Below, piece after piece: positions 1 through 64,000 of a DNA stretch of 64,000 nucleotides. The notes under the pieces are model-generated. The model was not told the DNA's origin and made no database searches. It saw only the letters and a program-made list of their open reading frames with translations. This stretch comes from Methylicorpusculum oleiharenae (lineage in GTDB: Bacteria > Pseudomonadota > Gammaproteobacteria > Methylococcales > Methylomonadaceae). Numbering within the stretch: position 1 is the stretch's first letter; each line of letters opens with the position of its first letter. The stretch spans positions 2,820,492 to 2,884,491 of the forward strand of contig NZ_WUTY02000001.1 of NCBI RefSeq assembly GCF_009828925.2. Direction: 5' to 3'. The translations under genes were made by a program, and so were the position numbers.

Positions 1-2
1 CC

Positions 3-182
3 ATGCACAGTATTTGCTATGACCCGGTTAGCGGCGAATCGTTAAGTGAAATATGTGCAGGGAAAAAGTTGACGGCATTGAAGGTCAGGGAAGAGGGAAC
101 TTGGGTGTATTTGCTTGATAAAAGAGCTGTAATGGAGACTCAACCCATTTTAGCGGATAAAAATAGCACCATCAGGTCATGA
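3..182 (+). CDS. Hypothetical protein, probably the 3' end of a gene truncated by the window edge
   Basis: An open frame of 59 codons runs from an ATG at base 3 to a TGA at 180-182. The frame is still open at the left edge, so this may be the C-terminal part of a longer protein. I do not recognise the family. It is polar, with no membrane segment or motif. A probable terminator hairpin overlaps the stop, which supports a real gene end here. Confidence 0.4.
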   Translation: MHSICYDPVSGESLSEICAGKKLTALKVREEGTWVYLLDKRAVMETQPILADKNSTIRS

Positions 183-204
183 AATAACCCGATGGCTCTT
201 TTTA
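168..204 (+). terminator. Probable rho-independent terminator after the first ORF
   Basis: CCATCAGGT (169-177) pairs with ACCCGATGG (187-195) with one internal A/C mismatch, around a 9-base loop, and is followed by CTCTTTTT. It overlaps the stop of the ORF ending at 182 and lies before the convergent Slp gene. Confidence 0.55.
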
Positions 205-216
205 CACCTGCCGCGC

Positions 217-765
217 TTACCAATAATAACGGTCATAGGGATAACCATAGTACCGGTAGGGTCTGAAACCGAAATAAAATGGACTGTAATAAGGTCCGTA
301 ACCGAATTCGTTCCAGTAATAATATTGGGGTTGTTGTTTAGGCCATAAATAAAGCGTGTTTGCCTGGATGATGGGGATTTTTAACGTTTTGTTGCCAATT
401 TTTTTTTCGCTCTCACCCGTAAATAAACCGGCAACGGTTATATCGAGATCTTTTTGATAAACGGCTGGATCGAGAAATCGCGGGCTTTGTATCAGGAAGC
501 GTCCCTCTGTTGCCGAATTACCTTGCGGTCTGCCGTTGCTGCTCAACGGGTAGTAAAGCACTTCGATCTGTGTATATTGTTCTTCATTTCGAACTTCCAG
601 TATTGTGCCTCCCCATCGAACCGGCCTGTTCAGATGCCTGTCCGGTTGCATCGTGATGTCCTGGTAAGCCAGGTCCGGGATAGGCGGATTTTGCAGTGCC
701 ACCGGCAAATTGGAGCAACCTTGAAGGTTCAATAACAAAAGAACGAAGAGCCATGAATAGCGCAT
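217..765 (-). CDS. Slp-family outer membrane lipoprotein
   Basis: This 182-residue protein resembles the Slp (starvation/stationary-phase inducible) outer membrane lipoproteins. From the Met at 763-765 it has a short hydrophobic signal ending in a lipobox (L-Q-G-C), with Cys17 as the likely lipidated residue. A start further upstream at 825 would put 20 extra residues before the signal, so I prefer 765. The body has the Slp-like sequence around R-P-V-R-W-G-G, expected to form a small beta-barrel or OB-like domain. The last 36 residues are unusually aromatic, with 14 Tyr plus several Phe and Trp, which is not typical of E. coli Slp. It stands alone, convergent with the ORF before it. Exact function is unknown for the family. 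Confidence 0.8.
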   Translation of the reverse strand: MRYSWLFVLLLLNLQGCSNLPVALQNPPIPDLAYQDITMQPDRHLNRPVRWGGTILEVRNEEQYTQIEVLYYPLSSNGRPQGNSATEGRFLIQSPRFLDPAVYQKDLDITVAGLFTGESEKKIGNKTLKIPIIQANTLYLWPKQQPQYYYWNEFGYGPYYSPFYFGFRPYRYYGYPYDRYYW

Positions 766-1006
766 AATCACGTTGATTCCTAAAGTAAAGCGGTGAGGGT
801 TTGCCGGAGCCGGGTTGATAAACACTCAGACATGCGGCATTATCGAATAATTCCTTATAGGGTTAATTACTTTGTTGTACTTTTAAACGAGTTCGCTTTT
901 CAAAACGGTGCAACGGGGTGTCATCATCGAATCGGGTCATCGTTCAGTTGATCCGGAAAGTCAAACCAATACGCTCTTAAGGCGCAGTCGCTGATAATTC
1001 CTTCCT

Positions 1007-1930
1007 ATGTATTTTGATCAGTTATTTTTTGCTGTAAATGTGACCGGTCCTACGCTGCTGATCCTGAGTATGGGATGGCTGTTCCGGAAAATAGAGCTGA
1101 TTGATGATCACTTTATAGCGGTCGGCAATAAAATAGTATTCAACGTCACCTTACCTTGTCTACTTTTCTTTGGCACGGTGTCCACGCCGCTGAGTGAATC
1201 ACTGGATGGACCGCTCATTTTGTTTGCTGCTGTCGTCACCGTGATTATTGTCGGTCTGTTATGGTTGGCATCGGCGCTGTTTGTGACCCGCGAAAAACGA
1301 GGCGTTTTTGTGCAGGGTGCATTTCGCGGCAACATGGGGGTCATGGGTATAGCCCTGGTACTTAATGCCTATGGTCAGCAGATCTTGTCCAAAGCCAGTA
1401 TTTATTTGGCCTTGATGACCGTTTTATACAATGTTCTGGCGGTTCTGGTGTTACGAACGGATAAAGCCTCCTATTGGCTGAGTTTGTTAAAAAATCCATT
1501 GGTTCTAGCTGTTTTGCTGGGAATTACCGGCTCCTATCTTGCCGTGGACATTCCTGAAATTGTGGCTAATTCGGGGCACTATTTTTCTCAAATGACGCTG
1601 CCTTTAGCGTTGCTTTGCACGGGGGGCAGTTTACATTGGGACAGTTTTAAAGCCAATCATAAAGAAGTCATCTGGGCGTCCATCTTTAAGCTGGTTATTG
1701 TGCCGGCTATTGTGACGGTCATGGCAATCGGCTGGGGGTTTAGGGCGCAGGAACTGGGTTTGCTGTTTTTGATGATGTCGGTGCCTTGCGCATCAGCCAG
1801 TTTTGTCATGGCTAAACAGATGACTCGCCATGGCGCCATGGCGGCTGAAATTATTGCACTGACAACAATAGGTAGTGCTTTAAGCATAACGGCTGGACTT
1901 TTGCTTTTAAAATATCAGGGCTACATTTGA
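1007..1930 (+). CDS. AEC (auxin efflux carrier) family transporter
   Basis: A 307-residue, strongly hydrophobic protein with about ten predicted membrane helices arranged as two halves, the size and pattern of bacterial AEC-family permeases. The sequence N-V-T-L-P-C-L-L-F near residue 48 and the late segment M-S-V-P-C-A-S-A-S-F-V-M match the two family signature regions, where helices are broken by proline. Family members move small organic anions such as malate, or amino acids; the substrate here cannot be told. The ATG at 1007 fits the family N-terminus. It is followed 60 bases later by a lipoprotein gene on the same strand, with no clear functional link. Confidence 0.8.
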   Translation: MYFDQLFFAVNVTGPTLLILSMGWLFRKIELIDDHFIAVGNKIVFNVTLPCLLFFGTVSTPLSESLDGPLILFAAVVTVIIVGLLWLASALFVTREKRGVFVQGAFRGNMGVMGIALVLNAYGQQILSKASIYLALMTVLYNVLAVLVLRTDKASYWLSLLKNPLVLAVLLGITGSYLAVDIPEIVANSGHYFSQMTLPLALLCTGGSLHWDSFKANHKEVIWASIFKLVIVPAIVTVMAIGWGFRAQELGLLFLMMSVPCASASFVMAKQMTRHGAMAAEIIALTTIGSALSITAGLLLLKYQGYI

Positions 1931-1990
1931 TCGGGCTGGGGCAAGGTTGTTATATTGTTCATTTTTTCAATAAAAGGTTTTTTAAATATC

Positions 1991-2332
1991 ATGAGTTTAT
2001 TTCGTTTATCAGTTCAATTTTCAGCATTCAAGCGGCTTTTAAGCGCTTTGGTTTTGGTCTTTGGCGTTTTGCAAATCAACGGGTGCGCCACGATTGGTCA
2101 GGATTTTCCCAATTCCCGGGTGTCCGATATCAAGATTGGGCAAACGACTCAGCAGCAGGTTAGGGAAATGTTTGGGCTGCCTTGGCGAATGGGTATCGAG
2201 GATGGAAGAAATACCTGGACTTACGGACGATATCGCTATTCGCTGTTTGCAGACGATGAAACCAAAGATCTTGTGATTCGCTTCGACAATCAGGGTGTTG
2301 TTCGTTCATATACGTTCAATACCAGTCGGTGA
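1991..2332 (+). CDS. SmpA/OmlA (BamE-like) domain lipoprotein
   Basis: A 113-residue lipoprotein. A long signal sequence ends in I-N-G-C, with Cys32 as lipidation site. The mature part carries the SmpA/OmlA fold signature: a segment like I-K-I-G-Q-T-T-Q-Q-Q-V followed by G-L-P, then a W-T-Y-G strand and a closing segment with F-D-N-Q-G-V-V. BamE, the assembly-complex lipoprotein, has this fold, but stand-alone paralogues are common, so I do not name it bamE. The ATG at 1991 is preferred over an in-frame TTG at 1955 because it begins right before the signal peptide. Its stop overlaps the GTG start of the next gene, so the two are probably translationally coupled. Confidence 0.75.
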   Translation: MSLFRLSVQFSAFKRLLSALVLVFGVLQINGCATIGQDFPNSRVSDIKIGQTTQQQVREMFGLPWRMGIEDGRNTWTYGRYRYSLFADDETKDLVIRFDNQGVVRSYTFNTSR

Positions 2333-3255
2333 GTCTGATAGTACCCATGAAAATCGATAAGCTGGTTGTCGCTGTTTCTTCCCGGGCGTTGTTTGACTTG
2401 AATGAATCTCATCGTGTTTTTGAAGAACAGGGAAAAGAAGCGTATTGCCGTTATCAGATCGATCATGAAGATGAGCTCTTATCCCCCGGATTTGGCTTTG
2501 ATCTGGTCAAAAAGTTTTTAGCCATCAATGATATGAGTAAGATTGGGCCGCTGGTTGAAGTTATTTTATTGTCACAGAACAGCGCCGATACCGGTTTAAG
2601 AGTCTTTAACTCGATTGCGCATTTTCAGCTGAACATTACCCGAGCGGCATTTACCAGTGGTGTGTCGCCTTATGGTTATATACCGCCTTTTGGCGCGCAT
2701 TTGTTTTTGTCGACCAATGCCGATGATGTAGCAAAGGCTTTGCATTCAGGATTTGCTGCGGCAACGATTCTATCGGGCTCATCGCTGAAAAAAAGTTCGG
2801 AGCAGTTACGGATTGCCTTTGATGGTGATTCGGTATTGTTCTCGGATGCTTCCGAGCGTATTTATCAGGAGCAAGGTTTACAGGCTTTTACTGAAAATGA
2901 ACGGAACGAGGCGAAAAAGCCGTTACCGGGCGGGCCGTTTAAAGATTTTCTGAGTGCTTTACAGCATATACAAACCCATTTTGAGCAGGACCTTTCTCCG
3001 ATTCGCACGGCTCTGGTCACTGCGAGAGCGGCGCCGGCTCATGAGCGAGTGGTAAGAACGCTGCGTGCATGGGGTATTCGTATTGATGAAGCGTTATTTC
3101 TGGGCGGTATGTCCAAAGGCGAGTTTTTGGATGCATTTGGCGCCGATATTTTTTTTGACGATCAACGTGGACATTGTGAGTCCGCAGCCCGGCATGTTGC
3201 CTCGGCGCATGTGCCGCACGGCATAGTCAATCAACACTCGCCTGAAAGCAAATAA
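2329..3255 (+). CDS. 5'-nucleotidase (cytosolic cN-I-like family)
   Basis: A 308-residue protein resembling the bacterial relatives of cytosolic 5'-nucleotidase I, which dephosphorylate nucleoside monophosphates. Typical segments are visible: an N-terminal V-A-V-S-S-R-A-L-F-D-L, a block ending L-L-S-P-G-F-G-F, the I-A-F-D-G-D-S-V-L-F acid motif of HAD-type chemistry, and K-P-L-P-G-G-P-F. No signal peptide, so cytosolic. The GTG at 2329 overlaps the preceding TGA; an ATG at 2347 is an alternative and would remove six residues. The last 29 bases overlap the convergent gene that follows. Its pairing with a lipoprotein upstream looks accidental or only regulatory. Confidence 0.8.
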   Translation: MSLIVPMKIDKLVVAVSSRALFDLNESHRVFEEQGKEAYCRYQIDHEDELLSPGFGFDLVKKFLAINDMSKIGPLVEVILLSQNSADTGLRVFNSIAHFQLNITRAAFTSGVSPYGYIPPFGAHLFLSTNADDVAKALHSGFAAATILSGSSLKKSSEQLRIAFDGDSVLFSDASERIYQEQGLQAFTENERNEAKKPLPGGPFKDFLSALQHIQTHFEQDLSPIRTALVTARAAPAHERVVRTLRAWGIRIDEALFLGGMSKGEFLDAFGADIFFDDQRGHCESAARHVASAHVPHGIVNQHSPESK

Positions 3256-4750
3256 ATTGATCGTTGGTCTCTTCCAGCCGTTCAAGCGTCAGAATGCGGG
3301 GGTTATCTCCGGTTATCTCGAGTTTATCTCCGGATGAATAGCGGGCTGCCGGTAATAGGATGCTTAATGCTCCGTTTGCTCTTCTCAGTAAAAGTCCACG
3401 GCAAATTTTTTCGTTATATCTGATGACAACGGTTCGCAAGTTTCCCGGTAATTTTTCCAGCAGGGCCCAGCCGATAGCATCATTCGGGTTGGCCTGCTGG
3501 GCTCTGACAATGCCCAGATCGGGCGGTTTTTGGTTGCTGAGGATCAGAACCAGTGTGTTGGGGCGGATTGATGCATGCCTGATTTGAGCGGAACAAAAAT
3601 TTTCAAAGCGCGCGGGTTGGATATTGGCTCGCTCGATAGTTGACGACAGTCCGCTTCCCGATAGATCTATGTGGCCGGTATTAATATCTTTCAGGGGTTC
3701 CAGTTCGATATCGTTTAAATTGTTGCTTTGCTCGGGTAGTGCGCTGAAACGTTTCAAATTGGATAATTTGGTGAGCTGTTTTACCAGTTCCAAACACGCT
3801 TCCATACCCACTACCACCTCAAAATAACGAGGCATACTTGGCGTAAGCGAGTCAAGAATCTCTCTGTATCCGTTTAGTTTTTGCCAGTAGGGAAAAAACC
3901 AGGATTCTCTGCCGGTAAGTTCAGGGTGGATTTTCTTTAGGTGTTGGGTCAGGCGGTCTGTACTGATATAAAAGGGGCTGGAATCTGATGTTTTCGCTTG
4001 ACCGCTTAGAATAGGCAGTTCAGTTCGGGTGTCCCAGATAAAGGTATGATGCGTCGATCCCTGTCCCGAAATATCGAGCTTGTCGGCGCATTTCCCGGCT
4101 AGGTCAAAAAGTGCCGTTCTTTTATTGAATGGCGCTTGATAGGCGTTTAACAGGTCAAGTACAAGGCTTTGCTTAAACAACGAAATAAGCGTGGTATTTT
4201 TAGACGTATCTTTGGCGTGGTCGGTTACTGTCTTGTCTAAAAGATTTTCACGAATCGCCAATTCATAAAGGCCGCCCATTTTTTTCCAAAGTGTCGTGGA
4301 GCCGCGGTTGTAATAAAGGCTATTCGCCTGGATAGATTCGCTGACCAAGCGCAAAATTTTTGCCAGTGTTTCTATTTTCTCTTCTTCCGGTATCGATTTT
4401 TGCCTCAATGCATTGATATAGGCAAGACACAGTGCTCTGATCAACATGGCGTTCAATCGGGCAATCTTTCTTGATTTGGTGCTGAGGTGGCCTGGGTCAG
4501 GAGCGCTTTGGGCCAATAAAAGTATCAGCTTATCGCTATTTTGATGCACTAAAGGCGCGATAACATTCAACCCGGCCAATAAATCATGATCAGTGCCATG
4601 AACTTTTGACAGTAGATTTAAAGCTGAAAGCAATTCATTACTGGCCGGGATGGTCTCAATGAAGTTGACCAGGGACAGCCAGTCCGATACGGAATCAGCA
4701 TTTATGATTGACGGAAGATCCAAGTGTCGAGTCATCTTTTCATAGGTCAT
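3227..4750 (-). CDS. Large cytosolic protein of unknown function
   Basis: A 507-residue protein I do not recognise. It has no signal peptide or membrane helix. Residues 1 to about 330 look largely alpha-helical, with regularly spaced leucines. After a polar linker, the last 110 residues or so look beta-rich and end in a small barrel-like segment with K-I-C-R-G-L-L-L-R-R-A and a run of I-L-L-P-A-A. That tail could be a small ligand-binding barrel (PilZ-like domains have such shapes), but the RxxxR and DxSxxG motifs of a classical PilZ domain are not evident. Its 3' end overlaps the convergent 5'-nucleotidase by 29 bases. It lies 120 bases downstream of epmB on the same strand. Confidence 0.6.
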   Translation of the reverse strand: MTYEKMTRHLDLPSIINADSVSDWLSLVNFIETIPASNELLSALNLLSKVHGTDHDLLAGLNVIAPLVHQNSDKLILLLAQSAPDPGHLSTKSRKIARLNAMLIRALCLAYINALRQKSIPEEEKIETLAKILRLVSESIQANSLYYNRGSTTLWKKMGGLYELAIRENLLDKTVTDHAKDTSKNTTLISLFKQSLVLDLLNAYQAPFNKRTALFDLAGKCADKLDISGQGSTHHTFIWDTRTELPILSGQAKTSDSSPFYISTDRLTQHLKKIHPELTGRESWFFPYWQKLNGYREILDSLTPSMPRYFEVVVGMEACLELVKQLTKLSNLKRFSALPEQSNNLNDIELEPLKDINTGHIDLSGSGLSSTIERANIQPARFENFCSAQIRHASIRPNTLVLILSNQKPPDLGIVRAQQANPNDAIGWALLEKLPGNLRTVVIRYNEKICRGLLLRRANGALSILLPAARYSSGDKLEITGDNPRILTLERLEETNDQFICFQASVD

Positions 4751-4870
4751 CTGATTAAAGACGGGGCGAAAAAATCATGGCGCCGGACAAAATCTATGGG
4801 CAATTTCCTTAAGAAATTGAGGTTAATTGTAGGCCACTACCGCCTCTCTTGCACAAAGGAATAACGAGGT

Positions 4871-5878
4871 CTATCCGCTCAAGCTTTGTTTTGAGGGCGT
4901 TCCTGCGATTTCTTTGACCAATTTGGGTACCAGATAGCCCGGTAAACGGTCCTGTACCTGCTGAATCAGTCTGAGGGCGTGTTCTTCGCTGACTTCAAAA
5001 TGGTGTGTGCCGTTGGCTTTGTCCAGACTATGCAAATAGTAGGGAATGATGCCGTTTTCAAATAAGCGCTCACTCAAATTACATAAATCATTTGCCGTAT
5101 CGTTAACGCCTTTTAGAAGGACGGACTGATTTAACAAAGTTATACCGTAATCTTTGATCAACCGGCAGGCTTGAGCAACGGATTGGCTGATTTCATTGGC
5201 GTGATTGCAATGGACGACCATCACGGGGGTGGCTTGTGTGCTCGTTAGAATGTCCAGTGATGTGCCGGTAATCCGGCTGGGCAACACGATAGGCAAACGG
5301 GAGTGGATGCGAATCCTCTTGATATGGTCAATGCCGCCCAATTCCTGCATCAAGCCGGCTAATCGCTCATCGCTGAGTAATAAAGGGTCGCCGCCGCTTA
5401 ATATCACTTCTTTGATCCGGATATCGTTTTTAATATAAGCCAGTGCCTGGTCCTGCTTTTCTTTGCTGACCTGATAATCCGAATAGGGAAAGTTCCGCCT
5501 AAAGCAATAGCGGCAATTGATCGCACAGGCCCCGGTATTAATCATCAAGGCCCGGCTTTCGTATTTGTGAATAACCAGGTTGTCTCTGGCGGCCGCTTTA
5601 TCGCCGACCGGATCATCGCTAAAGCCCGGCATTGTCACTAATTCATCAGTTAACGGCAAGACCTGGCGTAGCAAGGGATCGTTGGCGTCGCCTTTTTGCA
5701 TGCATTCGGCAAAACCGCGAGGTACGCGTAAGACAAATTGTTTGGCCGCCGCTTCAGAAACAGGCAGTTGGGCTGTATCCAACTGCAGAAACTTACACAG
5801 GTCTTCTATCGTTTTAAAAGCGTCTGCCAATTCGTGTTGCCAGCGAATATCGCCAAGGGGTGGATGGTTTTTAGTCAT
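4871..5878 (-). CDS. epmB: EF-P (R)-beta-lysylation protein EpmB, a lysine 2,3-aminomutase
   Basis: A 335-residue radical-SAM enzyme of the KamA family. The cluster ligands C118, C122 and C125 form C-x3-C-x2-C inside N-T-G-A-C-A-I-N-C-R-Y-C-F-R-R. The glycine-rich S-G-G-D-P motif follows near residue 160. Its length matches E. coli EpmB (about 340) rather than the longer clostridial aminomutases, and it lies divergent from efp. EpmB converts (S)-alpha-lysine to (R)-beta-lysine, which EpmA then attaches to Lys34 of EF-P. Start ATG at 5878; the divergent promoter space to efp is only 82 bases. This is a confident assignment supported by both motif and context. Confidence 0.93.
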   Translation of the reverse strand: MTKNHPPLGDIRWQHELADAFKTIEDLCKFLQLDTAQLPVSEAAAKQFVLRVPRGFAECMQKGDANDPLLRQVLPLTDELVTMPGFSDDPVGDKAAARDNLVIHKYESRALMINTGACAINCRYCFRRNFPYSDYQVSKEKQDQALAYIKNDIRIKEVILSGGDPLLLSDERLAGLMQELGGIDHIKRIRIHSRLPIVLPSRITGTSLDILTSTQATPVMVVHCNHANEISQSVAQACRLIKDYGITLLNQSVLLKGVNDTANDLCNLSERLFENGIIPYYLHSLDKANGTHHFEVSEEHALRLIQQVQDRLPGYLVPKLVKEIAGTPSKQSLSG

Positions 5879-5917
5879 GAGATGTGCGATTTAGTTTCTT
5901 ACAAATCCAGCGTCCAT

Positions 5918-5923
5918 TATAAT
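5918..5923 (+). promoter_or_regulatory. Probable -10 element of efp
   Basis: A perfect TATAAT lies 38 bases before the efp ATG in the short epmB/efp divergent gap. Seventeen bases upstream is TTTCTT (5895-5900), a weak -35 match. Inferred by consensus only. Confidence 0.5.
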
Positions 5924-5960
5924 GCCTCGTTTTTATATCGTTTTTTGTCTCGAGGAAAAA

Positions 5961-6530
5961 ATGGCGACTTACAGTACCAATGAATTTAAAAGCGGATTAA
6001 AAGTCATGTTGGATAATGATCCGTGTGCAATTATTGAAAATGAATTTGTGAAGCCGGGTAAAGGACAAGCTTTCAATCGAGTCAAAATCAGAAACCTGAA
6101 AACAGGGCGGGTGATCGAAAGAACTTTTAAATCAGGGGATTCTCTGGAGAGTGCTGATGTGGTCGATATTGAAATGCAGTATCTCTACAATGACGGTTCT
6201 TTCAGGCATTTTATGGTGCCGGACACATTCGAGCAATACCAGGCGGATGATAAAACCGTCGGTGACGCTTCTAACTGGTTAAAAGACCAGGACAAATGTA
6301 CTGTTACTTTATGGAATGATTCGCCATTATCAGTGGTGCCTGCCAATTTTGTTGAATTGGCAATCACCGAGACCGATCCTGGTTTGCGAGGCGATACTTC
6401 TGGCGGCGGCGGCAAGCCTGCCACGCTGGAAACCGGAGCAGTTGTCAGAGTGCCGCTGTTTGTTCAAACGGGCGAAATCATCAAGGTGGATACCCGCACA
6501 GGCGAATACGTTTCTCGCGTTAAAGAATAG
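5961..6530 (+). CDS. efp: Translation elongation factor P
   Basis: A 189-residue EF-P with the three beta domains of the family. It rescues ribosomes stalled at polyproline stretches. The loop [11 protein letters not shown] contains Lys34, the residue beta-lysylated by EpmA/EpmB. I use the ATG at 5961 because it is preceded by CGAGGAAAAA and gives the standard M-A-T-Y N-terminus; an in-frame ATG at 5922 would add 13 residues that do not belong to the family. The stop TAG (6528-6530) overlaps the GTG start of epmA by one base, so efp and epmA are co-transcribed and probably translationally coupled. Confidence 0.96.
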
Positions 6531-7510
6531 TGAATTCCGATTGGCTGCCTTCTGGCGATTTAAGGTTGTTGAAGAGCAGGGCGCAATTACTGGCGGCCAT
6601 TCGGCAGTTCTTCTCAGAAAGGGGTGTTTTGGAAGTTGAAACGCCCTTGCTGAGTCAAGGTATAGGGACTGATCCTCAATTGACTTTTTTCACGACGGAT
6701 TACCAGCTTTATCCCCGCAGGCAAACGTTATACCTGCAAACATCGCCGGAATTTGCCATGAAGCGTTTATTGGCAGCCGGTTCCGGTTCAATTTATCAAA
6801 TCTGCAAGGCCTTCAGAAACGGAGAGACGGGACGTTTACATAATCCCGAATTCACTCTATTGGAATGGTACAGGGTTGGCTTTGATCTGTTTGACTTGAT
6901 GGACGAGGTAGAAGAACTGGTTAATGTAGTGTTTTTACCCTACCGGTCGCTGACCTGTACCCATAGAGTCAGTTATCAAACCGTTTTTATGCAGCATACC
7001 GGTTTGGATGCGTTACGGTTTTCTTTAACCGATTACTCCTCCTATGCTGAAAAAACAGGCATTGCTGAAGCAATCACAATTTGCGGAATGTCTCATGCAT
7101 TATGGCTGGACTTTATTTTCAGTCATTGCGTTCAGCCCAAGTTAAATGACAACGCTTTGTATCTGGTTTATGGTTATCCTGCCTGTCAGTCGTCCCTGGC
7201 TCGTTTGAATGCTCAAAATCCTGAGATTACTGACAGGGTCGAAGTATTTATTGATGGCGTCGAGTTGGGTAATGGCTATTACGAATTGACCGATGCGCGA
7301 GAGCAGGATGAACGATTTGACAGAGAAATAGCCATCAGACGCCTACAGGGCTTGCCTGACGTGACCAAGGATCTTCGTTTATTGCAAGCGCTTGAATCGG
7401 GATTGCCGGATTGCGCCGGAATTGCAATCGGTTTGGATAGGCTGTTAATGCGAATGACCCAGTCCGTATCGATTGATCAGGTCTTGGCTTTTCCTATCGC
7501 CAAGGCTTAA
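6530..7510 (+). CDS. epmA: EF-P lysine ligase EpmA (PoxA/GenX), a truncated class II lysyl-tRNA synthetase homologue
   Basis: A 326-residue protein equal in length to E. coli EpmA and corresponding to the catalytic core of LysRS without the anticodon-binding domain. Class II motifs are visible: motif 2 around F-R-N-G-E-T-G-R-L-H-N-P-E-F-T near residue 100, and motif 3 as G-I-A-I-G-L-D-R-L-L-M near the C-terminus. It activates (R)-beta-lysine and transfers it to Lys34 of EF-P. Start is GTG at 6530, overlapping the efp stop. With epmB across the promoter region, the ligase, the aminomutase and the substrate are side by side. The hydroxylase EpmC is not seen in this window. Confidence 0.94.
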   Translation: MNSDWLPSGDLRLLKSRAQLLAAIRQFFSERGVLEVETPLLSQGIGTDPQLTFFTTDYQLYPRRQTLYLQTSPEFAMKRLLAAGSGSIYQICKAFRNGETGRLHNPEFTLLEWYRVGFDLFDLMDEVEELVNVVFLPYRSLTCTHRVSYQTVFMQHTGLDALRFSLTDYSSYAEKTGIAEAITICGMSHALWLDFIFSHCVQPKLNDNALYLVYGYPACQSSLARLNAQNPEITDRVEVFIDGVELGNGYYELTDAREQDERFDREIAIRRLQGLPDVTKDLRLLQALESGLPDCAGIAIGLDRLLMRMTQSVSIDQVLAFPIAKA

Positions 7511-7550
7511 GCAGAAGCACTGGTTGATGATCTGAAGTCTGTCGCAACAA

Positions 7551-7590
7551 AAAAGCCCCGTCGATTGTATCGAGCGGGGCTTTTATTTTT
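7551..7590 (+). terminator. Rho-independent terminator after epmA
   Basis: AAAAGCCCCG (7551-7560) pairs with CGGGGCTTTT (7575-7584), with an additional TCGA/TCGA inner stem, followed by ATTTTT. The symmetric A and T flanks mean it could also serve the convergent cytochrome gene. Confidence 0.9.
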
Positions 7591-7617
7591 AAGTCAAAAT
7601 CAGGTAGTGATTTTAAC

Positions 7618-7953
7618 TTATTTGCTCAGGTACTCGTAAAGCGCATCAATAGCTTGCTCTTCAGTTAAACCTTCTTTTTTGACTGGACCTAAGCTCATGA
7701 TTTGTTCAACTGCTTTAGGCATGGCGTTTTTACCTTCTTTTAAAACGGTGCCAAATTTAGCGCGATCCAAATTCCCGCCTTTGATCAATACGCGCAGTTG
7801 TGGGTTTGAAGAAATGTCGTGACAAGTGCCGCAGCCGCGTCCGAAAGCGCGGTCGTAGATTTTTTTGCCGATTTCAGCGTCACCAGCAGCGTTAGCTTGC
7901 GCGCTCAGAGCAACCAGTGCAATTCCAGCAGACGCGATTAATAATTTTTTCAT
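7618..7953 (-). CDS. Small periplasmic class I c-type cytochrome
   Basis: A 111-residue secreted monohaem cytochrome. The start at 7953 gives a classical signal peptide (M-K-K-L-L-I, cleavage near A-N-A-A-G) and is preceded by GAGGTC; a longer frame to 7986 adds 11 unlikely residues. The haem-binding motif is C41-G-T-C44-H45. M78 in the segment G-K-N-A-M-P is the likely distal haem ligand, as in class I cytochromes. It ends in an alpha-helix typical of the fold. It is monocistronic, so the redox partner is not evident. In a methanotroph it could serve methanol oxidation or a terminal oxidase, but that is speculation. Confidence 0.85.
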   Translation of the reverse strand: MKKLLIASAGIALVALSAQANAAGDAEIGKKIYDRAFGRGCGTCHDISSNPQLRVLIKGGNLDRAKFGTVLKEGKNAMPKAVEQIMSLGPVKKEGLTEEQAIDALYEYLSK

Positions 7954-8129
7954 TTTGACCTCTCTTGTGATGGAAGAAGAGCGCACTCTTTAGTTGTAAT
8001 TAAATGACTGCGCTCAATAAAAAAGTTAAACCCGAAAAGAATAGGGGATTTAACGGAAAAATTCAATTAATTTTACTTTTTGTCGTGGAGATTATCGTTA
8101 ATGTGTCTGAACAATTACTGAATTTTTAG

Positions 8130-9080
8130 TTAATTTTTCCAACGTTGCAGATAACCATTTGAGGCGATGCTGTAAATTTTTTTATCGTTTTCGATAAACG
8201 CAAGTCCCAGCACCGAAGCAACAGTTGGCCGCCTCTTTTCATCCTTTTTAGCGCGCCAGAACTTTATCCGTTGTCCTGTCTTGATATTCCAAAGATCAAT
8301 GCGTCCTGAGGTCAAGCCGGTGATCAACTGTCGCCCATTGCCGGAGAATTTTGCTGTCGCAATCGTTTGCCTGTCAGGTTTCAGGGATTTGTATATTTTA
8401 CCGTTACTGAGCTTCCATAACAGTGCCTGTCCAAGTGCTGCGTTGGTAAAGGCATAGCTGTCATCCGGACTTATCGCAACGGATGACAACTGATTGTAAT
8501 GACTCCAGGTGTACTTTAATTCACCGGTTGCCAAATCCCATAATTTAGCGGTTTTATCGGCGGAACCAGTTAACGCATAGTGTCCGCTTTTTGAAATATC
8601 GGTTGCCAAAACCGAGCCTTCATGCCTGAAAGCATAAAGCGTGAGGCCTTTTTTGAGTGAAAAATAGATGGCTTTATCGGGTAACCCAATGAGCGCAAAA
8701 TGTCCGTCACTGGATATGCTGACCGCGCTAATCTCGGGGAAACTCCATACTTTTAAAAGCTTTCCATCACTGATACGCCACCAGACCAAAGAATCACGCT
8801 CTGCGGTGATTGCAAATTCTTCATTGCCTGAAATGGACGTTTTTATAATACCATTGGTTCCATCCAGGTGTTTCCATGAATGAAGCAGACTTTTGGGTTT
8901 TAATTGCCACAGCTCTGCAGGTCCCGACATGTTGCTGATCAAAGCATAGTGCTCGGAAATATCAGCCGCAAAAAGATTATCAGGGCCTAGCTGCTGGGTT
9001 TTTTCTGAATTAGACGAATTACCACAGCCGTTAAGCAGAAATAAACAAAATAAAGCGGCAAAACATAAACGATTTAGCAT
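8130..9080 (-). CDS. WD40-repeat lipoprotein
   Basis: A 316-residue envelope protein. From the ATG at 9080 it has a signal with lipobox L-L-N-G-C (Cys19), followed by a series of about six or seven WD40-type blades. Repeats can be seen as G-H-Y-A-L-x-G-S-A-D-K-T-A-K-L-W-D, with related copies ending in L-W-K-L, L-W-N-I and R-W-K-N, so the protein is probably a single beta-propeller anchored to a membrane. A longer frame to 9149 overlaps siroheme synthase and lacks a signal at its start. The gene lies 13 bases after cysG on the same strand, so it is probably co-transcribed. WD40 propellers are usually protein-interaction platforms; the partner is unknown. Confidence 0.8.
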   Translation of the reverse strand: MLNRLCFAALFCLFLLNGCGNSSNSEKTQQLGPDNLFAADISEHYALISNMSGPAELWQLKPKSLLHSWKHLDGTNGIIKTSISGNEEFAITAERDSLVWWRISDGKLLKVWSFPEISAVSISSDGHFALIGLPDKAIYFSLKKGLTLYAFRHEGSVLATDISKSGHYALTGSADKTAKLWDLATGELKYTWSHYNQLSSVAISPDDSYAFTNAALGQALLWKLSNGKIYKSLKPDRQTIATAKFSGNGRQLITGLTSGRIDLWNIKTGQRIKFWRAKKDEKRRPTVASVLGLAFIENDKKIYSIASNGYLQRWKN

Positions 9081-9093
9081 GACTGATCCCGGA

Positions 9094-10488
9094 TTACAGC
9101 GCTGAAGTAGCGCTGTACCAATTAAGTTTAGTATGCAATTTGACGACATTCCCGATAATGATCAAGGTCGGCGGTGTGATATCCTCATTAGCGGCGATAG
9201 CAGGCAGTGTCGTGAGTGTTCCGGTGTAGACTTTTTGATTCAATGTGGTTCCCTGTTGAATCAATGCGGCCGGTAAGTCATCCGGTGCGCCGTGATCTAT
9301 CAATGACTGGCAGAGAAAAGGCAGTCCTATCAAGCCCATGTAAATGACCAGGGTCTGGTTTGGGAGAGAGAGTTGCTTCCAATTGAGATTAATGGTGTCG
9401 TCTTTTAAATGTCCGGTAACAAATGTGCATGATTGTGCATAATCCCTGTGTGTCAAAGGGATGCCTGCATAAGTGGCGCAGCCCGATGCGGCGGTAATGC
9501 CGGGCACAACCTGAAAGTTAACGCCTTGCTCCATCAGGGTTTCAATTTCTTCTCCGCCCCGGCCGAATATGAAGGGGTCGCCGCCTTTAAGACGGGCTAC
9601 ACGCTTGCCTGATTTGGCCAGCGTTGCCAGTAAACTGTTGATTTCGTCCTGCGGCAGACTGTGGTCACTGCGTTTTTTTCCGACATAGATTTTTTCAGCA
9701 TCTCTGCGCGCCAGTTCCAGAATCGCCGGGGCGACGAGGCGATCATAGAGGATCACATCGGCCTGTTGCATCAACCGTAATGCTTTAAAAGTCAGCAAAT
9801 CAGGGTCGCCTGGACCTGCTCCTATCAGATAAACTTCGCCTTGGGCCGTTGAATTTGATTCTTCGGCCAAGCATTTTTCCAGTTGAAGAGTCGCTTGAAG
9901 TTCATCTCCTTTGAAAACCAGTTCTGCGATCGGGCCTTGTAACGCTTTTTCCCAGAAAATTCGCCGTTGTGCAGGTTCTTTGATCGATCGCTTGACTTGC
10001 GGTCTGAATTTTTCAGCCAAGTGTGCGAGGCGCCCGTAAGTGGGCGGAATGATGGTTTCCAGTTTGGCTCTTAACAAGCGCGCTAAAACCGGCGATGCGC
10101 CGCCCGATGAAACCGCGACTATCAGAGGTGAACGATCCAAAATCGCAGGAAAAATAAAGCTGCACAGGTCGGGGCTGTCAACGACATTGACGGGGATTTT
10201 ATGCTGACGAGCAGCGGCTGCAACACTTTCATTGGTGGTTTTGTTGTCGGTGGCCGAGATGACTAGGGTAAATCCCGCGACATCCTCTGCGGTAAAGCTT
10301 TTTTGTATGATGCGCAGGCTAAGGTCACTTTCTCTTTCTTTTATTGAAGAACGGATATCTTTGGCTATGACGGTAATACAGGCCCCTGCTTTGCTGAGCA
10401 AGTCAATTTTTCTAGCCGCAATTTCGCCTGCACCCACCACCAAACAGGCCTGGCCTGTCAGTTTAAAAAATAAGGGAAAATAGTCCAT
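9094..10488 (-). CDS. cysG: Siroheme synthase CysG (uroporphyrinogen-III methyltransferase, precorrin-2 dehydrogenase and ferrochelatase)
   Basis: A 464-residue fusion enzyme of nearly the same length as E. coli CysG (457). Residues 1 to about 205 form the NAD-dependent dehydrogenase/ferrochelatase half, with V-V-G-A-G-E-I-A-A-R-K near the N-terminus and the S-S-G-G-A-S-P-V-L-A-R segment that carries the regulatory serine of the family. The second half, from G-E-V-Y-L-I-G-A-G-P-G-D-P, is the SAM-dependent uroporphyrinogen-III C-methyltransferase. The product, siroheme, serves sulfite and nitrite reductases. The start at 10488 matches the family N-terminus; an upstream extension to 10566 is not used. 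The divergent tusA, a sulfur carrier, fits a sulfur-metabolism neighbourhood. Confidence 0.95.
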   Translation of the reverse strand: MDYFPLFFKLTGQACLVVGAGEIAARKIDLLSKAGACITVIAKDIRSSIKERESDLSLRIIQKSFTAEDVAGFTLVISATDNKTTNESVAAAARQHKIPVNVVDSPDLCSFIFPAILDRSPLIVAVSSGGASPVLARLLRAKLETIIPPTYGRLAHLAEKFRPQVKRSIKEPAQRRIFWEKALQGPIAELVFKGDELQATLQLEKCLAEESNSTAQGEVYLIGAGPGDPDLLTFKALRLMQQADVILYDRLVAPAILELARRDAEKIYVGKKRSDHSLPQDEINSLLATLAKSGKRVARLKGGDPFIFGRGGEEIETLMEQGVNFQVVPGITAASGCATYAGIPLTHRDYAQSCTFVTGHLKDDTINLNWKQLSLPNQTLVIYMGLIGLPFLCQSLIDHGAPDDLPAALIQQGTTLNQKVYTGTLTTLPAIAANEDITPPTLIIIGNVVKLHTKLNWYSATSAL

Positions 10489-10571
10489 GTGATCGGTTAG
10501 TTCGCTGTTTATTGTAGCGGTGGTATTATAAACACCACTTAGGGAGTTTATAGAAATTATATCCAAGAACC

Positions 10572-10802
10572 ATGATTGAATTTGATTTAGAAGTTGATGC
10601 CAGCGGGTTAATGTGCCCGTTGCCCTTATTAAGATTGAAGAAAGCCCTTCAGCAATTACTTGCCGGACACATTGTTAAAATAATCGCTACCGATCCGGCA
10701 GCGCATCTGGATATCGGTGTCTACACCGAACAGACCGGGCATGAAATTGTTGATTTTGTGCGGGAAGGAGATAAACAAATTTTTCTGATTAAGAAAAATT
10801 AA
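10572..10802 (+). CDS. tusA: TusA-family sulfur carrier protein
   Basis: A 76-residue protein of the TusA/SirA family. The catalytic C-P-x-P motif is seen as C15-P-L-P near the N-terminus, where Cys15 carries the persulfide. Its length and the two-layer alternation of strands and helices fit the family. TusA proteins relay sulfur for tRNA 2-thiouridine synthesis or other sulfur trafficking; which role applies here cannot be decided because tusBCDE are not in the window. It is divergent from cysG with an 83-base gap and is followed directly by a palindromic terminator. Confidence 0.85.
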   Translation: MIEFDLEVDASGLMCPLPLLRLKKALQQLLAGHIVKIIATDPAAHLDIGVYTEQTGHEIVDFVREGDKQIFLIKKN

Positions 10803-10826
10803 AAGGCAAAGACTGGTTTGCCTTTT
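10801..10826. terminator. Bidirectional terminator between tusA and the HAD phosphatase
   Basis: AAAAGGCAAA (10801-10810) is the exact complement of TTTGCCTTTT (10817-10826) around a 6-base loop. It starts in the tusA stop region and lies before the end of the convergent HAD gene, so both transcripts can use it. Confidence 0.88.
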
Positions 10827-10841
10827 AATCATCCGGCGCGT

Positions 10842-11528
10842 TTATTTTTTGAAATGGTGCGTGGGGCAGACATGGTTTCTGAGGCTGATAATGGGCCATT
10901 CCTGCTGTTCTGCGATCCGTTGCAGCTTTTCATCCGGATCAACCGCAACCGGATGTGTGACTCGATTCAACAGGGGCAAATCATTGTGGGAGTCGCTGTA
11001 AAACCAGCTGTCGTCGAGTGTTTCCGAATGCGATGCCAGCCATTCGGTCAATAATGTGACTTTGCCATCCTGAAAACAAGGGACGCCATTAAAGCCCCCG
11101 GTATATTTTCCATCGGAAAACTCAGGCGTGGTCGCTATCAAAATATCGATGCCGTAAAGTTGTACGATCGGTTCAGTGACAAACCGGTTTGTCGCCGTAA
11201 TAACCATTAAGGTATCGCCTTTAACTTTATGTTTATTTATCAGTTCCTGAGCGGGTTTCAGCAAGATTGGAAAAATCTTTTCCTGAACAAATTGCTCTCG
11301 CCACTGAAACAGTCTTTGCGGTTCATTATCTGCAAGCGGACGTAAAGAGAATGCCAGGAATTCTCTGATATCCAGATTCCCTTGTTTGTAGTCTTCGTAA
11401 AATTTGGCATTTGCCGCTTCATAAGCGTTTTTGTCGACTATGCCCTGATCGACCAGAAACTGCCCCCATAGAAAGTCGCTGTCATCCGCGATGAGTGTAT
11501 TATCTAAATCAAAAATAGCTAGACTCAT
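10842..11528 (-). CDS. HAD-superfamily phosphatase, subfamily IB (SerB-like)
   Basis: A 228-residue cytosolic hydrolase. Motif I is F-D-L-D-N-T-L at the N-terminus, with the nucleophilic Asp and the acid Asp two residues later. Motif II is V-I-T-A-T-N near residue 125, and motif IV appears as Y-S-D-S-H-N-D-L-P-L-L. The large helical cap after motif I is typical of subfamily IB, which includes phosphoserine phosphatase and related enzymes acting on small phosphorylated metabolites. SerB itself usually has extra N-terminal domains, so the substrate is not assigned. It converges on tusA with a shared terminator. Confidence 0.85.
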   Translation of the reverse strand: MSLAIFDLDNTLIADDSDFLWGQFLVDQGIVDKNAYEAANAKFYEDYKQGNLDIREFLAFSLRPLADNEPQRLFQWREQFVQEKIFPILLKPAQELINKHKVKGDTLMVITATNRFVTEPIVQLYGIDILIATTPEFSDGKYTGGFNGVPCFQDGKVTLLTEWLASHSETLDDSWFYSDSHNDLPLLNRVTHPVAVDPDEKLQRIAEQQEWPIISLRNHVCPTHHFKK

Positions 11529-11819
11529 TAAAATACCTGTTTAAATTGGCTTTAAAAATAGGCTATAGCCTCCCCAACTGATTTGTGGAACAATAGCTTT
11601 ATTAATTTTATTCACTGAACGTTACGACGAGTTTATCACCTTAGCGGGTTTACGCTGAACTCATAAAGTAAGAACTGATTGAGAATCTGTGCAGCACAAG
11701 CGATTTTAAAGTCTGTAATGACCGAGCGCTTTCATGGCTTAATAATTCTCGCGGTTCCAGCGAACTGATCGCCTAATGCGAAGCAGTCGGTGACGGTCAG
11801 ATAATTCAAAGGTTTTAAC

Positions 11820-12383
11820 ATGATTGACTCAAAAGGATACCGACCTAATGTCGGAATAATCCTTTGCAATGACGAGGGTCGCGTGTTTTGGGCTAAACGT
11901 TCCGGTGCCAATTCCTGGCAGTTTCCACAGGGGGGCATTAATGATGACGAAGACCCTGAAGCGGCGATGTATCGTGAACTGTGGGAGGAGACCGGTTTGC
12001 GTGCCGAACATGTGCAGTTGCTGGGACGCACAAGATATTGGCTGCGTTATCAATTGCCTGAAAGATATATCCGCAAACAGTCGATACCCCTTTGCATAGG
12101 ACAAAAACAAATCTGGTTTATTTTGCGCTTGGTTACGCCTGAATCCAATGTGCGTTTTGATCGAACGGCCAAGCCTGAATTTGATGGCTGGCGCTGGGTG
12201 GATTATTGGGAACCACTGAATGATGTTGTGTACTTCAAACGCAAAGTGTACCGAAAGGCGATGGCGGAATTGGGTGCACTGCTGGTAGCCGATTCTGTTC
12301 CGGTAAAAGCAGATGGGTATCTGGCTAAAGAAAAAAAGAATCTGAAAAAAACCAGGTCAATAGCCAAACGAGTCCAAACTTAG
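11820..12383 (+). CDS. rppH: RNA pyrophosphohydrolase RppH (NudH)
   Basis: A 187-residue Nudix hydrolase. The N-terminus [15 protein letters not shown] is characteristic of RppH. The Nudix box runs from G-G-I-N-D-D-E-D through R-E-L-W-E-E-T-G-L at about residues 38-60, with all the metal-binding glutamates present. RppH removes pyrophosphate from the 5' end of mRNAs and so initiates RNase E-dependent decay; rne is also in this window. The C-terminus is basic and poorly ordered, about 10 residues longer than in E. coli. The last 27 bases overlap the convergent cpdA gene. Confidence 0.93.
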
Positions 12384-13163
12384 CTCCTGAAGCAAGCCTG
12401 GGAGGCGGTAGACGCTGGTTTCGATTGACCCGTCAGGCAATAAGTTAATGATACGGTAACCGGGCATCTCCAAATCCAGCGTAAAATCGCTGCACAGCGG
12501 CTTGAATTGAAAACAGGTCGCTGGTGAGCCTAGAACACGAATGGACTGATAATCGCGGTCCATCACTTGATGGATATGCCCGGTCGTGACGGCTTTTACT
12601 TGCGGAAAATCGCGTAGAATGTTCAACACTTCCTGCTGATTCTCAATCAGCATGGTATCCATCCATTGGCTTTGCGTCGGCAGGACATGATGATGGACTG
12701 CGATTAACGCAAAATAATTCGGCTGTTCAGTCAGACATTTCTGTAAAAATAACAGTTCTTCATTGCCGATATTGCCGCCGGGTCGGCCGGGTATCTGGCT
12801 GTTAAGACAGATTAACTGCCAGTCATCAAACAAGGTTTGTTTGTTACAGCTGATTTTTTGACTGTTAAACAAACTGAGCATCAGCGGGTAGTCGTCATGA
12901 TTACCGGGCAAGCACACCGAATTGACCGGGTATCGTTCCAGCGTTTTTAATATCCGCATATAACTCGCCGCACAAGGATCTTGAGCAAGGTCTCCCGATA
13001 GCAGAACAAGATCAAAGGTATTGCCTGTGGCAAATGCCTGATCAAGAACGGCCTTGAAATAATACTCGGTGTCTATGCCCAGCATTTTCTCCCCTGGGGC
13101 AGGCAAAATATGAAGGTCGGTAATTTGAAGGATAGACACCGTCTTTGAATAAGGCATAGGCAT
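12357..13163 (-). CDS. cpdA: 3',5'-cyclic-AMP phosphodiesterase CpdA (Icc)
   Basis: A 268-residue metallophosphoesterase. The binuclear-metal motifs are all visible: T-D-L-H near the N-terminus, [17 protein letters not shown] and T-G-H-I-H-Q. Length and motif spacing fit CpdA, which hydrolyses cAMP to AMP; related family-III phosphodiesterases act on other substrates, so substrate is inferred. The start at 13163 shares one base with the argA stop, so the genes form an overlapping pair transcribed argA to cpdA. An in-frame Met two codons later is an alternative start. Confidence 0.85.
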
Positions 13164-14479
13164 TAGCTAATGGTTTTGCATAAGACTTTCGAATTTCTCT
13201 GCGGGTTGTAAGATGATTTCAAAGGTTCAGGCAGAAGTTCAATGGATACAGGCTTGAACCCTCTTTCAATAAACCAGTGAACGGTTTGAGTCGAAAGTAC
13301 ATAAAGTTTCGAAATATCAGACTGTTTTGCTTTATCATAAATGTAATCCAACAGGTGGCTGGCTCTGGATGCTCGCTGATAATCCGGATGAATTGCCAGA
13401 CAGGCTATTACACCCCTGCCTGAATCAGCTAGAGCATGAAGCGCGGTGCAACCAATAATCAAACCGTCTCGTTCAATAATAATATAGTCGGAAATTTCCA
13501 TTTCCAGTTTTTCACGAGAGCGTTTAACCAATAAACCTTGTTGCTCCAAAGGCTTTATCAATTCCATGATGCCGCCAATATCGTCCAGTTCGGCGGTACG
13601 GATCGTCTCAAATGCGGCGTGACTGACCAATGTGCCGATGCCGTCACGCGTGAATAATTCTAGTAACAAAGCACCATCAACTTGCCGGTTGACCAGGTGG
13701 GCGCGTGTTACGCCGTTTTGACAGCTTTGAATGGCTGCGCTTAAAGAGCGGGCGATGGCTTCCGGCAGGTTTGGATTGTTTTCCAGTAATTCATTGGCTT
13801 GCCCGGTAGTCAGTTGCTGGACTGGTTTCTGGTTATCAGGATTTAAACAGTTTTGCTCAGTCATCAAAATTAGTTTTTCAGCCTGCAAGGCGATAGCGAC
13901 TTCGGTGGCAACTTCCTCCGCCGAAAGATTAAAAACCTCCCCGCTCGGAGAATAACCAATCGGTGAAATCAGCACGACATTATTCTGGTCAAGTTGTTGA
14001 TGTATCCCCTGGCTGTCAATTCGCCGGACTTTGCCGGTATAGCAATAGTCAATTCCATCCAGCACACCAAGCGGCTTTGCGGTGACAAAATTGCCCGAGG
14101 CGACTCTGATTTTTGCACCGGCCATGGGTGAATTAGCCAAGCCCATCGATAACAAGGCTTCAATTTCTACCCGGACCAATCCGGCCGCCTGTTTGACATA
14201 TTGCAGTGTCGATTGGTCGGTAATGCGAAGGTGATGGTGAAATCTGGGCGTATCTCCTTGCTGTAGCAGGCGTTCATCTATTTGGGAGCGAATGCCGTGG
14301 ACCAGAACCAGCCTGACACCCAAACTTTTCAATAAGGCAAAGTCATGAATCAAATTATCGAAATTCGGTTCAGTCACCGCCACGCCGCTAAAAAAAATGA
14401 CAAAGGTACGGTTCCGGTGGGCGTGGATGTAAGGAGAGGAATTCCTGAACCAATTGACGAATGTGCTTTGTTGTTCCAT
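13163..14479 (-). CDS. argA: N-acetylglutamate synthase ArgA
   Basis: A 438-residue enzyme, close to the 443 residues of E. coli ArgA. Residues 1 to about 285 form the amino-acid-kinase-like domain that binds arginine for feedback inhibition, with V-L-V-H-G near residue 58. Residues from about 295 form a GNAT acetyltransferase domain with the acetyl-CoA loop in a region ending Q-R-A-S-R-A-S-H-L-L. It makes N-acetylglutamate from glutamate and acetyl-CoA, the first step of arginine synthesis; argG is also in this window but not adjacent. The terminal overlap with cpdA implies coupling. Confidence 0.94.
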   Translation of the reverse strand: MEQQSTFVNWFRNSSPYIHAHRNRTFVIFFSGVAVTEPNFDNLIHDFALLKSLGVRLVLVHGIRSQIDERLLQQGDTPRFHHHLRITDQSTLQYVKQAAGLVRVEIEALLSMGLANSPMAGAKIRVASGNFVTAKPLGVLDGIDYCYTGKVRRIDSQGIHQQLDQNNVVLISPIGYSPSGEVFNLSAEEVATEVAIALQAEKLILMTEQNCLNPDNQKPVQQLTTGQANELLENNPNLPEAIARSLSAAIQSCQNGVTRAHLVNRQVDGALLLELFTRDGIGTLVSHAAFETIRTAELDDIGGIMELIKPLEQQGLLVKRSREKLEMEISDYIIIERDGLIIGCTALHALADSGRGVIACLAIHPDYQRASRASHLLDYIYDKAKQSDISKLYVLSTQTVHWFIERGFKPVSIELLPEPLKSSYNPQRNSKVLCKTIS

Positions 14480-14856
14480 TGAGATAATTTCAAGACAAAC
14501 TGAGTTGTTGAGTCGACAAAGGCCCGATAAAAATTGTGGGTTAAGCCTTGTTTATAAAATGAGGTTGACTGACGTTAATCTCATTTTACTGGAATATACC
14601 GGGCAGGTGGTAGGTTACAGGCGCCTTGAAGAGTCGGCCACTCAATGCTTTGTCCACTGTATACCTTTCGCACTTCAAATTTCGGCAGTGCCTAAGGAGG
14701 CAACGGGTTGTTCGGCAAAGGCTTTGCCGGCATGGATGCTGGCATAGAGCCTACATGGATGGTTTTACGGCGTCCTTTCGAGCATCCCTGTGCCGAATTT
14801 CGATCTACGATGGGCATAGATGCCGGATTTTGTTCTGCAAATGGGGCAATCGAATG
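14480..14856. other. Intergenic region holding copy 1 of repeat element A
   Basis: This 377-base gap separates the start of argA from the 3' end of the kinase gene. The first 180 bases should hold the argA promoter, but no strong consensus pair was found. The rest is dominated by repeat element A. Short ORFs here read through the repeat and are not credible genes. Confidence 0.7.
14666..14812 (+). repeat. Dispersed structured repeat element A, copy 1
   Basis: About 147 bases that recur almost unchanged at 30879-31028 in the same orientation. The element contains successive hairpins: TGCCT/AGGCA (14690-14703), GGCAAA/TTTGCC (14714-14728) and GCCGGC/GCTGGC (14726-14743). The outer arms TTCGGCA (14681-14687) and TGCCGAA (14791-14797) can close the whole unit. 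No flanking target duplication is obvious. It sits between argA and the kinase gene, entirely outside coding sequence. Confidence 0.85.
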
Positions 14857-16611
14857 TCAGGGCTGGCGTAAAATTTTAGCTTTGAGATCCAATAAGGTCT
14901 GGTGTTTAGGGATGGCCTCCAAGCCCTCTTCAATCTTGGTCAGACTTTCATCATGTTTGCCTTCAACATAAAGTTGTTCTGCCTGCTCACTCAGAATGTC
15001 GGCAATTTTTTTCAGACCCTGTTTTGCTTCTTTATTATACGGGTCGATCTCAAGCACCTGCCGATAAGACCAGAGTGCATTGCTTCCGGTAGGCGCCGTC
15101 AAATAACCCACATCAAAATGAATTTCTGCCAAATCCAATAAATCTTTGATTTTTAACTGTTGCTCAGGGCTAAGTTGAATGATTTTGTCTTGTAACGGAT
15201 CTATCTCTTGAGCGAGTTTAATGTAACCGGCAATTCCGGCAATAAGAGTAATGACAGCCAGGCTGCCCAGGATAATGGGCAGTGCGGATTTGGCCTGCAA
15301 TCCGTTCATGAATTGCTGAACGGATTGAATTCTGTCTTGCCGTTTAAAGGCAAGTCCTTTGGCTAGCGTTTTCCATTGTCTTCGGCTTAATCCACTGACC
15401 ATTTTAGGTTGCAGATTCAGTTCCATAGCTTTTGGGGCTGAAAGTTTTCCGTAGGGATGCTTTCCAGTCAAAATTTCGTAAGTTACACAGGCTAAAGCGT
15501 AAACATCATCGCTGGGGTCCGGATCATTTTCGTAAAACATTTCAAGGCTTGCATAGGCAGGCGTAAGGGCACCCAAATCACGGCGGGCGTCAAATACCGT
15601 TTGATCCTGCTCGGCATCATGACGGCTTACGGCGCAGGCTATGCCGAAATCAAGGACTTTAACTTCGCCGTTCTCTAAAACGCAAACGTTGCCGGGCTTG
15701 AAATCGGAATGGACAATCCCGTGCTTGTGGGCATAAGCCAACGCCAAACATAAACCTTTAATGATGTACCAGGCTTTTTTAAAAGGCAGGCCATTGGGGG
15801 CCTTTTCTGAAATATATCGGCCTAACGATTGACCATCCAGAATCTCCATGGACATGAAGACGTGGCTTTTATCTCGGTCGAAATCGTAAACCGTAATAAT
15901 GTTTGGGTGTGCAAGGGTTTGGGCTTTTTGAGTCTCTCTTTGTAAAGCGATAAAGGCGGTGGCGTTATTTTTAATGTCTTCGTTAAGGATTTTCAACGCC
16001 ACGAAAGGTGATTTGTCTCTTGCTTCCTGCTTACGAAGGTCCAGTGCCTTGTAGACCACGCCCATGCCGCCGCTACCCAGCACATCCTGCAACACGAAAC
16101 GCTCCTTGAGCGTCGAGCCGATGCCTAGCGGACCGTCGTTTGAAGGCGATTCAAAAGATGAATCAGTTTGAGTAAATGACAGTGTGGCTGAGTTTGAACT
16201 GGTTTGCGAGCCTGACATCACAGTCTTTGGCGGTGCCGTTCGTCCTGCCGGATTGATTACAACGGTTGATTCTTCTTCGCCAGTGAAAGCGGATGACACA
16301 GGTGCTTGATAAATCACCCGCGTCTCATCATCTTCCTGTGTTTGCGTCACGGGATTGAACCGCGTTTCATCATTGTCAGTCTGGTTCACAGAGTGGCTTA
16401 AACTGTCTAATGAAGAAAGTAAGCGTAGATAGTGCTCCGGACTCAACTGTTTTTGTTCGAGATTGCTGCGTAAGACATGCCGGATTTTTTCACTTTTTTC
16501 AGGCGTCTGTATGAGTGTTTGCTGTAAAAAAACCTCCAATTGATCCAGGTTCAGTTGCCCTTTACAAAATTGCAGCAACGTATCAGAGATAGCGTCCGGT
16601 TGATTATTCAT
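14857..16611 (-). CDS. Membrane-anchored Ser/Thr protein kinase (Hanks type)
   Basis: A 584-residue kinase. Residues 1-160 are a polar N-terminal region with three similar acidic Thr motifs. The kinase domain spans about 165-440: glycine loop G-S-G-G-M-G-V-V-Y-K at 179-188, ATP Lys207 in V-A-L-K, catalytic loop H301-S-D-F-K-P-G-N and D321-F-G. The catalytic loop has Ser where RD kinases have Arg, so activation-loop control may differ. One membrane helix follows at about 444-465. The outer 110 residues look TPR-like, with helices such as A-E-Q-L-Y-V-E-G-K-H-D-E-S-L. The gene lies 162 bases downstream of a PP2C-type phosphatase gene on the same strand, so the two may act on shared targets. Confidence 0.9.
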   Translation of the reverse strand: MNNQPDAISDTLLQFCKGQLNLDQLEVFLQQTLIQTPEKSEKIRHVLRSNLEQKQLSPEHYLRLLSSLDSLSHSVNQTDNDETRFNPVTQTQEDDETRVIYQAPVSSAFTGEEESTVVINPAGRTAPPKTVMSGSQTSSNSATLSFTQTDSSFESPSNDGPLGIGSTLKERFVLQDVLGSGGMGVVYKALDLRKQEARDKSPFVALKILNEDIKNNATAFIALQRETQKAQTLAHPNIITVYDFDRDKSHVFMSMEILDGQSLGRYISEKAPNGLPFKKAWYIIKGLCLALAYAHKHGIVHSDFKPGNVCVLENGEVKVLDFGIACAVSRHDAEQDQTVFDARRDLGALTPAYASLEMFYENDPDPSDDVYALACVTYEILTGKHPYGKLSAPKAMELNLQPKMVSGLSRRQWKTLAKGLAFKRQDRIQSVQQFMNGLQAKSALPIILGSLAVITLIAGIAGYIKLAQEIDPLQDKIIQLSPEQQLKIKDLLDLAEIHFDVGYLTAPTGSNALWSYRQVLEIDPYNKEAKQGLKKIADILSEQAEQLYVEGKHDESLTKIEEGLEAIPKHQTLLDLKAKILRQP

Positions 16612-16773
16612 TGATAAGTCTCAGCCTGGTAAGTCTTCATGTCATGGATTGGGAATAACAGGGTTTTGCCGGCAGTCTGATGGCCAAATGGCATCTTTCT
16701 TTTCAGGCTCATGGCCTTGAACTATTGCAAGAAGTATAAAGGAATTTCTTGAGGTGGTATTTTCTTCTGACTT

Positions 16774-19035
16774 TTATGAGCGTTTGAACACCATGACCGT
16801 GATATCGTCATAAAAAAAGCTAGATTGGCAGAAATCTTTCAGGTGCTGAATTAATGTGTCGACGATAAATCCCGGCTTTTGATCAGCGTACTTTTCGAAT
16901 AAGGTTTTTAGTCTGTCAATGCCGAATTGTTCACCGGCCGGATTTTGGGATTCTGTCAGTCCATCTGTATAGATGAGCAGGCAATCACCGGCACTGAGTG
17001 TGATTTTCTTTTCTTCGAAGTTAATATTTTGCCTGATTCCTATGATCAATCCGTCGGCGTCCAATTCTTTACAGCTAAAGTTGCATTTTTGGTAAAGCAG
17101 CGGAGGAGGGTGTCCGGCATTGGCGTAACTGAGGGTTTGCGTCGTGGTGTAATATTGAAGGTAAAAGAGGGTAATAAAATGATCGGCGTTATAAAGATCC
17201 TCATAAAGAAAATTATTGAGCACGTCCAAGGTTTGAGCGGGTGAGCCTAACCAGGTGGCTTGTGTTCTAATGGCGCTGCGAGCTGCGACCATCAGCAGGG
17301 CCGGTCCTACCGCATGGCCCGATACATCGGCAATCACCATATCCAGATGCTGCTCGTCGCGGTAAAAATAGTCGAAATAATCACCGCCTATCTGGGTTGC
17401 GGGAAGGCAAAAGCCAGTCACTTCGAAATGGGGTGAAATGATCGGTTTGGCAGGAAACAAGGACGTTTGGATTTGCTGGGCAATTTTCATTTCGTTTTTC
17501 GCGATAGCAAGATTCACCTGCGCTTCCCGAATTTGCCTTTCAGCGGCTTTTCGGCTGCTGATGTCGTGAACAAAACCGCTGAATTCATAGGCATTGCCTA
17601 TTTTAAGCGGTGCAATACTCAGCTCAACCGGAAACTCGGTGCCGCTTCTTCTTAATGCGATTTGTTCGGTTAGCTTATCGATAACCCGGCTGGCCCCTGT
17701 GGTCAGAAAATGGCTGAGTTCTTGATGGACAAGTTTTCGAAATCGTTCGGGTACTATCAGTTCGGCCATATTTCGTCCTATCGCTTCATGGCGTGTCCAG
17801 CCGAACATTTTTTCAGCGCGCTGGTTCCAGTCCGTAATGATGCCGTAAGAATCCATGATGATGATCGCATTCAGCGTGGTTTCAATGATTAGTCGTGTGC
17901 GTTTCTCGCTTTCGATCAGAGCATCTTCATAATGCTTTCTTGCGGTAATGTCACGATCCACGCCTCGCCACTTCAGCAGTTTGCCGTGTGCATCTATGAT
18001 GGGAAGGCCGGTTGATTCGGCGATCACGAGGCGGCCTTCTTTGTGGCGGTAATGGTTTGTCAGCGCATAAAAGGCGTTTTGGACTGATGAGTAAGGCTGA
18101 AAATCGGTTTTATCCTGCTGCGTCAGAAGCTCGGTATAGTGTTTGCCGATAATCTCTTCAGGTTTGTATCCTAAAATTGTTTTTACCGCGTTACTGCAGT
18201 AAATATAGTATCCGTTCGGGTCTTGCTCCCATAACCATTCCCCTGTCATTTCCGCCATTTGTCTAAAGCGTTGTTCGCTTTCCTGAAGGGCGGCTTCGAC
18301 TTGTTTGCGTTCAGTTATGTCTTCTTCTACCGCTAATAAATGAGTAATTTCGCCGCGGCTGTTTTTAATTGCGCTGATGCTCTCAAATGCCCAGTAATCT
18401 TCACCGTTTTTTCGCTGGTTTTTTATCTCTCCCCGCCATTCGCCCTGTTTGAGCAGTTCCTGCCACATTTTTAGATATTGTTCGTCTGAAGTGCCGCCGG
18501 ACTGAAGTATTCTGGGATTATGGCCTAGCAGTTCCTCGTGACTGTATCCGGTCATGGAGCAGAATTTGGGATTGATATATTCGATCCGGCCGCTGGGATC
18601 GGTTATCACTACGGCGCTGGCACTTTGTTCTACCGCAGCGTGCATCAGCAACAAATTTTTTTCCTGTTGCTTGGATGCGCTGAGATCCTGGATTAAAACA
18701 GCAATAGTGGGTTTTTCATTTTTGGCGGGATCGGTCAGTTTGCCCAGTGAAATCATGACGGGGAAAGTCTGTTTTTCACGGTTGATCAATTCAGCTTGAA
18801 AATTAGCAGCCGGGTGATCGTTGTCCAGTCGCGCCAGAGCGTTTTGCCATAATTCAGCAGGACAATGGGGCGACAATATAACGTTAAGAGGTTGGTTGAT
18901 CAGATCGCGCTGCGCATAACCGAACAAGTCGCATGCGCTGCGGTTGAGTTCTTTGATCACCAGTAACAAGGGGTTAGCCTGTTTTATCTCTGCAATCAGA
19001 ATGCTGAATGTTAAGCCGTCAATGAAAGGTTGCAT
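16774..19035 (-). CDS. Multi-PAS sensor with C-terminal SpoIIE/PP2C-type phosphatase domain
   Basis: A 753-residue cytosolic signalling protein. Four PAS/PAC modules are visible, at about 1-125, 126-245, 246-370 and 371-495; cues are the repeated endings V-E-E-D-I-T-E-R-K, V-D-R-D-I-T-A-R-K and V-H-D-I-S-S-R-K. A short coil with I-A-Q-Q-I-Q-T-S-L-F-P leads into an RsbU-like PP2C domain, where G-G-D-Y-F-D-Y and V-I-A-D-V-S-G-H supply metal-binding aspartates and Y-T-D-G-L-T-E a further one. RsbU-type phosphatases usually dephosphorylate an anti-anti-sigma factor. None is nearby, but a Ser/Thr kinase gene follows on the same strand. Signal sensed is unknown; no haem or flavin cysteine motif was clear. 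Confidence 0.9.
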   Translation of the reverse strand: MQPFIDGLTFSILIAEIKQANPLLLVIKELNRSACDLFGYAQRDLINQPLNVILSPHCPAELWQNALARLDNDHPAANFQAELINREKQTFPVMISLGKLTDPAKNEKPTIAVLIQDLSASKQQEKNLLLMHAAVEQSASAVVITDPSGRIEYINPKFCSMTGYSHEELLGHNPRILQSGGTSDEQYLKMWQELLKQGEWRGEIKNQRKNGEDYWAFESISAIKNSRGEITHLLAVEEDITERKQVEAALQESEQRFRQMAEMTGEWLWEQDPNGYYIYCSNAVKTILGYKPEEIIGKHYTELLTQQDKTDFQPYSSVQNAFYALTNHYRHKEGRLVIAESTGLPIIDAHGKLLKWRGVDRDITARKHYEDALIESEKRTRLIIETTLNAIIIMDSYGIITDWNQRAEKMFGWTRHEAIGRNMAELIVPERFRKLVHQELSHFLTTGASRVIDKLTEQIALRRSGTEFPVELSIAPLKIGNAYEFSGFVHDISSRKAAERQIREAQVNLAIAKNEMKIAQQIQTSLFPAKPIISPHFEVTGFCLPATQIGGDYFDYFYRDEQHLDMVIADVSGHAVGPALLMVAARSAIRTQATWLGSPAQTLDVLNNFLYEDLYNADHFITLFYLQYYTTTQTLSYANAGHPPPLLYQKCNFSCKELDADGLIIGIRQNINFEEKKITLSAGDCLLIYTDGLTESQNPAGEQFGIDRLKTLFEKYADQKPGFIVDTLIQHLKDFCQSSFFYDDITVMVFKRS

Positions 19036-19338
19036 AGGTATTGATTTTAGTGATTCAGTCGATTTACCGGATAGTTTCTTACATCAACTACTGACCAAAC
19101 TTTTCAGTCAATTTATACCGTATATTTTTATTGTAAAGTAACCTGTGTTGTATCTGCTCACCCCTTCAATTTTATTGCACCGACTGTAACAGGATGTTGC
19201 GGTCGGTGCCTCCTTGCCATTGTTTAATTGTCTGCTTGTTTTTAAAGCGTATAATTCCCGGCCATTATTAGCCCTGCCCGTTTCCATTACTGACGATCAT
19301 GCCGGAGCAGGTGATATTGACGTAATTTTGGTGAGTTT
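19036..19338. other. Divergent intergenic region between the PAS-phosphatase and ktrA
   Basis: A 303-base region that must carry promoters in both directions. The ktrA-side promoter is described separately. On the phosphatase side only A+T-rich sequence is seen, without a clear consensus pair. No repeat or small gene was found here. Confidence 0.6.
19228..19255 (+). promoter_or_regulatory. Probable sigma-70 promoter of ktrAB
   Basis: TTGTCT (19228-19233), a 16-base spacer and a perfect TATAAT (19250-19255), 84 bases before the ktrA start. Assigned by consensus only. Confidence 0.6.
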
Positions 19339-19992
19339 ATGGCTCAATATGCGGTAATCGGTTTAGGTAGATTTGGCACGACGCTGGGGTTGCAGTTAGT
19401 CAAAATGAATCACGATGTTATGGGAGTGGATTTTGACAGAAAAGTGGTTGAGTCGTTATCCGGTTTACTTACGCACACGGCTATAGCCGATGTCACGGAT
19501 GAAAATGCACTGCTTGAACTGGGTTTGACGGATTATGACGCGGTCATTGTTGCAATTGGAGAGAATCTGCAGGCCAGTTTGCTGTGTGTTGTTCATTTAA
19601 AAAATCTGGGTATAGAAAATCTTTGGGTCAAAGCCACGTCCGCTTCACATCATTTGATTTTAAATAGATTGGGGGTGACACGCATTGTTCATCCGGAAGA
19701 GGAGATGGGCAAAAGAACCGCTCAGGCGCTTTCTTACCCTATGATCAGAGAATACATGTCTTTGGGCAATAAACAGTATATTGTTGAAGTACCCGTGGTT
19801 GAGCGGTTGGCAGGTAGGGCGCTGGTGGATTTGTTAGCGGAAGTGAAAGGCAAGGTGTTTGGGATTCTGATAAAGCGGCGTGACCAGATGTTTCCCTGTC
19901 CGCATGAGCAATTCGTTATTGAGAAGGATGACATTCTTATTTTGGCCGGAGATCGATTGTTTTTGACCAAACTGGCTCCTCAATTGATATAA
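19339..19992 (+). CDS. ktrA: Potassium uptake regulator KtrA/TrkA-type (RCK domain protein)
   Basis: A 217-residue single-RCK protein. The Rossmann nucleotide loop G-L-G-R-F-G-T-T-L-G is at residues 8-17 and the acidic ribose-binding residue follows in G-V-D-F-D. Residues about 135-217 form the RCK_C domain. The length matches KtrA rather than TrkA (about 458, with two copies). The protein binds ATP/ADP or NAD on the cytosolic side and gates the KtrB channel, whose gene starts three bases downstream. It is therefore the regulatory half of a two-gene K+ uptake operon. Confidence 0.92.
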   Translation: MAQYAVIGLGRFGTTLGLQLVKMNHDVMGVDFDRKVVESLSGLLTHTAIADVTDENALLELGLTDYDAVIVAIGENLQASLLCVVHLKNLGIENLWVKATSASHHLILNRLGVTRIVHPEEEMGKRTAQALSYPMIREYMSLGNKQYIVEVPVVERLAGRALVDLLAEVKGKVFGILIKRRDQMFPCPHEQFVIEKDDILILAGDRLFLTKLAPQLI

Positions 19993-19995
19993 GCC

Positions 19996-21366
19996 ATGAC
20001 TCAACTAGAGCTGTTGTGGCGTTCATTAGTGCAGAAAAATGCGCAGTTTCGACATCTGTTGATAAATGCCAGTCCGCCCGCCATATTGATGATTGGTTAT
20101 TTAACGCTTATCTTACTCGGCGCCGGGTTGTTGAAATTGGATATGGCGACCGTGTCATCAATTACCTGGCTTGATGCTCTTTTTACGGCAACTTCGGCCG
20201 TAACGGTAACGGGGCTGGTCGTAGTAGATACAGGAACCGGATTTTCAGTTTTCGGCCAGGTTGTGATTGCCCTCTTGATTCAGGCCGGCGGCCTGGGGTT
20301 TATGACCTTTTCAATTCTTACGATATTGAATCTGGGTAAACGATTGGGTGTAAGGCATCAGTTAGTGGCTTTGGAAGCCTTGAATCAAACCAGCTTCAAC
20401 AGTATCAAGGATGTATCCAAAGCGGTGATTGTCTTCTCTTTGGCTATAGAGGCTATTGGTTTTTTGCTTTTAGTGTTTTGCTGGGTTGACGAATACAGCT
20501 TTTCGAAAGCGGCTTATCACGCTTTTTTTTATACGATTTCAGCCTTTAACAATGCCGGATTTGCTTTGTCTGCCGATGGCTTGACCGCCTATCAGGGGGA
20601 TATTCCTGTTAATCTCATCATCACTGCACTTTTTATTATCGGTGGCATCGGGTTTGTCGTGTTGCAAGATGTCTGGAAAAAATGCGGCTGGAAGAAGCTT
20701 CAGGTTTATACCAAAGTGATGATCAGCAGCACGGTGATGCTCAACTTACTGGCATGGCTGTTGGTGTGGCTATTTGAACGAAAGAATCCCGCTACAATCG
20801 GCGGGTTTTCTTTATCCGATCAATTAACCGCCTCCTGGTTTCAGGCCGTGACGCCCAGAACTGCGGGTTTCAATACCTTGCCCATAGAATCATTAACCGA
20901 TTCCACATCACTGCTCATGCTCATTTTGATGTTTATCGGCGGAGGATCTTTAAGTACCGCCAGCGGCATCAAGTTGGGCACGTTCGTTGTGCTGTTAATT
21001 ACGACCTATTCATTTTTAATGCGGCATGATGAGGTCACGATCATGCGTCGTTCCATTCCGCTGAATATGATCATGAAGTCTTTTGCGGTAACCGTCATTT
21101 CAATGATGCTCGTGCTGCTGGGGTCACTGATGTTATCGGCTATCCAGGAGGCGCCGCTGCTGGATATTTTATTTGAAGTGGTTTCGGCATTAGGCACGGT
21201 AGGTTTGTCCAGAGGCTTGACCGGTGATTTAAATATTGCCGGTCAGTTGTTGATTATGTTGCTTATGTTTGTAGGCCGTCTTGGGCCTTTGACGGTAGCT
21301 TATGTCATTGCCATACCCAAGCAGCGCCGGATTAAGTATCCGTCTATCGACATTCAGATCGGTTAG
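19996..21366 (+). CDS. ktrB: Potassium uptake channel KtrB (TrkH/KtrB family)
   Basis: A 456-residue integral membrane protein built from four M1-P-M2 repeats. The four selectivity-filter loops can be read: T-V-T-G-L after S-A-V near residue 72, F-N-N-A-G-F-A near 185, R-T-A-G-F-N near 290 and L-G-T-V-G-L-S near 396, each with the conserved filter glycine. It is the K+ (often Na+-dependent) pore regulated by KtrA, encoded immediately upstream. The hydrophobic segment after the third filter contains G-G-G-S-L-S-T-A-S-G-I-K, the intramembrane gating loop of the family. Start ATG at 19996, three bases after the ktrA stop. Confidence 0.92.
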   Translation: MTQLELLWRSLVQKNAQFRHLLINASPPAILMIGYLTLILLGAGLLKLDMATVSSITWLDALFTATSAVTVTGLVVVDTGTGFSVFGQVVIALLIQAGGLGFMTFSILTILNLGKRLGVRHQLVALEALNQTSFNSIKDVSKAVIVFSLAIEAIGFLLLVFCWVDEYSFSKAAYHAFFYTISAFNNAGFALSADGLTAYQGDIPVNLIITALFIIGGIGFVVLQDVWKKCGWKKLQVYTKVMISSTVMLNLLAWLLVWLFERKNPATIGGFSLSDQLTASWFQAVTPRTAGFNTLPIESLTDSTSLLMLILMFIGGGSLSTASGIKLGTFVVLLITTYSFLMRHDEVTIMRRSIPLNMIMKSFAVTVISMMLVLLGSLMLSAIQEAPLLDILFEVVSALGTVGLSRGLTGDLNIAGQLLIMLLMFVGRLGPLTVAYVIAIPKQRRIKYPSIDIQIG

Positions 21367-21417
21367 TTGATACGACTTATTTCAGAACGTTAACTTTGTA
21401 AACAGGAGGTCAGTGAG

Positions 21418-21858
21418 ATGCGTTACTTACATACTATGGTCAGGGTCCGCAATTTGGATGAATCTCTGGATTTTTATTGTAATAAACTCGGTATGCACGA
21501 AATTAACCGTATGGAAAGTGAGCAAGGCCGTTTTACGCTGGTATATCTGGCCGCGCCTTTGGATGCCGATCAAGCAAGACAGCATGAAGCGCCTTTACTG
21601 GAGCTTACCTATAATTGGGACGCTGAAGATTATACCGGCGGCAGAAATTTCGGGCATATAGCGTTTGAAGTCGACGATATTTATGCGACCTGCCAAAAAT
21701 TGATGGAGGGTGGGGTTTTGATCAACCGTCCACCTAGAGACGGCCATATGGCATTCATCCGGTCACCGGATCAGATTTCCATTGAGTTTTTACAAAAAGG
21801 ATCGCCGCTGAAACCTTCCGAACCTTGGGTTTCTATGTCTAACACCGGAGTTTGGTGA
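21418..21858 (+). CDS. gloA: Lactoylglutathione lyase (glyoxalase I)
   Basis: A 146-residue glyoxalase I. The start M-R-Y-L-H with His5 as metal ligand is typical, and the other ligands can be read as the Glu in L-L-E-L-T-Y-N, the His in F-G-H-I-A-F-E-V and the Glu in S-I-E-F-L-Q-K-G. It turns the methylglyoxal-glutathione hemithioacetal into S-lactoylglutathione. Residues 1-130 match the E. coli-type (135-residue) enzyme closely. A strong ribosome site, CAGGAGGT, lies 12 bases before the ATG. The gene stands alone after ktrB; in other bacteria glyoxalase action is linked to K+ efflux channels, so the neighbourhood may not be accidental, though that is inference. Confidence 0.95.
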   Translation: MRYLHTMVRVRNLDESLDFYCNKLGMHEINRMESEQGRFTLVYLAAPLDADQARQHEAPLLELTYNWDAEDYTGGRNFGHIAFEVDDIYATCQKLMEGGVLINRPPRDGHMAFIRSPDQISIEFLQKGSPLKPSEPWVSMSNTGVW

Positions 21859-21986
21859 GGTATAGAACGTGAATAAAAACGTTTGTTATTAAAAGCCGAT
21901 CATCATTTAATGAAACTAATGAAAACGGCTTAAATCGCGCTAATCGTCCTCTTTTTTTACTTTTTAAAGGTTAAATACACTTATTT

Positions 21987-22316
21987 ATGTCTGACTTACC
22001 TGAAAAAACCTGCACTATCGATAATCTGATACGCCACGAAAAACTGGTTGCTGCCGCAAAGGCGGGTTTGAAAACTCAGCAGCGCCGAAATGGCGTTTAC
22101 GGCTGGCCCGGAGAACGCTTTGAGTTGCAAGGCACAGAATTTGTTGTGACCGATTTAAAAAGGGAAAAATTGGGCGACATGACGGATGAACATGCTAAAG
22201 CCGAGGGATATCCAAGCCTTGAGAGTTACCGGGATTTGATATTAAGAATGCATCCCGGAATGAACTGGGATCCGGAAAGCTTGGTTTGGGCGCATTATTT
22301 TGAAATCAAGGCGTAA
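21987..22316 (+). CDS. Small ASCH-domain-like protein
   Basis: A 109-residue cytosolic protein. The sequence K-T-Q-Q-R-R-N followed by G-E-R-F-E-L and the closing region with a conserved Y-P-S-L-E-S-Y-R-D-L resemble small ASCH-domain proteins, which are PUA-like folds expected to bind RNA or modified nucleotides. The match is by general look and not by a decisive motif. The ATG at 21987 lies in an A+T-rich leader. It is followed 12 bases downstream by a GIY-YIG nuclease and then by a tRNA pseudouridine synthase, so this may be a small RNA-handling operon. Confidence 0.6.
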   Translation: MSDLPEKTCTIDNLIRHEKLVAAAKAGLKTQQRRNGVYGWPGERFELQGTEFVVTDLKREKLGDMTDEHAKAEGYPSLESYRDLILRMHPGMNWDPESLVWAHYFEIKA

Positions 22317-22328
22317 CTTTAAAGTGAC

Positions 22329-22604
22329 ATGATGGCTTGGCAGGTCTACATCATCCATTGCAGCGATGATTCCTTCTATACGGGTTGCACCAATGACGTG
22401 ATAAGGCGTTATCGCCAGCATGAAGCCGGGAAGGGGGCCAAATATTTTTTTGGCCGCAAGCCGGTTCGGTTGATGTATCTGGAAACGCTGTCCGATCGAA
22501 GCGCGGCCTGCAAACGCGAAGCCATGCTGAAAAAACTCAAAAGAGTAGAAAAACTGCAGTTAATCAGCTCAGAAATCAATGAAATGTCGGTTTCGGAGTG
22601 TTAG
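22329..22604 (+). CDS. GIY-YIG nuclease domain protein (YhbQ/UPF0213 type)
   Basis: A 91-residue single-domain GIY-YIG protein. The motif is visible as V-Y-I-I-H near residue 6 and F-Y-T-G-C-T-N-D near 21, followed by the Arg in R-R-Y-R-Q-H and the Glu in K-R-E-A-M-L-K-K-L. This is the size of YhbQ-type proteins, which have been tied to DNA-damage resistance in E. coli, without a settled substrate. The start ATG at 22329 has a second ATG right after it. The gene overlaps the next one, truC, by 7 bases, which indicates coupling. Confidence 0.85.
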   Translation: MMAWQVYIIHCSDDSFYTGCTNDVIRRYRQHEAGKGAKYFFGRKPVRLMYLETLSDRSAACKREAMLKKLKRVEKLQLISSEINEMSVSEC

Positions 22605-23320
22605 AAATACTGTATCAGGATGAGCATCTGGTTGCTATCAACAAACCCGCAGGCTTGCTGGTGCATAGGTCCAATATAGACCGTCATGAGACCCGGTTTG
22701 CCGTGCAATTGCTGCGTGATCAAATCGGCCGTCATGTTTTTCCGGTGCACAGATTGGATAAGCCCACATCCGGGGTCCTGCTGTTTGCTTTAAACGCCGA
22801 TGTTGCCCGGCAAATGATGGCGGTTTTCATCAACGGGCATGTCCACAAGCGCTACCTTGCTATTGTCAGAGGGTATGTCGGTTTACAAGGCAGTATCGAT
22901 TATCCATTGCACGAAACGCTTGATCGGATGACCGATAGGCAAGCCGCAGAAGATAAACCGGCCCAGGCTGCATTGACGCATTTTAAATGTCTGGCAAAAG
23001 CGGAAATGCCTTTTGCTACAAAACGCCATTCAACCAGTCGTTATTCATTCATTGAGCTGGTGCCGGAAACCGGGCGTAAACATCAGTTGCGGCGACACAT
23101 GAAGCATATTTTTCATCCTATCGTGGGTGATACGACTCACGGTGATGGCAAACATAATGCCTTTTTTAGAACCTATTTGGGGTCTAATCAGCTGTTATTG
23201 ACGGCAAGCGACCTTCAGTTTCCTCATCCTGTGTCAGAAGCGCTGGTCTCGATCCATTCACCTTTGGATGCTGAATTTGTGAGGGTTATTGAGCAATTGA
23301 ATTGGCAGGCGAATGATTGA
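22598..23320 (+). CDS. truC: tRNA pseudouridine(65) synthase TruC
   Basis: A 240-residue RluA-family pseudouridine synthase without an S4 domain. The catalytic motif is H-R-L-D-K-P-T-S-G near residue 49, with Asp as nucleophile, and P-E-T-G-R-K-H-Q-L-R-R-H follows. Length and the N-terminal L-E-I-L-Y-Q-D-E-H-L-V-A-I-N-K-P fit TruC, which modifies U65 of tRNA-Ile and tRNA-Asp in E. coli. The GTG start at 22598 lies inside the end of the GIY-YIG gene. The neighbouring ASCH-like and GIY-YIG ORFs support an RNA-related operon. Confidence 0.88.
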   Translation: MLEILYQDEHLVAINKPAGLLVHRSNIDRHETRFAVQLLRDQIGRHVFPVHRLDKPTSGVLLFALNADVARQMMAVFINGHVHKRYLAIVRGYVGLQGSIDYPLHETLDRMTDRQAAEDKPAQAALTHFKCLAKAEMPFATKRHSTSRYSFIELVPETGRKHQLRRHMKHIFHPIVGDTTHGDGKHNAFFRTYLGSNQLLLTASDLQFPHPVSEALVSIHSPLDAEFVRVIEQLNWQAND

Positions 23321-23356
23321 TGCTATTTCGGGCCTGCCGTATTTCCGGTTTTACGG

Positions 23357-23362
23357 TATAAT
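23357..23362 (+). promoter_or_regulatory. Probable -10 element of argG
   Basis: Perfect TATAAT, 87 bases before the argG start. Only a weak -35 candidate (CTGCCG at 23334) lies at the right distance. Consensus-based inference. Confidence 0.45.
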
Positions 23363-23448
23363 TTCGCCCCATTAAGTTTTCATTTATGCAGATGTTTGTT
23401 CGAAACGGACACTGCAATTATTTTTATCGAGCAATACATTGGGGTGTT

Positions 23449-24660
23449 ATGTCGAGTATCAATAAGGTCGTACTGGCTTATTCCGGAGGTTTGGATACCT
23501 CAGTCATTCTGAAATGGCTGAAAGATGTTTACGATTGTGAAGTCGTAACCTTTACGGCTGATATTGGCCAGGGTGAGGAAGTCGAGCCTGCAAGAGCGAA
23601 AGCGCAAGCCATGGGTATCAAGGAAATTTATATCGATGATCTGCGTGAAGAGTTTGCGCGCGATTTCGTATTCCCGATGTTTCGCGCCAATACGATTTAT
23701 GAAGGTGAATATCTTTTAGGGACTTCTATTGCAAGACCGCTGATTGCCAAGCGCTTGATAGAAATCGCCAATGAAACCGGTGCTGAGGCCATTTCTCACG
23801 GTGCAACCGGCAAGGGTAATGATCAAGTCCGTTTTGAATTGGGTGCTTACGCGTTAAGACCTGATATTCATGTGATCGCACCATGGCGTGAGTGGGATTT
23901 GACTTCGCGTGAAACGTTGTTGGCTTATGCTGAAAAACACAGTATCCCGGTTGAAATGAAACGAGGAAAAGCCTCTCCTTATTCAATGGATGCCAACTTG
24001 TTACATATTTCTTATGAAGGCGGCATTCTTGAAGATCCTTGGGCTGAGCCTGAAGAGTCGATGTGGCGTTGGAGTGTTTCTCCGGAAGCGGCACCCGATA
24101 AGCCAACCTATCTGGAATTAACCTATAAACAGGGCGATATCGTCGAGATTGATGGTCAGGCGTGTTCGGCAGCGGAAGTCCTGGAAAAGCTGAATACAAT
24201 TGCGGGAGCCAATGGCATAGGTCGTCTGGATATCGTCGAAAACCGTTATGTTGGTATGAAGTCTCGCGGTTGTTATGAAACACCGGCCGGTACGGTCATG
24301 CTTAAAGCACATAGAGCCATTGAGTCGCTGACCTTGGACAGAGAAGTGGCTCATCTTAAAGACGAACTGATGCCGCGCTATGCCAGTTTGATCTATAACG
24401 GTTACTGGTGGAGTCCTGAGCGAAAAATGCTGCAAACCATGATTGATGCATCGCAAGTCAATGTCAATGGCAAAGTCAGAGTCAAACTGTACAAAGGCAA
24501 TGTGGTTGTGGTAGGAAGAGCGTCAGAGTCCGACAGCTTGTTTGACGAAGCTATCGCAACGTTTGAAGACGATGCCGGCGCTTACAACCAAAAAGATGCG
24601 GAAGGATTTATCAAATTGAATGCACTGAGAATGCGGATTGCAGCCAAGAAAAACCGCTAA
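23449..24660 (+). CDS. argG: Argininosuccinate synthase ArgG
   Basis: A 403-residue enzyme of the shorter (about 400-residue) ArgG type. The ATP pyrophosphatase loop A-Y-S-G-G-L-D-T-S is at residues 10-18, and [14 protein letters not shown], which binds citrulline/aspartate, is near residue 116. It condenses citrulline with aspartate to argininosuccinate. I place the start at the ATG 23449; the upstream in-frame ATG at 23386 adds 21 residues unlike the family. It is monocistronic, and a stem-loop follows the gene. argA, the first gene of the pathway, is in the window but distant. Confidence 0.96.
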
Positions 24661-25082
24661 ATCAGGTTTATGGCGATCTGCTTGGTGTGAGGGTTTTAGG
24701 TCACGATTCTTGGGCCGTTTCAGCTTTTAAGTGCTTTAAAATCGGAAGCGGATTTAAGAGGCGCTGGCAATCAGCGCTTCTTGCATAAACCCGATAAAAC
24801 GCACGACAATTTGATTTAAGCTTGTATAATTGCCATTCACCGAAAATTGGACATTTGGTTTTTGGTTGGAAAAATAATAATTTAAGGATCGGGAAAGTAT
24901 TTGACTTTGTTTTTGCCTCGTGACTTCTGTTCATACAAAAGAGACACTTACCGCTGATTTTCAGGCGGGTTTAGCATCACGTATGATTGAAAATAAGAAG
25001 GTATTGCAGGGTTTGAAGGTTTCTCGTCCTTGGGGTTGGGATGCTATCTGCGCTTGTATTTGCGTTGAGAGGAAATACATTA
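24661..25082. other. Intergenic region between argG and the two-helix membrane protein gene
   Basis: 422 bases with no convincing gene. It holds the stem-loop at 24756-24782. The remainder is A+T-rich and presumably carries the promoter of the next gene. A 77-codon minus-strand frame at 24701-24934 shows no family features. Confidence 0.6.
24756..24782. terminator. Stem-loop downstream of argG, possible terminator
   Basis: AAGAGGCGCTG (24756-24766) pairs with CAGCGCTTCTT (24772-24782) around a 5-base loop, with one G/T wobble. No long T-run follows, so the terminator role is uncertain. Confidence 0.5.
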
Positions 25083-25688
25083 ATGAGCAATAAGCGAGAG
25101 AAAAATTCTGACGATGGACAGGCATTGAATCCAATGATTCTTCGCGAAATTCCAGTCGACAAGAGTTTAGTGATAGTCAATAAAATGTTGATTTATGCTG
25201 TTCTGGCATTAATGGCTATTGTCATGGTGATGGGTTTTTTCCTTATGCCATCCCAGGATCTCTTGAATAGTTATCAAACAGCACAGCTTGATGCTGCGTA
25301 TAAAGCCAGGGAAAACCCTGTATTATCTGCAGAAATTGATGCCCTCAAAGGGCAAATGATAGGTTTGGTCAGTGGATCTATAGAGAGCAAATTAAGGACA
25401 TTGGAACAAAGTGTTAAATTAGGCTCTGTAACCTATTCATTGGGAACCATTGAAGACCTTAAAAGTGACGTAAAAGTTTTGCGAGCCTATACCGAAACGA
25501 CGAAACACGTTCAACCAGAGTCCAGCAATGAAGAGCTTTTAAAAGAAATGTCGCACCTTAAGAATTTAATCTATCTGACGGTTGCCTCTTGCGGTCTTAT
25601 GTTGGCGGCTATTGGCGGTGTCTGGTTTAGAAATCATTATCTATTGACTCACAAAAAGCCTATCAGCGGGTTCTTAGGTAAACGCTAA
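25083..25688 (+). CDS. Uncharacterised two-helix membrane protein
   Basis: A 201-residue protein with a polar N-terminus, one membrane helix at about 34-54 (Y-A-V-L-A-L-M-A-I-V-M-V-M-G-F-F) and a second at about 162-180 (L-I-Y-L-T-V-A-S-C-G-L-M-L-A-A). Between them is a predicted periplasmic or cytosolic coil of about 105 residues with no cysteine. I do not recognise the family. The start at 25083 is chosen because GAGAGGAAATAC precedes it; a longer frame begins at 25041. The gene lies 228 bases before bamA, where many gammaproteobacteria have rseP, but it does not look like a protease. Confidence 0.6.
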   Translation: MSNKREKNSDDGQALNPMILREIPVDKSLVIVNKMLIYAVLALMAIVMVMGFFLMPSQDLLNSYQTAQLDAAYKARENPVLSAEIDALKGQMIGLVSGSIESKLRTLEQSVKLGSVTYSLGTIEDLKSDVKVLRAYTETTKHVQPESSNEELLKEMSHLKNLIYLTVASCGLMLAAIGGVWFRNHYLLTHKKPISGFLGKR

Positions 25689-25733
25689 AAGTCCAGCTGG
25701 ATTTTAAGCGCCGCTCTTTTCTTTATCAATGAT

Positions 25734-25763
25734 CCGGCACTATTGGCAAATGTTGCCTGCCGG
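25734..25763 (+). other. Nested stem-loop after the two-helix protein gene
   Basis: CCGGCA (25734-25739) pairs with TGCCGG (25758-25763), and inside it GGCAA (25745-25749) pairs with TTGCC (25753-25757). It could be a terminator, but the following sequence is only mildly T-rich (GTTATTT). Confidence 0.5.
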
Positions 25764-25867
25764 GTTATTTGGCGTTGCTTCGGGCTAGCCCGGTTTTATT
25801 CAACCTCCGTCCCACTAGCAAATCACAGTGACCTTATTCCATTTGGTTGAGCGCCTAAGCTCTGTGG

Positions 25868-25873
25868 TATACT
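25868..25873 (+). promoter_or_regulatory. Probable -10 element of bamA
   Basis: TATACT, 44 bases before the bamA ATG. Candidate -35 hexamers TTGGTT (25843) and TTGAGC (25847) give spacers of 19 and 15 bases, neither ideal. Confidence 0.4.
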
Positions 25874-25916
25874 TGACCCGTTATAAGTCAACGGCAACCG
25901 TATTTCGCACAAATTC

Positions 25917-28208
25917 ATGAGATTATCAGTTTTATCAGTCATTATCATGCTGACTTTGGTATTTTCACAGGTCGTAAAAAGTGAAGACGGGTTTGTAGTT
26001 GATAATATACAAGTCAATGGTTTACAAAGAATTTCCGTTGGAACCGTCTATAATTATCTCCCCGTCAATATCGGAGATACTTTTTCGTCCGAACGAATAC
26101 CTGTTGCCGTCAGAGCGCTTTTTAAAACCGGTTTTTTCAAAGACATCACGATCGAAAGATCCGGGTCGACGCTGGTGGTCAATGTGGTCGAAAGACCTTC
26201 AATCGCTAAAATTCTGTTTGAAGGTAATAAAGATATCAGTTCGGAGGATTTGCTGAAGGCATTAAAAAATATCGGCCTGTCTGAAGGAAAAGTATTCAAC
26301 CAGCAAATTCTGGAAAAAGTCGAACAGGAGTTGAGGCGCCAATATTTTAGTCACGGCAAATACGGTCTGAAGATTGATACCGAAGTTGCCGATCTCACCC
26401 GAAACAGAGTGGGTATCAATATCAAGATTTCAGAAGGACGGGTTGCCAAAATCAAACAGATTAATGTCGTCGGCAATAAAACCTTCGAAAATGACGATTT
26501 GCAAAAAGACTTTGAGTTAAGTACCTCCAATCTTTTGTCGTTTTATACCAAAGATGACCAATATTCAAAACAAAAGCTTTCGGCTGATCTCGAGCGTTTG
26601 CGCTCCTATTATCTGGATCGCGGCTATATCAATTTCAATATTGAATCAACGCAGGTCGCCATAACGCCTGACAAGAAAGAAATTTATATTACGATTAATG
26701 TAAAAGAAGGCGATGTCTACACGTTAGAAAAAGTCAAATTGGCGGGTAACCTGATTGTTCAGCCCGACGAAATTACCAAACTGGTTCAGGTCGGACCGGG
26801 TGAAATTTTCTCCAGAAGAAATGCGACTGAAACGTCAAAAGCCATCTCGGATCGCTTGGGTGATGACGGATATGTTTTTGCTAACGTCAACATGGTTCCT
26901 GAAATTAACGAGGCTGACAAGACCGTTGCAATGACGTTTTTTGTTGATCCGGGTAAGCGGGTTTATGTCAACCGCATCAACATGAGGGGCAACACCAAAA
27001 CCCGTGACGAAGTGTTAAGACGGGAATTACGGCAAATGGAAGCCAGTTGGGCATCCAACACAAAAATCGAGCGATCCAAAACGCGCCTGGAAAGACTGGG
27101 CTATTTCGAGGAAGTGAATGTCGAGACGCCGCCGGTGGTGGGTACTTCAGATCAAATTGATGTCAACTATACTGTTGTTGAAAAACCTTCCGGAAATTTG
27201 ACGGCAGGTGTAGGCTTTTCGCAAACTCAAGGTATTATTCTGAATGCCAATATCTCGCAGGACAATGTCTTTGGTTCCGGCAAACGGGTCAACCTGGCAT
27301 TCAATAACAGTGATGTTTCAACTAACTACCGGTTTGGCTTTTTAAACCCTTATTTTACTCTGGATGGTGTGAGCTTGGGATATGAATTGGGTTATCGAAG
27401 CACCGATGCCCGGCAAGCCAACATTGCCAGTTATACTACCGATGTGGCAAATGCCGGAATGAACTTTGGCATACCGTTGAATGAATTTGACACTTTGCGG
27501 TTTAATGCGGATGTGAAGCATACCAGTCTGGATACTACGTCTTCCTCATCCTATGACATCATAGAGTTCATAGAAGAAGAAGGTGACAGTTTTTTAACCT
27601 TCGCCCCTTCCATAGGCTGGACACATGATACGCTGAACCGTTTCGTTTTTCCGACCAGCGGCGGACAGCAAAGGTTATCAGCCTTGGCAACCGTGCCGGG
27701 CAGCGATCTTGAGTATTACAAAATCAGTTATAAGCAGCAGGAATATTTTCCTATCGCCAAAGACCTGACTTTTAGTTTGAGTGCGGAAGCTGCGTATGGA
27801 GACGGCTATGGAAAAACAGATGAACTGCCGTTCTTTGAAAATTATTTTGCCGGTGGGGTTCGCTCGGTGCGGGGATTTAACGACAATACCTTAGGTCCTA
27901 GAGACAGACCTACCCCGGGTAATTCATCAAGACCGATAGGTGGATCTACGAAACTGGCGGGAAGTGCGGAATTATTTTTCCCCGTACCTTTTATGAAAGA
28001 ATCCAAGTCAATACGATTGGGCACTTTTATTGATGCCGGGATGGTCGATAACAGTTTTTCATTTGATGAAATGCGCTATTCCGCAGGTATTTCCGGTGAA
28101 TGGCTGTCGCCTTTCGGGGCTATTTCGGTCAGTGTCGCTAAACCTATAAATCTTGAAGATCAAGATGACGAAAGAAACTTTCAGTTTTCATTCGGTTCCG
28201 GTTTTTAG
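25917..28208 (+). CDS. bamA: Outer membrane protein assembly factor BamA
   Basis: A 763-residue Omp85 protein. A signal peptide (residues 1-22) is followed by five POTRA domains to about residue 420 and a 16-strand barrel. The conserved loop-6 motif V-R-G-F is visible in G-G-V-R-S-V-R-G-F-N, and the protein ends in a terminal phenylalanine (F-G-S-G-F), as required for outer membrane targeting. It is the core of the BAM machine that folds outer membrane proteins. Order bamA-skp-fabZ-lpxA-rnhB-dnaE follows the E. coli locus apart from missing lpxD and lpxB. Length matches the family (about 800). Confidence 0.96.
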   Translation: MRLSVLSVIIMLTLVFSQVVKSEDGFVVDNIQVNGLQRISVGTVYNYLPVNIGDTFSSERIPVAVRALFKTGFFKDITIERSGSTLVVNVVERPSIAKILFEGNKDISSEDLLKALKNIGLSEGKVFNQQILEKVEQELRRQYFSHGKYGLKIDTEVADLTRNRVGINIKISEGRVAKIKQINVVGNKTFENDDLQKDFELSTSNLLSFYTKDDQYSKQKLSADLERLRSYYLDRGYINFNIESTQVAITPDKKEIYITINVKEGDVYTLEKVKLAGNLIVQPDEITKLVQVGPGEIFSRRNATETSKAISDRLGDDGYVFANVNMVPEINEADKTVAMTFFVDPGKRVYVNRINMRGNTKTRDEVLRRELRQMEASWASNTKIERSKTRLERLGYFEEVNVETPPVVGTSDQIDVNYTVVEKPSGNLTAGVGFSQTQGIILNANISQDNVFGSGKRVNLAFNNSDVSTNYRFGFLNPYFTLDGVSLGYELGYRSTDARQANIASYTTDVANAGMNFGIPLNEFDTLRFNADVKHTSLDTTSSSSYDIIEFIEEEGDSFLTFAPSIGWTHDTLNRFVFPTSGGQQRLSALATVPGSDLEYYKISYKQQEYFPIAKDLTFSLSAEAAYGDGYGKTDELPFFENYFAGGVRSVRGFNDNTLGPRDRPTPGNSSRPIGGSTKLAGSAELFFPVPFMKESKSIRLGTFIDAGMVDNSFSFDEMRYSAGISGEWLSPFGAISVSVAKPINLEDQDDERNFQFSFGSGF

Positions 28209-28235
28209 GCATTTTTGTTTGCTCGACTTATCCCC

Positions 28236-28241
28236 TATAAT
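28236..28241 (+). promoter_or_regulatory. Possible -10 element before skp
   Basis: A TATAAT lies 65 bases before the skp start in the short bamA/skp gap, with TTGTTT (28215) as a -35 candidate at 15 bases. It may add an internal promoter to the operon. Confidence 0.35.
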
Positions 28242-28306
28242 TTATTTAAATCAAAACACGCGTTTATACAATTTACACTTACTTTTTACCTAAGATGGAT
28301 GAACTA

Positions 28307-28807
28307 ATGAAAACTAAGATTGTTTTATTTTTGGGATTATTGTTATCGGCCAATACGGCTTTTGCAGAATTGAAAATTGGCTTTGTGAATATTCCGGCTG
28401 TGTTGGAGAAATCACCCCAAGCGGAAAAAGCTAAAAAACGTCTGGAACAAGAATTTTCGCCAAGAGACAAACAGTTGCTGGCTCAACAAAATGAAGCCAA
28501 AGGACTGGAAGAAAGGATGAACCGTGATGCATCCGTTATGGGTGATTCGGAAAGAAGAAATTTGGAAAAAGACATTTTGGCAAAACAAAGAGAACTGAAA
28601 AGAAGCCAACAGGAGTTCAGCGAAGATTTCAATATGCGCCGTAACGAAGAGCTTGGAAAATTGCAACGCAAGATTATTGAGGCCATCCGCACGCTGGCCC
28701 AAGAGCAAAAATTTGATTTGTTGTTAACAGATGGCGTGATCTATGCGAGTGAGCAAATCGATGTAACCAGCCAAATTCAAGAAAAATTGCTTTCCTTGCC
28801 TGAATAA
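28307..28807 (+). CDS. skp: Periplasmic chaperone Skp (OmpH)
   Basis: A 166-residue secreted protein. The start at 28307 gives a clean signal peptide ending A-N-T-A-F-A before the mature E-L-K-I-G-F-V-N; an ATG at 28295 adds four residues. The mature protein is a long, charged, helix-rich coil (residues about 40-130, rich in K, E, Q, R), the tentacle structure of Skp, with beta segments at both ends that form the trimer core. It holds unfolded outer membrane proteins for the BAM complex, whose central gene precedes it. E. coli Skp is 161 residues. Confidence 0.93.
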   Translation: MKTKIVLFLGLLLSANTAFAELKIGFVNIPAVLEKSPQAEKAKKRLEQEFSPRDKQLLAQQNEAKGLEERMNRDASVMGDSERRNLEKDILAKQRELKRSQQEFSEDFNMRRNEELGKLQRKIIEAIRTLAQEQKFDLLLTDGVIYASEQIDVTSQIQEKLLSLPE

Positions 28808-28886
28808 ACGCTGATCAGTAAGGTCTGCAGGAGCGCCTCCATGACGGCTCAATTTTCAAATTTAATACATTCATCACGCCATAATA

Positions 28887-29333
28887 ATGTCTATCAAGTT
28901 AGATATACTGCAAATTCAAGAATTTCTTCCGCACCGGTATCCTTTTCTATTACTGGATAAAGTTATCGAGTGTGAGCCAGGCGTCAGGCTTTTAGGTGTC
29001 AAAAATGTGACTTATAATGAACCTTTCTTTCAAGGCCACTTTCCTCATATGCCTATTATGCCAGGCGTTTTGATACTCGAGTCCCTCGCGCAGGCAACCG
29101 GTTTGCTGGCTTCTGAAACTGCGCCCGATGTTCTTGGTAAAGGGATGACGTATTATTTGGTGGGGATAGATAAAGCCAGATTTAAACGGCCTGTGGTGCC
29201 GGGAGATCAGCTTATGCTTGAAGCAAAGTTTTTAAAAAGTAAGCGCAACATCTGGTCGTTTGAATGCCGGGCGGAAGTGGACAATGAATTTGTCGCCAGT
29301 GCAAACATCATGTGTGCAGCAGCGGTGGACTGA
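28887..29333 (+). CDS. fabZ: 3-hydroxyacyl-[acyl-carrier-protein] dehydratase FabZ
   Basis: A 148-residue hot-dog-fold enzyme. [11 protein letters not shown] near residue 16 and the catalytic segment F-Q-G-H-F-P[12 protein letters not shown], with the active His and Glu, are clear. It dehydrates 3-hydroxyacyl-ACP in fatty-acid synthesis and competes for the same substrate pool as LpxA, whose gene follows. In E. coli the gene between skp and fabZ is lpxD; here only 79 bases separate them. The lpxA start lies two bases after the fabZ stop. Confidence 0.96.
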
Positions 29334-29334
29334 T

Positions 29335-30105
29335 TTGATAGATCCTAAAGCAATTATCGATGAACGTGCTCAAGTGGCGGATAATGTCAGTATAGGCCCT
29401 TATACTGTCATCGGCCCTGATGTAACGATTGGTTCCGGAACTGTGATCGGGCCCCATGTTGTTATCAACGGCCCAACGCGGATCGGAGAACAAAACCGGA
29501 TATATCAATTCACGTCTATTGGTGAAGATCCGCAAGATAAAAAGTACGCTTCAGAAAAGACGTGTCTTGAAATTGGCGATAGAAATACCATCCGGGAGTT
29601 TGCCACCATGCACAGAGGGACGCTTCAAGATCGCGGTGTCACCTCAATTGGGTCAGATAACTTGTTTATGGCTTATACGCATGTCGCTCATGACTGTATG
29701 ATAGGTGATCACGTTATCTTGGCAAACGGTGCATCACTGGCGGGTCATGTGCATCTGGGTGATCACGCCATACTCGGCGGGTTTACATTGGTTCATCAAT
29801 TTACCCAAATCGGACAGTACAGTTTTTCTGCTATGGGCAGTGCCATAACCCAGGATATTCCTCCTTTTGTCATGGTAGGAGGGCGGCCCACCAGACCGCA
29901 TGGGATCAACTCCGTCGGCATGGAACGTAATGGGGTGACGCCGGAAGCAATACGGCAAATTAGAAAAGCTTACAAAATCCTTTATAAAATGAATATGCGA
30001 TTGGAAGACGCAATAGAGGAAATGGAAGGTATGGCCGGTGACAGTGACGAGTTGTCCAATATGGTCAGTTTTCTTAGAAATGTCACGCGGGGAATTTTAA
30101 GATAG
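29335..30105 (+). CDS. lpxA: UDP-N-acetylglucosamine acyltransferase LpxA
   Basis: A 256-residue left-handed beta-helix protein with many hexapeptide repeats, such as I-G-P-Y-T-V and I-G-S-G-T-V. It catalyses the first step of lipid A synthesis. The catalytic His lies in the segment T-H-V-A-H-D-C. The start is taken as TTG at 29335, which yields the family-typical L(M)-I-D-P-K-A-I-I-D; an ATG at 29260 lies inside fabZ and would give 25 extra unrelated residues. The C-terminal helical domain from about residue 190 is intact. The stop TAG (30103-30105) overlaps the proposed rnhB start region. Confidence 0.93.
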   Translation: MIDPKAIIDERAQVADNVSIGPYTVIGPDVTIGSGTVIGPHVVINGPTRIGEQNRIYQFTSIGEDPQDKKYASEKTCLEIGDRNTIREFATMHRGTLQDRGVTSIGSDNLFMAYTHVAHDCMIGDHVILANGASLAGHVHLGDHAILGGFTLVHQFTQIGQYSFSAMGSAITQDIPPFVMVGGRPTRPHGINSVGMERNGVTPEAIRQIRKAYKILYKMNMRLEDAIEEMEGMAGDSDELSNMVSFLRNVTRGILR

Positions 30106-30677
30106 CGTATTCACTGGTAGCCGGCGTTGATGAAGTCGGGCGGGGTTGTATCGCAGGACCTGTTGTTGCTGCCGCCGTAATTTTGAATCCTGATTGCCTG
30201 ATATCCGGTCTGACCGACTCGAAAAAGCTAACAGCAAAGCGCCGGACGTTTTTAGCGGGTCAGATTAAAGCGAAAGCACTCTGCTGGTCAGTTGGAAGAG
30301 CCGAAGTAAGCGAAATTGACCGCATGAATATACTCCAGGCTTCGCTGTTGGCAATGGCCAGAGCTTTATCCGGATTAGGCATTACCCCCGAATGGGTGAT
30401 GGTCGATGGGTCTTACTATCCTCCGGTTTCAATGCCTGGGGAAACCGTGATCAAGGGCGATCTTCTGATCCCTTGTATTTCGGCCGCTTCAATCCTGGCT
30501 AAAGTCGCACGAGATAATGAAATGTCGTTCATTGAGGGCGTTTATCCCGGATACGATTTTGACAGCCACAAGGGCTATCCCACAAAAAAACATCTGGAAC
30601 AAATTCAAACTCTCGGCGTGTTACCCATCCACAGACGCAGTTTTGCACCTGTCAAGAAAGTCATGGCTATTTACTGA
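30102..30677 (+). CDS. rnhB: Ribonuclease HII, with a non-canonical start codon
   Basis: A type-2 RNase H that removes RNA from RNA-DNA hybrids. The N-terminal motif G-V-D-E-V-G-R-G carries catalytic Asp and Glu, followed by the D-S-K-K-L-T motif and later Y-P-G-Y-D-F. The motif lies upstream of the first conventional start in this frame, a TTG at 30183, which would delete the active site. Between the upstream stop (30075-30077) and that TTG there is no ATG, GTG or TTG. The real start must be ATA (30102, nine bases after GGGG) or CTG (30114). I list the frame from ATA; from CTG it would be 187 residues. Confidence 0.88.
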   Translation: MAYSLVAGVDEVGRGCIAGPVVAAAVILNPDCLISGLTDSKKLTAKRRTFLAGQIKAKALCWSVGRAEVSEIDRMNILQASLLAMARALSGLGITPEWVMVDGSYYPPVSMPGETVIKGDLLIPCISAASILAKVARDNEMSFIEGVYPGYDFDSHKGYPTKKHLEQIQTLGVLPIHRRSFAPVKKVMAIY

Positions 30678-30750
30678 TCAGCTAATACCCAAACTTCACT
30701 TTGTAGCGTTAGTTTTCTATGTCACTATTCAGCGGAACAACAAAACCAAG

Positions 30751-30850
30751 GTGATGCACCGTGTAGGTTGCGGTTGTCGATAGTCAACCCAACATTTCAA
30801 GGCCATGGCGTTAATTGTTGGGTTGCGAAAAGCATGCACCCCAATCTACG
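30751..30850. repeat. Palindromic intergenic element B
   Basis: CAACCCAACA (30785-30794) is the exact complement of TGTTGGGTTG (30816-30825), and the loop contains the self-complementary GCCATGGC. Outer parts TGTAGGTTG and CAATCTACG also pair in part. This looks like a small mobile-type intergenic repeat, though only one copy was seen in the window. Confidence 0.65.
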
Positions 30851-30878
30851 CTGTATGACTAATTTTTTATGATATAGC

Positions 30879-31028
30879 TTTCGCACTTCAAATTTCGGCA
30901 AGTGCCTAAGAAGGCAACGGGTTGTTCGGCAAAGGCTTTGCCAGCATGGATGCTGGCATAGAGCCTACATGGATGGTTTTACGGCGTTCTTTGACGGGCA
31001 CCCCGGTGCCGAATTTCGATCTACGAGG
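30879..31028 (+). repeat. Dispersed structured repeat element A, copy 2
   Basis: About 150 bases matching 14666-14812 in the same orientation, with only four differences (one of them an inserted A) over the first 113 or so bases and a divergent stretch of about 12 bases near the 3' end. All hairpins are kept. The middle one reads GCCAGC/GCTGGC here against GCCGGC/GCTGGC in copy 1, so an A-U pair replaces a G-U wobble. Confidence 0.85.
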
Positions 31029-31146
31029 GTATAAATAAATCCGTTGTTTCCGGTTAACGCCCTGTGGCAAAAGGGAGTTGATTTACTCACGCACTTTTGG
31101 TTAAACCCTTGCCGTTTTTGTCTATCTTTCAACTATCGCTATTAAC

Positions 31147-34100
31147 ATGCAGCCTTCATTTGTCCATCTGAGATTACACACAGAATTTTCGCTGGTAGAT
31201 GGCATTGTCAGAATTAAACCGTTGATTAAAACCTTGGCCGAAATGAACATGCCGGCTGTTGCTGTTACTGAGCAGGCCAACTTGTTTTCTCTGGTCAAGT
31301 TTTATAAAACGGCTTTGGGGCAAGGCATAAAGCCGATCATTGGCGCAGACATCAATCTTTATAATGCCGATGAGCCGGCAGCGCCATTTGGTTTGACATT
31401 ATTGGTAAAAAACCGAAAAGGCTATGTGACTTTAACAGAGCTGATTTCCAAGGCTTACCAGGAAGGGCAGCATCAGGGCATTCCTATGATTCAGAGGGAG
31501 TGGATAGAGGCAAGCCATGATGGGTTGATTGCGTTGTCAGGAGCAATGAATGGCGATATTGGAAAGGCTTTACTGGCTAATAATACACAAGAAGCGAAAG
31601 CGCTGGCAGAGCGATGGTCCAGGCTATTTGAAAACAGTTTTTATCTGGAAGTTCAGCGAGTAGGCAAGCCGCATGAAGAGTTTTATATTGCAGCGGCAAT
31701 GGAACTTGCATTCCAGACAGCCTTGCCGATAGTTGCTACGAATGATGTTCGTTTTCTCAAGGCCAGTGAGTTTGATGCGCATGAGGTAAGAGTCTGCATT
31801 CATCAAGGCCGTGTGCTGGACGATACGCGCAGACCCAAGGATTACACAGCGCAGCAATATTTGCGGACGGCTGAGGAAATGCAGGCCTTGTTTTCAGACA
31901 TGCCCGAAGCATTGGCCAACAGTGTGGAAATTGCAAAGCGGTGTAATCTGGAACTGACCCTGGGTAAAAATTACTTGCCTGATTTTCCAGTACCGGAAGG
32001 CATGACCATTGATGAATACCTGATTGAGGCATCAAAAAAAGGGTTGGCGGAACGCTTAGTGCAATATCCGGCTTTTGGCGCCGGTACAAAAGAAGAAAAC
32101 ACAATAGCCTATTACGAACGTCTGGATATAGAACTGACCGTAATAACCCAAATGGGCTTTTCCGGTTACTTCCTCATTGTTGCCGACTTTATCCAATGGG
32201 CTAAAAATAATGGCATTCCAGTGGGGCCAGGCAGAGGTTCCGGTGCCGGTTCGCTTGTGGCGTACGTTTTAAAAATCACTGATTTGGATCCTATTGAGTT
32301 TGAATTGCTGTTTGAGCGCTTTCTTAATCCCGAACGGGTTTCAATGCCTGATTTTGACGTGGATTTTTGCATGGATCGCCGGGATGAGGTGATCGATTAT
32401 GTGGCCAGACATTACGGCAGGGATCATGTCTCCCAGATTATCACCTACGGTTCCATGGCCGCAAAAGCGGTAGTCAGAGATGTAGGACGTGTGTTAAGTT
32501 TTTCTTACGGATTTGTCGACAGACTTGCCAAGCTGATTCCCTTTGAAATTGGCATGACCCTGGAGAAAGCGCTTAAAGACAGTCCTGAACTGAAGCAGCT
32601 TTATGACAAAGAGGAAGAAGTCAAAGCGCTGGTCGATATGGCCAGAATGTTGGAAGGCATTTCCCGGAACGCCGGAAAGCACGCCGGCGGGGTTGTAATT
32701 TCCCCTACAAAGTTGACTGACTTTACGCCGCTTTATTGTGAGCAAGGCGGCGGTAATCTGGTGACACAGTTTGACAAGGATGACGTAGAAGCGGTTGGTC
32801 TGGTCAAGTTTGATTTCTTGGGGCTGCGCACGCTGACCATTATCGATTGGGCGTTGCAAACGATCAATTACAGGCTGCAGAAAACCGGTGAAACTATTGT
32901 CGATATTACCCAGATTCCCCGCGACGATCAGGATACCTATGAATTACTGAAAAAAGCCCAGACAACCGCGGTGTTTCAGTTAGAGTCCAGAGGTATGAAA
33001 GAGTTAATCAAAAAACTCAAACCGGACTGTTTCGACGACATCATCGCGCTGGTTGCGTTATTTCGGCCCGGTCCACTCGAATCGGGTATGGTGGATGACT
33101 ACATCAATGTAAAGCATGGCGCGAAAGCGGAGTATGCTCATCCCTCGCTGATTCCAATTCTCAAATCGACCAATGGGGTTATTCTTTACCAGGAACAGGT
33201 CATGCAAATAGCCCGTGAGCTCGCGGGCTATACCTTGGGTGGCGCTGACATGTTGCGCCGGGCTATGGGTAAGAAAAAACCTGAAGAAATGGCCAAGCAG
33301 CGAGAGATATTTACACAAGGTGCTGTTGCCAATCAAATTGATGAAAGTGTCGCTACTTATATCTTTGATTTGATGGAAAAATTTGCGGGGTACGGCTTTA
33401 ATAAGTCACATTCTGCCGCTTACGCTTTGGTTGCTTATCAGACCGCCTGGCTAAAAGCACACTTTCCTGCTGAATTCATGGCGGCAGTGCTGTCCGCCGA
33501 TATGGACAATACCGATAAAATCGTCGTTTTGATCGAAGAATGCCGGGAAATGAAGCTCAGTATTTGTCCGCCCAACATTAATGTATCAAACTTCCGCTTC
33601 ACTGTTAATTTTAAGCAGCAGATTGTCTATGGCATGGGTGCCATCAAAGGCGTCGGCGAGTCGGCCATTGAGGAGCTGATTAATGAACGTGATCAGCATG
33701 GCAGCTATGAAGGCTTATATGACTTATGTAAACGAGTGGATTTGCGAAAGGTCAACCGGCGGGTTTTGGAAGCGCTGATCAAAGCGGGGGCATTAGACGA
33801 ATTCGATGATAATCGTGCCGCTCATTTGGCTGAATTGACGGTGGCTCTGCGCGTGGCCGAACAACATGGAAAAATGTCGGAAACAGGGCAAAATGATTTG
33901 TTTGGCCTGGCGGTTAATGCGGAACCGGACATTGATCAGGCGGCCTATTCGACAACTGCGGAAACCTGGACAGAAGCCGAGCGCCTGGCGGCCGAGAAAA
34001 ACACGCTGGGTTTGTTTCTGACGGGTCATCCGATTATTGAGTATGAAAAGGAATTAAAAAATTTCACGCACGGCAAAATTTCCAGCATTCTTGCGGACGT

Positions 34101-34632
34101 CGAAAGATCCCGGGGACGTTTGGAAGGGCGGGCTGCCGGAATGGTGGTTGAAATTCGTACGCGACAGACCAAACAGGGAAAAACCATGGGGTTTGTGACG
34201 TTGGATGATCGCTCCGGTCGTTTGGAGTTGGCTATTTTTGGTGAAAGTTATGATAAATACCGGGATCTTTTATCAAAAGATGCGCTGCTAGTTGCAGAGG
34301 GCGCCATTGGAATAGATGATTTTACCGGGATGTTAAGGCTGACGGTAGAGAAGCTTTACAGTATAGAAGATGCTCGCAGTCAATTTGCCCGATGCATTCT
34401 GATTGACTGGAAGAATGCTGCGTCAGCAATAAAAGAAATAATTGACCCTTTTGATGCGGTTCTAAAACCCTATAAAGGCGGGTCATGCCCTGTCGTTATT
34501 AATTATTCTTCAAATACTGCGCGGGCTTCGGTTCAATTGGGCGAAGAATGGCGTGTCCATCCTACCGATGAATTAATAGTCCGGCTAAAACGGCTTTTTG
34601 CGGCAGAACACGTAGAAGTCAAATACCGTTAA
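31147..34632 (+). CDS. dnaE: DNA polymerase III alpha subunit DnaE
   Basis: A 1,161-residue replicative polymerase, nearly the same length as E. coli DnaE (1,160). The PHP domain occupies about residues 1-270, beginning with F-V-H-L-R-L-H-T-E-F-S. The polymerase core carries P-D-F-D-V-D-F near residue 400 with the catalytic aspartates, preceded by G-P-G-R-G-S-G-A-G-S-L-V. An OB-fold with G-R-L-E-L-A-I-F-G lies near residue 1,030. The enzyme copies the chromosome as the catalytic part of the holoenzyme; dnaX, encoding the clamp-loader subunit, is also in this window. The ATG at 31147 is the standard start, and the gene is separated from rnhB by two repeat elements. Confidence 0.97.
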   Translation: MQPSFVHLRLHTEFSLVDGIVRIKPLIKTLAEMNMPAVAVTEQANLFSLVKFYKTALGQGIKPIIGADINLYNADEPAAPFGLTLLVKNRKGYVTLTELISKAYQEGQHQGIPMIQREWIEASHDGLIALSGAMNGDIGKALLANNTQEAKALAERWSRLFENSFYLEVQRVGKPHEEFYIAAAMELAFQTALPIVATNDVRFLKASEFDAHEVRVCIHQGRVLDDTRRPKDYTAQQYLRTAEEMQALFSDMPEALANSVEIAKRCNLELTLGKNYLPDFPVPEGMTIDEYLIEASKKGLAERLVQYPAFGAGTKEENTIAYYERLDIELTVITQMGFSGYFLIVADFIQWAKNNGIPVGPGRGSGAGSLVAYVLKITDLDPIEFELLFERFLNPERVSMPDFDVDFCMDRRDEVIDYVARHYGRDHVSQIITYGSMAAKAVVRDVGRVLSFSYGFVDRLAKLIPFEIGMTLEKALKDSPELKQLYDKEEEVKALVDMARMLEGISRNAGKHAGGVVISPTKLTDFTPLYCEQGGGNLVTQFDKDDVEAVGLVKFDFLGLRTLTIIDWALQTINYRLQKTGETIVDITQIPRDDQDTYELLKKAQTTAVFQLESRGMKELIKKLKPDCFDDIIALVALFRPGPLESGMVDDYINVKHGAKAEYAHPSLIPILKSTNGVILYQEQVMQIARELAGYTLGGADMLRRAMGKKKPEEMAKQREIFTQGAVANQIDESVATYIFDLMEKFAGYGFNKSHSAAYALVAYQTAWLKAHFPAEFMAAVLSADMDNTDKIVVLIEECREMKLSICPPNINVSNFRFTVNFKQQIVYGMGAIKGVGESAIEELINERDQHGSYEGLYDLCKRVDLRKVNRRVLEALIKAGALDEFDDNRAAHLAELTVALRVAEQHGKMSETGQNDLFGLAVNAEPDIDQAAYSTTAETWTEAERLAAEKNTLGLFLTGHPIIEYEKELKNFTHGKISSILADVERSRGRLEGRAAGMVVEIRTRQTKQGKTMGFVTLDDRSGRLELAIFGESYDKYRDLLSKDALLVAEGAIGIDDFTGMLRLTVEKLYSIEDARSQFARCILIDWKNAASAIKEIIDPFDAVLKPYKGGSCPVVINYSSNTARASVQLGEEWRVHPTDELIVRLKRLFAAEHVEVKYR

Positions 34633-34747
34633 AGAAGCGTTATTTAAGGGTATGAAGTTGTTGGCCCGTCAGCGCGAATTGACTTCGTTTTAACGGGTAA
34701 AGGGATAATTAATCCTTTACTGTAACTACTCGCCCGCTTTGAATTAA

Positions 34748-34845
34748 GGGTGTAGGTGCTTGATTCAGAGGACGCGTTAATACGTCCCTAAAGCTCTCTA
34801 CAACATTCCTGTTGCAGAAGCCTTTTCAATCAACCACCTACACCC
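34748..34845. repeat. Palindromic intergenic element C
   Basis: A 98-base unit bounded by an 18-base inverted repeat, left arm 34748-34765 (GGGTGTAGGTGCTTGATT) and right arm 34828-34845, with one mismatch. Smaller hairpins (GGACG/CGTCC and CAAC/GTTG) lie inside. Such symmetrical intergenic units usually occur in many genomic copies; only one is in this window. Confidence 0.75.
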
Positions 34846-34900
34846 ACTAAAATTGGAGGGGGTGTGCAGATACCCTTTACTTTAATTGGCTCTGGGGATT

Positions 34901-34977
34901 GGCGTAAGCCTTGCGAGGCATGCCGTAGACCCCTCCATGGGGGCTTGACGGGCCGACATTCCCGCAAAGCTTACCCC
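34901..34977. repeat. Stem-loop element D
   Basis: GGCGTAAGCCTTGCGAG (34901-34917) pairs at 14 of 17 positions with the complement of CCCGCAAAGCTTACCCC (34961-34977). The loop has a second hairpin, CCCC-TCCAT-GGGG. It follows element C by 55 bases. A T-run after the right arm (34983-34988) leaves open a terminator role. Confidence 0.6.
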
Positions 34978-35103
34978 TGCCCTTTTTTATCATCAAACTG
35001 GGAATTGCTGTCCACCACGCAACCGCTGGAATCCAGACGTTTTTTCGATCAGACAGGAGGTGTGGATGAACTTGGAGAGTAAGCCTTCCTTGGCTTAACG
35101 GTT

Positions 35104-37218
35104 CTAGTCGCTTTCTACTGGACTGGGCTCTCTTGCCGGAGCAGGAGAAGATTCAGTTGAATCGGCGGATTTAGACTCGGATTCTGAGGCCGAATCCGGT
35201 TTTCGGTAGTTTGGATTACGCGGTCTTCTTCGGTTGGGTCCCCGTCTGCGGCTTTGTGGCTTTTTAACCGGTTCAGCACCTTCTTGCGGCTGGGATTGGG
35301 GTTGGGCTGCCACAATTTCTGTTTGCGTCACGTCTTCAGCCACCACTTTTTCAACGGGTGGTCTTTCCGGTGGCTTGTTCCTTCTTGGGTTTTTGCCGTC
35401 AGGAGTTCTGGGAGGGCGATTGCCGCGCCCATTTTGAGGGCGTTTATTATCCGGATTTCTCCGGTTTTTTGAACTCTCTGATGCTTCGCCGCCGTCCTCT
35501 GAAGCAATTTTGGCAGGCGTATGCTTTTCCGGGACTTTGTTATCAGGGGTTCCGACCAATTTTTGCCAAAAACGTTTAATCAGGCTGGCTGAGTTATTTC
35601 TGTTTTGAACCGGTGCCGGCGTTTCATGCATAAACTCTTTTATCGCGGGCGAATCGACTTTGGGTTTACTTTGCTGAGCAAAATCAGGAAGCGGAATATC
35701 TTCTTCTTTAATCTGTAAATAACTCGGTTTGTCTTCGGTCGCATCCTTGCTTTTAATTCGCTCGATATCATAGGCCGGCGTTTCAAGATGTTTGCTCGGC
35801 AAAATAATAATACCGACTTTAAGACGCGATTCGATTTGTTCGATAGCGGGGCGTTTTTCATTGAGTAAAAAGGTAGCGCTTTCGATAGGCAAGTGCGCAA
35901 TCACTTTTTCTGTGCCCGGCTTCATAGCCTCTTCTTCGAGCACGCGCAACACTGCCAGCGCGACTGATTCGACATTTCGTATCATCCCCTGGCCTTTGCA
36001 GCGAGGACAGGTCAACTGGGTTGACTCCCCAAGAGATGGCCGCAGGCGTTGCCTGGACATTTCCAATAGACCAAAACGAGAGATACGGCCTGTTTGGATG
36101 CGTGCTCTGTCTATCTTCAAAGCATCGCGTAATTGATTTTCAACGGTCCGCTGGTTTTTGTTGGACATCATGTCAATGAAATCAATGACAAAAAGACCTC
36201 CCAAATCACGCAGGCGTAATTGTCTGGCTATTTCATCCGCGGCTTCCAGGTTGGTATTCAGGGCCGTCTCCTCAATATCGCTGCCTTTTGTTGCTCTGGC
36301 CGAGTTGATGTCGATACTGGTGAGTGCTTCTGTATGATCAATGACTATGGAGCCGCCGGAGGGTAACGACACCTCACGGCCGTAAGCCACTTCAATCTGA
36401 GATTCGATCTGATAACGGCTGAATAAAGGCACGGCATCCTGGTAGAGCTTTGCCTTTGGTAGAAAATGGGGCATTACCTGCTTGAGGAAGTTTTGCACCA
36501 ATTTGAATGAAGGTTCATTATCGATCAGGATTTCATCAATGTTACTCCGCAGGTGATCTCTCAGTGCGCGAATAATGACATTACTTTCCTGGAAAACCAA
36601 AAAGGGCGCGGTTTGCTCTTTCGCAGTTCTTTCAATGGCTTCCCACAACTGCAAAAGGTAATTCAAATCCCATTGCAATTCCTCGGCATTTTTGCCGCAC
36701 CCTGCGGTTCTGATGATCAGCCCCATGGTATCGGGTATTTCTAAAGCCGCCATTACTTCACGTAAATCGCTGCGGGTATCGCCTTCAATACGTCTTGAGA
36801 TGCCGCCCGCTTTGGGGTTGTTGGGCATTAAAACCAGATAGGTTCCCGCAAGACTGATATACGTTGTTAAAGCCGCGCCCTTGTTGCCGCGTTCTTCTTT
36901 TTCAATCTGAACAACAATTTCCTGACCTTCCCGAAGCTGGTCTTTGATTGACTGCCGGCCTTCGGTGGGTGCGTTACTGGCCTGGAGAAAGTTTGGAGCG
37001 ATTTCCTTAAAAGGTAAAAAGCCGTGTTTTTCAGCGCCATAGTTGATGAACGCGGCTTCAAGACTAGGTTCTATTCGAGTGATGATTCCTTTATAAATGT
37101 TTGATTTTTTTTGTTCTTTTGAAGGTACTTCAATGTCAAAATCGTAAAGTTTTTGACCATCTACCAATGCAACACGCAGTTCTTCAGGCTGCGTAGCGTT
37201 GATAAGCATTCTTTTCAT
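35104..37218 (-). CDS. rne: Ribonuclease E
   Basis: A 704-residue RNase E/G. It starts [10 protein letters not shown], and the S1 RNA-binding domain spans about 38-125. The catalytic DNase I-like part holds Asp residues in S-I-D-I-N-S and V-I-D-F-I-D-M, and the Zn-link is T-C-P-R-C-K-G-Q-G near residue 405. The remaining part after about residue 520 is disordered, proline-rich and very basic (for example [11 protein letters not shown]), much shorter than the E. coli tail (1,061 residues in total). It leads mRNA decay and rRNA/tRNA processing, so a full degradosome scaffold may be reduced. It is divergent from rluC, as in E. coli. Confidence 0.94.
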
Positions 37219-37702
37219 TCATTTTTCCTTGATAGGTTCCTGCTCCATTATCAGATTTTGTGATTTAGACAGTTTGGATTGTGTTCACGGCTAGTTTGAT
37301 GCTGCGTGATAAATTCATCTTTTACGGGTAGATTCAACTTTGAAAATGACAGTATGCGAGTTTATTTTTCTATAGATCCGCTTTAGTTAAGGTTAAGAGA
37401 CTGAAGTGCTCATAACGATGGTTCAAAGTATGATGAAAGCAAAGGACTGTCTTCTTGTAAAATCTTTCCTAAACAGGAGTTAATGCAATTCGTTCGTCAT
37501 GGGTCGAACGATAAAACCCAAAATTGTAATGCTCAAACTGTTTAATATTCATAAAACAGTTTGGAAAAAACTATTATGTTCCGCTTTAATGTTGCGAATC
37601 GTTTATGTCAATAAAATTAAAGACTCGCCTAATATAGCAATGTTATGGCCATCCATCAATTTTAAAGCATTAAATTACGGAATATGCTGATATCATAAGA
37701 TA
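37219..37702. other. Divergent leader region of rne and rluC
   Basis: A 484-base A+T-rich region. In E. coli the rne mRNA has a long structured leader used for autoregulation, and the long gap here agrees with that. It includes a stem-loop at 37534-37563 and CGTTCG/CGAACG arms at 37491-37510. A 63-codon plus-strand frame at 37499-37690 shows no protein features. Confidence 0.6.
37534..37563. promoter_or_regulatory. Stem-loop in the rne/rluC leader
   Basis: CAAACTGTTT (37534-37543) is the exact complement of AAACAGTTTG (37554-37563), with a 10-base loop. It lies about 320-345 bases upstream of the rne start codon. A role in rne autoregulation is only inferred. Confidence 0.5.
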
Positions 37703-38656
37703 ATGAAAACAGAACAAAATAGCCTACACGCCACGGTACAGATGGTTGAAATCACAGATGAAACCAGTGATCAACGATTGGATAATTTTTTGATTACCAA
37801 GCTCAAAGGTGTTCCAAAAAGCCACATTTATCGTATCGTGCGAAAAGGCGAGGTACGGGTTAACAAGGGCAGAGTCGATGTCAAATACCGGTTGCAGCCG
37901 GGCGATATGGTCAGAATTCCACCGGTACGGGTCAATGTGGTTGACGACATTGTTTTTGTGCCCAAAAGCCTTAAACAAAGCCTCGAGCAGGATATTCTGT
38001 TTGAAGACGATGTTTTGATGGTGCTCAATAAACCGGCCGGTTATGCCGTTCATGGCGGCAGCGGCTTAAGTACGGCAGTTATAGAAAGCTTGCGCCAATT
38101 AAGACCCGATGCGCATTTTCTTGAATTGGTTCATCGTCTGGATCGGGACACTTCGGGTTGTTTGATCATTGCCAAAAAACGCAGTGCGCTGCGGACGCTG
38201 CATGAACTTTTCCGTGGCGATGGCATCAGAAAGACCTATTTAGCCTTGTTGGGTGGCGTATGGGAGAGGAAATCCATAGCCGTCACTGCGCCCTTATTAA
38301 AGCAGACAGGCCAGAGCGGTGAGCGCATGGTCATCGTGAGTCAGGAAGGAAAAAGTTCGGCAACATTTTTCAAAAGTATTAAATCATTGTCTGATGCGAC
38401 ATGGGTAGAAGCCAGTCCGCAAACCGGAAGAACTCATCAAATCAGAGTTCATGCTGCCTGGTTGGGGCATCCCATCCTTGGCGATGATCGATACGGCGAT
38501 TTTGAAGTCAATCGGAGTTTTAAAAAAAGAGGAATCAAACGCCTTTTTCTTCATGCTTTCAAGCTTGAGTTCACGCATCCTGTTAGTGGTAAACCGTTAA
38601 TTATTACTGCACCGGTACCTGTAGATATGCAGGTTTGGTTTGATGATAAAAAGTAA
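37703..38656 (+). CDS. rluC: Ribosomal large-subunit pseudouridine synthase RluC
   Basis: A 317-residue enzyme (E. coli RluC is 319). An S4 RNA-binding domain occupies about residues 18-80, with R-L-D-N-F-L and V-R-K-G-E-V-R-V-N. The catalytic domain contains V-H-R-L-D-R-D-T-S-G near residue 148, where Asp is the nucleophile. RluC modifies three uridines of 23S rRNA (955, 2504 and 2580 in E. coli). The divergent rne gene gives the same neighbourhood as in E. coli, supporting RluC over RluD. Its last 14 bases overlap the HAD gene. Confidence 0.92.
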   Translation: MKTEQNSLHATVQMVEITDETSDQRLDNFLITKLKGVPKSHIYRIVRKGEVRVNKGRVDVKYRLQPGDMVRIPPVRVNVVDDIVFVPKSLKQSLEQDILFEDDVLMVLNKPAGYAVHGGSGLSTAVIESLRQLRPDAHFLELVHRLDRDTSGCLIIAKKRSALRTLHELFRGDGIRKTYLALLGGVWERKSIAVTAPLLKQTGQSGERMVIVSQEGKSSATFFKSIKSLSDATWVEASPQTGRTHQIRVHAAWLGHPILGDDRYGDFEVNRSFKKRGIKRLFLHAFKLEFTHPVSGKPLIITAPVPVDMQVWFDDKK

Positions 38657-39311
38657 GTTTGAGTTATTGATATTTGATTGGGATGGAACCCTGATGGACT
38701 CCATAGACTGGATTGTCTATTGTTTACAAAACGCAGCAGTTGACTGCGGTTATAAGGCGCCGGATGAATGCGCGGCAAAAGATATTATCGGACTTAGCAT
38801 CCATCAGGCTATGTCAGTCCTTTTTCCGGAACTTGATCAATTAGAAAAGCAACGTTTAATCAGCCGGTATTCAGAGCTTTATTTTTCGCGTCAACTGGGG
38901 GTTGAGGACTTGTTTCCAGGCGTAGTTGATCTTTTGGAGGCGCTTAAGCAAAGCGGTTTTCTCTTGGCGGTTGCGACCGGAAAATCACGCAAAGGTCTTC
39001 AGCATGCTTTTGAGCAAACCGGGATCGCCGGCTATTTTGTTGCGAGTCGCTGTGCCGATGAGACGGCTTCAAAGCCTGATCCGTTAATGCTCAAACAGAT
39101 TATGTCGGAAACCGGCGTGCAAAAAGAAGCCACCGTTATGATCGGTGATTCCATTCATGATCTGGAAATGGCTTTAAATGCCGGAATATCTTCAATCGCG
39201 GTCACCTGCGGCGCTCATGCTGAACCGCAGTTACTGCAACATCGCCCCATCGAATTTCTGCAAAATACATCTGATTTAATAACATTTCTGAGGTTAAATA
39301 ATGGAAAGTAA
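38643..39311 (+). CDS. HAD-superfamily phosphatase (phosphoglycolate phosphatase-like)
   Basis: A 222-residue HAD subfamily IA hydrolase. Motif I is F-D-W-D-G-T-L-M-D near residue 10, the V-A-T-G-K-S-R-K-G-L region supplies motifs II and III, and motif IV is M-I-G-D-S-I-H-D. The cap domain lies between about 20 and 90. Members dephosphorylate small metabolites such as phosphoglycolate; the true substrate is unknown. It starts inside the end of rluC (14-base overlap), and its own end overlaps the next gene, sppA, by 11 bases, so three genes form a coupled operon. The same arrangement of rluC, HAD and S49 peptidase is common in related bacteria. Confidence 0.87.
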   Translation: MIKSKFELLIFDWDGTLMDSIDWIVYCLQNAAVDCGYKAPDECAAKDIIGLSIHQAMSVLFPELDQLEKQRLISRYSELYFSRQLGVEDLFPGVVDLLEALKQSGFLLAVATGKSRKGLQHAFEQTGIAGYFVASRCADETASKPDPLMLKQIMSETGVQKEATVMIGDSIHDLEMALNAGISSIAVTCGAHAEPQLLQHRPIEFLQNTSDLITFLRLNNGK

Positions 39312-40281
39312 TAATGACATGACGCAAGGCTCTGAGGGTCAAAAACAACAGGGTTGGGAGCGCGAAGTCATTGAAAAACTGGCGCTGGCAGCTGTGACGG
39401 AGCAAAGAAAGGCGCGTCACTGGAGCATTTTTTTTAAATTGTTGCTGTTTTTTTACCTGGTAGCTGTTTTTGTTGTAGCAATGTATCCCTCCATCAAAAA
39501 AGATATGGATGTGACAGGAGGTGAAGGTCACACGGCAGTCATCGATGTGGTCGGGGTTATAGCGGAGGACAAGCCCGCCAGCTTTGAAAATATCTCACAA
39601 GGTTTGCGTGATGCTGCGAAAGATAAAAACACCAAGGGCATTATCCTGCATATTAATTCACCCGGTGGCAGCCCTGTACAGTCTGACTATATTTTTCACG
39701 AAATCAGACTGGTTAAGCAGGAATTCCCCAATCTCCCTATTATTTCGGTAGTGAGCGATATTTGTGCTTCCGGCGGCTATTATGTGGCGTCCGCAACTGA
39801 CAAAATTTATGTTAATGAGGCCAGTCTTATCGGTTCGATAGGCGTAGTCATTAACGGATTCGGCTTTGTTGAAACGCTTGAAAAAATGGGCGTAGAGAGA
39901 CGGACGCTGACTGCCGGAGATCATAAAGCGATGCTGGATCCTTTTTTGCCGGTGAATGAGCTTGAAACCAGGCATATGCAAACATTGCTCAATCAGGTGC
40001 ACAAACAATTCATTGATGCGGTAAAAAAAGGCCGTGGTGATCGCCTCAAAGAAACGTCCGATATGTTTTCAGGATTGGTGTGGACCGGTAAGGAAGGTGT
40101 TTCCCTGGGATTGGCCGATGATTTTGGCAGTGACAAATTCGTTGCGAAAAACGTCATTGGCGCTGAAAAGCTGGTTAATTTTACGCCCAGTGAACGCATA
40201 ATGGATAGATTGTTTGGCAAGCTGGGAGCTTCTTTTGGTCATGCCGTCAGTGCTGCTTTTACGCGCTGGGATATGGGTTAA
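39301..40281 (+). CDS. sppA: S49-family signal peptide peptidase SppA
   Basis: A 326-residue membrane-bound serine protease of the short (single-domain) S49 type. A polar N-terminus leads to one membrane helix at about residues 43-63. The ClpP-like domain has I-N-S-P-G-G-S near residue 118, with the catalytic Ser in the motif I-C-A-S-G-G-Y-Y-V-A-S, and the catalytic Lys is likely in the downstream segment beginning S-L-I-G-S-I-G-V. It degrades cleaved signal peptides in the membrane. The gene overlaps the HAD gene by 11 bases. It is about half the size of E. coli SppA (618 residues), as in many bacteria. Confidence 0.9.
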   Translation: MESNNDMTQGSEGQKQQGWEREVIEKLALAAVTEQRKARHWSIFFKLLLFFYLVAVFVVAMYPSIKKDMDVTGGEGHTAVIDVVGVIAEDKPASFENISQGLRDAAKDKNTKGIILHINSPGGSPVQSDYIFHEIRLVKQEFPNLPIISVVSDICASGGYYVASATDKIYVNEASLIGSIGVVINGFGFVETLEKMGVERRTLTAGDHKAMLDPFLPVNELETRHMQTLLNQVHKQFIDAVKKGRGDRLKETSDMFSGLVWTGKEGVSLGLADDFGSDKFVAKNVIGAEKLVNFTPSERIMDRLFGKLGASFGHAVSAAFTRWDMG

Positions 40282-40387
40282 AAAGTTGGATTCAGTGACT
40301 ATTCAGTCATTTAGACATATAGTTTAAGCCATGCAAATTGCAGAAACCAAAGGGTAATGCATCACATGATTATGTTCCGGATTTTCA

Positions 40388-40672
40388 ATGGCAAATTTAA
40401 TTAAAGTAATTTTGGTCGCCTTCATGTTCCTTGCTTCTGTTTTGTCTGGCAGCGAGATAGCCTTGGCTTCTGTCTCTCTTGATGAGGCGACAAGACAGGT
40501 GCTTTCCGATCCTCAAAATAAAGTACTGGGTGCCAAAACGGAGATCATTAACGAAAGAGAGGTTCACATTATCAAAGTGCTGACAGCGGACGGCCGTATT
40601 CAGCATTTTATAGTAGATGCCGAGACGGGCGATTTGTTGGAAGACTTTTTGCCCGATGAAGATAAAGAATGA
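40388..40672 (+). CDS. PepSY-domain periplasmic protein
   Basis: A 94-residue secreted protein. An N-terminal signal sequence of about 27 residues (hydrophobic, ending near A-L-A-S) is followed by one PepSY-like domain: the segment with S-L-D-E-A-T-R-Q-V-L, then V-H-I-I-K-V-L-T-A-D-G-R-I and I-V-D-A-E-T-G-D-L-L. PepSY domains often inhibit or sense extracellular proteases or ligands. The gene precedes the PhoP/PhoQ-like pair by 17 bases on the same strand, and PepSY genes commonly accompany such systems. It might therefore modulate the sensor kinase, which is an inference from context. Confidence 0.82.
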   Translation: MANLIKVILVAFMFLASVLSGSEIALASVSLDEATRQVLSDPQNKVLGAKTEIINEREVHIIKVLTADGRIQHFIVDAETGDLLEDFLPDEDKE

Positions 40673-40689
40673 CATAAAGGGAGCGTACT

Positions 40690-41361
40690 ATGCGAATTTT
40701 GGTGGTTGAAGATGAGCCGTTGATTGGTGATCAAATCCGGCAGTTTTTGGGCAGGAAAGGCTTTGCAGTAGATTTGGCCGCGACGGGGGCTGACGGGTTC
40801 TATTTGGGTAGCGAATATCCGATCGATGCAGCGATCATCGATATAGGATTGCCTGATATTTCGGGCGTTGAATTGATCAAAAAATTACGCAAGGAAAATG
40901 TCGAATTTCCTATTTTAATTCTGACTGCCAGAAGCCGTTGGCAGGAAAAAGTTGAAGGCCTGGAATCGGGTGCGGATGACTATTTGGTCAAGCCGTTTCA
41001 TTACGAGGAATTGCTGGCTAGGCTCAATGCTTTAATCCGCCGGTCTGGTGGCAAATCGCATCCGGTATTGACCCATGCCAATATTGAGTTGAATACCGTA
41101 TCGCAGGAAGTGACTGTTGCCGGTGAAAAAATGGATTTAACTGCTTTTGAATATAAAGTTCTGGAATACCTGCTGTTTAGAAAAGGTGAAGTCGTTTCAA
41201 AGTCAGTGTTAACCGAACATATTTACGATGAAGACTTTGATAGAGACAGCAACGTCATTGAAGTATTTATCGGGCGGTTGAGAAAAAAACTGGATCCAGA
41301 CGGCGTCGTCAAACCCATTGAAACGTTGCGGGGACGCGGCTACCGCATTCCCGCAAATTAA
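40690..41361 (+). CDS. OmpR/PhoP-family response regulator
   Basis: A 223-residue two-domain regulator. The receiver domain has E-D-E-P at residues 7-10, the phospho-acceptor D51 in I-I-D-I-G-L-P-D, and Lys101 in L-V-K-P-F. The C-terminal winged-helix DNA-binding domain spans about 125-220, ending in L-R-G-R-G-Y-R-I. The sequence and length (E. coli PhoP is 223 residues) are PhoP-like. A ribosome site, AAGGGAGCG, precedes the ATG. The partner sensor kinase starts 74 bases downstream. Which genes it controls cannot be read from the window. Confidence 0.92.
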   Translation: MRILVVEDEPLIGDQIRQFLGRKGFAVDLAATGADGFYLGSEYPIDAAIIDIGLPDISGVELIKKLRKENVEFPILILTARSRWQEKVEGLESGADDYLVKPFHYEELLARLNALIRRSGGKSHPVLTHANIELNTVSQEVTVAGEKMDLTAFEYKVLEYLLFRKGEVVSKSVLTEHIYDEDFDRDSNVIEVFIGRLRKKLDPDGVVKPIETLRGRGYRIPAN

Positions 41362-41434
41362 GCTGCTGCAGAAGCTTATTAAAGTCAATGACTTAATGAA
41401 ATTTTGTTAAGCTGAATCCTATGATTGAAGTAAA

Positions 41435-42778
41435 GTGAAGCGTAAATCTCTCAGTCTCAGGCTGCTTTTTTCCACCGGTTTTGTTCTCGCTTCTTTTTTC
41501 GCTATCGTTTCTGTGGTTTTGGAGCGTGGTTATAAGGAAAGCGCGGAGCAAGCGCTACGTGAAAATTTAAAAGTTCAGGTTTATTCGCTGTTATCGGCTG
41601 CCGAATTGACGCGCAACGGCCAAATTAAACTACCAAAAGCCTTGAGGGAGCCCCGTTTTTCTGATCCTGGCTCAGGTCTTTATGCCTCGGTTCAGCCCGC
41701 AAAAGGTAAAACAGAATGGCATTCGCCATCGGCGGTTGGCTTGACTTTATCGCCTCCTCCCCAAATAGCGCCGGGAAAGTTTGCCTTCCTGCTGGATGAC
41801 ATGGGGCGTTATGTTTTGCATTACAGTGTTATTTGGGAAGATAAGCGAAGAAAAGGGCGTGAATTTATTTTTAGTGTCGCTGAGGACAGTCAATTTGTCA
41901 GTCACCAGGTTGCAAGTTTCAAAAGAGTTCTGCAGTCCTGGTTGATGGGGATCGGTTCGGTGCTCATTATTATTCAATTAGTGGTTTTACGCTGGAGTTT
42001 AAAGCCACTCAGAGTCATCGTCAAAGATCTGGAAGCGATAGAGCGGGGCGATAAAACCCGGCTTGATGGTGTTTATTCAACCGAACTGGAAGGCCTGGCG
42101 GGTAACCTGAATGCGTTAGTAAGCAGTGAGCGAGCTCACCTTGAGCGCTATCGAAATACACTGGCCGATTTGGCGCATAGTTTGAAAACACCGTTAGCGA
42201 TACTAAGAGGCTGCATTGAAACGCCTGAGTTGAATAAAAAAACCGCGTTGGATCAAATATCAAGGATGAATGAGATCGTCGAGTATCAGTTGCAGAAAGC
42301 TGCAGCGAAAGGTGAGAAAAAAACCACAGGTACAGTCGATGCTTCAATAGTCCTGGATAAAATTATCGGATCCATGCGCAAGGTTCATAGTGGGAAAAAA
42401 ATTAACTTTGAAACTCGAAAGCCTGAAAGCTATAAATTATATTGTGAGGAAGGAGACCTTTACGAAATTGCCGGCAATCTGATCGACAATGCCAGTAAAT
42501 GGTGCGATAAAAAAGTCAAAGTCAGCCTGCAATATAAGAACCAGATTAAGAAAAACAAGTATAAATTTCTACTTCAAATTGAAGATGATGGTCCTGGCAT
42601 ACCCTCGGGTCAATTGGAAGAGATTCTTAAACGAGGGGTCAGGGCGGATCAAAACATCCATGGACATGGAATTGGCATGGCTGTTGTCAATGAATTAGTT
42701 GGCCTGATGGGGGGTGAGCTTTTAGGTGATAAAAGCCCTTCACTGGGTGGTATGCGGTGGCAGGTTTATTTGCCCTGA
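41435..42778 (+). CDS. PhoQ-family sensor histidine kinase
   Basis: A 447-residue membrane kinase. Membrane helices lie near residues 10-30 and 165-185, bracketing a periplasmic sensor of about 130 residues. A HAMP-like linker leads to the H box, A-H-S-L-K-T-P-L-A-I-L, in which H-S-L-K-T-P-L is the PhoQ-subfamily form. The ATPase has N-L-I-D-N-A-S-K-W, D-D-G-P-G-I-P and G-H-G-I-G-M-A. The start is GTG at 41435; no better upstream start is in frame. The ligand is unknown: PhoQ proteins sense Mg2+ or cationic peptides, but only a few acidic residues are seen here in the sensor region. Confidence 0.9.
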   Translation: MKRKSLSLRLLFSTGFVLASFFAIVSVVLERGYKESAEQALRENLKVQVYSLLSAAELTRNGQIKLPKALREPRFSDPGSGLYASVQPAKGKTEWHSPSAVGLTLSPPPQIAPGKFAFLLDDMGRYVLHYSVIWEDKRRKGREFIFSVAEDSQFVSHQVASFKRVLQSWLMGIGSVLIIIQLVVLRWSLKPLRVIVKDLEAIERGDKTRLDGVYSTELEGLAGNLNALVSSERAHLERYRNTLADLAHSLKTPLAILRGCIETPELNKKTALDQISRMNEIVEYQLQKAAAKGEKKTTGTVDASIVLDKIIGSMRKVHSGKKINFETRKPESYKLYCEEGDLYEIAGNLIDNASKWCDKKVKVSLQYKNQIKKNKYKFLLQIEDDGPGIPSGQLEEILKRGVRADQNIHGHGIGMAVVNELVGLMGGELLGDKSPSLGGMRWQVYLP

Positions 42779-42860
42779 ATCGTTTTTTGTCGTTTATCCT
42801 TTGGTTTTCGGCTTATTCCAGGCAGTCTGCTGCTATTCCTGGTGTTAAGTAAAATTAAGG

Positions 42861-42889
42861 TTGAATTTTCAAATCGATTCCATCATAAT
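42861..42889 (+). promoter_or_regulatory. Probable promoter of the 4.5S RNA gene
   Basis: TTGAAT (42861-42866), 17-base spacer and CATAAT (42884-42889), followed by a G+C-rich GCGCGC discriminator as seen for stable-RNA genes. Predicted start is near 42896, so a short 5' precursor would be processed. Confidence 0.5.
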
Positions 42890-42923
42890 GCGCGCTCTTT
42901 AGTCGCTTAGGCGGCTCTATTAT

Positions 42924-43036
42924 GGAAACCGTGTCGGTCCTCTCGCAACGATACGCTGTAAACCCCGCCAGGTCCGGAAGGGAGCAACGGTAGCAGCAGA
43001 TTCGTGTGCCGGGATGTGGCTGGCACGGTTCCCTCC
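42924..43036 (+). ncRNA. ffs: 4.5S signal recognition particle RNA
   Basis: The hallmark of the small bacterial SRP RNA is present, with the apical domain around CCAGGTCCGGAAGGGAGCA (42968-42986) and its GGAA tetraloop, followed by CAGCAGATTCGTGTGCCGGG. The terminal arms GGAAACCGTGTC and GGCACGGTTCCC pair. The RNA pairs with Ffh for membrane protein targeting. Both ends are estimated from pairing and from E. coli 4.5S RNA (114 bases). Position directly before dnaX is a common arrangement. Confidence 0.92.
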
Positions 43037-43063
43037 CAAATACATATCCTTTAAGAGTCTTTA

Positions 43064-44683
43064 ATGACTTACCAGGTTCTTGCCAGAAAATGGCGTCCTC
43101 GCAATTTCTCAGAAATCGTTGGACAAGAGCACGTTGTTAATTCTCTGATTAACGCACTCAAACATAACCGACTACACCACGCATATTTGTTTACCGGCAC
43201 TCGCGGTGTTGGCAAAACGACTATCGCCAGAATTCTTGCCAAAGCAATTAACTGCGAAGCGCGAAAAGATCATAATCCGTGCGGTCAATGTAATGTCTGT
43301 ATTGAAGTTGATCAAGGCCGATATCCGGATTTGATTGAAGTGGATGCCGCATCCAGAACCAAAGTCGATGATACGCGCGATCTTTTGGAAAATACCCAAT
43401 ATGCCCCAAGCAGCGGGCGATATAAAGTTTACCTGATTGATGAAGTGCATATGCTTTCCGGGCACAGCTTTAATGCGTTGTTAAAAACTTTGGAAGAGCC
43501 GCCCGAGCATGTCAAGTTTCTATTGGCAACAACTGACCCCCACAAAATCCCAGTCACAGTTTTGTCGCGCTGCCTGCAATTCAATCTGAAGAGTATGTTG
43601 CCGGATCAGGTCTTTTTGCAAATGGAGGCTATCTTGCAAAAGGAATCTATAGAGGCCGAATCTCCCGCTCTGAGAATGCTGGCAAGAGCAGCGGACGGAA
43701 GTATGCGTGATGGCTTGAGCTTGCTTGATCAGGCCATTGTTTTTGGTAATGGTCGTGTCAATCTGGATGACGTCACCGCCATGCTCGGAACCATTGCACA
43801 GCAGCCGGTTGATAACCTGATTCATGCGCTTGTAGAAAGAGACGCTTTACAACTTTTTCAGGTCATTGATGAGCTGTCTGATTTGACGCCTGATTTCGGC
43901 GACGTTCTGCAGCGAATTTTACTTGTTTTACACAAGATTGCGTTGTATCAGGTCGCTCCCTCTGCAGTGAAAAACGATTTTGATTTGGATTCCGTGGTGA
44001 TGCTGGCTGAAAAAATCAGTCCTGAGGACGTCCAGCTTTATTATCAAATTGTGTTGATTGGTCAGCGGGATCTTCCTCTGGCTCCTGATCCTCGTAGCGG
44101 ATTTGAAATGGTCATGCTGCGGTTGTTGACGTTTCAACCTGCTGTTACAGAAATGCCTGTCCGTTCTTCTCAAGTGGCCTCAGTAAAGGATACCCGTCAG
44201 CCTAAGCCGCAAGAAACGGTCCGTTCCGTTTCCGCACCCTCAGTGCAAGAAACATTGAAAGTGCCTGAGCCGGTGAGTCAGGAGAAACCGGTTACCAGTG
44301 ATTTTATTGAATGGTCTGATCTCGTCGTTGCGATTAAAATCAGAGGAATGACACGGGAATTCGCTAATAATTGTGTCTTGAGAAATATTAGTGATACAGT
44401 TTGTACGCTTGAATTGGATACCGGGCACAAGCATTTACTCAGCCCTAAAATTGAGGATAATTTGCAAAAGGCTTTGCAGGATTATTTTGCCAAGCCTATC
44501 CGGTTAGTTATCCAGACCGGTGAAGTTGAGTCCGTCACTCCGGCAATGAAGCATCGCAAAGAACGTGAAGAATTGCAGCAAAATGCTGTGGATTCTATTA
44601 ATAACGACGAGGCTGTTGCAGCATTAAAAGATCGATTTGATGCGCGGGTTGTCCCCGGTACTATCGAGCCTACAGGTCAATAA
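43064..44683 (+). CDS. dnaX: DNA polymerase III subunits gamma and tau, DnaX
   Basis: A 539-residue clamp-loader ATPase. Walker A is G-T-R-G-V-G-K-T-T at residues 45-53, zinc-binding cysteines are at C64, C73, C76 and C79, and Walker B appears as [11 protein letters not shown]+ domains I-III extend to about residue 365. The remaining 175 residues are a linker and the tau-specific part. It loads the sliding clamp. No A-AAA-AAG frameshift site like the one in E. coli is evident, so production of the shorter gamma form is not supported. It is followed by ybaB and recR, the usual order. Confidence 0.94.
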
Positions 44684-44703
44684 ATTTAAGGAGTAACCCT
44701 ACT

Positions 44704-45027
44704 ATGAAAAATGCACTGGGCAATTTAATGCAGCAAGCCCAAAAAATGCAGGAAGATTTAAAAAATGCGCAAGATGAATTAGCACTGATGCAAGTGCTGG
44801 GAGAGTCTGGCGGTGGTCTGGTCAAAATAGTGATGACTGGCAAAAGGGAAGTGCGTAAAGTGACTATAGACGATTCTCTGGTCGGTGATGACAAAGATAT
44901 GCTGGAAGATCTGGTTGCTGCCGCAATCAATGATGCGGTTCATAAAGTGGCCAAAATGAAGCAGGAAAAAATGGCGCAATTCACTGCAGGATTTCCTCTG
45001 CCGCCCGGATTTCAGATGCCTTTTTAA
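44704..45027 (+). CDS. Nucleoid-associated protein YbaB/EbfC
   Basis: A 107-residue DNA-binding protein of the YbaB/EbfC family. It is helical at both ends, with a central beta region containing [11 protein letters not shown] and R-E-V-R-K-V-T-I-D, the family signature. Dimers bind DNA as a tweezer. A ribosome site (AAGGAG) precedes the ATG. The stop TAA shares one base with the recR start ATG, so translation is coupled, and the three-gene order dnaX-ybaB-recR is conserved in many bacteria. Confidence 0.94.
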
Positions 45028-45629
45028 TGGTGATGGATAAGAAAGGCCTGCTAGGACAATTAATTCAGGATTTGTGCTATCTGCCGGGAGTAGGGCCCAA
45101 ATCGGCTCAAAGAATGGCATTCTATTTGTTGCAGCGTAACAGAGACGGGGCAAAAAGATTGGCGGAGACTTTGCTTGAGTCTCTCAATAAAGTGACCCGT
45201 TGTAAAAGATGCAGAAATTTGACTGATCAAATGATCTGTTCCATCTGTTCCAATCAAGGACGGGATCATTCTGTTGTCTGTATCGTTGAAACGCCCGCTG
45301 ATGTGTGGGCAGTGGATCAGGCTGCGGTATTCGGTGGTGTGTTTTTTGTGCTTCATGGGCACTTGTCGCCGCTGGATGGCATTGGTCCGGATGAGCTTGG
45401 TTTGGATCTGCTTGAGCAAAGGCTGGAAAATAAAGAAATCAAAGAAATTATTTTGGCAACCAACTCTACCGTAGAAGGCGAGGCGACGGCGCAATTGATT
45501 TCAGAAATCGCAAAAAAATGCGATGTTCAGGCCAGCAGGATAGCCCATGGTGTTCCGATGGGGGGGGAACTTGAATACATCGATAGCAGTACTTTGACCC
45601 ACGCATTTAAAGGGCGTAAGCCGATATAA
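45027..45629 (+). CDS. recR: Recombination protein RecR
   Basis: A 200-residue protein (E. coli RecR is 201). The helix-hairpin-helix segment L-P-G-V-G-P-K-S-A-Q-R-M is near residue 20, followed by the C4 zinc finger C-K-R-C-x-N-L-T ... C-S-I-C, and a Toprim domain beginning around V-C-I-V-E-T-P-A-D. RecR works with RecF and RecO to load RecA at gaps. The first ATG at 45027 overlaps the ybaB stop; a Met two codons later (45033) gives a more family-like N-terminus M-D-K-K-G-L-L. Confidence 0.95.
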   Translation: MVMDKKGLLGQLIQDLCYLPGVGPKSAQRMAFYLLQRNRDGAKRLAETLLESLNKVTRCKRCRNLTDQMICSICSNQGRDHSVVCIVETPADVWAVDQAAVFGGVFFVLHGHLSPLDGIGPDELGLDLLEQRLENKEIKEIILATNSTVEGEATAQLISEIAKKCDVQASRIAHGVPMGGELEYIDSSTLTHAFKGRKPI

Positions 45630-45648
45630 AAAATAGAGGGGGGTAACA

Positions 45649-45987
45649 ATGACAGATTGTATCTTTTGTAAAATGGTTTCTGGTGAAATGAAGCCTGATA
45701 TTGTCTATGAAAACGAGCAGTTATTAGCCTTCAGAGACATCAATCCACAAGCGCCTGTTCATATTTTGATCATTCCAAAGGCGCATATCAGCACGTTAAA
45801 CGATCTTAAGGATACGTCTCTTGCCGGGCGTTTGCTGCAGGCAGTGATTAAGGTTGCAGCGCAGGAAGGGTTAGCTGATGATGGCTATCGAACAGTAATC
45901 AACTGTAACGAGCAGGGGGGGCAGGATGTTTACCATTTGCATTTACATGTGCTGGGACGGCGTCAGATGCGCTGGCCTCCCGGCTAA
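45649..45987 (+). CDS. HIT-family nucleotide hydrolase/transferase (HinT-like)
   Basis: A 112-residue histidine-triad protein. C-I-F-C-K-M at the start gives a Cys pair, and the catalytic motif is Y-H-L-H-L-H-V-L-G near the C-terminus with the middle His as nucleophile. Length and sequence fit HinT, a purine nucleoside phosphoramidase. A GAGGGGGG ribosome site lies just before the ATG. It lies 19 bases after recR, probably in the same transcription unit. Confidence 0.92.
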   Translation: MTDCIFCKMVSGEMKPDIVYENEQLLAFRDINPQAPVHILIIPKAHISTLNDLKDTSLAGRLLQAVIKVAAQEGLADDGYRTVINCNEQGGQDVYHLHLHVLGRRQMRWPPG

Positions 45988-46167
45988 TAAGGCTGCTTTT
46001 TAACCGGATGTTGCCGATCCTTTCTGCAAAGGGACGACTTTTGTTTTGCCGCATAGTGCAATTCGTGACCCAAATGATTGCTATAAATCAGTCGTCGGTG
46101 GCCTCGTTTTTTTGACAAAACCTATTTCCATTCAAGTAAACACTTCGATAAAGCGTATCTTTTTTTA

Positions 46168-47049
46168 TCAGGCCAGCGTCATTTTTTCTCTAAGCTTTAA
46201 AAAACGCTGGTAGCGACTTGCAGAAATATCGCCTTTTTCTATGGCCACTCGGATCGCGCAGCCTTTATCTTTATCGTGTCTGCAGTCGTTAAATTGACAT
46301 TGATCAATGAATGGCTGAAAGTCTCTGAATCCATAAGCCAGATGTCTTTCGGTCAATCCTGCAAGTCCGAAAATGGCTACACCCGGACTATCGATCAGGT
46401 CGCCGCCGCCCGGTAGGTGATAAAGCGTGGCTGCCGTTGTAGTGTGGCGCCCGTGTCGGGTGGTTTCTGACAGTGTTTTGGTTTTTAAATCCAGGTCGGG
46501 AATCAGTGTTTTGGTTAAAGACGATTTGCCGACCCCCGATTGTCCGGCCAGAATGCTGGTTTGGTCTTTAAGTGCTGAATTAAGAGCATCCAGGCCCCGG
46601 TGGTCATAGGTGCTGACAGTATAAAAAGGGTAACCGAGCCGGTTGTAAATATCGAGCTCAGCTAACAAGGATTCGGGCAGGGCAAGGTCAATTTTATTCA
46701 AGATGATAGCCGCGTCTATGCCTCTATTTTCGCACACGGCAAGATATTGATCGATCAATAGAAAATCGCAAAAAGGTTCAACGGCCACGACAACAAAAAC
46801 TCTGTCGATATTCGCCGCAACCGGACGGATCTTTCCATTACTTGACGGGCGAATCAGCAAAGAGCGTCTGGGCAATATTTCTTCAATACTGCCCTGATCA
46901 GGTGAGCTTAACCGCCATAAAACGCGGTCACCGACCGCGACAGTTTCCAGTTTCCGTCGCGGTTGGCAGAGAATGATTGCGTCATAGTATTGAACTGCAA
47001 TGCCTTGGCCCAAGTGCGATATGACCAGGCCTTCAATCAATTCATTCAT
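46168..47049 (-). CDS. rsgA: Ribosome-dependent GTPase RsgA (YjeQ)
   Basis: A 293-residue circularly permuted GTPase. An OB-fold occupies residues 1 to about 60; in the GTPase part the motifs come in the order G4 (N-K-I-D-L), G1 (G-Q-S-G-V-G-K-S-S) and G3 (D-S-P-G-V), the hallmark of this family. The C-terminal zinc site can be read from C-Q-F-N-D-C-R-H and K-G-C-A-I. RsgA assists late assembly of the 30S subunit. It is shorter at the N-terminus than E. coli RsgA (350). The ATG overlaps the end of the upstream peptidase gene by four bases. Confidence 0.92.
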   Translation of the reverse strand: MNELIEGLVISHLGQGIAVQYYDAIILCQPRRKLETVAVGDRVLWRLSSPDQGSIEEILPRRSLLIRPSSNGKIRPVAANIDRVFVVVAVEPFCDFLLIDQYLAVCENRGIDAAIILNKIDLALPESLLAELDIYNRLGYPFYTVSTYDHRGLDALNSALKDQTSILAGQSGVGKSSLTKTLIPDLDLKTKTLSETTRHGRHTTTAATLYHLPGGGDLIDSPGVAIFGLAGLTERHLAYGFRDFQPFIDQCQFNDCRHDKDKGCAIRVAIEKGDISASRYQRFLKLREKMTLA

Positions 47050-48296
47050 GTGGTTTGCATTTTTGATTCCAGATGCCCTATTCGAACGGCGGCAGGCGGA
47101 TGACTGTAGTGGAAAGCAGAATACAAAGGATCAGGCGTTAAAGTGCTGGCATTTTCCTCATATAATTTAACCAGGCCGCTGATCATTTTTGAGGCTTTGG
47201 CATTGTTTGCAGCAAAGTCATCGGCTTCAAATTCAAATTTTCGTTGAAAATAAGCGCTTATGGGTTGCATGAAAGGTGTGAAAACAGGAGATACCATCGT
47301 AAACAGCAACAAAGCGGCTGCATTGGACGGCTGGCTAACGCCCAGTCCGTTGAAGAACCAATCCTGGTGGATGATCCAGCCTAAAATGGCAAAGCTGATC
47401 AAACTCATGATAGCACTAGCAATCAGCATTTTAATGACATGTTTACATTTGAAATGGCCTAGTTCGTGAGCTAAAACCGCCTCAAGTTCTTCATCATCCA
47501 GGGATTTAACGAGCGTATCAAAAAACACGATCCGCTTGTTGTTGCCCAGGCCAGTAAAGTAAGCATTGCCGTGCCCTGAGCGCTTGGAGCCATCCATGAT
47601 AAAGATGCCTTTGCTGTTAAAACCACAGCGCGCGAGCAAACCTTGTATGCGATCTTTCAGCCCACCTTCTTCCATGGGCGTAAACGTGTTGAACAAAGGG
47701 GCAATTACGGTTGGAAAAAGCCAGCTCATCAATAGGGAAACGGACATCAAAACAGCCCAGGCCCAGATCCACCAGTTATCGCCGATTGATTCCATAATCC
47801 ACAAAATGAGGGCTAACAGCGGTAAGCCGATTGCTGCCATCAAACCCAGTTGCAAGAACTGATCTTTGACGAATTGCTGGGTAGTGCTTTTGTTGAACCC
47901 GTATTTTTCTTCAATAACAAAAGTTTGATAGAGGTGTGTAGGCAGTTCTATCAGCGTCATGACCAAGATAATGCTAGCGATAGCACAAAGGTCTGCGACC
48001 AAAGGCGAAAGGCCCATGGCTTGCCATGTTTCAAATGCAAAACCGATGCCGCCGCCCAGGGTTAAGGCTAAAAGAATGACCAGGCCTATGATACTGTCGA
48101 TACGGCCCAATTTGCCCTTATCGATCGTATAATCGGCTGCTTTCTGATGGGCTTCTAGGGATACGCGCGCTTTGAACGCATCAGGAACAGCAGCGCGATG
48201 CTGTAATACATGGGAAGCTTGCCGTTCTGCCAACCAGAACTGGATTGCGTAGGACAGGGCCAACGCAAATAAAAAAATGAGGGTAAAAGTATTCAT
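47046..48296 (-). CDS. M48-family membrane metallopeptidase (Ste24/CAAX protease-like)
   Basis: A 416-residue integral membrane zinc protease. Seven membrane segments are predicted, and the catalytic H-E-L-G-H lies in V-L-A-H-E-L-G-H-F-K near residue 280. A downstream Glu in F-E-F-E-A-D-D-F-A-A near residue 360 is the third zinc ligand, which matches the E-x3-D pattern of the family. Length and layout match eukaryotic Ste24 and its bacterial relatives. The bacterial function is not known, since prenylated substrates are absent; general membrane protein quality control is likely. It is translated before, and overlaps, rsgA. Confidence 0.88.
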   Translation of the reverse strand: MNTFTLIFLFALALSYAIQFWLAERQASHVLQHRAAVPDAFKARVSLEAHQKAADYTIDKGKLGRIDSIIGLVILLALTLGGGIGFAFETWQAMGLSPLVADLCAIASIILVMTLIELPTHLYQTFVIEEKYGFNKSTTQQFVKDQFLQLGLMAAIGLPLLALILWIMESIGDNWWIWAWAVLMSVSLLMSWLFPTVIAPLFNTFTPMEEGGLKDRIQGLLARCGFNSKGIFIMDGSKRSGHGNAYFTGLGNNKRIVFFDTLVKSLDDEELEAVLAHELGHFKCKHVIKMLIASAIMSLISFAILGWIIHQDWFFNGLGVSQPSNAAALLLFTMVSPVFTPFMQPISAYFQRKFEFEADDFAANNAKASKMISGLVKLYEENASTLTPDPLYSAFHYSHPPAAVRIGHLESKMQTT

Positions 48297-48385
48297 CGTA
48301 ATTTGTGTCCGATGTTAAGAAATAGCCATAAATAACCGCCAATGCTACACTAAGTGCAATTTTTATCATACTATGGAAACGAGCA

Positions 48386-48931
48386 ATGGCAATGGACTCA
48401 TCACATTTGATTTGGATTGATCTTGAAATGACCGGGCTTGATCCGGACCGTGACTTAATCATTGAAATAGCCACAATCGTAACGGATAAAGATCTGAATA
48501 TACTGGCAGAAGGCCCTGTTATGGCGGTCCATCAATCCGATGCCGCTCTGGCAGCAATGGATGAGTGGAATCAAACGCACCACGGCGCGTCAGGTCTCAT
48601 TGAAAGGGTAAGGTCTTCTACCTTCAATGATGCTGAAGCGGAGTCTAAAACACTGGCGTTTTTGAAAGAGTGGGTGCCTGAAAAGACCTCGCCGATGTGT
48701 GGTAACAGTATTGGTCAGGACAGGCGTTTTCTGTACCGGTATATGCCGCAGTTAGAGGCCTTTTTTCATTACCGGAATTTGGATGTTTCAACACTCAAGG
48801 AACTTGCTGCCCGCTGGGCGCCTCACTTAAAAGACGGCTTTACCAAGAAGGCTGCGCACAGAGCCTTGGATGATATTGTTGAATCGATTGAAGAGTTACG
48901 TTTCTACCGCACACATTTCATTAAGTTCTGA
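48386..48931 (+). CDS. orn: Oligoribonuclease
   Basis: A 181-residue DEDDh 3'-5' exonuclease (E. coli Orn is 181). [11 protein letters not shown] near residue 10 gives the first Asp and Glu, the later S-I-G-Q-D-R-R-F has another Asp, and H-R-A-L-D-D gives the final His and Asp. It degrades 2-5-nucleotide RNAs and cyclic-di-GMP-derived pGpG, so it is essential in many gammaproteobacteria. Start at ATG 48386 is followed by a second Met two codons later (48392), also plausible. It is divergent from the M48 protease. Confidence 0.95.
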
Positions 48932-49072
48932 TCATACCCGGTCCCATTCAATTTATTCAAAATACAAAAGGCACGCCCTAATCCAAGTCGTTAGCTTGTT
49001 TCCGGTCTGCTTATTGATTTCAGGGAATCTTCCCTTCGTCGTTTAACACAACTTTAAAGGTAAACAAGCACT

Positions 49073-50347
49073 ATGCTAGATCCGCGTTTATTCAGATCCG
49101 ATCTTGATTATATCCGCCAGCAATTAGATCGCCGTTCATTTCAATTCGATACCGATGGCTATATCAAATTGGAAGCACAGCGAAAAGATATTCAAGTCAA
49201 AACGCAAGATTTACAAAATGAGCGTAATAACCGGTCAAAATTGATTGGTCATGCGAAGGCCAGTGGACAAGACATCCAGCCTTTACTCGATCAAGTTCAG
49301 AATTTGGGTGATCAGCTTAAAGAAGCCGAAAATGAACTGGCTGCAGTTCAAGCGCAATTGTCAGAAATCATGGAGGGTATTCCCAATATTTTGGATGAAT
49401 CGGTTCCCGCAGGACGCAGCGAAGATGAGAATCTGGAGATTTATACCTGGGGTCAAAAAAAGGATTTCACGTTTCAACCTAAAGATCATGTTGAATTGGG
49501 CGCCATCGATAAAGGCATGGACTTTGAGTTGGGCGTTAAAATTGCCAGTGCGCGTTTTGTTGTCTTGAAAGGACCTCTGGCTAGATTACAGCGAGCGATT
49601 ATTCAACTGATGCTGGATACGCATACGTCAGAACACGGTTATACGGAAACTTATGTTCCTTACCTCGCCAATGCAGCAACCTTGAGGGGTACCGGGCAGT
49701 TGCCTAAATTCGAACAGGATTTGTTTAAAGTGAATAACGATCCTGCTTTTTATTTGATTCCTACAGCTGAAGTGCCCGTGACCAATATTGTCCGGGACGA
49801 AATTGTTGAAGCGAAAGAACTCCCGTTAAAATTCGTTTGTCATACCCCCTGTTTTCGAAGCGAGGCGGGCGCTTACGGCAAAGACGTTAAAGGCATGATT
49901 CGCCAGCATCAATTTGAAAAGGTTGAATTGGTCCAAATCGTCAAGCCTGAAGATTCCGCTGCAGCCCATGAACAATTGACTGCGCATGCAGAGGCGATTC
50001 TTAAAAAGCTCAACTTGCCTTATCGTAAAGTATTGCTGTGTGCCGGTGATACCGGATTCTCCTCAGCAAAAACCTATGATTTGGAAGTCTGGCTTCCGGG
50101 TCAAAATACGTATCGGGAAATATCATCCTGCAGCAATTTTAAGGATTTTCAGGCAAGAAGGCTTCAGGCGAGGTGGCGTAATCCTGAAACCGGTAAGCCT
50201 GAGTTACTGCATACACTGAATGGGTCCGGACTTGCTGCAGGGCGAGCCTTGATAGCCGTGATGGAAAATTATCAGGATGAACAAGGCCGTATTCATATTC
50301 CTGATGCCTTAATTCCCTACATGGGTGGCTTACAGGTTATAGGCTGA
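49073..50347 (+). CDS. serS: Seryl-tRNA synthetase
   Basis: A 424-residue class II synthetase. The start M-L-D-P-R-L-F-R leads into the long antiparallel coiled coil (residues about 25-105) that contacts the tRNA-Ser long arm. Class II motif 2 is visible as [11 protein letters not shown] near residue 260 and motif 3 near the C-terminus as [11 protein letters not shown]. It charges tRNA-Ser and tRNA-Sec with serine. E. coli SerS has 430 residues. It is separated from gltX by 115 bases. Confidence 0.96.
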
Positions 50348-50462
50348 TTTCGCCTTTGTCGAACCGGAATTCCGTTATGTTGAGCCTTATACAGCCGGTT
50401 TTCCTGTATAGCGCTGAATACATAGCCACAAAATAATAAAATTAACTGAAGAATTATTTCTC

Positions 50463-51866
50463 ATGACGATACGAACACGATTTGCGCCCAGTCCAACCGG
50501 TTATTTGCATATTGGTGGTGCCCGCACCGCTTTGTTTTCATGGCTTTATGCCCGCAAGCACGGCGGCAAGTTCATTTTACGAATTGAAGATACCGATTTG
50601 GAACGGTCCTCTCAGGAATCAGTGAATGCCATACTGGAAGGCATGACCTGGTTGGGGCTGGAATACGATGAAGGTCCTTTCTATCAGACGCACCGGTTTG
50701 ATCGATACAAGGAAGTCATTCAGCAATTATTGAATCAAGGTGACGCTTACTATTGTTATTGTTCCAAGGAGGAACTGGAGCAGTTACGTAATGAACAGAT
50801 GGCTAATAAAGAAAAGCCCCGGTACAACGGCAAATGTCGCCAGGAAAGCTATTTTGTGGAAGGCCAGGAGCCTGTCATACGATTTAAAAATCCTGAAGAC
50901 GGTGCTGTGACCATCAATGATTTGGTCAAGGGGGATATTGTCGTTGCCAACAAGGAATTGGATGATTTGATCATCGCCCGTTCCGATGGAACCCCAACGT
51001 ATAATTTGACCGTTGTTGTTGATGATATGGATATGGGGGTAACGCATGTTATTCGGGGCGACGACCATATCAACAATACGCCCAGACAGATGAATATTCT
51101 TAAGGCGTTAGGTGCCAATGTGCCCGAATATGCTCATTTGCCGATGATTTTGGGTTCGGATGGCGCGCGGCTATCCAAGCGGCACGGGGCGGTCAGTGTC
51201 ATGCAATACCGGGACGACGGATTTTTGCCTGAGGCATTATTGAATTATTTAGTTCGGCTGGGATGGTCTCATGGTGATCAGGAAATATTTTCACTGGATG
51301 AAATGGTCGAATTCTTTGATTTAGAGCAGGTTAATGTTTCTGCTTCTTCATTTAACCGTGAAAAGCTGGTTTGGCTCAATCATCACTATATTATGACCTC
51401 AGATCCGGCGCATGTGGCCAGGCATTTAAGCTGGCATATAGGGCAAAAGGAAATCGATCCAACCGATGGTCCTGATTTGGTTGAAGTTGTCAAAGTCCAA
51501 AGAGAACGGTGTAAAACACTGGTTGAAATGGCTGAAGCCAGTCTTTATTTTTACAAGGAATTTGAAGCATACGAAGAAAAAGCGGCCAAAAAGAATTTAA
51601 CCACCGAAGCGGCTCTTGTGCTTCAAGGGCTGCATGAGCGCTTTTCTAGTGTTGAAGATTGGCGCAGTGATAAGTTGCATCAGATTGTTCAGGCATTTGC
51701 AGAGGACAGACAATTAAATTTAGGAAAAGTAGCCCAGCCGTTGCGTGTTGCAGTCATGGGTTCATCGGTTTCGCCGGCTATTGACGCGACATTAACGCTT
51801 TTAGGGAAGCAGAAAACATTGGCCCGGATAGAGCGGGCTATTGCTTATATTAAAACCTTAAATTAG
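50463..51866 (+). CDS. gltX: Glutamyl-tRNA synthetase
   Basis: A 467-residue class I synthetase (E. coli 471). The ATP motif is seen as [11 protein letters not shown] near residue 10, and the KMSKS-type motif as R-L-S-K-R-H-G near residue 238. A Cys/His zinc site lies in Y-Y-C-Y-C-S-K near residue 98. The anticodon-binding region is the C-terminal 150 residues. It attaches glutamate to tRNA-Glu, and two tRNA-Glu genes follow directly downstream, which is a striking arrangement. Confidence 0.96.
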
Positions 51867-51869
51867 TAC

Positions 51870-51897
51870 TGGACAAGGCCGATTTATTCTGTAGAAT
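51870..51897 (+). promoter_or_regulatory. Probable promoter of the tRNA cluster
   Basis: TGGACA (51870-51875), 16-base spacer and TAGAAT (51892-51897), with a G+C-rich discriminator before tRNA-Ala starts 17 bases later. Such G+C-rich discriminators are typical of stringently controlled stable-RNA genes. Confidence 0.6.
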
Positions 51898-51914
51898 ACG
51901 CGGTCTCAACAGAC

Positions 51915-51990
51915 GGGGCCATAGCTCAGCTGGGAGAGCGCAACACTGGCAGTGTTGAGGTCAGCGGTTCGATCCCGCTTGGCTCCACCA
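51915..51990 (+). tRNA. tRNA-Ala (anticodon GGC)
   Basis: A 76-base cloverleaf including an encoded CCA. Acceptor GGGGCCA pairs with TGGCTCC, the D-arm is GCTC/GAGC, and the anticodon arm CAACA/TGTTG closes the loop CTGGCAG with anticodon GGC. The T-arm has GTTCGATCC. Confidence 0.97.
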
Positions 51991-52015
51991 AATCCGTTGA
52001 TTAATTGTGATTTTA

Positions 52016-52091
52016 GTCCCCATCGTCTAGTGGCCTAGGACACCGCCCTTTCACGGCGGTAACGGGGGTTCGAACCCCCCTGGGGACGCCA
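52016..52091 (+). tRNA. tRNA-Glu (anticodon TTC), copy 1
   Basis: A 76-base cloverleaf with encoded CCA. Acceptor GTCCCCA pairs with TGGGGAC, and the anticodon arm CCGCC/GGCGG closes the loop CTTTCAC with anticodon TTC. The second copy is base-for-base identical. Confidence 0.97.
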
Positions 52092-52170
52092 TATTGTTTT
52101 TTGCTCGGACAATGTGGGTTAAAAAAATGAGTAAGCATATCGAGCTGCTGTAAAGACTGAATCTGATTTA

Positions 52171-52246
52171 GTCCCCATCGTCTAGTGGCCTAGGACACCG
52201 CCCTTTCACGGCGGTAACGGGGGTTCGAACCCCCCTGGGGACGCCA
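52171..52246 (+). tRNA. tRNA-Glu (anticodon TTC), copy 2
   Basis: Identical to the tRNA at 52016-52091 over all 76 bases, including CCA. The 79-base spacer between them holds nothing recognisable, so this is a tandem duplication likely transcribed with copy 1 from the same promoter. Confidence 0.97.
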
Positions 52247-52289
52247 ATTGGCTGTCTGTTTACCCGGTATTTGTTAAACGGGGTCTAAT

Positions 52290-54032
52290 TTAAAAATAAT
52301 AACTCAACTGTGCTCTTATGTGATCGTCATCCTTGAACATAAACACAGGATCTGATGCGGAAATACCGTTAAAGAGACGAAGTTCCAGTTCCGCTTTCCA
52401 GCTATCTCCTATTCTACGACTCGCCTCCACGCTGAACAACTTTGTATTTCGTGTCCTGTCAAAAATGACGCCTGCCAGAATCTGGCTATCCTGAACGTCA
52501 TTAAAACCAAACCTTAATGCAGTCAAAATATCATCCTGAAAAATGGTTTGTTGGGTTAGTGCGGTCATATTGTTATAACCGCGGCTGTCATACATGTATT
52601 CAACCACGACGCCTAAATCCAGTCCTGATTCAAATAAATCAAACAACGTGTATTCGACTCCACCGGTAGCGGCAAAAATTGCGGAGCCCTGGCCTAGTCT
52701 GACCAGCGATTCCAGCTTCCAAAGCCAACTTCCTTGGGTGACTTGCACATCGAGACTGGTTTGATCGATATAGTCATAATAGGGAATCAGTTTTGTGAGT
52801 TCGCCTTGGGTGTCAAAAGTCGGGACAATGGTCGGTTGTCGTGCCGTTCCATGAAAATGGGCCAGGCCTATATCCCAATCACCGATGCTTTGTGACCAGC
52901 GGGCTGCATAAGCCAAATGTTTTTCGGCGCCATGCTTTTCAAATTGCGCGTCTCCCATATCAATCATAGGGTCTGTGCGAAGGCGGCCTTCAATTCCTGG
53001 AAATGTTCTTTCTCTGAACCCGGTAAGAAAAAATAAATCTACTGTCCCCCAATCGTTAACCCAGGCAAAATTAATCATGGGTTGGCCCAATTTGTCTTCG
53101 CCGTCGGTATTTTCAACGAAATCAGTTTGATTGATAATATCAACCAGATGGATTCCCTCTGTCACGCCCCAAAATACTTTGTGAAAGCCGACACGCAATT
53201 CCCAATGGTCGGTCGCTTTTTCCCAGGTCAATTCGCGAATATCAAAATGCGTTCGTCGGTTATCGTGTTGAGAGTAACGGTAGAAAGGTACAAAGGTAAA
53301 GCTTTGCTTGTCATTATCCCAGCGTCGATAAAACTCGGGTTGTATTACCCCTGAGATGTAATTATTGTGCTGCCGGCTGTCTGTTCCGTCATTAAAAAAA
53401 CCCAGATTTTCCGCGCCAACGTAACCGGATATTTCCCAATTGGAAAATAGCGTATCGATGTTGTCTCTTGCGCCAAGAGGCGTTTTAGACGTCAATACGG
53501 GCGCAGGTTCAGCGTTATCAGTTTTTTGTTTAGAACCGGTCAAATCTGTTTCAACGTTCGATGACAAAGGCGTATCGATGATTTGCCGGGGTAACGGTAC
53601 TTGCTGGGTAAGCGGTTCAATCAGCGTATGTTGTGATTGATGATTCAACTGAATGATTAGCTTGCCCATATCGGTTTTATCGACGGTGGCAACCTGATTG
53701 TCCTTGTTTACGGGCTTGTTTAAGTCCAGTACCAGCCTGAAATCCTTTTGGTTTCTTTGTGCGTAACGTAATCTTAGAAATTCCGGGTGTTTTGTTGGCG
53801 GCTGGATAAATGTGTTAGTCAGCTTTGCGTCAAACAAGTCGATAACAAGCCTGGGCGGGTTATCCAAAAAGAAAACGTTATGTTCAGGTATTGAAGTAAA
53901 ACTCAGTATAAATTGGCTGGTTTCATTTCCTTCGTTGAAGGCTAAATCGAGTAGTTCCGTTTTTTGAGCATTAACAGCGGGTGTCAATAACAGCAAATTG
54001 GCAACTAAAAGCCCACTCCGGAAATAATTCAT
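52290..54032 (-). CDS. AMIN-domain outer membrane beta-barrel protein
   Basis: A 580-residue secreted protein. The start at 54032 gives a signal peptide ending P-A-V-N-A-Q; an upstream Met adds three residues. Residues about 25-135 resemble an AMIN domain, with P-P-R-L-V-I-D-L-F-D-A and F-R-L-V-L-D-L-N-K-P, which targets proteins to the envelope. After a Thr/Pro-rich linker, residues about 200-580 alternate like a beta-barrel, full of aromatic girdle residues, and the chain ends Q-L-S-Y-Y-F with a terminal Phe. This resembles DUF1302-like outer membrane proteins. It lies downstream of a LolA-like gene (161-base gap); the pair may be one operon with the gene at 55073-55495. Confidence 0.75.
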   Translation of the reverse strand: MNYFRSGLLVANLLLLTPAVNAQKTELLDLAFNEGNETSQFILSFTSIPEHNVFFLDNPPRLVIDLFDAKLTNTFIQPPTKHPEFLRLRYAQRNQKDFRLVLDLNKPVNKDNQVATVDKTDMGKLIIQLNHQSQHTLIEPLTQQVPLPRQIIDTPLSSNVETDLTGSKQKTDNAEPAPVLTSKTPLGARDNIDTLFSNWEISGYVGAENLGFFNDGTDSRQHNNYISGVIQPEFYRRWDNDKQSFTFVPFYRYSQHDNRRTHFDIRELTWEKATDHWELRVGFHKVFWGVTEGIHLVDIINQTDFVENTDGEDKLGQPMINFAWVNDWGTVDLFFLTGFRERTFPGIEGRLRTDPMIDMGDAQFEKHGAEKHLAYAARWSQSIGDWDIGLAHFHGTARQPTIVPTFDTQGELTKLIPYYDYIDQTSLDVQVTQGSWLWKLESLVRLGQGSAIFAATGGVEYTLFDLFESGLDLGVVVEYMYDSRGYNNMTALTQQTIFQDDILTALRFGFNDVQDSQILAGVIFDRTRNTKLFSVEASRRIGDSWKAELELRLFNGISASDPVFMFKDDDHIRAQLSYYF

Positions 54033-54202
54033 AAAATGCAATCAGAAGGGGGCAAAAAATAAAAGGGTGGCAGGGTTACATTAATCATTTTGAGTCATTA
54101 AGAATACTGGGGTTAAGCAGCAAGCCTGGGTTCCGATAACGGCAACCCTCAACTTTAATGACGATTTCAAATCAGAGCCCAATTTTGGCTGAGTAATTCT
54201 TA

Positions 54203-54982
54203 CTATCGGGATCTTTTTAACGTATTTTGATCAAAGTCGCGTTCACTCAGACCGGTTTTAAACTTTAGGTTTTCTGTTAACAAACTGGTACTTTTGCCGT
54301 TTTGATGATTAGTCATCAGCATTTCATTTGGGCGCCAAAACTGATCCAGATACAATTTATAGTCTTTATTTTCAAGTGTCTTCAATAGGCTGTTCTTGCG
54401 GTCATAATACTCTACCTTCAGAATAATATAACGTGCCTTGTCTATCCAGGAAATCTGACGGGTGTAGCCGCTATGTTCATACTGCGGGTATAACTCAACT
54501 ACGAAACTGTCAATGCCATCCTGGATCTCATCTTTGAGATACTTGTATTTATATTTTGGAATTTCAAACGAATTTAAGTCTTCAAACGCAAATTCACTAC
54601 CTAGGAACGGGCCTGACTTGTTACTCGAAGAAATACGTTTTACCCGTTTAAGAGCGGGCAGGAATAGCCATTGATCATCAGGAACAAGTGCGTGAGTGAA
54701 GCTTAAAAATGCAGTACCCTTAACATCGGCAGGGCTGTCAAAAATAGTCAGACTTTTATCGCCATCGCTATTGACTTCAAGAGTATTCATTCTAAGCTGC
54801 CGGATTGATTCATCTCCGCTTCGATTTCGTAAAATCATTTTTAATTCAGACTGACTGTCTAGCCAGCCGGTATCTTTGCGCACCACTTCTTCAGAAATTT
54901 CCAGCCCTATTTCTTCCGGTGTTTTTGCAAAACAGGGATTAAGCAAAAATCCAAGTACTATCGTTATCAATAAAGTCTTCAT
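54203..54982 (-). CDS. Outer-membrane lipoprotein-sorting (LolA-like) periplasmic protein
   Basis: A 259-residue secreted protein with a signal peptide of 19 residues (M-K-T-L-L-I-T-I, ending N-P-C-F-A). The mature chain is mostly beta, as expected for the half-barrel of LolA-like lipoprotein-sorting proteins. Typical segments are W-L-F-L-P-A-L-K-R-V-K-R-I, followed by G-P-F-L-G-S-E-F-A-F-E-D-L, and R-P-N-E-M-L-M-T-N-H. In other bacteria such proteins are commonly encoded beside an MMPL/RND exporter and a DUF1302-like barrel. Here the barrel gene is next to it, and an MMPL-family exporter (HpnN) is encoded 6.3 kb upstream on the same strand. Confidence 0.85.
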   Translation of the reverse strand: MKTLLITIVLGFLLNPCFAKTPEEIGLEISEEVVRKDTGWLDSQSELKMILRNRSGDESIRQLRMNTLEVNSDGDKSLTIFDSPADVKGTAFLSFTHALVPDDQWLFLPALKRVKRISSSNKSGPFLGSEFAFEDLNSFEIPKYKYKYLKDEIQDGIDSFVVELYPQYEHSGYTRQISWIDKARYIILKVEYYDRKNSLLKTLENKDYKLYLDQFWRPNEMLMTNHQNGKSTSLLTENLKFKTGLSERDFDQNTLKRSR

Positions 54983-55072
54983 AAAACTCCTTCTGATTCT
55001 GCAACTGAACTGTTAATTATTTTGCCGCACTGTAAAAACAATTTAGAAAGCAAAAAGTTAACAAGCGATTTT

Positions 55073-55495
55073 TTAAAGAGTAAGCCAAATTAGGATCAGT
55101 GATATGCCCAGGCTATAGGCGGACACCAATTTAATTTTCTGTTTATGTGAGAGGGCGCGCCAGCTAGAGTATTTTTGTCTTTTATAGTTTAGCCAAACTG
55201 CAAAAATATTTCTTTTTATGCGCAGCCAAAAGCGAGGTAGGTATCGGGCAAACAAAATAAGTCCAATAAAGCCGATAATCAATACACCATTGGCAATGAT
55301 GGTTTCGGTTTCATGATGGTCGGTGTGTAAAAGGTGTTCGAGAATTTCTTCAAGCAGTTGTTCAACAAGCTCGATGAAAATATGAATGATTTCTAAAAGG
55401 AGCTCAAAAATCTCTATGACGAGTTCCAGCAACTCTTCAAAAAAGACAATAAGTATAAATAAGAGTGCAAATCTGACAGATACCCGTTTTATCAT
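55073..55495 (-). CDS. Small membrane protein with an unusual Leu/Ile/Glu-rich helix
   Basis: A 140-residue protein. The start ATG at 55495 is supported by AAGGAG eight bases before it; a longer frame to 55618 lacks such support. Residues about 10-55 form an extended hydrophobic stretch in which Glu recurs every three to five residues (for example E-E-L-L-E-L-V-I-E-I-F-E-L-L-L-E), ending in a His-rich H-T-D-H-H-E-T. Two ordinary membrane helices follow, at about 66-84 (G-V-L-I-I-G-F-I-G-L-I-L-F) and 122-138. I do not recognise the family. It lies 90 bases before the LolA-like gene on the same strand. Confidence 0.65.
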   Translation of the reverse strand: MIKRVSVRFALLFILIVFFEELLELVIEIFELLLEIIHIFIELVEQLLEEILEHLLHTDHHETETIIANGVLIIGFIGLILFARYLPRFWLRIKRNIFAVWLNYKRQKYSSWRALSHKQKIKLVSAYSLGISLILIWLTL

Positions 55496-55618
55496 GGCAG
55501 CGTCTCCTTCAGAAGAAGGGCCTGATTCATTTGGGTTCGTTGATTCGCCTCTAGCGGCAATCAGTTTGTGTATTAATTTTTTGACTCTCAAAGGAATTAT
55601 CAAACTGGGTTGTCCCAT

Positions 55619-55968
55619 CCATATCCGGTCAGGATTGGGTAATTATCGGTTTAATAGTGAAGTTGAGCCGTTTCGAAGCAAAAAATGCTTCATTTAAATT
55701 TATGGATTAAAAATTGAAGTACTTCACAACTTTTTTCTTACTTAAAATTCTCAGAAGTACCCTCAACTTTGGTTTCATTAAACCGCACAAAAGGGAATTT
55801 GTCGACTGGCTTTAGAGTTATTAAAAAGTGAAGAGTGAGAAATGCCTAAAACGACAGCTCAAATTTGGATGGGGTTCCTCGGTTAGCAAAATTATTTGCT
55901 TGACCTAAAAATAAATGCAGAGATCAAGAAGTGTGCTTCCTTGCACCTTATGCATTTGAAGATCTTTT
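55619..55968. other. Intergenic region downstream of dxs
   Basis: 350 bases, or 473 from the preferred start of the small membrane protein. A+T-rich, with no credible gene or repeat. It must contain the promoter of the minus-strand genes that follow. Only weak hairpins were seen for the end of the dxs transcript. Confidence 0.55.
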
Positions 55969-57831
55969 TTATGCACAAAACTGCTCGATAGCCGCCTTTA
56001 TACCGGCGGGGTCCAGACCGCATAACGCCAGCAGCTCTTCGCGGGTGCCTTGTTCGATGAACGCATCGGGCAGACCGATATTCAAGACCGGCATCAGGAT
56101 TCTCTGCGCCTGTAAAAAGTCATTCACGCCGCTACCTGCGCCACCGGCAATGACGTTTTCTTCAACCGTGACCAACACATCATGGCTTTTGGCCAGTTCC
56201 AGTATCAGGCTTTCATCCATGGGTTTGACAAAGCGCATATTGACCACGGTCGCACCGAGTTGCTTGCCGGCTTCTTCTGCCGGAGCCACCATGCTGCCAA
56301 AGGCCAGTACCGCAATACGGCCGCCTTCATGGCGAATTTGTGCTTTGCCGATAGGCAGGCCGGTCAACGCTGGCTCGATCGCCACACCCGGGCCTTTGCC
56401 GCGGGGATAGCGCACCGAGGCAGGGCCGGGGTGCAGAAAACCGGTGGTCAGCATTTGCCGGCATTCGTTTTCATCGGCCGGCGCCATAATCAGCATATTG
56501 GGCAAACAGCGCATGTAGCTGTAATCGAAACTGCCCGCATGGGTCGGGCCGTCGGGTCCGACCAGACCGGCGCGGTCCAGGGCAAACAACACATCCAGAT
56601 TTTGCAGCACCACGTCATGAATCAATTGATCATAAGCCCGTTGTAAAAACGTCGAATAGATCGCCACCACCGGTTTGGCACCTTGGCAGGCTTGACCGGC
56701 CGCCAGCGTCACCGCATGTTGCTCGGCAATCGCCACATCAAAATAACGCTCCGGAAAGCGTTGGGAAAACTCAACCAGGCCTGAACCTTCGCGCATCGCC
56801 GGCGTAATGCCCAGCAGGCGTGAGTCTTGGGCCGCCATATCACACAACCAGCTGCCGAATACCTGGGTATAGGTGGGATGCGGGGAAGGCGCCGATTTGG
56901 GCAGGCAGTCTTTGGCCGGATCGAAAGCCGGAACGCCATGGTAAGCGAGCGGGTCTTTTTCAGCCGGCGGATAGCCTTTACCTTTCTTGGTTACGATATG
57001 CAAAAAGCGTGGGCCGGAAATCCGTTTCAGATTGTCCAGCGTCGACACCAGCATATCCAGATCATGACCATCAATAGGGCCGATATAATTAAAGCCCAAT
57101 TCCTCGAACAAGGTACCCGGCACAATCATGCCTTTCATATGCTCCTCGGTCTTACGCGCCAGTTCCCAGACGCTAGGCATGCTGCTCAAGACTTTTTTAC
57201 TTTCCTCGCGCATCGACGAATACAACTTGCTCGATAAAATCTTGGTCAGATAATTGTTCATCGCGCCGACATTGGGCGAAATCGACATGTCATTATCATT
57301 CAAAATGACCAGCAGATTGGCATCCAGCGATCCAGCATGATTCATCGCCTCAAAAGCCATGCCGCCGGTAATACTGCCGTCGCCGATAATCGCCACCATC
57401 TGCTTGTTTTCGCCTTTCAGGCGGGAAGCAATCGCCATGCCCAACGCCGCGCTGATCGACGTGCTGGAATGGCCGACCCCGAACGCATCGTACTCACTTT
57501 CGGCACGATTGGGAAACGCACAAATGCCGTCCCGGGTTCGGATCGTCGTCATGCGGTCTTTCCGGCCGGTCAGGATTTTATGCGGATAAGCCTGATGTCC
57601 CACATCCCAGACCAGCTGGTCGGACGGCGTATCAAACACATAATGCAGCGCCACCGTTAGCTCCACTGTGCCCAGACCCGCCGAGAAATGGCCGCCCGAG
57701 ATACTCACCGTGTGCGTCAGAAATTCACGCAGTTCCGCGGCCAGCGGCTTGAGCAATTCCTTGGGCAGGCGCCGAAGATCTGCGGGAGAGTCGATGTCTT
57801 GAAGCAACGGGTAGTTTTTTAATGAAATCAT
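55969..57831 (-). CDS. dxs: 1-deoxy-D-xylulose-5-phosphate synthase
   Basis: A 620-residue transketolase-like enzyme (E. coli Dxs is 620). The thiamine diphosphate motif is [13 protein letters not shown] near residue 150 and ends with N-D-N-D-M-S-I-S. The transketolase signature [10 protein letters not shown] and the arginine in V-R-Y-P-R-G-K-G-P are clear. It makes DXP from pyruvate and glyceraldehyde-3-phosphate, the first step of the isoprenoid pathway that also feeds hopanoids. The start is one base after the copD stop, so it is the last gene of the hpnN-hpnO-copC-copD-dxs operon. Its G+C content is visibly higher than that of its neighbours. Confidence 0.96.
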
Positions 57832-57832
57832 G

Positions 57833-59497
57833 TTAATAGAGGGGTTCGCGGTAGAACATCAGGATGAGTCCTATTAAAAATAAGGCGGCGACCGAGACAA
57901 ACCCGGCTATATCTTTGCCCGGTTTATCCAGTTTTAACTCCAGCCAGCGGCCGCAGGCCAAAATCAGGGACATAACGCCCATCATCGTGTGGCCCACTTG
58001 AATCAGGAATGCACTTTTAGGTTGAAAGCCCACATGTGAATGCGTCAACAGCATTAATCCACCAAACGCAGCCAGAATGGGAAAGAAATAAGGCATATTG
58101 GTGTTTGCATTTTTTGATTTTCTGGCCTGGAGTTCCAGTATGCCTAAAACAAAAACCAGAAGAGTTGCAATTCTGTGCTGCAGGACTTCACCATTGCTAA
58201 AAGTGCTTTCCCAGAAACCAATAGGGCCCAAGGGCCAACTTTCCGCGTCGCTCCGGAAAAATAAAAACACCCCTAGCGCTACAAAGCCAAAAGGCCAATA
58301 GCGGGTATATTTCAGGCAGCCATCAAACAGTGAAAATGCTGACGGCAAGCGTTTCGTATAAGACAGCATTGCAAAAAAACTCATTACCGTGAGAAAGATG
58401 CCTGAAATGTTGTGATTATAGTCTGACCAGGCGGTGGCAGCCGGAGAGGGGACCTGACCTATTATTGCAACTCTACCCGCTTCCCCGGCCAGTAATTCTT
58501 CATGGGTGGGTGACTGTGTTCTGGGTACGCGCGGCGTAAAGGTGCTGACCACGTCCTGCCAGCTGGCTGTTAAATTAGGTATGTCAGAAGCGGGTGGTTG
58601 TGAGGCGAGACTGGCGGCTGTGAATAATAAAGTAACCAGCACAAAGGTTTCAGCTTCTATGTAGTAAGGAACACGATGGTTTAAAGCGAAGTTATTGCCG
58701 GTCAGCTGAAATTGTTTGACGGCATTTCGATTCAGGAAGGCAAAGCCTAGCGCCAGACCCAACAATATGATTTTCACCATCAACAGGTTGCCATACCCGG
58801 TACCTATAAAGCCGTTTATGGAATCGATGTACTGGAAAGCCATTGGTAAGCCAGTGCCCAGCAGTAAAATTACACTCGCGATACCGAAAGGTGAAAAACT
58901 TTTCAGAAATTGCGGCCATAAATGCGCTGGAATATCTTTTCGCTGATGTAATAGCCAGATATTAACCAGTTGAAAGCTTCCGCCTATCCATGCTGCAGCG
59001 GCAATCTGGTGAGCAACAGTCAGAAACATCAACAGATATCGATTTTCAAATCGTCCGGCGCCGTGCACCAGCCAAGCTCCAGAGATGATCATTGGAATAG
59101 CAATATAACCGGCCATTCGCCAATGAGTTTTCGAATAAGGATTTTGTTTTAAAAACTGATGACAATAATAAGCCTCTGACAGCGTCAGCATCATACGCAG
59201 CAGTCCCCCCTGAAACTGTACGGTATCGGCAATCTCAGGAAAGGGCCAGCGTTCCAAAATAGCCGTCATGAGCCAAATTTTAAGAATGACCTTGAATAAT
59301 TGCGCAAAAGCCAGAAAACAGGCGGCTTTAAAAATCAGGGTGATGATTTTTTGCAACATCAACGGATTATAAACGTGCGAGTTTTGCCAGGGACGCAGCA
59401 GAAAATTTGTCCAAAGCAGGCCGCCAACCAGTATTGAATACAAAATCAAATCGACTCCGCCTATCAAGGAGTCAAGAAAATCTGCAATACCTTCCAT
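57833..59497 (-). CDS. copD: Copper resistance D (CopD) domain membrane protein
   Basis: A 554-residue integral membrane protein with about 12 predicted helices. The CopD core is seen by [13 protein letters not shown] and later conserved aromatic-His segments, and it ends in M-F-Y-R-E-P-L-Y. CopD-type proteins act with CopC in copper movement across the inner membrane. The gene lies between copC (9-base gap) and dxs (1-base gap). In a methanotroph copper supply is central because particulate methane monooxygenase needs it, but no pmo genes are in this window. Confidence 0.83.
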
Positions 59498-59506
59498 TTT
59501 CTGTTC

Positions 59507-59863
59507 CTATTGCGAAACGTTGAAGTGAATTACATCTTCGGTCAGATGGCCGTCTGCGGCCAGCACTTTGAGCCTGAGTGCATATTGGCCCTCCTTCAAA
59601 GGGGGAGTATCAACCACTATTTGGCCCTGTTGATCGCCTTTGTGGATAGTCAATGTTTTATGTTTGTCACCTTCACTGACCAGAAAAACCTGGGATAAGC
59701 CGACTTCAATTTTTGAATTGAAATTGAGTGTAACTTGAGCCGGTTGATTGGCTTGTATCGGTGCAATTTTAAGCGAATAATCCATGACGACCGCGTGTGC
59801 CAGGGCGTTTGAAGGCTGAGCTGTCAGGAAAATTAAAAATAGTAAGGCTGAAAATCGTTTCAT
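59507..59863 (-). CDS. copC: CopC-domain periplasmic copper-binding protein
   Basis: A 118-residue secreted protein. Signal peptide about 1-22, cleaved before His in A-L-A-H-A-V-V, so the mature N-terminus is the His that serves as a Cu(II) ligand in CopC proteins. The second typical site, D-G-H, is near the C-terminus in A-A-D-G-H-L-T-E-D. The body is an Ig-like beta sandwich. No Met-rich loop is evident, so a Cu(I) site of the plasmid-type CopC seems absent. It precedes copD by 9 bases and follows hpnO by 16 bases. Confidence 0.9.
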   Translation of the reverse strand: MKRFSALLFLIFLTAQPSNALAHAVVMDYSLKIAPIQANQPAQVTLNFNSKIEVGLSQVFLVSEGDKHKTLTIHKGDQQGQIVVDTPPLKEGQYALRLKVLAADGHLTEDVIHFNVSQ

Positions 59864-59879
59864 AATGGTTGAACTGAAA

Positions 59880-61268
59880 TTAGTTTTTCTTATTTTTTAG
59901 AGCGTGGCTGGCCAAGTTTTTACCTAAATCCCAAATAGAACCGGGTACCTGATGAGTATCGGCGATCGTTTTTTCAAAGGATTGGATAATGTGATCCCTG
60001 TCTTTTTGAGTCAGAATCAGGGGCGGCAGAAGTTTGACAACGTTCATGCCGTGTCCGGCTACCTGGGTCAATATTCTGTGTTCTTTAAAGAGAGGAATGG
60101 TAATCATCTGACAAAACAAGCCTTTATTTGCAGTTTCGAGCATAACCCACGCGGCTTTTAAGGAAAGGCTTTTGGGTGCGTTGAATTCAATCGCAATCAT
60201 GGAGCCTTTTCCGCGTGCTTCTTTGAGAAACTCATATTTACCGGACATCGCATTTAATGTGCTGATGATGTCTTCTCCCACTTTCGCACTGTTCTCAACC
60301 AGGTTTTCAGCTTTGATCACTTCCAAACTGGCTAAGCCAGCGGCCATGGCCATGTTGTTTTTAGAAAATGTTGAACCATGAACGACGGCTCTGTCCATTC
60401 TGTTAAAAACGCTGTCCATAATATGGTGTGTCATAGCGACGGCGCCAACCGGCACAAAACCACCGGACAGGGCTTTTGCCATGCAAATCATGTCTGGTTT
60501 AACATTCCAATGTTCGATAGCCCAAAACTTTCCGGTACGGCCGATGCCCGTTTGTATTTCATCGGCTACAAACAAAGTGCCGTATTTTTTACAAAGCCGT
60601 TCAACTTCAGGCAGGTAATTATCATCCGGTAAATTAACGCCTTTACCCTGAATGGGTTCAACTATAAATGCGGCGACATCTTTATTGCTGAGCGCTTTTT
60701 CAAGTGCTGCCAAATCATTAAAAGGTACGGCCACACAATCAGGCAGAAGGGGACCAAACCCTTCACGGAAAATGTGTTCGCCATTTAACGACAAGGCGCC
60801 CATCGTCAGGCCATGATAGCCATGTTCGCAATAAACAATTTTGCTCCGTTTCGTGGTGTAGCGGGCAAATTTGATGGCGGCCTCGACCGCTTCCGTTCCT
60901 GAATTACAGAAAAACACCTTATCCAGATTATCCGGCGTTGTCTTCAAAAGTTCCTTGGCCAACAAGCCGCTGAGTATGGAGACGTCGAGCTGAACAAGAT
61001 TGGGTAATTCCAGTGTTAAGGTTTCTTGCAAGGCGCTTATTACCGAGGGATGGTTGCGCCCGATTGCGAAAACGCCAAAGCCGCTGAGCAGATCGAGATA
61101 CTCATTATCATGCTCGTCATACAAGTATTGCCCATTGGCTCTTTTGTAATTACGATCATAACCAATTGTTTTGAGGACTCTGACCATCTGGTTGTTAAGA
61201 TGCTTTTCATGCAACTCGAATTTATCGGTGCTGTGTTGCGCTAAAAGCTCGGCTATGCTGAAAGACAT
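59880..61268 (-). CDS. hpnO: Class III aminotransferase, probable HpnO (aminobacteriohopanetriol formation)
   Basis: A 462-residue PLP enzyme of the ornithine/acetylornithine aminotransferase class. The phosphate-binding S-G-T-E-A-V-E-A-A is near residue 127, D-E-I-Q-T-G-I-G-R near 238, and the PLP lysine in M-A-K-A-L-S-G-G-F-V-P-V-G near 268. HpnO is the aminotransferase that forms the terminal amine of bacteriohopanepolyols, the characteristic hopanoids of methanotrophs. The assignment rests on the tight coupling with hpnN (9-base gap); sequence alone would only say class III aminotransferase. It is followed 16 bases later by copC. Confidence 0.75.
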   Translation of the reverse strand: MSFSIAELLAQHSTDKFELHEKHLNNQMVRVLKTIGYDRNYKRANGQYLYDEHDNEYLDLLSGFGVFAIGRNHPSVISALQETLTLELPNLVQLDVSILSGLLAKELLKTTPDNLDKVFFCNSGTEAVEAAIKFARYTTKRSKIVYCEHGYHGLTMGALSLNGEHIFREGFGPLLPDCVAVPFNDLAALEKALSNKDVAAFIVEPIQGKGVNLPDDNYLPEVERLCKKYGTLFVADEIQTGIGRTGKFWAIEHWNVKPDMICMAKALSGGFVPVGAVAMTHHIMDSVFNRMDRAVVHGSTFSKNNMAMAAGLASLEVIKAENLVENSAKVGEDIISTLNAMSGKYEFLKEARGKGSMIAIEFNAPKSLSLKAAWVMLETANKGLFCQMITIPLFKEHRILTQVAGHGMNVVKLLPPLILTQKDRDHIIQSFEKTIADTHQVPGSIWDLGKNLASHALKNKKN

Positions 61269-61277
61269 GGATGACCT

Positions 61278-63908
61278 CTAATTAATTTTTTTACTGGTGA
61301 ATGCGGGCAGGATGATTAAGCTGCAAATGATCATGAACAATATGCCGATTGCCAATAATAATCCCATGCTCGCTGTTCCTCTGTGGGGCACAAAGGCGAG
61401 ACTTGAAAAGCTGCATAAGGTGGTTAATGCACTAAATAAAACGCCCCTGGCGGTGCTGCTTTGCAATAAATCAGTACTATCCGACCAGCCTTGATGAAGT
61501 CTGTGGACCACATGAATGGAACTGTCTACTCCCATGCCCATCAATAAGGGCAGGGCAATGACATTGGCAAAGTTAAAAGGATTATCGAGTAAAACGTTGG
61601 TCGCTCCCGTGTACAAAGCGGCAAGTATCAGAGGGCTAACGATTAAAATAGTTTCCTTGATACTTTTTGAAATGATCAAAATAAGCAATATGATGGCGGC
61701 AAGCGCGCCGCCAAACGCCTCAATAAACGATTCAGCCACCGCACTGCCTGAGGCTTGATCTGCGACAGGCAAACCGGAGATTGTGTCATCTACCGTTTGT
61801 ACCTCGCGGACAAATTCTTTTAGGTTGCTGCTAATGTTTTGGTCTTTAGCCGGGGTGATCAGAATTTTGTAGAGTCCATCGTCGCTGATCCAGTGTTCTC
61901 TGATGTAATCCGGTAAATCTTCCAATCCATAATCAGTAGCGGTCAGGCTTGAGCTCAAACGCTGCATGGTATAGGGCAGAAGTCCCAGCAGGTTTTCCTC
62001 TAATGCCGAGTATTCAAGATCAGGATGGGTTTGTTTATCAGCAAAGCTTGTAAATTTTTTGATGGTGTCCTGCAATGATTGCATGGCTGCCAACGGCGCA
62101 GTGCTATTTGCAGCATTGATGGCTTTTCTCAAGGTCTCGGAAAAATCCAGTAAAACTGCTTTTTGGTTATTCGGTGATAGCGGATTATCAAATTGTTTAA
62201 GCTGTGTACCCAGGATCATATCCAGTTCTTCAAGCATTGCCAGTTTGTCATCCTGATCCTCGGCCACAAAACTTTTTAAGGTAATGGTTTCATGGACTGA
62301 GGGCAGTTTTTCAAGTTTGCCGGCTAGTACCAGCGCCTCGTCAAGGCTGTTGGTGAGTCCGATTAAAGCAAAAGGGGAATCCGTTTTTGATTTAAGTAAT
62401 TCTCTAATGGCTTTTACTGACTCGCTGTCAGGGTTTCTTAAATTGATTGGGTTTGAGTCGAATTCAAGGTCCGTCAGAATAAAACAGGAGGCTATAGCCG
62501 TCAGCAGCGTTACTATGCGAATCGGTTTGGCATACTTGAACGGAAAAAGGGCCAGATTGGGGTGTAACTGAGATGAGCTGAATGGCTTTACATTTTTTAT
62601 CGGCATTACTTTAAATAGAGCGGGCACGATGCTGAGCGATAATGCCAGGCCTATAAACATGCCGCCGCTTGCAATAATGCCTAATTCAGATACGCCGGCA
62701 TAATCGGTAGGGATAAAAGCAAGGAATCCTAAGGCGGTGGTCAATGCGCATATGAATAATGAAAAACCGATGTTGTTGATACTGTCGCTGATGGCCAGTT
62801 CGTTGGTCATGCCTTCGGCTCTGCATTCCCGGTAACGCAGGCTGATATGGGTGGCGTAATCTACTCCCAGGCCAATATAGAGAACGGCAAACGCCACCGA
62901 AATAATATTCAGATGTCCTACCGACACTGTAGCAAAGCCTGCGGTCAGGGCGAGTCCCATGATCAGTGCAATGAAGGTTGCGAACAATAATTTGAAAGAA
63001 CGAAAGCCAAGCCAAAGCACGGTGCATACCAGCATTAAAGAGGCAATGCCAGAAAAAATGGCGCCGTCAGTAACGCTTTCCAGTTCTTCATGTTCTAAAG
63101 CTGTTTCGCCGGTCATGCGAATGGTGACTGCGGGGTATTCGGCCATCAGCTTCAACGAAATTTCATGTGCTGAAGTGAGCGCACTATCGGCAGGCAAAAT
63201 TTCGGAGAAATTCATTCTAGGTTTTGCGATAACCAAAGTGCGCTTGGATTCAGTATTGAGCTTGTTGCCGGCCAGTAAATTCTGCCAGGATAAGTATTGA
63301 GGTTTCTGTTCAATTCTCTGGTATAAGATGTGTTCAATTCCGGAGAGTAAAGGCACCAAATCCATGGGCAGTGTTTCTTTTTTCTCCTCCAGAGCGAGAC
63401 GGATAATCTCAAACAAACCTTTCAGGTTGTAATTTTCAGACAGATGGCCAATAAAAGGTTGAGCGTCAGTCAGCTTTTGGGTCAGTTCTTCCAGTTCGTC
63501 AATGTCCAGAAACAAAAGCGCTTGCTGGCGAAAAAATGGATTGTCGGTTGGGATATAGACAGACTCAAAAAGATTGCCCAGTTGCTTAAGTTGCACTGCC
63601 AGTTTTTCAGCAACCTGGGATGTTTGCTCCGGCGTTTCTCCGTCAACTATCAGTAAAAGAGTTGATGCATCTTTTGGAAAAGCATTTTCTACTCGCTTAC
63701 GATTCACCTGAAAAGGCAAATCAGGTGACAACATATCGGCCGTGTTCGTATAAAAACCGAGATTTTTGGCCGTGTAGAACAGACTTCCTGCGCTAAGCAG
63801 CGTCGTTACTATTAATAATACCCAAGGAAACTGTAAGACCTTTTTTTCCCACCATAAGAGCAGTTTGATGAGTGAGCCAACTAAAAAAGAGTGTTTGGAC
63901 TTTGACAT
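61278..63908 (-). CDS. hpnN: Hopanoid transporter HpnN (MMPL-family RND exporter)
   Basis: An 876-residue RND exporter of the MMPL class, with about 12 helices in two sets and two periplasmic domains. The start at the ATG 63908 is preferred over a TTG at 63944 that adds 12 residues. The N-terminal block A-D-M-L-S-P-D-L-P-F and the later D-N-P-F-F-R-Q-Q-A-L-L-F-L match HpnN proteins. Sterol-sensing-like transmembrane segments follow, with G-L-G-V-D-Y-A-T-H and G-M-G-V-D-S-S-I-H-V carrying the proton-relay aspartates. HpnN moves hopanoids to the outer membrane in other bacteria. It is the first gene seen of the hpn-cop-dxs operon. Confidence 0.88.
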   Translation of the reverse strand: MSKSKHSFLVGSLIKLLLWWEKKVLQFPWVLLIVTTLLSAGSLFYTAKNLGFYTNTADMLSPDLPFQVNRKRVENAFPKDASTLLLIVDGETPEQTSQVAEKLAVQLKQLGNLFESVYIPTDNPFFRQQALLFLDIDELEELTQKLTDAQPFIGHLSENYNLKGLFEIIRLALEEKKETLPMDLVPLLSGIEHILYQRIEQKPQYLSWQNLLAGNKLNTESKRTLVIAKPRMNFSEILPADSALTSAHEISLKLMAEYPAVTIRMTGETALEHEELESVTDGAIFSGIASLMLVCTVLWLGFRSFKLLFATFIALIMGLALTAGFATVSVGHLNIISVAFAVLYIGLGVDYATHISLRYRECRAEGMTNELAISDSINNIGFSLFICALTTALGFLAFIPTDYAGVSELGIIASGGMFIGLALSLSIVPALFKVMPIKNVKPFSSSQLHPNLALFPFKYAKPIRIVTLLTAIASCFILTDLEFDSNPINLRNPDSESVKAIRELLKSKTDSPFALIGLTNSLDEALVLAGKLEKLPSVHETITLKSFVAEDQDDKLAMLEELDMILGTQLKQFDNPLSPNNQKAVLLDFSETLRKAINAANSTAPLAAMQSLQDTIKKFTSFADKQTHPDLEYSALEENLLGLLPYTMQRLSSSLTATDYGLEDLPDYIREHWISDDGLYKILITPAKDQNISSNLKEFVREVQTVDDTISGLPVADQASGSAVAESFIEAFGGALAAIILLILIISKSIKETILIVSPLILAALYTGATNVLLDNPFNFANVIALPLLMGMGVDSSIHVVHRLHQGWSDSTDLLQSSTARGVLFSALTTLCSFSSLAFVPHRGTASMGLLLAIGILFMIICSLIILPAFTSKKIN

Positions 63909-64000
63909 AGCAAGTAAATAGGCCTGGAGGTTTAGTTCGCGCAAAGCGTGAACGTGTTTAATTTTTTGGCCGCTAATTGTAAGGTTTTTCGAGCTGAGCT

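Follow-up and report, generated by a model that had tools for sequence, protein, structure and literature searches.

Threonine phosphorylation by the kinase PpkA, with periplasmic inputs, is a known regulatory pathway of the type VI secretion system (T6SS), as reported in PMC3953482, PMC6082577, and PMC10482370. It has been described in P. aeruginosa, S. marcescens, A. tumefaciens, and A. citrulli, and several PpkA proteins have a known periplasmic or outer-membrane partner (TagR, RtkS, or TssW). PknS (XAC4127) of Xanthomonas citri, reported as a T6SS-encoded TPR kinase, acts on the sigma factor EcfK to induce T6SS genes (PMC13147305).

The kinase considered here is encoded next to a PAS-containing phosphatase in Methylicorpusculum oleiharenae (the host), within a 64-kb stretch of DNA that was analyzed as a whole (the window). 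From its co-occurrence and gene linkage in related genomes, it is most probably a PpkA-type T6SS kinase displaced from its cluster, with the phosphatase belonging to a separate, RsbU-like switch; we put the probability of two different circuits lying side by side at roughly 0.7. By description, the kinase resembles PpkA in being a Hanks-type enzyme whose C-terminal part follows a single hydrophobic stretch, and its relatives show linkage to tagF/pppA, fha, and tss genes. It differs from PpkA in its TPR-like outer domain, in the HSD of its catalytic loop, in its candidate partner, a Sel1-caspase protein, and in the position of the host gene, 1.43 Mb from TssK and the T6SS cluster. It can likewise be described, as PknS can, as a membrane kinase with an N-terminal extension and, putatively, periplasmic TPRs, whereas the neighborhood of its relatives consists of TagF, PppA, and FHA genes. 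On this reading, the pair would no longer be an orphan but would split into two circuits, each open to testing and with partners that can be named. The kinase would help to switch on, together with the unusual caspase-like protein, a harpoon-like bacterial weapon whose genes lie in another part of the genome, and the case illustrates how a T6SS regulator located outside the cluster can escape notice.

Domain content of the gene pair

The features of the locus are as follows.

14857..16611, minus strand: Ser/Thr protein kinase, 584 aa, putatively PpkA-type and T6SS-associated (PF00069; co-occurrence in the family)
15400..16092, minus strand: kinase catalytic domain, residues 174-404, with GxGGMG, HSDFKPGN (non-RD), and DFG motifs (Pfam; ortholog alignment)
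16315..16332, minus strand: acidic-Thr motif DDETRV in the N-terminal extension of the kinase, candidate autophosphorylation/FHA-docking site (read from sequence)
15220..15282, minus strand: hydrophobic stretch of the kinase, probable single transmembrane helix, residues about 444-464 (read from sequence by eye)
14857..15219, minus strand: C-terminal TPR-like helical domain of the kinase, probably periplasmic, residues 465-584 (single-sequence model; weak matches, mostly TPR)
16612..16773, minus strand: intergenic gap, 162 bases (ORF coordinates)
16774..19035, minus strand: four-PAS, SpoIIE-type PP2C phosphatase, 753 aa, putatively RsbU-like (Pfam; RsbW co-occurrence)
17560..19008, minus strand: four PAS domains of the phosphatase, residues about 10-492 (PF13426 and TIGR00229, four stretches each)
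16780..17355, minus strand: SpoIIE-type PP2C domain of the phosphatase, residues 561-752 (PF07228; acidic motifs by eye)

The first-pass annotation had described these as neighboring minus-strand genes for a kinase and a four-PAS PP2C phosphatase, and both open reading frames were confirmed with those coordinates, the kinase gene lying 162 bp downstream of the phosphatase gene. Pfam identified PF00069 in one protein (E = 1.1e-38, residues 174-404) and PF07228 in the other (E = 2.4e-45, residues 561-752), which also carries the four PAS stretches and the PP2C acidic motifs GGDYFDY, DVSGH, TDGLTE, and DDIT, read by eye. An NCBIfam search gave no kinase name above its cut-off; at E ≤ 0.001, 7 host proteins match the kinase. 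The absence of anti-sigma and STAS genes nearby also held, as the genome encodes 10 PF13581 and 9 PF01740 domains, none of them inside the window. A repeat scan and a promoter/terminator scan yielded no useful signal (9 promoter-like sites with 8.2 expected; 5 terminator-like sites with 6.3 expected, none of them in the 162-base gap).

HRD is the usual catalytic-loop form; the HSDFKPGN of this kinase, together with GxGGMG and DFG, is kept in all 32 aligned orthologs. The N-terminal acidic-Thr pattern is present in 19 of the 32 and missing from 13, one of which is cut by a contig end, and was therefore rejected as a universal feature of the kinase. The proposed TPR-like outer domain was weakly supported. 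When the C-terminal 120 residues were folded alone, the best of five models had five helices (pLDDT, 80.4; pTM, 0.67; pLDDT range over the five, 45.8 to 80.4), and the PDB structural matches were mostly TPR proteins. However, these matches were weak, none reaching E = 0.001, with query TM-scores of 0.28 to 0.46, and a Pfam search of the kinase found no TPR up to E = 0.1.

Linkage of the kinase to type VI secretion

Co-occurrence was counted across the host's family (201 genomes). The kinase orthologs were taken as the 40 best matches (at least 485 bits, each extending to residue 580), with weaker paralogs excluded. Before counting, second copies of the caspase protein were dropped and split pieces merged, and 15 genomes whose TssK matches were all weak (125 bits or less) formed a separate group. 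A kinase ortholog is thus found in 40 of the 201 genomes. All 40 encode the main-type TssK and the T6SS FHA protein (PF20232), each of which is present in 31 of the 161 others, and all 40 encode a homolog of the caspase protein (15 of the 161 others); Fisher values on these co-occurrences ignore genome kinship. The presence of TssK and of the FHA protein in 31 genomes each without a kinase ortholog counts against the reading of two separate circuits.

The kinase gene is within 5 kb of the caspase gene in 28 of the 40 genomes and within 40 kb of TssK in 20; in 9 more, kinase and TssK are on one contig at a greater distance, which counts against the preferred reading. Among the stretches compared, eight (L083, L085, L086, L087, L174, L176, L177, and L179) have the kinase within about 20 kb of TssJ, FHA, TssK, or TagF/PppA genes. 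A contig search outside the family covered the best 80 of 571 loci, which may leave out near relatives. At the six best of these 80, the genes directly upstream of the kinase are of the TagF/PppA type in four cases and an FHA gene in one. At the other 74, the kinases are at most 40% identical, and 72 of them showed no match to the T6SS reference genes used; the remaining two (L244 and L251) had PP2C-type or kinase matches only.

The caspase protein of the host combines PF00656 with Sel1, as some known bacterial caspase homologs (metacaspases and orthocaspases) do, and the His and Cys of the dyad could be read by eye; it is a probable lipoprotein. Among bacterial metacaspases, 6.0% are reported to carry Sel1 (PMC3501461). 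The host protein differs from those homologs in that its gene adjoins TssJ and is tied to a T6SS kinase. No caspase-homolog regulator of T6SS of this kind is named in the literature titles covered.

Under the reading as a PpkA-type kinase, the host enzyme would be activated via its periplasmic TPR-like domain, with the co-conserved Sel1-caspase protein as the most likely input and the most novel element of the proposal. The activated kinase would phosphorylate threonines on T6SS proteins, either TagH or the DDDKTILRP site in the N terminus of TssL; such a candidate acidic-Thr site is present in all 10 TssL N termini compared (13 loci given, 11 rows, one a fragment). Threonine phosphorylation would then bring in the FHA protein and permit the weapon to assemble, and the TagF-PppA fusion of the host T6SS cluster would act as the antagonist of the kinase. 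A bolder version, which we regard as unlikely, makes the caspase-like Sel1 protein the periplasmic trigger, passing envelope damage or attack, perhaps through proteolysis, to the TPR domain and so arming the weapon, and in two genera also places the kinase under the PAS phosphatase of a STAS partner switch, with metabolic state and envelope attack meeting on one kinase. If the preferred reading is right, a caspase homolog would serve as a T6SS firing input, parallel to TagR and RtkS, and not as a cell-death or toxin-processing enzyme.

The phosphatase and a proposed STAS/RsbW partner switch

At E ≤ 1e-150, 73 of the 201 genomes have a phosphatase match, a set that mixes 40 long and 33 partial matches. 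The partial ones cover only the part after residue 200 and therefore possibly have fewer PAS domains. An RsbW-like protein is encoded in 72 of the 73 genomes versus 22 of the 128 others (39 of the 40 genomes with long matches). Of the 36 genomes that carry the two genes on a single contig, 19, from 7 genera, have them within 10 kb of each other; 14 long matches are among the close cases. In the host, phosphatase and RsbW are 1.44 Mb apart; STAS (112 aa) and HATPase_c_2 (145 aa) proteins are encoded side by side there, and the RsbW-like gene has a STAS gene as its neighbor both there and in L070 to L072. STAS genes were counted in the host alone.

The sensory N terminus, the PF07228 domain, and the near-constant RsbW-like co-occurrence are shared with RsbU/SpoIIE-type phosphatases, and the enzyme is most probably an RsbU-like phosphatase of a partner switch, separate from the kinase circuit. 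In contrast to the known enzymes, it has four PAS domains, and in the host its STAS/RsbW genes are distant. Its PAS domains would respond to a small molecule, redox state, or light, and the PP2C domain would dephosphorylate the STAS protein, which would capture the RsbW-like kinase and free the target of that kinase. Because small STAS ORFs of 113 and 121 aa and three additional PF13672 phosphatases are also encoded in the host, the substrate and the antagonist could be others.

Adjacency of the two genes and alternative explanations

The pair had been proposed to form one, possibly new, circuit with an unknown partner. Adjacency is indeed kept in two genera; however, the genes do not always occur together, and likely partners can be named for each, namely T6SS, FHA, and caspase proteins for the kinase and STAS/RsbW for the phosphatase. 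Of the 27 family genomes with both genes, 8 have them adjacent in the same order and on the same strand, with 166 to 475 bp between the matches, and in a ninth (G002) both are at contig ends in an orientation matching adjacency. In the other 18, they are 7.0 and 9.5 kb apart (two genomes), more than 100 kb apart (nine), or on different contigs (seven). The nine genomes are all those sampled from two sister genera, which form one clade in the kinase tree (support, 100/99; long branches are flagged, G060 above all), so a single origin of the adjacency suffices. In the stretches compared, the two genera have different genes flanking the pair on either side, and thus the pair stayed together as its surroundings changed. 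A dedicated two-gene unit was rejected as a general rule, since 13 of the 40 kinase genomes lack the phosphatase and 46 of the 161 others have it. TrkA/TrkH-type genes upstream of the phosphatase were dropped as a target, being there only in the host's genus among the loci compared. Adjacency in all nine genomes of the two genera is not required by the reading of two separate circuits and counts against it.

This persistence despite changed flanks would be accounted for if, in the two genera, the PAS phosphatase had been recruited as an antagonist of the T6SS kinase, dephosphorylating the kinase, TagH, or TssL and so making the weapon depend on a signal sensed by PAS domains. In Agrobacterium, the PppA part of the TagF-PppA fusion is reported to be inactive on PpkA targets (PMC10482370), and therefore another antagonist may act in hosts with such a fusion. 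In a rotation test on 12 genomes, the modules of kinase, caspase, and TssK and of phosphatase and RsbW were no more than 10 kb apart in 6, compared with 0.7 to 3.5% per genome expected; they are 7.0 kb apart in the draft G003, and the host RsbW gene is 5.6 kb from the caspase gene. However, five of the six close cases represent one origin, and three genomes that have both modules on a single contig but were left out of the test (G102, G113, and G176) are all misses. With the phosphatase tracking RsbW far more closely (72 of 73 genomes) than it tracks the kinase, and with the 13 and 46 genomes that have only one gene of the pair, we find such recruitment improbable.

Less plausible still is a PknS-like role, in which the kinase would induce T6SS genes by phosphorylating a sigma factor, and PpkA would be another kinase, such as kin630 (L210:1103-2995), a second host kinase at the end of the T6SS cluster. 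A similar layout (N-terminal extension, transmembrane helix, periplasmic TPRs) is reported for PknS, whose host also encodes a separate PpkA (PMC13147305). However, outside the host, orthologs of kin630 (61 to 62% identity) were found in five g10 genomes alone among the loci compared, and the best outside-family relatives of the window kinase (the top six among the best 80 of 571 loci) directly follow TagF/PppA-type or FHA genes in five cases. The 162-base gap, a promoter/terminator scan that does not discriminate between joint and separate transcription of the two genes, and the restriction of adjacency to two genera would also fit chance neighbors that are functionally unrelated to each other and to T6SS, which is very improbable given the 40-of-40 co-occurrence with TssK, FHA, and caspase proteins and the linkage in relatives.

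Two observations at the cluster itself count against the preferred reading of a displaced PpkA-type kinase beside a separate switch, namely the location of the host kinase outside the T6SS cluster and the presence at the cluster end of kin630, which could be the working PpkA. In support of that reading, a block of kin630, kinase, and phosphatase lies 26 to 39 kb from TssK in the five g10 genomes, and in the host, kin630 still adjoins VgrG, while the stretch of the T6SS cluster compared there contains no window-kinase ortholog.

Two probable modules in one gene pair

The kinase and the phosphatase are confirmed as two open reading frames on the minus strand, separated by 162 bases, with the phosphatase coming first:

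14857-16611 (minus strand): Ser/Thr kinase, 584 aa
16774-19035 (minus strand): four-PAS SpoIIE-type phosphatase, 753 aa

Pfam bears out the kinase domain as well as the four PAS stretches and the SpoIIE-type PP2C domain. The TPR-like outer part that the first-pass annotation assigned to the kinase is seen in the best of five single-sequence models (pLDDT 80.4; 45.8 to 79.7 in the remaining four), but Pfam detects no TPR in this protein. The PDB matches listed for the model are mostly TPR proteins with low TM-scores, and none of them attains E 0.001.

A survey of 201 whole genomes from the host's family found kinase orthologs (matches running to the C-terminus) in 40. The Sel1-caspase protein has homologs in 55 genomes, TssK in 86 (71 with the main type, i.e., strong matches), the T6SS FHA protein in 71, and the RsbW-like protein in 94. 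At a threshold of E <= 1e-150, the phosphatase is found in 73 genomes, 40 with long matches and 33 with matches covering only the protein beyond residue 200. All 40 kinase genomes encode the main-type TssK, a caspase homolog, and the T6SS FHA protein, compared with 31, 15, and 31, respectively, of the 161 others, while RsbW is encoded in 72 of the 73 phosphatase genomes versus 22 of the other 128; because the genomes are related by descent, Fisher values for such co-occurrence are only a rough guide. The pair itself is conserved in part: the phosphatase is present in 27 of the 40 kinase genomes but also in 46 of the 161 others.

Gene linkage agrees with this pattern. The caspase gene is no more than 5 kb from the kinase gene in 28 of 40 genomes; in 5 the two are far apart, and in 7 they lie on separate contigs. 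TssK is within 40 kb of the kinase in 20, farther away on the same contig in 9, and on a separate contig in 11. Eight stretches from relatives have TssJ, FHA, TssK, or TagF/PppA genes within ~20 kb of the kinase. RsbW and the phosphatase share a contig in 36 genomes, and in 19 of these, from 7 genera, they lie within 10 kb (14 genomes if only long phosphatase matches are counted).

The kinase and type VI secretion

The best explanation, to which we assign a probability of about 0.68, is that the kinase is a PpkA-type T6SS kinase and the phosphatase an RsbU-like protein, acting in separate circuits. Chance adjacency and a kinase like PknS, the TPR-bearing T6SS-encoded kinase of Xanthomonas citri, remain as rivals of low but slightly raised weight.

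The host T6SS cluster includes, by Pfam, TssA-TssC, TssE-TssG, TssJ-TssM, Hcp, a ClpV-like ATPase, ImpE, a TagF-PppA fusion, and a TagH-type FHA protein; VgrG was assigned by eye. The compared stretch of this cluster yielded no ortholog of the window kinase. Two of its genes are relevant here:

L171:9302-11713 (host genome G000:C1 4274301-4276712): Sel1-caspase gene, between TssJ and an alpha/beta hydrolase gene
L210:1103-2995: kin630, a second membrane-type Ser/Thr kinase, adjoining VgrG

As read by eye, the caspase protein and the hydrolase are putative lipoproteins. In the T6SS threonine phosphorylation pathway, according to passages in PMC6082577, PMC3953482, PMC12607579, and PMC10482370, the membrane kinase PpkA, helped by a periplasmic or outer-membrane protein such as TagR, RtkS, or TssW, phosphorylates Fha or TssL, leading to assembly, and PppA is the antagonist. 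The window kinase would play the PpkA role, promoting assembly by threonine phosphorylation of T6SS proteins, and the caspase protein, by the position of its gene, stands in for the input protein. The host TssL carries an N-terminal acidic-Thr stretch, DDDKTILRP, and sites of this kind are present in all 10 TssL N-termini shown. It is a candidate site only, as it differs from the Thr14 peptide of Agrobacterium TssL (DLPTVVEI), and the available text of the Agrobacterium TssL paper reports the Thr14 region as not conserved in distant TssL proteins.

Alternatively, the caspase protein could have a processing role instead of serving as kinase input, given that caspase-type domains are known processing peptidases of bacterial toxins (available text of PMC3482391). 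No caspase is reported as a T6SS regulator in the available portions of PMC3482391, PMC9612521, and PMC3501461, and among the literature matches listed for caspases and type VI secretion, which include few subscription journals, no title names a T6SS-regulating caspase.

Relatives of the kinase also occur outside the family. In a search of the genome collection (best 80 of 571 loci), the gene directly upstream of the kinase is of the TagF/PppA type in four of the six best outside loci and encodes an FHA protein in one; in the sixth, whose sequence begins at the contig start, neither was seen. The remaining 74 are more distant kinases whose loci yielded no comparable T6SS context. All five kinases scanned among the six best (L233, L234, L235, L236, and L237) carry a C-terminal FGE-sulfatase-type domain, possibly a built-in input domain. 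TagR of Pseudomonas aeruginosa has a domain of this type, and the title of one study ties FGE-sulfatase-type proteins to T6SS immunity. If the TagR domain type applies here, the input domain is fused to the kinase outside the family, whereas kinases of the host's family combine a TPR domain with a separate caspase protein.

The phosphatase and cross-talk

With its sensory PAS domains, SpoIIE PP2C domain, and near-constant RsbW-like companion, the phosphatase fits RsbU. Its likely partners are encoded side by side in the host:

L171:17283-18067 (G000:C1 4282282-4283066): RsbW-like HATPase and STAS genes, 5.6 kb from the caspase gene

They adjoin a very large gene, by eye an NAD-type glutamate dehydrogenase. 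Two further small STAS ORFs (113 and 121 aa) at other sites make the phosphatase substrate uncertain; together with three host PF13672 phosphatases other than TagF-PppA, they lower our confidence in the best explanation.

The first-pass annotation suggested that both proteins may act in one circuit with an unknown partner. Part of this idea holds up: the pair has stayed intact in two genera despite turnover of the neighbouring genes. Direct cross-talk between the two proteins appears unlikely. Of 12 genomes tested, 6 have the two modules, kinase/caspase/TssK and phosphatase/RsbW, less than 10 kb apart, against 0.7-3.5% expected for each by rotation, but five of these six represent one origin. 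A review (passages in PMC10482370) states that in the TagF-PppA fusion of Agrobacterium the PppA portion does not act on phosphorylated PpkA targets, so that a different phosphatase could do so. Among the matches listed for type VI secretion and partner switching or SpoIIE, with few subscription journals, no title links them. Elsewhere in the host (G000:C1 about 4840660-4842048), a kinase match and a PF13672 phosphatase match each fall in a 573-aa open frame, possibly a single kinase-phosphatase fusion.

Origin of the adjacency

In five genomes of the related genus g10, kin630 adjoins the kinase-phosphatase pair, and the resulting block lies 26-39 kb from TssK, with VgrG genes seen on the T6SS side in three. 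A common ancestor thus probably had the pair near the T6SS, with joint relocation of both genes in the host's genus. In a tree of 32 kinases, the host's genus and g10 fall into one group (support 100/99), so that a single origin suffices for the adjacency. At the g10 loci L063, L064, and L181-L184, a pyridine-nucleotide oxidoreductase gene precedes the phosphatase; the same order is found in the family genome G018, which has no kinase ortholog. Divergent from the host phosphatase are potassium-uptake-type genes, whose position next to it is confined, among the compared loci, to the host's genus:

19339-21366: TrkA_N and TrkH genes
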